Assembly (NCBI GenBank): GCA_040752395.1
Contig: JBFMHD010000133.1
Location: 1 to 7,793, forward strand
Direction: 5' to 3'
Length of the DNA stretch: 7,793 bases
Source of the DNA: JBFMHD01 sp040752395 [NCBI: Candidatus Hydrogenedentota bacterium]
GTDB lineage: Bacteria; JBFMHD01
Below are positions 1 through 7,793 of this stretch, piece after piece. Each line of letters begins with the position of its first letter. Position 1 is the stretch's first letter. Both the position numbers and the translations under genes were made by a program. The notes beneath the pieces are model-generated. The model saw nothing but the letters and a program-made list of their open reading frames with translations. It made no database searches and was not told where the DNA came from.

Positions 1-3
1 TTA

Positions 4-37
4 GAAGCAAGATAACGGAAGAAGTGAGAGGTATCAG
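4..37 (+). repeat. Degenerate heptad array, GAAGYAA class
   Basis: The units are gaagcaa, gataacg, a partial gaa, gaagtga and gaggtat, followed by cag. The end gaggtatcag matches gaagtatcat at 4006-4015 and 7747-7756, so this is one copy of a dispersed array type. It is more degenerate than the other copies. Confidence 0.5.
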
Positions 38-40
38 GAC

Positions 41-61
41 AGGCTACAGGCTACGGACTAC
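41..61 (+). repeat. Heptad array (aggctac)
   Basis: Three consecutive 7-nt units: aggctac, aggctac, ggactac. They are preceded by the related tcaggac. This is a separate sequence class from its neighbours with the same 7-nt period. Confidence 0.6.
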
Positions 62-100
62 AGCCGGCTGGAGCCAAAAGCCCAGAGCCTGCTGAAAAGT

Positions 101-164
101 CTTGAGTCTCGAGTCTTGAGTCTTGAGTCCTGTTTTGACTCACGACTTGCGACTTGTGACTCTT
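101..164. repeat. Two facing heptad arrays forming an imperfect hairpin
   Basis: The left arm (101-128) is cttgagt, ctcgagt, cttgagt, cttgagt. The right arm (137-164) is gactcac, gacttgc, gacttgt, gactctt. The arms are imperfect reverse complements. The innermost ends pair best (tgagtc at 124-129 against gactca at 137-142) around a short loop, so transcripts of either strand could fold. It lies downstream of pgsA and might act as a 3'-end structure for the minus-strand operon, but no terminator U-tract is evident. Confidence 0.6.
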
Positions 165-171
165 TTCATAC

Positions 172-223
172 TTTGTGCCTCTGTGCCTTTGTGCCTCTGT
201 GCCTTTCTCTGTGCCTCTGTGCC
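172..223 (+). repeat. Octad array (tctgtgcc/tttgtgcc)
   Basis: Six 8-nt units alternate between tttgtgcc and tctgtgcc, with one tttc interruption at 204-207. The order is tttgtgcc, tctgtgcc, tttgtgcc, tctgtgcc, gap, tctgtgcc, tctgtgcc. The period is 8, unlike the 7-nt arrays around it. A small open frame running through it on the plus strand is a by-product of the repeat. Confidence 0.75.
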
Positions 224-269
224 TCTCTCGTTATCTTTCTTTCCGTTATCTTGCCTCTATGCCTCAAAT

Positions 270-818
270 TTAATTTTTTTTAATTATATACGGATACAAA
301 GAGAGATAAGTTAAAAACAAGGTGAACCCGAAAAAAATATTCATCGCTAATTTAATATAAAATAAGACGTCATTGCTATTTATTATCTCATTTATAATAA
401 GCAACAGAAATGAAACGCATATCCCGGCCATCTGAAACCCGGCCTTAAGCTTACCAAGTCTCTCTGCAGGTACAATCTTTCCTCTCTTTAATAAAAAAAA
501 TCGATATATAGTAATACCAAACTCTCTGACAAGTATTAATATAGTAATCATATAAAACAAAAATCCTTTCAGGCTGAAATAAATAAGACCGCAGGCTACG
601 ATTATTTTGTCAGCAAGCGGGTCCATAGTTTTACCAAATTCTGTAACTGTTTTATACTTTCTCGCTATCATTCCATCAAAATAATCTGTTATCATCGCTG
701 CTGTAAAGATAGAAAGCGCGATAAAATATTTAATAGTATTTGCATGATAAAGTATTATAACGAGAAACATTGCGAGTAGAAATCGTAAAAGAGTAAGCAA
801 ATTCGGGATGTGCTTCAT
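270..818 (-). CDS. pgsA: CDP-diacylglycerol--glycerol-3-phosphate 3-phosphatidyltransferase
   Basis: Integral-membrane enzyme that transfers the phosphatidyl group from CDP-diacylglycerol to glycerol-3-phosphate, the committed step to phosphatidylglycerol and cardiolipin. The full CDP-alcohol phosphotransferase signature is present: D45, D48, G49, A52, R53, G62, D66 and D70 with canonical spacing. These acidic residues bind the metal and CDP. The N-terminus (NLLTLLRF) and the VREFGI stretch at 98-102 are typical of PgsA. Hydrophobic segments lie around 7-25, 33-45, 72-97, 127-143 and 155-178. The length of 182 residues is normal. The ATG start is one base after the folE stop and has no clear Shine-Dalgarno, which suggests translational coupling. 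It is the last gene of the minus-strand block. A related CDP-alcohol transferase specificity cannot be excluded from sequence alone, but the PgsA-like features make this call likely. Confidence 0.9.
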   Translation of the reverse strand: MKHIPNLLTLLRFLLAMFLVIILYHANTIKYFIALSIFTAAMITDYFDGMIARKYKTVTEFGKTMDPLADKIIVACGLIYFSLKGFLFYMITILILVREFGITIYRFFLLKRGKIVPAERLGKLKAGFQMAGICVSFLLLIINEIINSNDVLFYIKLAMNIFFGFTLFLTYLSLYPYIIKKN

Positions 819-819
819 A

Positions 820-1368
820 TTAAATATTTTTCTGAATGAGCGTGAGAAATTCTGCTCGTGTACGTCTATCGCTCCTTATCACGCCAAGCAGAGCACTTGT
901 TACCGCATAAGCATTCTTCTTTTCCACCCCTCGCATAGCCATACATAAATGATACGCTTCCATAACGACACCGACACCCATTGGTTTTAAATATTTCTGT
1001 ATCGTATCAGCTATCTCACGCGTCAGTCTCTCCTGTACCTGTAACCGTCTTGCAAATACATCAACTATTCTTGGCAGTTTCGATAACCCTATAATCTTTC
1101 CATCAGGTATATATCCTATGTGACATTTCCCATAGAAAGGTAATAAATGGTGTTCACAGAGAGAATAAAACTCTATATTTCTTACGAGTACCATCTCACT
1201 GTAATCTTCATCAAAAATACTATCCTTTATTATCTCTTCAATGGATTCTTTATATCCTTTTGTTAAAAATTTTAACGAATCCTCAAACCTTTTAGGTGTC
1301 TTCTTTAACCCTGTTCTGTTTGGGTCTTCGCCGATTTTTAATAATAACTCATGGATAAGTCTGTTCAC
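820..1368 (-). CDS. folE: GTP cyclohydrolase I
   Basis: Cytoplasmic zinc enzyme that converts GTP to 7,8-dihydroneopterin triphosphate and formate, the first step of tetrahydrofolate and pterin synthesis. C71, H74 and C142 are the expected zinc ligands, with the same spacing as Cys110, His113 and Cys181 of the E. coli enzyme. H73 and H140 match its active-site histidines. Family motifs are GEDPNRTGL (13-21), LCEHHLLPF (70-78), [10 protein letters not shown] (94-103), RLQVQERLT (108-116) and HLCMAMRGV (140-148). The start is GTG: in-frame TAA and TGA stops lie a few codons upstream, and GAGGG at 1378-1382 (minus strand) is the likely ribosome site, 9 nt away. An ATG within that site is out of frame. 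The 182 residues equal the conserved core without the longer N-terminus of E. coli FolE. A gap of 86 nt containing a heptad array separates it from rimI. Confidence 0.95.
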
Positions 1369-1377
1369 AAATGATAT

Positions 1378-1382
1378 CCCTC
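1378..1382 (-). promoter_or_regulatory. Ribosome binding site deciding the folE GTG start
   Basis: The minus strand reads GAGGG, 9 nt before GTG. The in-frame codons TAA TGA just upstream rule out an earlier start, and the nearby ATG is in another frame. Confidence 0.6.
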
Positions 1383-1389
1383 ATTAATA

Positions 1390-1417
1390 GAAGCAAGAAG
1401 CAAGAGGCAAGATAAAG
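1390..1417 (+). repeat. Heptad array, GAAGYAA class
   Basis: Four 7-nt units: gaagcaa, gaagcaa, gaggcaa, gataaag. It occupies the short gap between rimI and folE. The words gaagcaa and gaggcaagata also occur in the inverted ends of the 4-257 block, tying the two loci to one repeat family. Confidence 0.7.
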
Positions 1418-1454
1418 AAAAGTAATACTACTAACACTGATAATTTCAGGTAAT

Positions 1455-1922
1455 CTATATCTTGTCAACTTTTATATCTTTATAAAATAAAATAGCATCG
1501 CTACCATCGTCAGCATAATACTTTTTTCTGCGACCACATTCGATAAAACCAAGTTTTTTGTAAAGATTTATTGCAGATATATTGTTCTCTCTAACCTCAA
1601 GCATCGCACACTCGATCCTCTTCTCCATCCCCTTCTTTAATATCCAGCTCAGTAATTGAGTGCCAAACCCCCTCTCTCTTAAATCCTTCCTTACCGCTAT
1701 ATTGTTTATATGAAGTTCATTCATTATGGTCCATGCCATAACATACCCTATAACAGCATTGTTTAATAAACCCACCCCATTTATTGATAAAGAATTACTC
1801 TTTATCTCAAATAAAAAATGGTTTCTATTCCATGGACTCTTAAATGAATCTTTCTCTATTAAAAGAATAGCATCAATGTCCTCATCCGTCATCTCTCTTA
1901 TCTTGAATTCTTCAATCAACAT
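1455..1922 (-). CDS. rimI: Ribosomal protein S18 alanine N-acetyltransferase (GNAT family)
   Basis: GNAT acetyltransferase, 155 residues, predicted to acetylate the N-terminal alanine of ribosomal protein bS18 using acetyl-CoA. The family core is present: FKIREMTDEDIDAI at the N-terminus, the acetyl-CoA loop RERGFGTQLL (82-91) after LHINNIAV (70-77), the diagnostic RimI string LEVRENNISAINLYKKLGF (108-126) and YY at 135-136. Y121 is the likely general acid, by comparison with characterised RimI. The ATG start overlaps the end of tsaB by 11 nt and is preceded by a modest AAGAAGAG. The tsaE-tsaB-rimI order recurs in many bacteria, which strengthens the RimI assignment over a generic GNAT. The substrate itself is inferred from the family. 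Confidence 0.88.
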   Translation of the reverse strand: MLIEEFKIREMTDEDIDAILLIEKDSFKSPWNRNHFLFEIKSNSLSINGVGLLNNAVIGYVMAWTIMNELHINNIAVRKDLRERGFGTQLLSWILKKGMEKRIECAMLEVRENNISAINLYKKLGFIECGRRKKYYADDGSDAILFYKDIKVDKI

Positions 1923-2520
1923 AACTCTTCTTTAAATATAAAGGTTTGATAAAAGACTTGAGACCATTCTTGTCTGCTCTACTACATAGCAGACAACATA
2001 TCCGTGCCTCTGGATAACATTCTATATATTGAAATCTCTTTTTAATTACAGAATCATCCCATAAAATGCCTGTTAGCGGTCTGTCTTCTTTTAAATTAGT
2101 TATCACGCTGTCTTCTTTCATTATTTTTATCTCATTCTTATACATAATATAAAATTCATTTTTACCAGCCTGTATAATAGGGACAACTCTTTCTTTAAGT
2201 TCTTCGAAACTATTTAAGATGAGTTCTAATGAAGTATATCCTGCTACCTTTAGTCCCAAACCTCTAACCAAACCTAAAGCAGTAGCTACACCTATTCTTA
2301 TGCCTGTAAATGAACCTGGCCCTATATCAACAGCAATATATTTAATCTCTTTTTTTGTTAGCCCTGCCTGATTTATAGAGTGATCTATCATTGGTAGCAG
2401 ACGGCTGGAAAATTCTCTGTTAAAATAAGTCTCTGATTCAAACAGAAGTCTGCTGTCACAAGAGATAGCAACGCTCCCTTTACCACAACTTGTACTTATA
2501 CCAAGTATATACTCACTCAA
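1912..2520 (-). CDS. tsaB: tRNA t6A37 biosynthesis protein TsaB
   Basis: TsaB (YeaZ) is an inactive ASKHA-fold paralogue of TsaD. It scaffolds the TsaB-TsaD-TsaE complex that transfers threonylcarbamoyl to A37 of ANN-decoding tRNAs. The signature GPGSFTGIRIG is at 67-77, and the N-terminal strand ILGISTS (5-11) and the C-terminal PLYLKK end are typical. The usual HSxxLLP motif reads FSSRLLP at 37-43, so the histidine is absent; this is a common position of divergence. Length is 202 residues, somewhat shorter than E. coli TsaB. The start is TTG, supported by a strong GGAGGAGG at 2528-2535 (minus strand) 7 nt upstream. The gene overlaps the tsaE end by 8 nt. TsaD and TsaC are not in this window. 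Confidence 0.92.
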   Translation of the reverse strand: MSEYILGISTSCGKGSVAISCDSRLLFESETYFNREFSSRLLPMIDHSINQAGLTKKEIKYIAVDIGPGSFTGIRIGVATALGLVRGLGLKVAGYTSLELILNSFEELKERVVPIIQAGKNEFYIMYKNEIKIMKEDSVITNLKEDRPLTGILWDDSVIKKRFQYIECYPEARICCLLCSRADKNGLKSFIKPLYLKKSYVD

Positions 2521-2962
2521 GCTTTATCCTCCTCCCATCACCTCCAAGATGCTCGAAACTAATTGTTCTGAATTTATAAGATTCAATAATCTCTTTATCC
2601 AATTTATCGCCATATTCTATTAATGTTATGTAATCTTTTAAAAAAAATTCGTCTATTCCAAGACCACTTAAATCCTTTTTTTCTATCCTGTACAAATCTA
2701 TATGTGCGACAACGATTTCGTGGTTCGTAGTTCGTGACTCTGATTTATACAGATTGATTATTGTAAATGAGGGGCTGGTTATATTCACAGTAATTCCTAA
2801 GCCTTTCACCACCCCTTTTACAAAAGTGGTCTTTCCACTACCAAGCTCTCCTTTCAATATAATATTATCTCCAATTCTTATCTCCTTACTGAATTCTACA
2901 CCAAACTCTTCTGTCTCTTCGCTACTATCAGTCTCTCTCACAACCACTTCAAAAGTGCTCAT
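2513..2962 (-). CDS. tsaE: tRNA t6A37 biosynthesis ATPase TsaE, with heptad-repeat-encoded insert
   Basis: P-loop ATPase of 149 residues that drives turnover of the TsaB-TsaD complex during t6A synthesis. Walker A is GELGSGKTT (38-46). SPSFT (63-67) and HIDLYRIE (87-94) are the standard switch and Walker B regions, and IEYGDKL (115-121) replaces the usual IEW-type motif. Between NLY (70-72) and HIDLYR the protein has about 14 residues. The E. coli and B. subtilis homologues, as I recall them, have 7-8. The excess maps to ESRTTNHEI, encoded by three heptad units at 2717-2737, so an intergenic-type repeat seems to have been inserted in frame. The ATG start overlaps the thiL end by 14 nt. The conserved motifs suggest a functional protein. 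Confidence 0.92.
   Translation of the reverse strand: MSTFEVVVRETDSSEETEEFGVEFSKEIRIGDNIILKGELGSGKTTFVKGVVKGLGITVNITSPSFTIINLYKSESRTTNHEIVVAHIDLYRIEKKDLSGLGIDEFFLKDYITLIEYGDKLDKEIIESYKFRTISFEHLGGDGRRIKLE
2528..2535 (-). promoter_or_regulatory. Ribosome binding site deciding the tsaB TTG start
   Basis: The minus strand reads GGAGGAGG 7 nt before TTG. It lies inside the tsaE coding end and selects the TTG as the start of tsaB. Confidence 0.7.
2717..2737 (+). repeat. Three-unit heptad array inside tsaE
   Basis: The plus strand shows ttcgtgg, ttcgtag, ttcgtga, exactly 21 nt, so the reading frame is kept. On the coding strand it gives alternating polar residues within ESRTTNHEI (75-83) of TsaE. 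The pattern matches the intergenic arrays in period and unit type. Confidence 0.7.
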
Positions 2963-3902
2963 AAGTCATTCTCTTTACAATCTTTATCTTACCTGATTTT
3001 GTTTTTAAATATACTCTGTTTTTTTTAATAACTCGACCTATCTCCTGGAGAACAACCCTGTATCTCTTAGCTATCCCGAATATCTTATCCCTATTTTTTT
3101 CTTCGGCGGTAAATAAAAAAAGATAATCCTCACCACCATTTAGAAAGTATTTAATTCTGTTATTAAGATTTTTTAGTAAAGGATGATATAAAAATTTATC
3201 TTCAAATATCATTACACCATACTTGCTCTGGTAAATAAAAGAATATAAGTCCTTGCTTAAGCCATCTGATACATCCATCATAGAAGTGATTAATTTTTCT
3301 TTTACTAATCGAAGTATAAATCTATGGTCAAGTTGAGGTTTAAGGTGCTGTATTACCGCGGAATTTTTTCTGTCTATTGTTTTTGAGTTCTCTAATATCT
3401 CAAACCCAAGTTTTGAGAGACCCGGATGCCCTGTTATGTAAACAAGATCACCTTTTTTGATAGTGCTCCTTCTTATCACCGGCTCTTTACTCACCCCAAT
3501 CATTGTTATACTTATAACCCATTTATCACTTTTTACAGTATCTCCTCCTATTAACCCAATTTTAAATCTTTTAAGGTAGATTTTAAAACTCTTTATAAAA
3601 TTATCTATTCTTTTTCTATTCTCTTGCTTCGGGATACCAAGCCCAAGTAAAATAAACCTGGGATAAACCCCCATACTAATACAATCACTCAAATTAACAA
3701 CAATAGATTTATATGCTAAATCATCTTCTCTGTGATACTTCCATAAAAAATGCGTTCCCTCTATCAATAAATCCTTTGTAATTATATAATAATAATTCTT
3801 ATCATTTCTTATAACAGAGGCATCATCCCCTATCCCTATAATCAGCTCTTTATTCTTAATCTTATTTTTAAGTTTTTCAATAATCAAATCTTCAAGAAAC
3901 AT
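2949..3902 (-). CDS. thiL: Thiamine-monophosphate kinase
   Basis: Cytoplasmic kinase that phosphorylates thiamine monophosphate with ATP to give thiamine diphosphate, the active cofactor. It belongs to the PurM-like (AIRS) superfamily. Visible motifs, in order: GIGDDAS (23-29), TKDLLIEGTHF (42-52), VNLSDCISMG (69-78), IGGDTVKSD (118-126), YITGHPGLS (155-163), DVSDGLSKDL (210-219) and GGEDYLFLF (256-264). The aspartates of these motifs bind Mg-ATP in the family. Length of 317 residues is normal. The ATG start is preceded by AGAGGT at 3906-3911 (minus strand). It is the first gene of the overlapping minus-strand block and has a near-consensus promoter directly upstream. No other thiamine gene is present, so its position in the t6A cluster says little about its pathway. 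Confidence 0.95.
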   Translation of the reverse strand: MFLEDLIIEKLKNKIKNKELIIGIGDDASVIRNDKNYYYIITKDLLIEGTHFLWKYHREDDLAYKSIVVNLSDCISMGVYPRFILLGLGIPKQENRKRIDNFIKSFKIYLKRFKIGLIGGDTVKSDKWVISITMIGVSKEPVIRRSTIKKGDLVYITGHPGLSKLGFEILENSKTIDRKNSAVIQHLKPQLDHRFILRLVKEKLITSMMDVSDGLSKDLYSFIYQSKYGVMIFEDKFLYHPLLKNLNNRIKYFLNGGEDYLFLFTAEEKNRDKIFGIAKRYRVVLQEIGRVIKKNRVYLKTKSGKIKIVKRMTYEHF

Positions 3903-3917
3903 AATACCTCTTTGATT

Positions 3918-3945
3918 ATTATAACCATCAGATATATTTTATCAA
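3918..3945 (-). promoter_or_regulatory. Predicted sigma-70-type promoter of the thiL block
   Basis: On the minus strand, TTGATA (3940-3945) is followed after 16 nt by TATAAT (3918-3923), 11 of 12 bases matching the consensus. The predicted transcription start near 3911 leaves a leader of about 10 nt with the AGAGGT ribosome site at its very 5' end. That is tight and lowers confidence. Chance matches are also more likely in AT-rich sequence. Confidence 0.45.
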
Positions 3946-3991
3946 TACTATTTTGCTCCTTGCATTTAACCCCTCATTTATAGGTGGTGAA

Positions 3992-4015
3992 GAAATAAGA
4001 AGTAAGAAGTATCAT
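3992..4015 (+). repeat. Heptad array, GAAGYAA class, with shared end motif
   Basis: The units are gaaataa, gaagtaa and gaagtat, followed by cat. The end gaagtatcat is identical to 7747-7756. The array lies between mce and thiL, both on the minus strand, and is partly complementary to the pyrimidine array at 4059-4100. Confidence 0.65.
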
Positions 4016-4058
4016 TACCTTAGCCTTTTATCTGATATACTTCAATTTTTTTTCATTT

Positions 4059-4100
4059 CTTACTTTTAACTTTTAACTTTTGGCTTTTTACTTTTAACTT
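4059..4100 (+). repeat. Heptad array (ttaactt class)
   Basis: Six consecutive 7-nt units: cttactt, ttaactt, ttaactt, ttggctt, tttactt, ttaactt. It lies downstream of mce on the transcribed minus strand, where it reads as purine-rich aagttaa units. Together with 3992-4012 it can form a loose A/T-rich hairpin. Apart from these two arrays I see nothing else of note in the 245-nt gap 3903-4147 except the thiL promoter. Confidence 0.75.
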
Positions 4101-4147
4101 TCTATGAGTGGGATAGTGGCATAGTTAGAGTTAAAACTCAGGAATAA

Positions 4148-4543
4148 TTATGTGTTCTCGCAAAATTCTACTAATACAGAATTAGCTGACTCTGGATGTA
4201 TAAATGCTATCTTTTTCCCTGAAGCCCCTGTTTTTGGTTTCTCATCTATGAGTCTTATACCTTTTTCCTTCAGCTCATTAATCGCTTTCTCAACATTTTT
4301 TAGAGAGAAAGCTATATGATGAAGTCCTTCACCTTTTTTATTTATGAATTTAGAAAGCGAGGAATCCTGATGTAATGGTTCTAAAAGTTCTATTGTTATA
4401 TTATCACATTCGAGTATCGCTACTTTAACACCCTGGTCTTTTACAATTTCTACATTTTTAAGACTTAATCCCAATATTTTTTTATAAAATTCTAATGCTT
4501 TATCTATATTTTTAACTGCGATGGCTATATGATTAACTAACAT
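4148..4543 (-). CDS. mce: Methylmalonyl-CoA epimerase
   Basis: Vicinal-oxygen-chelate (VOC) fold enzyme, 131 residues, that interconverts (R)- and (S)-methylmalonyl-CoA using a divalent metal. It links methylmalonyl-CoA mutase to propionyl-CoA metabolism. Likely metal ligands sit on the two VOC half-repeats: H5 (NHIAIAV), E52 (ITIELLEP), H75 or H76 (GEGLHHIAF) and E126 (VLVEF). The strings GEGLHHIAF, KGIRLIDEKP (94-103) and GKKIAFIHP (109-117) are characteristic of epimerases rather than other VOC proteins such as glyoxalase I. The ATG overlaps the ferredoxin stop as TAATG, so translation is probably coupled. No mutase or carboxylase gene is in the window, so the flux direction is unknown. 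The exact substrate is assigned by family resemblance. Confidence 0.88.
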   Translation of the reverse strand: MLVNHIAIAVKNIDKALEFYKKILGLSLKNVEIVKDQGVKVAILECDNITIELLEPLHQDSSLSKFINKKGEGLHHIAFSLKNVEKAINELKEKGIRLIDEKPKTGASGKKIAFIHPESANSVLVEFCENT

Positions 4544-4713
4544 TACTCTACAACAATGGCATTAACAGGGCAGACAGCTGTGCAGGCATCACAATCTATG
4601 CACAACTCCTTGTCTATGGTAAATTGTGTTTCATCCTGTGTTATAGCATCTACCGGACATTGTTCCACACAAGCGCCACAGGATATACATTCAGCAGTAA
4701 TAGTATGTGGCAT
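4543..4713 (-). CDS. Small 2x[4Fe-4S] ferredoxin
   Basis: A 56-residue low-potential electron carrier of the clostridial type. Two CxxCxxCxxxCP motifs are complete: C9, C12, C15, C19 and C38, C41, C44, C48, each followed by proline. They should bind two [4Fe-4S] clusters. The chain starts MPHTITAEC and ends AIVVE, the normal compact length with no extra domain. The ATG start is preceded by a strong GAGGAGG at 4719-4725 (minus strand), 5 nt away. The stop overlaps the epimerase start by one base (TAATG), so the two genes form an operon, an uncommon partner for methylmalonyl-CoA epimerase. The redox partner cannot be told from the window. Cytoplasmic; no signal peptide. Confidence 0.93.
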   Translation of the reverse strand: MPHTITAECISCGACVEQCPVDAITQDETQFTIDKELCIDCDACTAVCPVNAIVVE

Positions 4714-4738
4714 TGTAACCTCCTCGATATTTTCACTT

Positions 4739-4766
4739 TTTTTACTTTTGGATAAAATATTGTCAA
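4739..4766 (-). promoter_or_regulatory. Predicted promoter of the ferredoxin-mce operon
   Basis: The minus strand has a perfect TTGACA (4761-4766), then 16 nt, then TAAAAA (4739-4744), which matches only 4 of 6 bases of the -10 consensus. Transcription would begin about 20 nt before the ferredoxin ATG, leaving its GAGGAGG site intact. Confidence 0.4.
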
Positions 4767-4774
4767 GTATTTTA

Positions 4775-4803
4775 TTGACTTTTTATATATTTTATTCTAT
4801 ACA
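4775..4803 (+). promoter_or_regulatory. Predicted promoter of the ATP-cone kinase gene
   Basis: The plus strand has TTGACT (4775-4780), 17 nt, then TATACA (4798-4803), matching 5 and 4 of the 6 consensus bases. It is divergent from the ferredoxin promoter, and the two -35 boxes are 8 nt apart. The leader to the ATG at 4854 would be about 45 nt and contains AGGA before the start. Confidence 0.4.
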
Positions 4804-4853
4804 ATGGTATTAGCATATTTTCTGATACTTCTCACTTATTTATAGGAATTCTT

Positions 4854-6563
4854 ATGAGTATACCTAACACTGTTGTAAAAATTATTAATAAGTACGGTGC
4901 TATTGTAGAATTTGATATAGATAAAATAATCAGGTCTATTGCTTCTGCTATTATCGATGTTGTACAGGGTGCTAAATGGAGTGCAGAGAAACGAGCTGAG
5001 ATCTACGCTGAAAAGATAAGGCAACGGATATATCGCGAATTTTATGATATAAATTATCTTAAGACTGATTTTATCATTAAATTTATTAATTTTAATGCTG
5101 AAGAACGTGAGAGAAGGATGGATAACGCCTTTGTTACAAAACGTATTGTCTTTCTGTTTCTTCAGCGGTTCCAGGATATATTAAATGTTAAGAATATAGC
5201 TAATTATGAAAAAGAATTAAAAGATTTTATTTCTAAAGAGATAAAATCAGCCAAAATTGACCCAAAATATACCGAGGGCCTCTTCCCAATGCTCGATAAA
5301 AATAATATCAAAAATATTACTGAGTTTTTATTAAAAAAAATTCTGATTCTTAATAAAGAACCTGTAACATCTGATTTGCTTTACCCTTCAAGAGAATATA
5401 TCCAGGATACAATTGAAAAAGAATTAAAAGATATAGGTGAGGTAGAAGTCGGTGAAGGTTATATGATTTATAGAGAGGGCAGAAAAAAAATACATGAAAA
5501 CGATATCTCTGACTCTCAGTTCACCAATAATGGTATTCATAAAGTGATAGTTCGAAAAACTTTATCATGGAACATTGAGCACGAATGTGATACTATATTT
5601 TCACTCAATGAGTGGGTTTATGGCAGAAAAGGTAAGGATTTACGCGAATTAATTAAGCTCTCTGAGGAAAGATATCGAAAAGATGTGCTTTCTGCTATCA
5701 ATAAAATAGTTGAGAGGAAATCTGAGATAAAAGTAGTCATAATAGCAGGTCCATCCTGCTCAAATAAAACTACAACTACTGTTATAACAGGGATAGAACT
5801 GAAAAAAATAGGGTTAAAATTAAAACAACTTAATGTTGATGACTATTTTAAAGATTTAACAGATCAGCCTAAAGACGAATATGGTGACTATGATTTTGAG
5901 ATGCCTGAAGCTATTGATATGGAATTACTTAATAAACATCTTGAATTACTGCTTGCAGGTAAAGAGGTTAAGAAACCAAGATATAACTTTAAAGCTGGCA
6001 GCCGGGACAGGTTTGAGCCTTTTCATCTTGAAGAAGACGAGATCATCCTTATTGATTGTCTTCATGGTTTGTACCATAAACTCACAGAAGCAGTGCCATC
6101 ATCAAAAAAGTTTAGAATTTACATCGAGTCTATGAATGTAATCCGTGATATTAATGGTGCCTTTACTCGCTGGGCTGATGTGCGAATGCTCAAACGTATG
6201 ATACGCGACGTCCAACACCGCGGTTACAGCACTGAAAGCACTCTCGCACACTGGCCATACGTCCGCAAAGGCGAACTTAAACATATAATCCCATATATCC
6301 TCGCAACTGATGATGTGATAAATTCCGGGCTGCCATACGAACTCACTGCTCTCAAAAAATCTTTAGAAGGTAGATTCCCTTCAAAAGAATTTATTGATGA
6401 ATTAAGAATCGCGGGTCGGCTTGACCAGTATATCCGTGGCATAAGAACAGCAACTCTACTTGAAACAGTTGCCGAGATGCCAGCACTTGATATAATACCA
6501 CCTACATCACCTATCCGAGAATTCATTGGCGGTAGCGAATACATTATCCCACACAATGAATAA
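4854..6563 (+). CDS. Uridine kinase-like P-loop nucleoside kinase with ATP-cone-like N-terminus
   Basis: A 569-residue protein. Residues 293 to about 500 form a phosphoribulokinase/uridine kinase domain: strand VVIIAGP, Walker A GPSCSNKT (299-306), substrate aspartates D329 and D330 in NVDDYF, DYDFEMPEAIDMELLNKHL (345-363), KKPRYNF (373-379), Walker B-like IILID (397-401) and lid region RMIRDVQHRGYS (448-459). The likely reaction is ATP-dependent phosphorylation of a nucleoside or related small molecule. The Walker A Gly before Lys305 is Asn304, which is unusual. Residues 6-60 resemble the first half of an ATP-cone (KYG, F20, K24, I25). Residues 181-212 (IQDTIEKEL, YMIYREGRKKI) strongly resemble the second half, as in ribonucleotide reductases. 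Similar long bacterial kinases usually carry a TGS-type N-terminus instead. ATP or dATP sensing is therefore inferred. The gene stands alone, with AGGA before its ATG. Confidence 0.8.
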   Translation: MSIPNTVVKIINKYGAIVEFDIDKIIRSIASAIIDVVQGAKWSAEKRAEIYAEKIRQRIYREFYDINYLKTDFIIKFINFNAEERERRMDNAFVTKRIVFLFLQRFQDILNVKNIANYEKELKDFISKEIKSAKIDPKYTEGLFPMLDKNNIKNITEFLLKKILILNKEPVTSDLLYPSREYIQDTIEKELKDIGEVEVGEGYMIYREGRKKIHENDISDSQFTNNGIHKVIVRKTLSWNIEHECDTIFSLNEWVYGRKGKDLRELIKLSEERYRKDVLSAINKIVERKSEIKVVIIAGPSCSNKTTTTVITGIELKKIGLKLKQLNVDDYFKDLTDQPKDEYGDYDFEMPEAIDMELLNKHLELLLAGKEVKKPRYNFKAGSRDRFEPFHLEEDEIILIDCLHGLYHKLTEAVPSSKKFRIYIESMNVIRDINGAFTRWADVRMLKRMIRDVQHRGYSTESTLAHWPYVRKGELKHIIPYILATDDVINSGLPYELTALKKSLEGRFPSKEFIDELRIAGRLDQYIRGIRTATLLETVAEMPALDIIPPTSPIREFIGGSEYIIPHNE

Positions 6564-6602
6564 TTGTAAACAATCGCTCTGATATCTCCTCCTCTGAAAA
6601 AC

Positions 6603-6644
6603 TTCGGAGTTCGGAGTTCGGAGCTCGAAGCTCGAAGCTCGGTT
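6603..6644 (+). repeat. Heptad array (ttcggag / ctcgaag)
   Basis: Six 7-nt units: ttcggag three times, ctcgaag twice, then ctcggtt. The switch from the first to the second type at 6623/6624 creates a palindromic centre (gagctc), so the array can fold weakly. It lies about 40 nt downstream of the kinase stop and is more GC-rich than its surroundings. Confidence 0.8.
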
Positions 6645-6735
6645 GTAGTGCTCCCGGTTTGTCGAGACATTTTTTAGTAAATTTTCGGCACATTTTGACC
6701 TGAGCATTCTAAAAACAATTCATCCTGACATTATT

Positions 6736-6758
6736 CCGGCTGACATCCTCGCAGCCGG
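6736..6758. other. GC-rich hairpin, 7-bp stem
   Basis: ccggctg (6736-6742) pairs perfectly with cagccgg (6752-6758) around a 9-nt loop. It directly abuts the larger hairpin at 6759-6800. No T-run follows on either strand, so it is not a standard terminator. Confidence 0.55.
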
Positions 6759-6800
6759 GCAAAGAGAAAAACCATCAAGCCTCAAGGTTTCTCTCTTTGC
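6759..6800. other. 15-bp hairpin
   Basis: gcaaagagaaaaacc (6759-6773) pairs with ggtttctctctttgc (6786-6800), 14 of 15 positions, around a 12-nt loop. A U-tract is missing, so intrinsic termination is unlikely in its standard form. It lies about 60 nt beyond the 3' end of the transposase remnant and could belong to that element or to an unrelated folded repeat. Confidence 0.6.
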
Positions 6801-6860
6801 AATCTCTCTTCCTTCTCCAACTTCCTACCAAAACACCATCTCCCACCCCCAAAAACAATT

Positions 6861-7079
6861 TTACGTTGCTAACTCTTCACACCTCTCATAAATTAATTGC
6901 TCAAACTCAACTGGACTTAAATACCCTAATTATGAATGAAGATGATCCTCGTTATATAACTCTATCCCTTCTGAAATACCCAAAACCGCTTCCTCATATC
7001 TCTCCCAATCTGATATCCAGATAGTTTCTTCTTTAACTGTTCGTATTACTCGTTCTGTATCTGCAATTCCCGGAGCTGA
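6861..7079 (-). pseudogene. Transposase 3' remnant, IS3/IS481-type integrase core
   Basis: Reading the minus strand from 7079 gives about 72 codons that look like the C-terminal end of a DDE (rve) transposase: RVIRTVKEE, WERYEEAV, ELYNEDHLHS, then LGYLSPVEFEQLIYER, ending at a stop at 6861-6863. The YN...HS.LGYLSPVEFE pattern is the standard tail of IS3- and IS481-family transposases, and the Glu of KEE near the start fits the last DDE residue. An in-frame TAA at 6930-6932 falls between HS and LGY, where a sense codon is expected, and no upstream part of the gene is present. It is thus truncated and inactive. The minus strand just beyond its end is G-rich (about 6835-6855), possibly the old element terminus. 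Confidence 0.75.
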
Positions 7080-7091
7080 TAGGAGCTGATA
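7072..7091 (+). repeat. 10-bp perfect tandem duplication at a mobile-element junction
   Basis: ggagctgata occurs twice without a gap. It sits where similarity to the transposase ends and about 15 nt before the end of the truncated recombinase gene, so it may mark the deletion or insertion joint. Confidence 0.65.
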
Positions 7092-7106
7092 GAAAAATTG
7101 TGTTTA

Positions 7107-7700
7107 TTATAAAAGGTGAAAAAGATAATTGCCCTCGACTAATGCCTTGAATAATCGTTTTACTGCACCTAATCGGTTTACTTGTGTGGCTGGCGCATAC
7201 GGTTTGCCGTCCTTGTTTCTCTTGTAATACAGATATTTTTGATAATCACCGATCAAGGACTTACCCACATTGCGAAGGTCATCCACTTTTTCACGTTCTA
7301 AATAGCGAAAAAATAGTTTGATGTTTTGAATATCGCCTTCCAAGGTGCGCCTGCTCAAATTATGTCGGTTATTATATCGTTCAAATTCCTTTAGTGCCTT
7401 GTCAAATCCTACTTTACCTTTAGCTTCGACTCTTTTTACGCCTTCACGATATGGGTTGTTTTTCAACACTCGGCGCGACAAAAGAAAGTATACAAACTTT
7501 TTTATTGCGCCTGACTCAATGCCGGTTCGGTCCCGTAATAGCTCTATGGTTTGCTGGGTTATTTCTGATAACCTGATTCGTTCTCGTTTCAGCGTTCCTA
7601 TGATATGCCTTGCATATCTCGTGTAATTTAATACTGCAGACTTGCTCATATCATGTTCACGCATAAAATTCTGGTAATCGTTTAATAATCCTTCACTCAT
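7107..7700 (-). CDS. Tyrosine recombinase/integrase, truncated: two core-binding domains, no catalytic domain
   Basis: 197 residues made of two SAM-like core-binding (N-terminal phage-integrase type) domains: about 3-88 (LLNDYQNFM ... SKSAVLNYTRYARHI ... FLLSRRVLKNNPYREG) and about 98-194 (FDKALKEFERYNNRHNLSRRTLEGDI ... NIKLFFRYLE ... APATQVNRLGAVKRLFKALVEGNYL). In the XerC/D family this DNA-clamping part is followed by a catalytic domain with R-K-H-R-H-Y residues. Here the chain stops at NYLFHLL, exactly where that domain should begin, so it cannot cut DNA. The ATG has a strong AAAGGAGG (7708-7715, minus strand). The transposase remnant and 10-bp duplication lie immediately 3', suggesting that element activity removed the rest. 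It could still bind DNA if expressed, but decay is the simpler reading. By eye it is less AT-rich than its neighbours. Confidence 0.8.
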   Translation of the reverse strand: MSEGLLNDYQNFMREHDMSKSAVLNYTRYARHIIGTLKRERIRLSEITQQTIELLRDRTGIESGAIKKFVYFLLSRRVLKNNPYREGVKRVEAKGKVGFDKALKEFERYNNRHNLSRRTLEGDIQNIKLFFRYLEREKVDDLRNVGKSLIGDYQKYLYYKRNKDGKPYAPATQVNRLGAVKRLFKALVEGNYLFHLL

Positions 7701-7725
7701 ATTTTCGCCTCCTTTGAGAAACTTA

Positions 7726-7756
7726 GAAGTAAGAAGTAAGAGGTGAGAAGTATCAT
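7726..7756 (+). repeat. Heptad array, GAAGYAA class, with shared end motif
   Basis: The units are gaagtaa, gaagtaa, gaggtga and gaagtat, followed by cat. The array begins ttagaag, like position 1 of the window, and ends gaagtatcat, like 4006-4015. It lies just upstream of the truncated recombinase gene. Confidence 0.75.
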
Positions 7757-7770
7757 CTTAAAATTTTTAA

Positions 7771-7791
7771 TTTTGAGTTTTGAGTTTTCAA
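7771..7791 (+). repeat. Heptad array (ttttgag)
   Basis: Three 7-nt units: ttttgag, ttttgag, ttttcaa. The array reaches the window edge and may continue beyond it. It follows the GAAGYAA array after 14 nt, so several array classes cluster here as they do at 1-257. Confidence 0.6.
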
Positions 7792-7793
7792 TT

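Follow-up and report, generated by a model that had tools for sequence, protein, structure and literature searches.

The window, by which we mean the whole 7,793-nucleotide stretch of DNA analyzed here, carries ten genes, taken as called, that together make up 82% of its length. Domain matches among them pointed to folE, tsaE, thiL, methylmalonyl-CoA epimerase, an integrase-like protein, and a uridine-kinase-like protein with an ATP cone. One further protein, which matches the TsaD family, is read as a putative TsaB, and the pgsA-like, rimI-like, and ferredoxin genes bear candidate names given by reading alone. Between these genes, and at one place within them, lie short tandem arrays, most with a unit of seven bases. 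The features that concern us are as follows.

39 to 226, no strand assigned: 7- and 8-base arrays of differing words (ACAGGCT, AGTCTTG, CGACTTG, TGTGCCTC), outside genes
1389 to 1412, no strand assigned: heptad array of AGAAGCA, intergenic
2513 to 2962, minus strand: tsaE, 149 amino acids, ATPase of tRNA t6A synthesis (PF02367, E 7.5e-31; TIGR00150)
2699 to 2764, minus strand: variable TsaE loop of 22 residues (67 to 88), SPSF to DLYR, which contains the array below (coordinates set by hand)
2717 to 2737, minus strand: heptad array of three units, TTCGTGG TTCGTAG TTCGTGA on the plus strand, occupying tsaE codons 76 to 82 (SRTTNHE) and of YYACGAA type on the coding strand
3990 to 4101, no strand assigned: heptad arrays of AAGAAGT (3990 to 4011) and ACTTTTA (4062 to 4101), intergenic
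6604 to 6642, no strand assigned: heptad array of TCGGAGC, intergenic
7725 to 7793, no strand assigned: heptad arrays of AGAAGTA (7725 to 7752) and AATTTTG (7762 to 7793), outside genes

In the first of these stretches, at least four heptad or octad words follow one another in a chain before the pgsA-like gene, with TGTGCCTC repeating at a period near 8. Arrays of the AGAAGTA type recur at three separate places (about 20 to 37, 3990 to 4011, and 7725 to 7752) with a common tail, GAAGTATCAT or GAGGTATCAG. The minus strand between 6861 and 7103 holds broken frames with a weak rve_3 match (E 0.0038, below the cut-off), which we take to resemble the end of an IS3-type transposase; a 10-base unit, GGAGCTGATA, stands in perfect tandem at 7072 to 7092 and adjoins this remnant.

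The window TsaE scored 96.4 bits against TIGR00150 (cut-off 60.1), PF02367 covered residues 12–138 at nearly full length (positions 2–120 of a 128-position model), and the P-loop GxxGxGKT is present as GELGSGKT. An earlier note on this DNA had placed three heptads in frame within the gene, and this was borne out exactly: the array runs from 2717 to 2737, fills codons 76–82, and reads on the coding strand as TCACGAA CTACGAA CCACGAA, giving S R T T N H E in the protein context ...KSESRTTNHEIVV....

We counted sites with 11 or more period-7 matches out of 12 and found 11 in the window against 0.04 expected (the mean of 100 dinucleotide shuffles, the largest of which gave 1), while the other periods from 4 to 15 gave 0 to 2 sites each. 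Ten of the 11 sites fell outside the ten called genes, the tsaE site being the exception; the window accordingly shows what characterizes heptanucleotide repeats, namely exact 7-base tandem units beyond chance, dispersed and mainly between genes. Within genes, the odds are less extreme: when all ten were recoded synonymously (1000 trials), some gene reached at least 11/12 in 6.5% of trials and 11/14 in 51.5%. Synonymous recoding of the 35-codon tsaE loop region, which was chosen post hoc, reached 11/12 at a frequency of 0.0006. On its own, the tsaE array is modest evidence against chance, and it gains weight because ten further period-7 sites lie in the same 7.8 kb.

The earlier note had also described the TsaE loop as about 6–7 residues longer than in the E. 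coli and B. subtilis proteins and had taken the added length as a sign of insertion. Seven solved chains matched, and in the five alignments displayed the window TsaE was longer in the loop by 6, 6, 7, 7, and about 4 residues. We take chains 5np9 and 5mvr to be B. subtilis TsaE and 6n9a and 6nak to be T. maritima TsaE. The argument from length to insertion did not survive a wider sample. Among 68 distinct TsaE genes, the loop from SPxF to DxYR spanned 16 residues in 7, 17 in 13, 20 in 28, 21 in 7, and 22 in 13; these genes had been selected for resemblance to the window protein or taken from a single order, so they do not sample TsaE evenly. The window loop has 22 residues, and the 13 genes of equal length have no heptads, which rules out loop length as proof of insertion. 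Being ordinary, the length proves nothing, and the codon pattern alone argues for an array: period-7 matches numbered 11/12 in the window loop and at most 8/12 in all 72 other rows (these include four repeats, L002 and L031 of L001, L236 of L190, and L237 of L186; duplicates were removed by hand for the 68, and L173 was left out, having no match to the loop expression). Subtracting 21 nt from the window loop would leave 15 residues, as in 6n9a and 6nak, a length absent among the 68 sampled genes, where the shortest was 16. A structure prediction from two sequences reached a pLDDT of 32 and was given no weight.

Distant TsaE relatives had the same loop length with different residues. A single scan of genome_contigs returned one locus, titled Ignavibacteria, at 42%, which we presume to belong to the phylum Bacteroidota in GTDB. 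TsaE matches were found in all 296 genomes searched of that locus's phylum (the best by E-value at 41% identity) and in 43 of 44 genomes of the order of G307, a genome to which we return below, where the highest identity among the matches listed was 47%. Searches of viral_contigs with TsaE, the uridine-kinase-like protein, the integrase, and ThiL returned no relatives of the window, and a TsaE alignment used as the query returned two short matches and otherwise none.

The word itself appears not to be privileged. Three consecutive TTCGTRR units occurred in at least 82 stretches of viral contigs, against at least 81 for a reversed control pattern, and in 10 of 395 genomes of the phylum of the Ignavibacteria-titled locus, where the reversed control also reached 10 by our own table count. 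Because the pattern was built on the tsaE sequence, covers just 32 strings, and is about equally common when reversed, its recurrence adds little; we therefore do not treat TTCGTRR as a special word, and the parity with the control led us to weigh the array explanation lower and chance higher. Two viral contigs with common flanks (L052 and L109) carry arrays whose first 20 bases are identical to those in tsaE. The A/G degeneracy of the other arrays, and the peptides they encode, are consequences of the search pattern and give no independent support. Stop-free frames span 51 of 100 TTCGTRR arrays from the viral contigs and phylum genomes, many of which are probably not genes.

In coding DNA, because 7 and 3 have no common factor, three pure units are read as all seven possible codons in every frame, and three pure YYACGAA units add the same seven residues, rotated, whichever frame they enter (LRITNYE, SRITNHE, PRTTNHE, or LRTTNYE, according to the unit). 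TTCGTAA, TTCGTGA, and TTCGTAG each place a stop in every frame on their own strand and none on the complement; TTCGTGG is stop-free on both strands. The strand that codes for TsaE is the open one.

One TTCGTRR match, L122, proved to lie inside a gene for a Sua5-type threonylcarbamoyl-AMP synthase (PF01300, PF03481, TIGR00057); Sua5, like TsaE, belongs to the t6A pathway, which we take as coincidence. All 15 genomes of the family of L122, which belongs to another phylum than the window, gave sua5 matches, 14 of them clear orthologues (the match in G405 was weak; those in G400 and G398 were each flagged with one stop inside). With words labeled by eye, the same site carried TTACGAA in 2 of the 14, AAACGTS in 6, GATTNNN in 4 (in one case joined to AAACGTS), and no clear heptads in 2. 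AAACGTS and TTACGAA are both widespread in these genomes: allowing up to 2 mismatches, AAACGTS arrays occurred in 13 of 15 (the reversed control gave 1 in a single genome and 0 in the other 14) and TTACGAA arrays in 14 of 15 (reversed control 0). The 14 sites (L134–L147), with one position inside a gene, differing words in close relatives, and up to 13 units, form a natural record of turnover.

The six AAACGTS copies have linkers of 42, 42, 60, 105, 39, and 45 nt with 4, 4, 7, 13, 4, and 5 units, respectively. The earlier proposal to test for in-gene unit counts divisible by three was mis-specified, in that frame constrains the total change in length, and the sua5 counts are 4, 4, 4, 5, 7, and 13. 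Counts do differ by multiples of three in five of the six, the exception being G398 with 5 units, and the G408 copy is 18 bases longer than that of G400, not 21. The words change as well: G307 has TTACGAA in 48 nt while its nearest relatives (87–89% identity) have AAACGTS, in 42 nt in the case of G400 (89%). On a sua5 tree in which 1 of 11 branches was starred, the word labels need 6 changes, where the least possible is 3; shuffled labels needed 7.3 on average and as few as observed in 30 of 200 shuffles. The words do not track the tree cleanly, and the tree does not give the number of switches.

A second case is ispG (GcpE), which in G399 (L435:3441-5456) contains GATTNNN units followed back to back by AAATCNN-like units. 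Judging from match lengths alone, the protein is 19–20 residues shorter than the G399 copy in 6 of 12 full-length relatives (G400, G307, G408, which was flagged with one stop, G405, G403, and G396) and within 4 residues of it in G272, G401, G398, G407, G402, and G406; matches in G404 and G397 were partial, the latter 16 residues shorter over its part. The G272 copy, which was read directly, is a decayed-looking version 4 residues shorter. In another gene, with a signal-peptide-like start, the heptads are of equal length in G272 and G399. AAACGTS-type arrays encoding VKRETSNV also occur in a C-terminal sorting domain in L389:8897-10279 of G399 (assigned by TIGR04183) and in the next gene (assigned by reading). 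From sua5, and from ispG by length, we hold that in-frame heptad arrays occur in housekeeping genes and vary between relatives. Since word, number of units, or length differs between orthologous sites, comparison and experiment could separate slippage from conversion and from active writing.

Arrays across these genomes were also surveyed. Period-7 arrays numbered 35 in 800 kb of G272, whereas a single simulated Markov sequence gave 7. By crude gene calls, 4 of 24, 7 of 33, and 5 of 12 arrays in three stretches lay inside genes, after very low G+C arrays had been dropped from totals of 35, 44, and 12; two of the five in the last stretch are parts of one sua5 array, and some in-gene arrays are likely to be chance. 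Comparing 22 G272 arrays (four inside called genes) with G399 left 6 unpaired and 16 paired. Three pairs were equal in length and one, outside genes, differed by exactly 7 bases; in the other 12 the difference was 14 to 248 bases, mostly with dissimilar flanks. The words differed at several sites. Because the flanks are mostly dissimilar, the 12 cannot be read as unit steps, and a contrast between multiples of 21 in genes and any multiple of 7 outside them, which we had considered, is unsupported by these pairs.

Taken together, these observations make it fairly probable that what tsaE carries in its variable loop is a heptad array, a minor one among the dense arrays of the window, which the gene tolerates. 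Tolerance can be put down to three things: the loop is free to vary in length and sequence in TsaE, the reading frame is kept, and the YYACGAA coding strand is free of stops in all frames. The array would have arisen by insertion or growth in the lineage of the window, and the most likely cause may be a heptad-biased slippage or recombination, favoring a seven-base step, that acts everywhere; within genes, its products would be filtered by frame, stops, and the tolerance of the protein. The earlier picture of an array colonizing coding DNA under frame selection is thus retained in part, resting now on the in-frame heptads of tsaE and on the variation of sua5 and ispG in another lineage, with the loop-length argument withdrawn.

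Two other accounts are possible, each clearly less likely. The first is a variant of the array explanation, in which an existing loop of 20–22 residues was overwritten by a new word with its length unchanged, through gene conversion templated by another array or through gain matched by loss. The already typical length of the window loop is what it would predict; the sua5 words of G307 and G400 likewise differ at similar lengths, and some orthologous G272 and G399 sites outside genes carry different words. Against it, the number of units also changes in sua5 (4, 7, 13), and the ispG homologues differ in length. We give this variant a little under a third of our belief. Chance, meaning that an ordinary 22-residue loop happens to have codons with period 7, fares at best as well and perhaps slightly worse. 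It gains from the synonymous recodings of all ten genes, from the frequency of 22-residue loops lacking heptads (13 of 68), and from TTCGTRR being one of many words that form heptad arrays; it is countered by the abundance of period-7 sites in the window and by the gap between tsaE and the 72 other loop rows.

A change of word at a fixed site is the part least well explained by plain slippage. One could suppose instead that a dedicated process writes and rewrites heptad arrays in place, switching words (AAACGTS, TTACGAA, GATTNNN) while keeping the 7-base step and the frame, and that the tsaE array would come from the same process in an unrelated lineage; we regard this as improbable. That the array is a functional element, binding a protein or affecting expression of the downstream tsaB-like and rimI-like genes, seems very improbable: TAACTGA arrays that immediately precede start codons have been proposed to act in regulation (PMC4679880), but the tsaE array is within a coding sequence, some 200 bases upstream from where the tsaB-like gene starts, and unrelated words fill the intergenic arrays of the window.

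What in-gene arrays offer is a record of the repeat process under selection, in which frame limits the total change in length and stops limit orientation. Heptad arrays are known as a kind, and the tsaE array is probably a further case. One survey describes simple repeats as generally suppressed in prokaryotes and those with longer units as normally or weakly over-represented (PMC4060949); in another, of 7006 prokaryotic genomes, no short periodic repeat was more abundant between genes than tandem heptamers, and their function had no clear clue (PMC6344855). Earlier work on heptanucleotides is that of Mrazek (2007), as reported in PMC4679880. No paper turned up in a full-text literature search for arrays of TTCGTAA or TTACGAA.

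Prokaryotic heptanucleotide repeats (PMC4679880, PMC6344855) resemble the arrays of the window in unit length (7), in the multiplicity of words, and in abundance between genes, whereas the window differs in its degenerate units, its several words within 7.8 kb, and its one in-gene array. Alike in coding logic are the TAACTGA arrays of Beggiatoaceae, Cyanobacteria, and Bacteroidetes, for which MacGregor makes the same point about orientation: one strand stops all frames and the other is open, with in-gene copies open, as here. Those arrays have another word, and their in-gene copies sit mostly at protein ends rather than in an internal loop as in tsaE (PMC4679880); with a unit of TTCGTRR, the tsaE array falls outside that family. 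The Rickettsia palindromic elements (PMC10969869) are alike in placing repeated DNA in frame within metabolic genes; they are palindromes of about 150 bp with a conserved ORF, whereas the tsaE array is a 21-nt direct array of tandem heptads and so lies outside that class. Finally, the GGGACCG elements of Geobacter metallireducens (PMC2700814) are tandem heptads found between and inside genes, as in the window, and they differ in having a single word, four units per element, and 49 copies.
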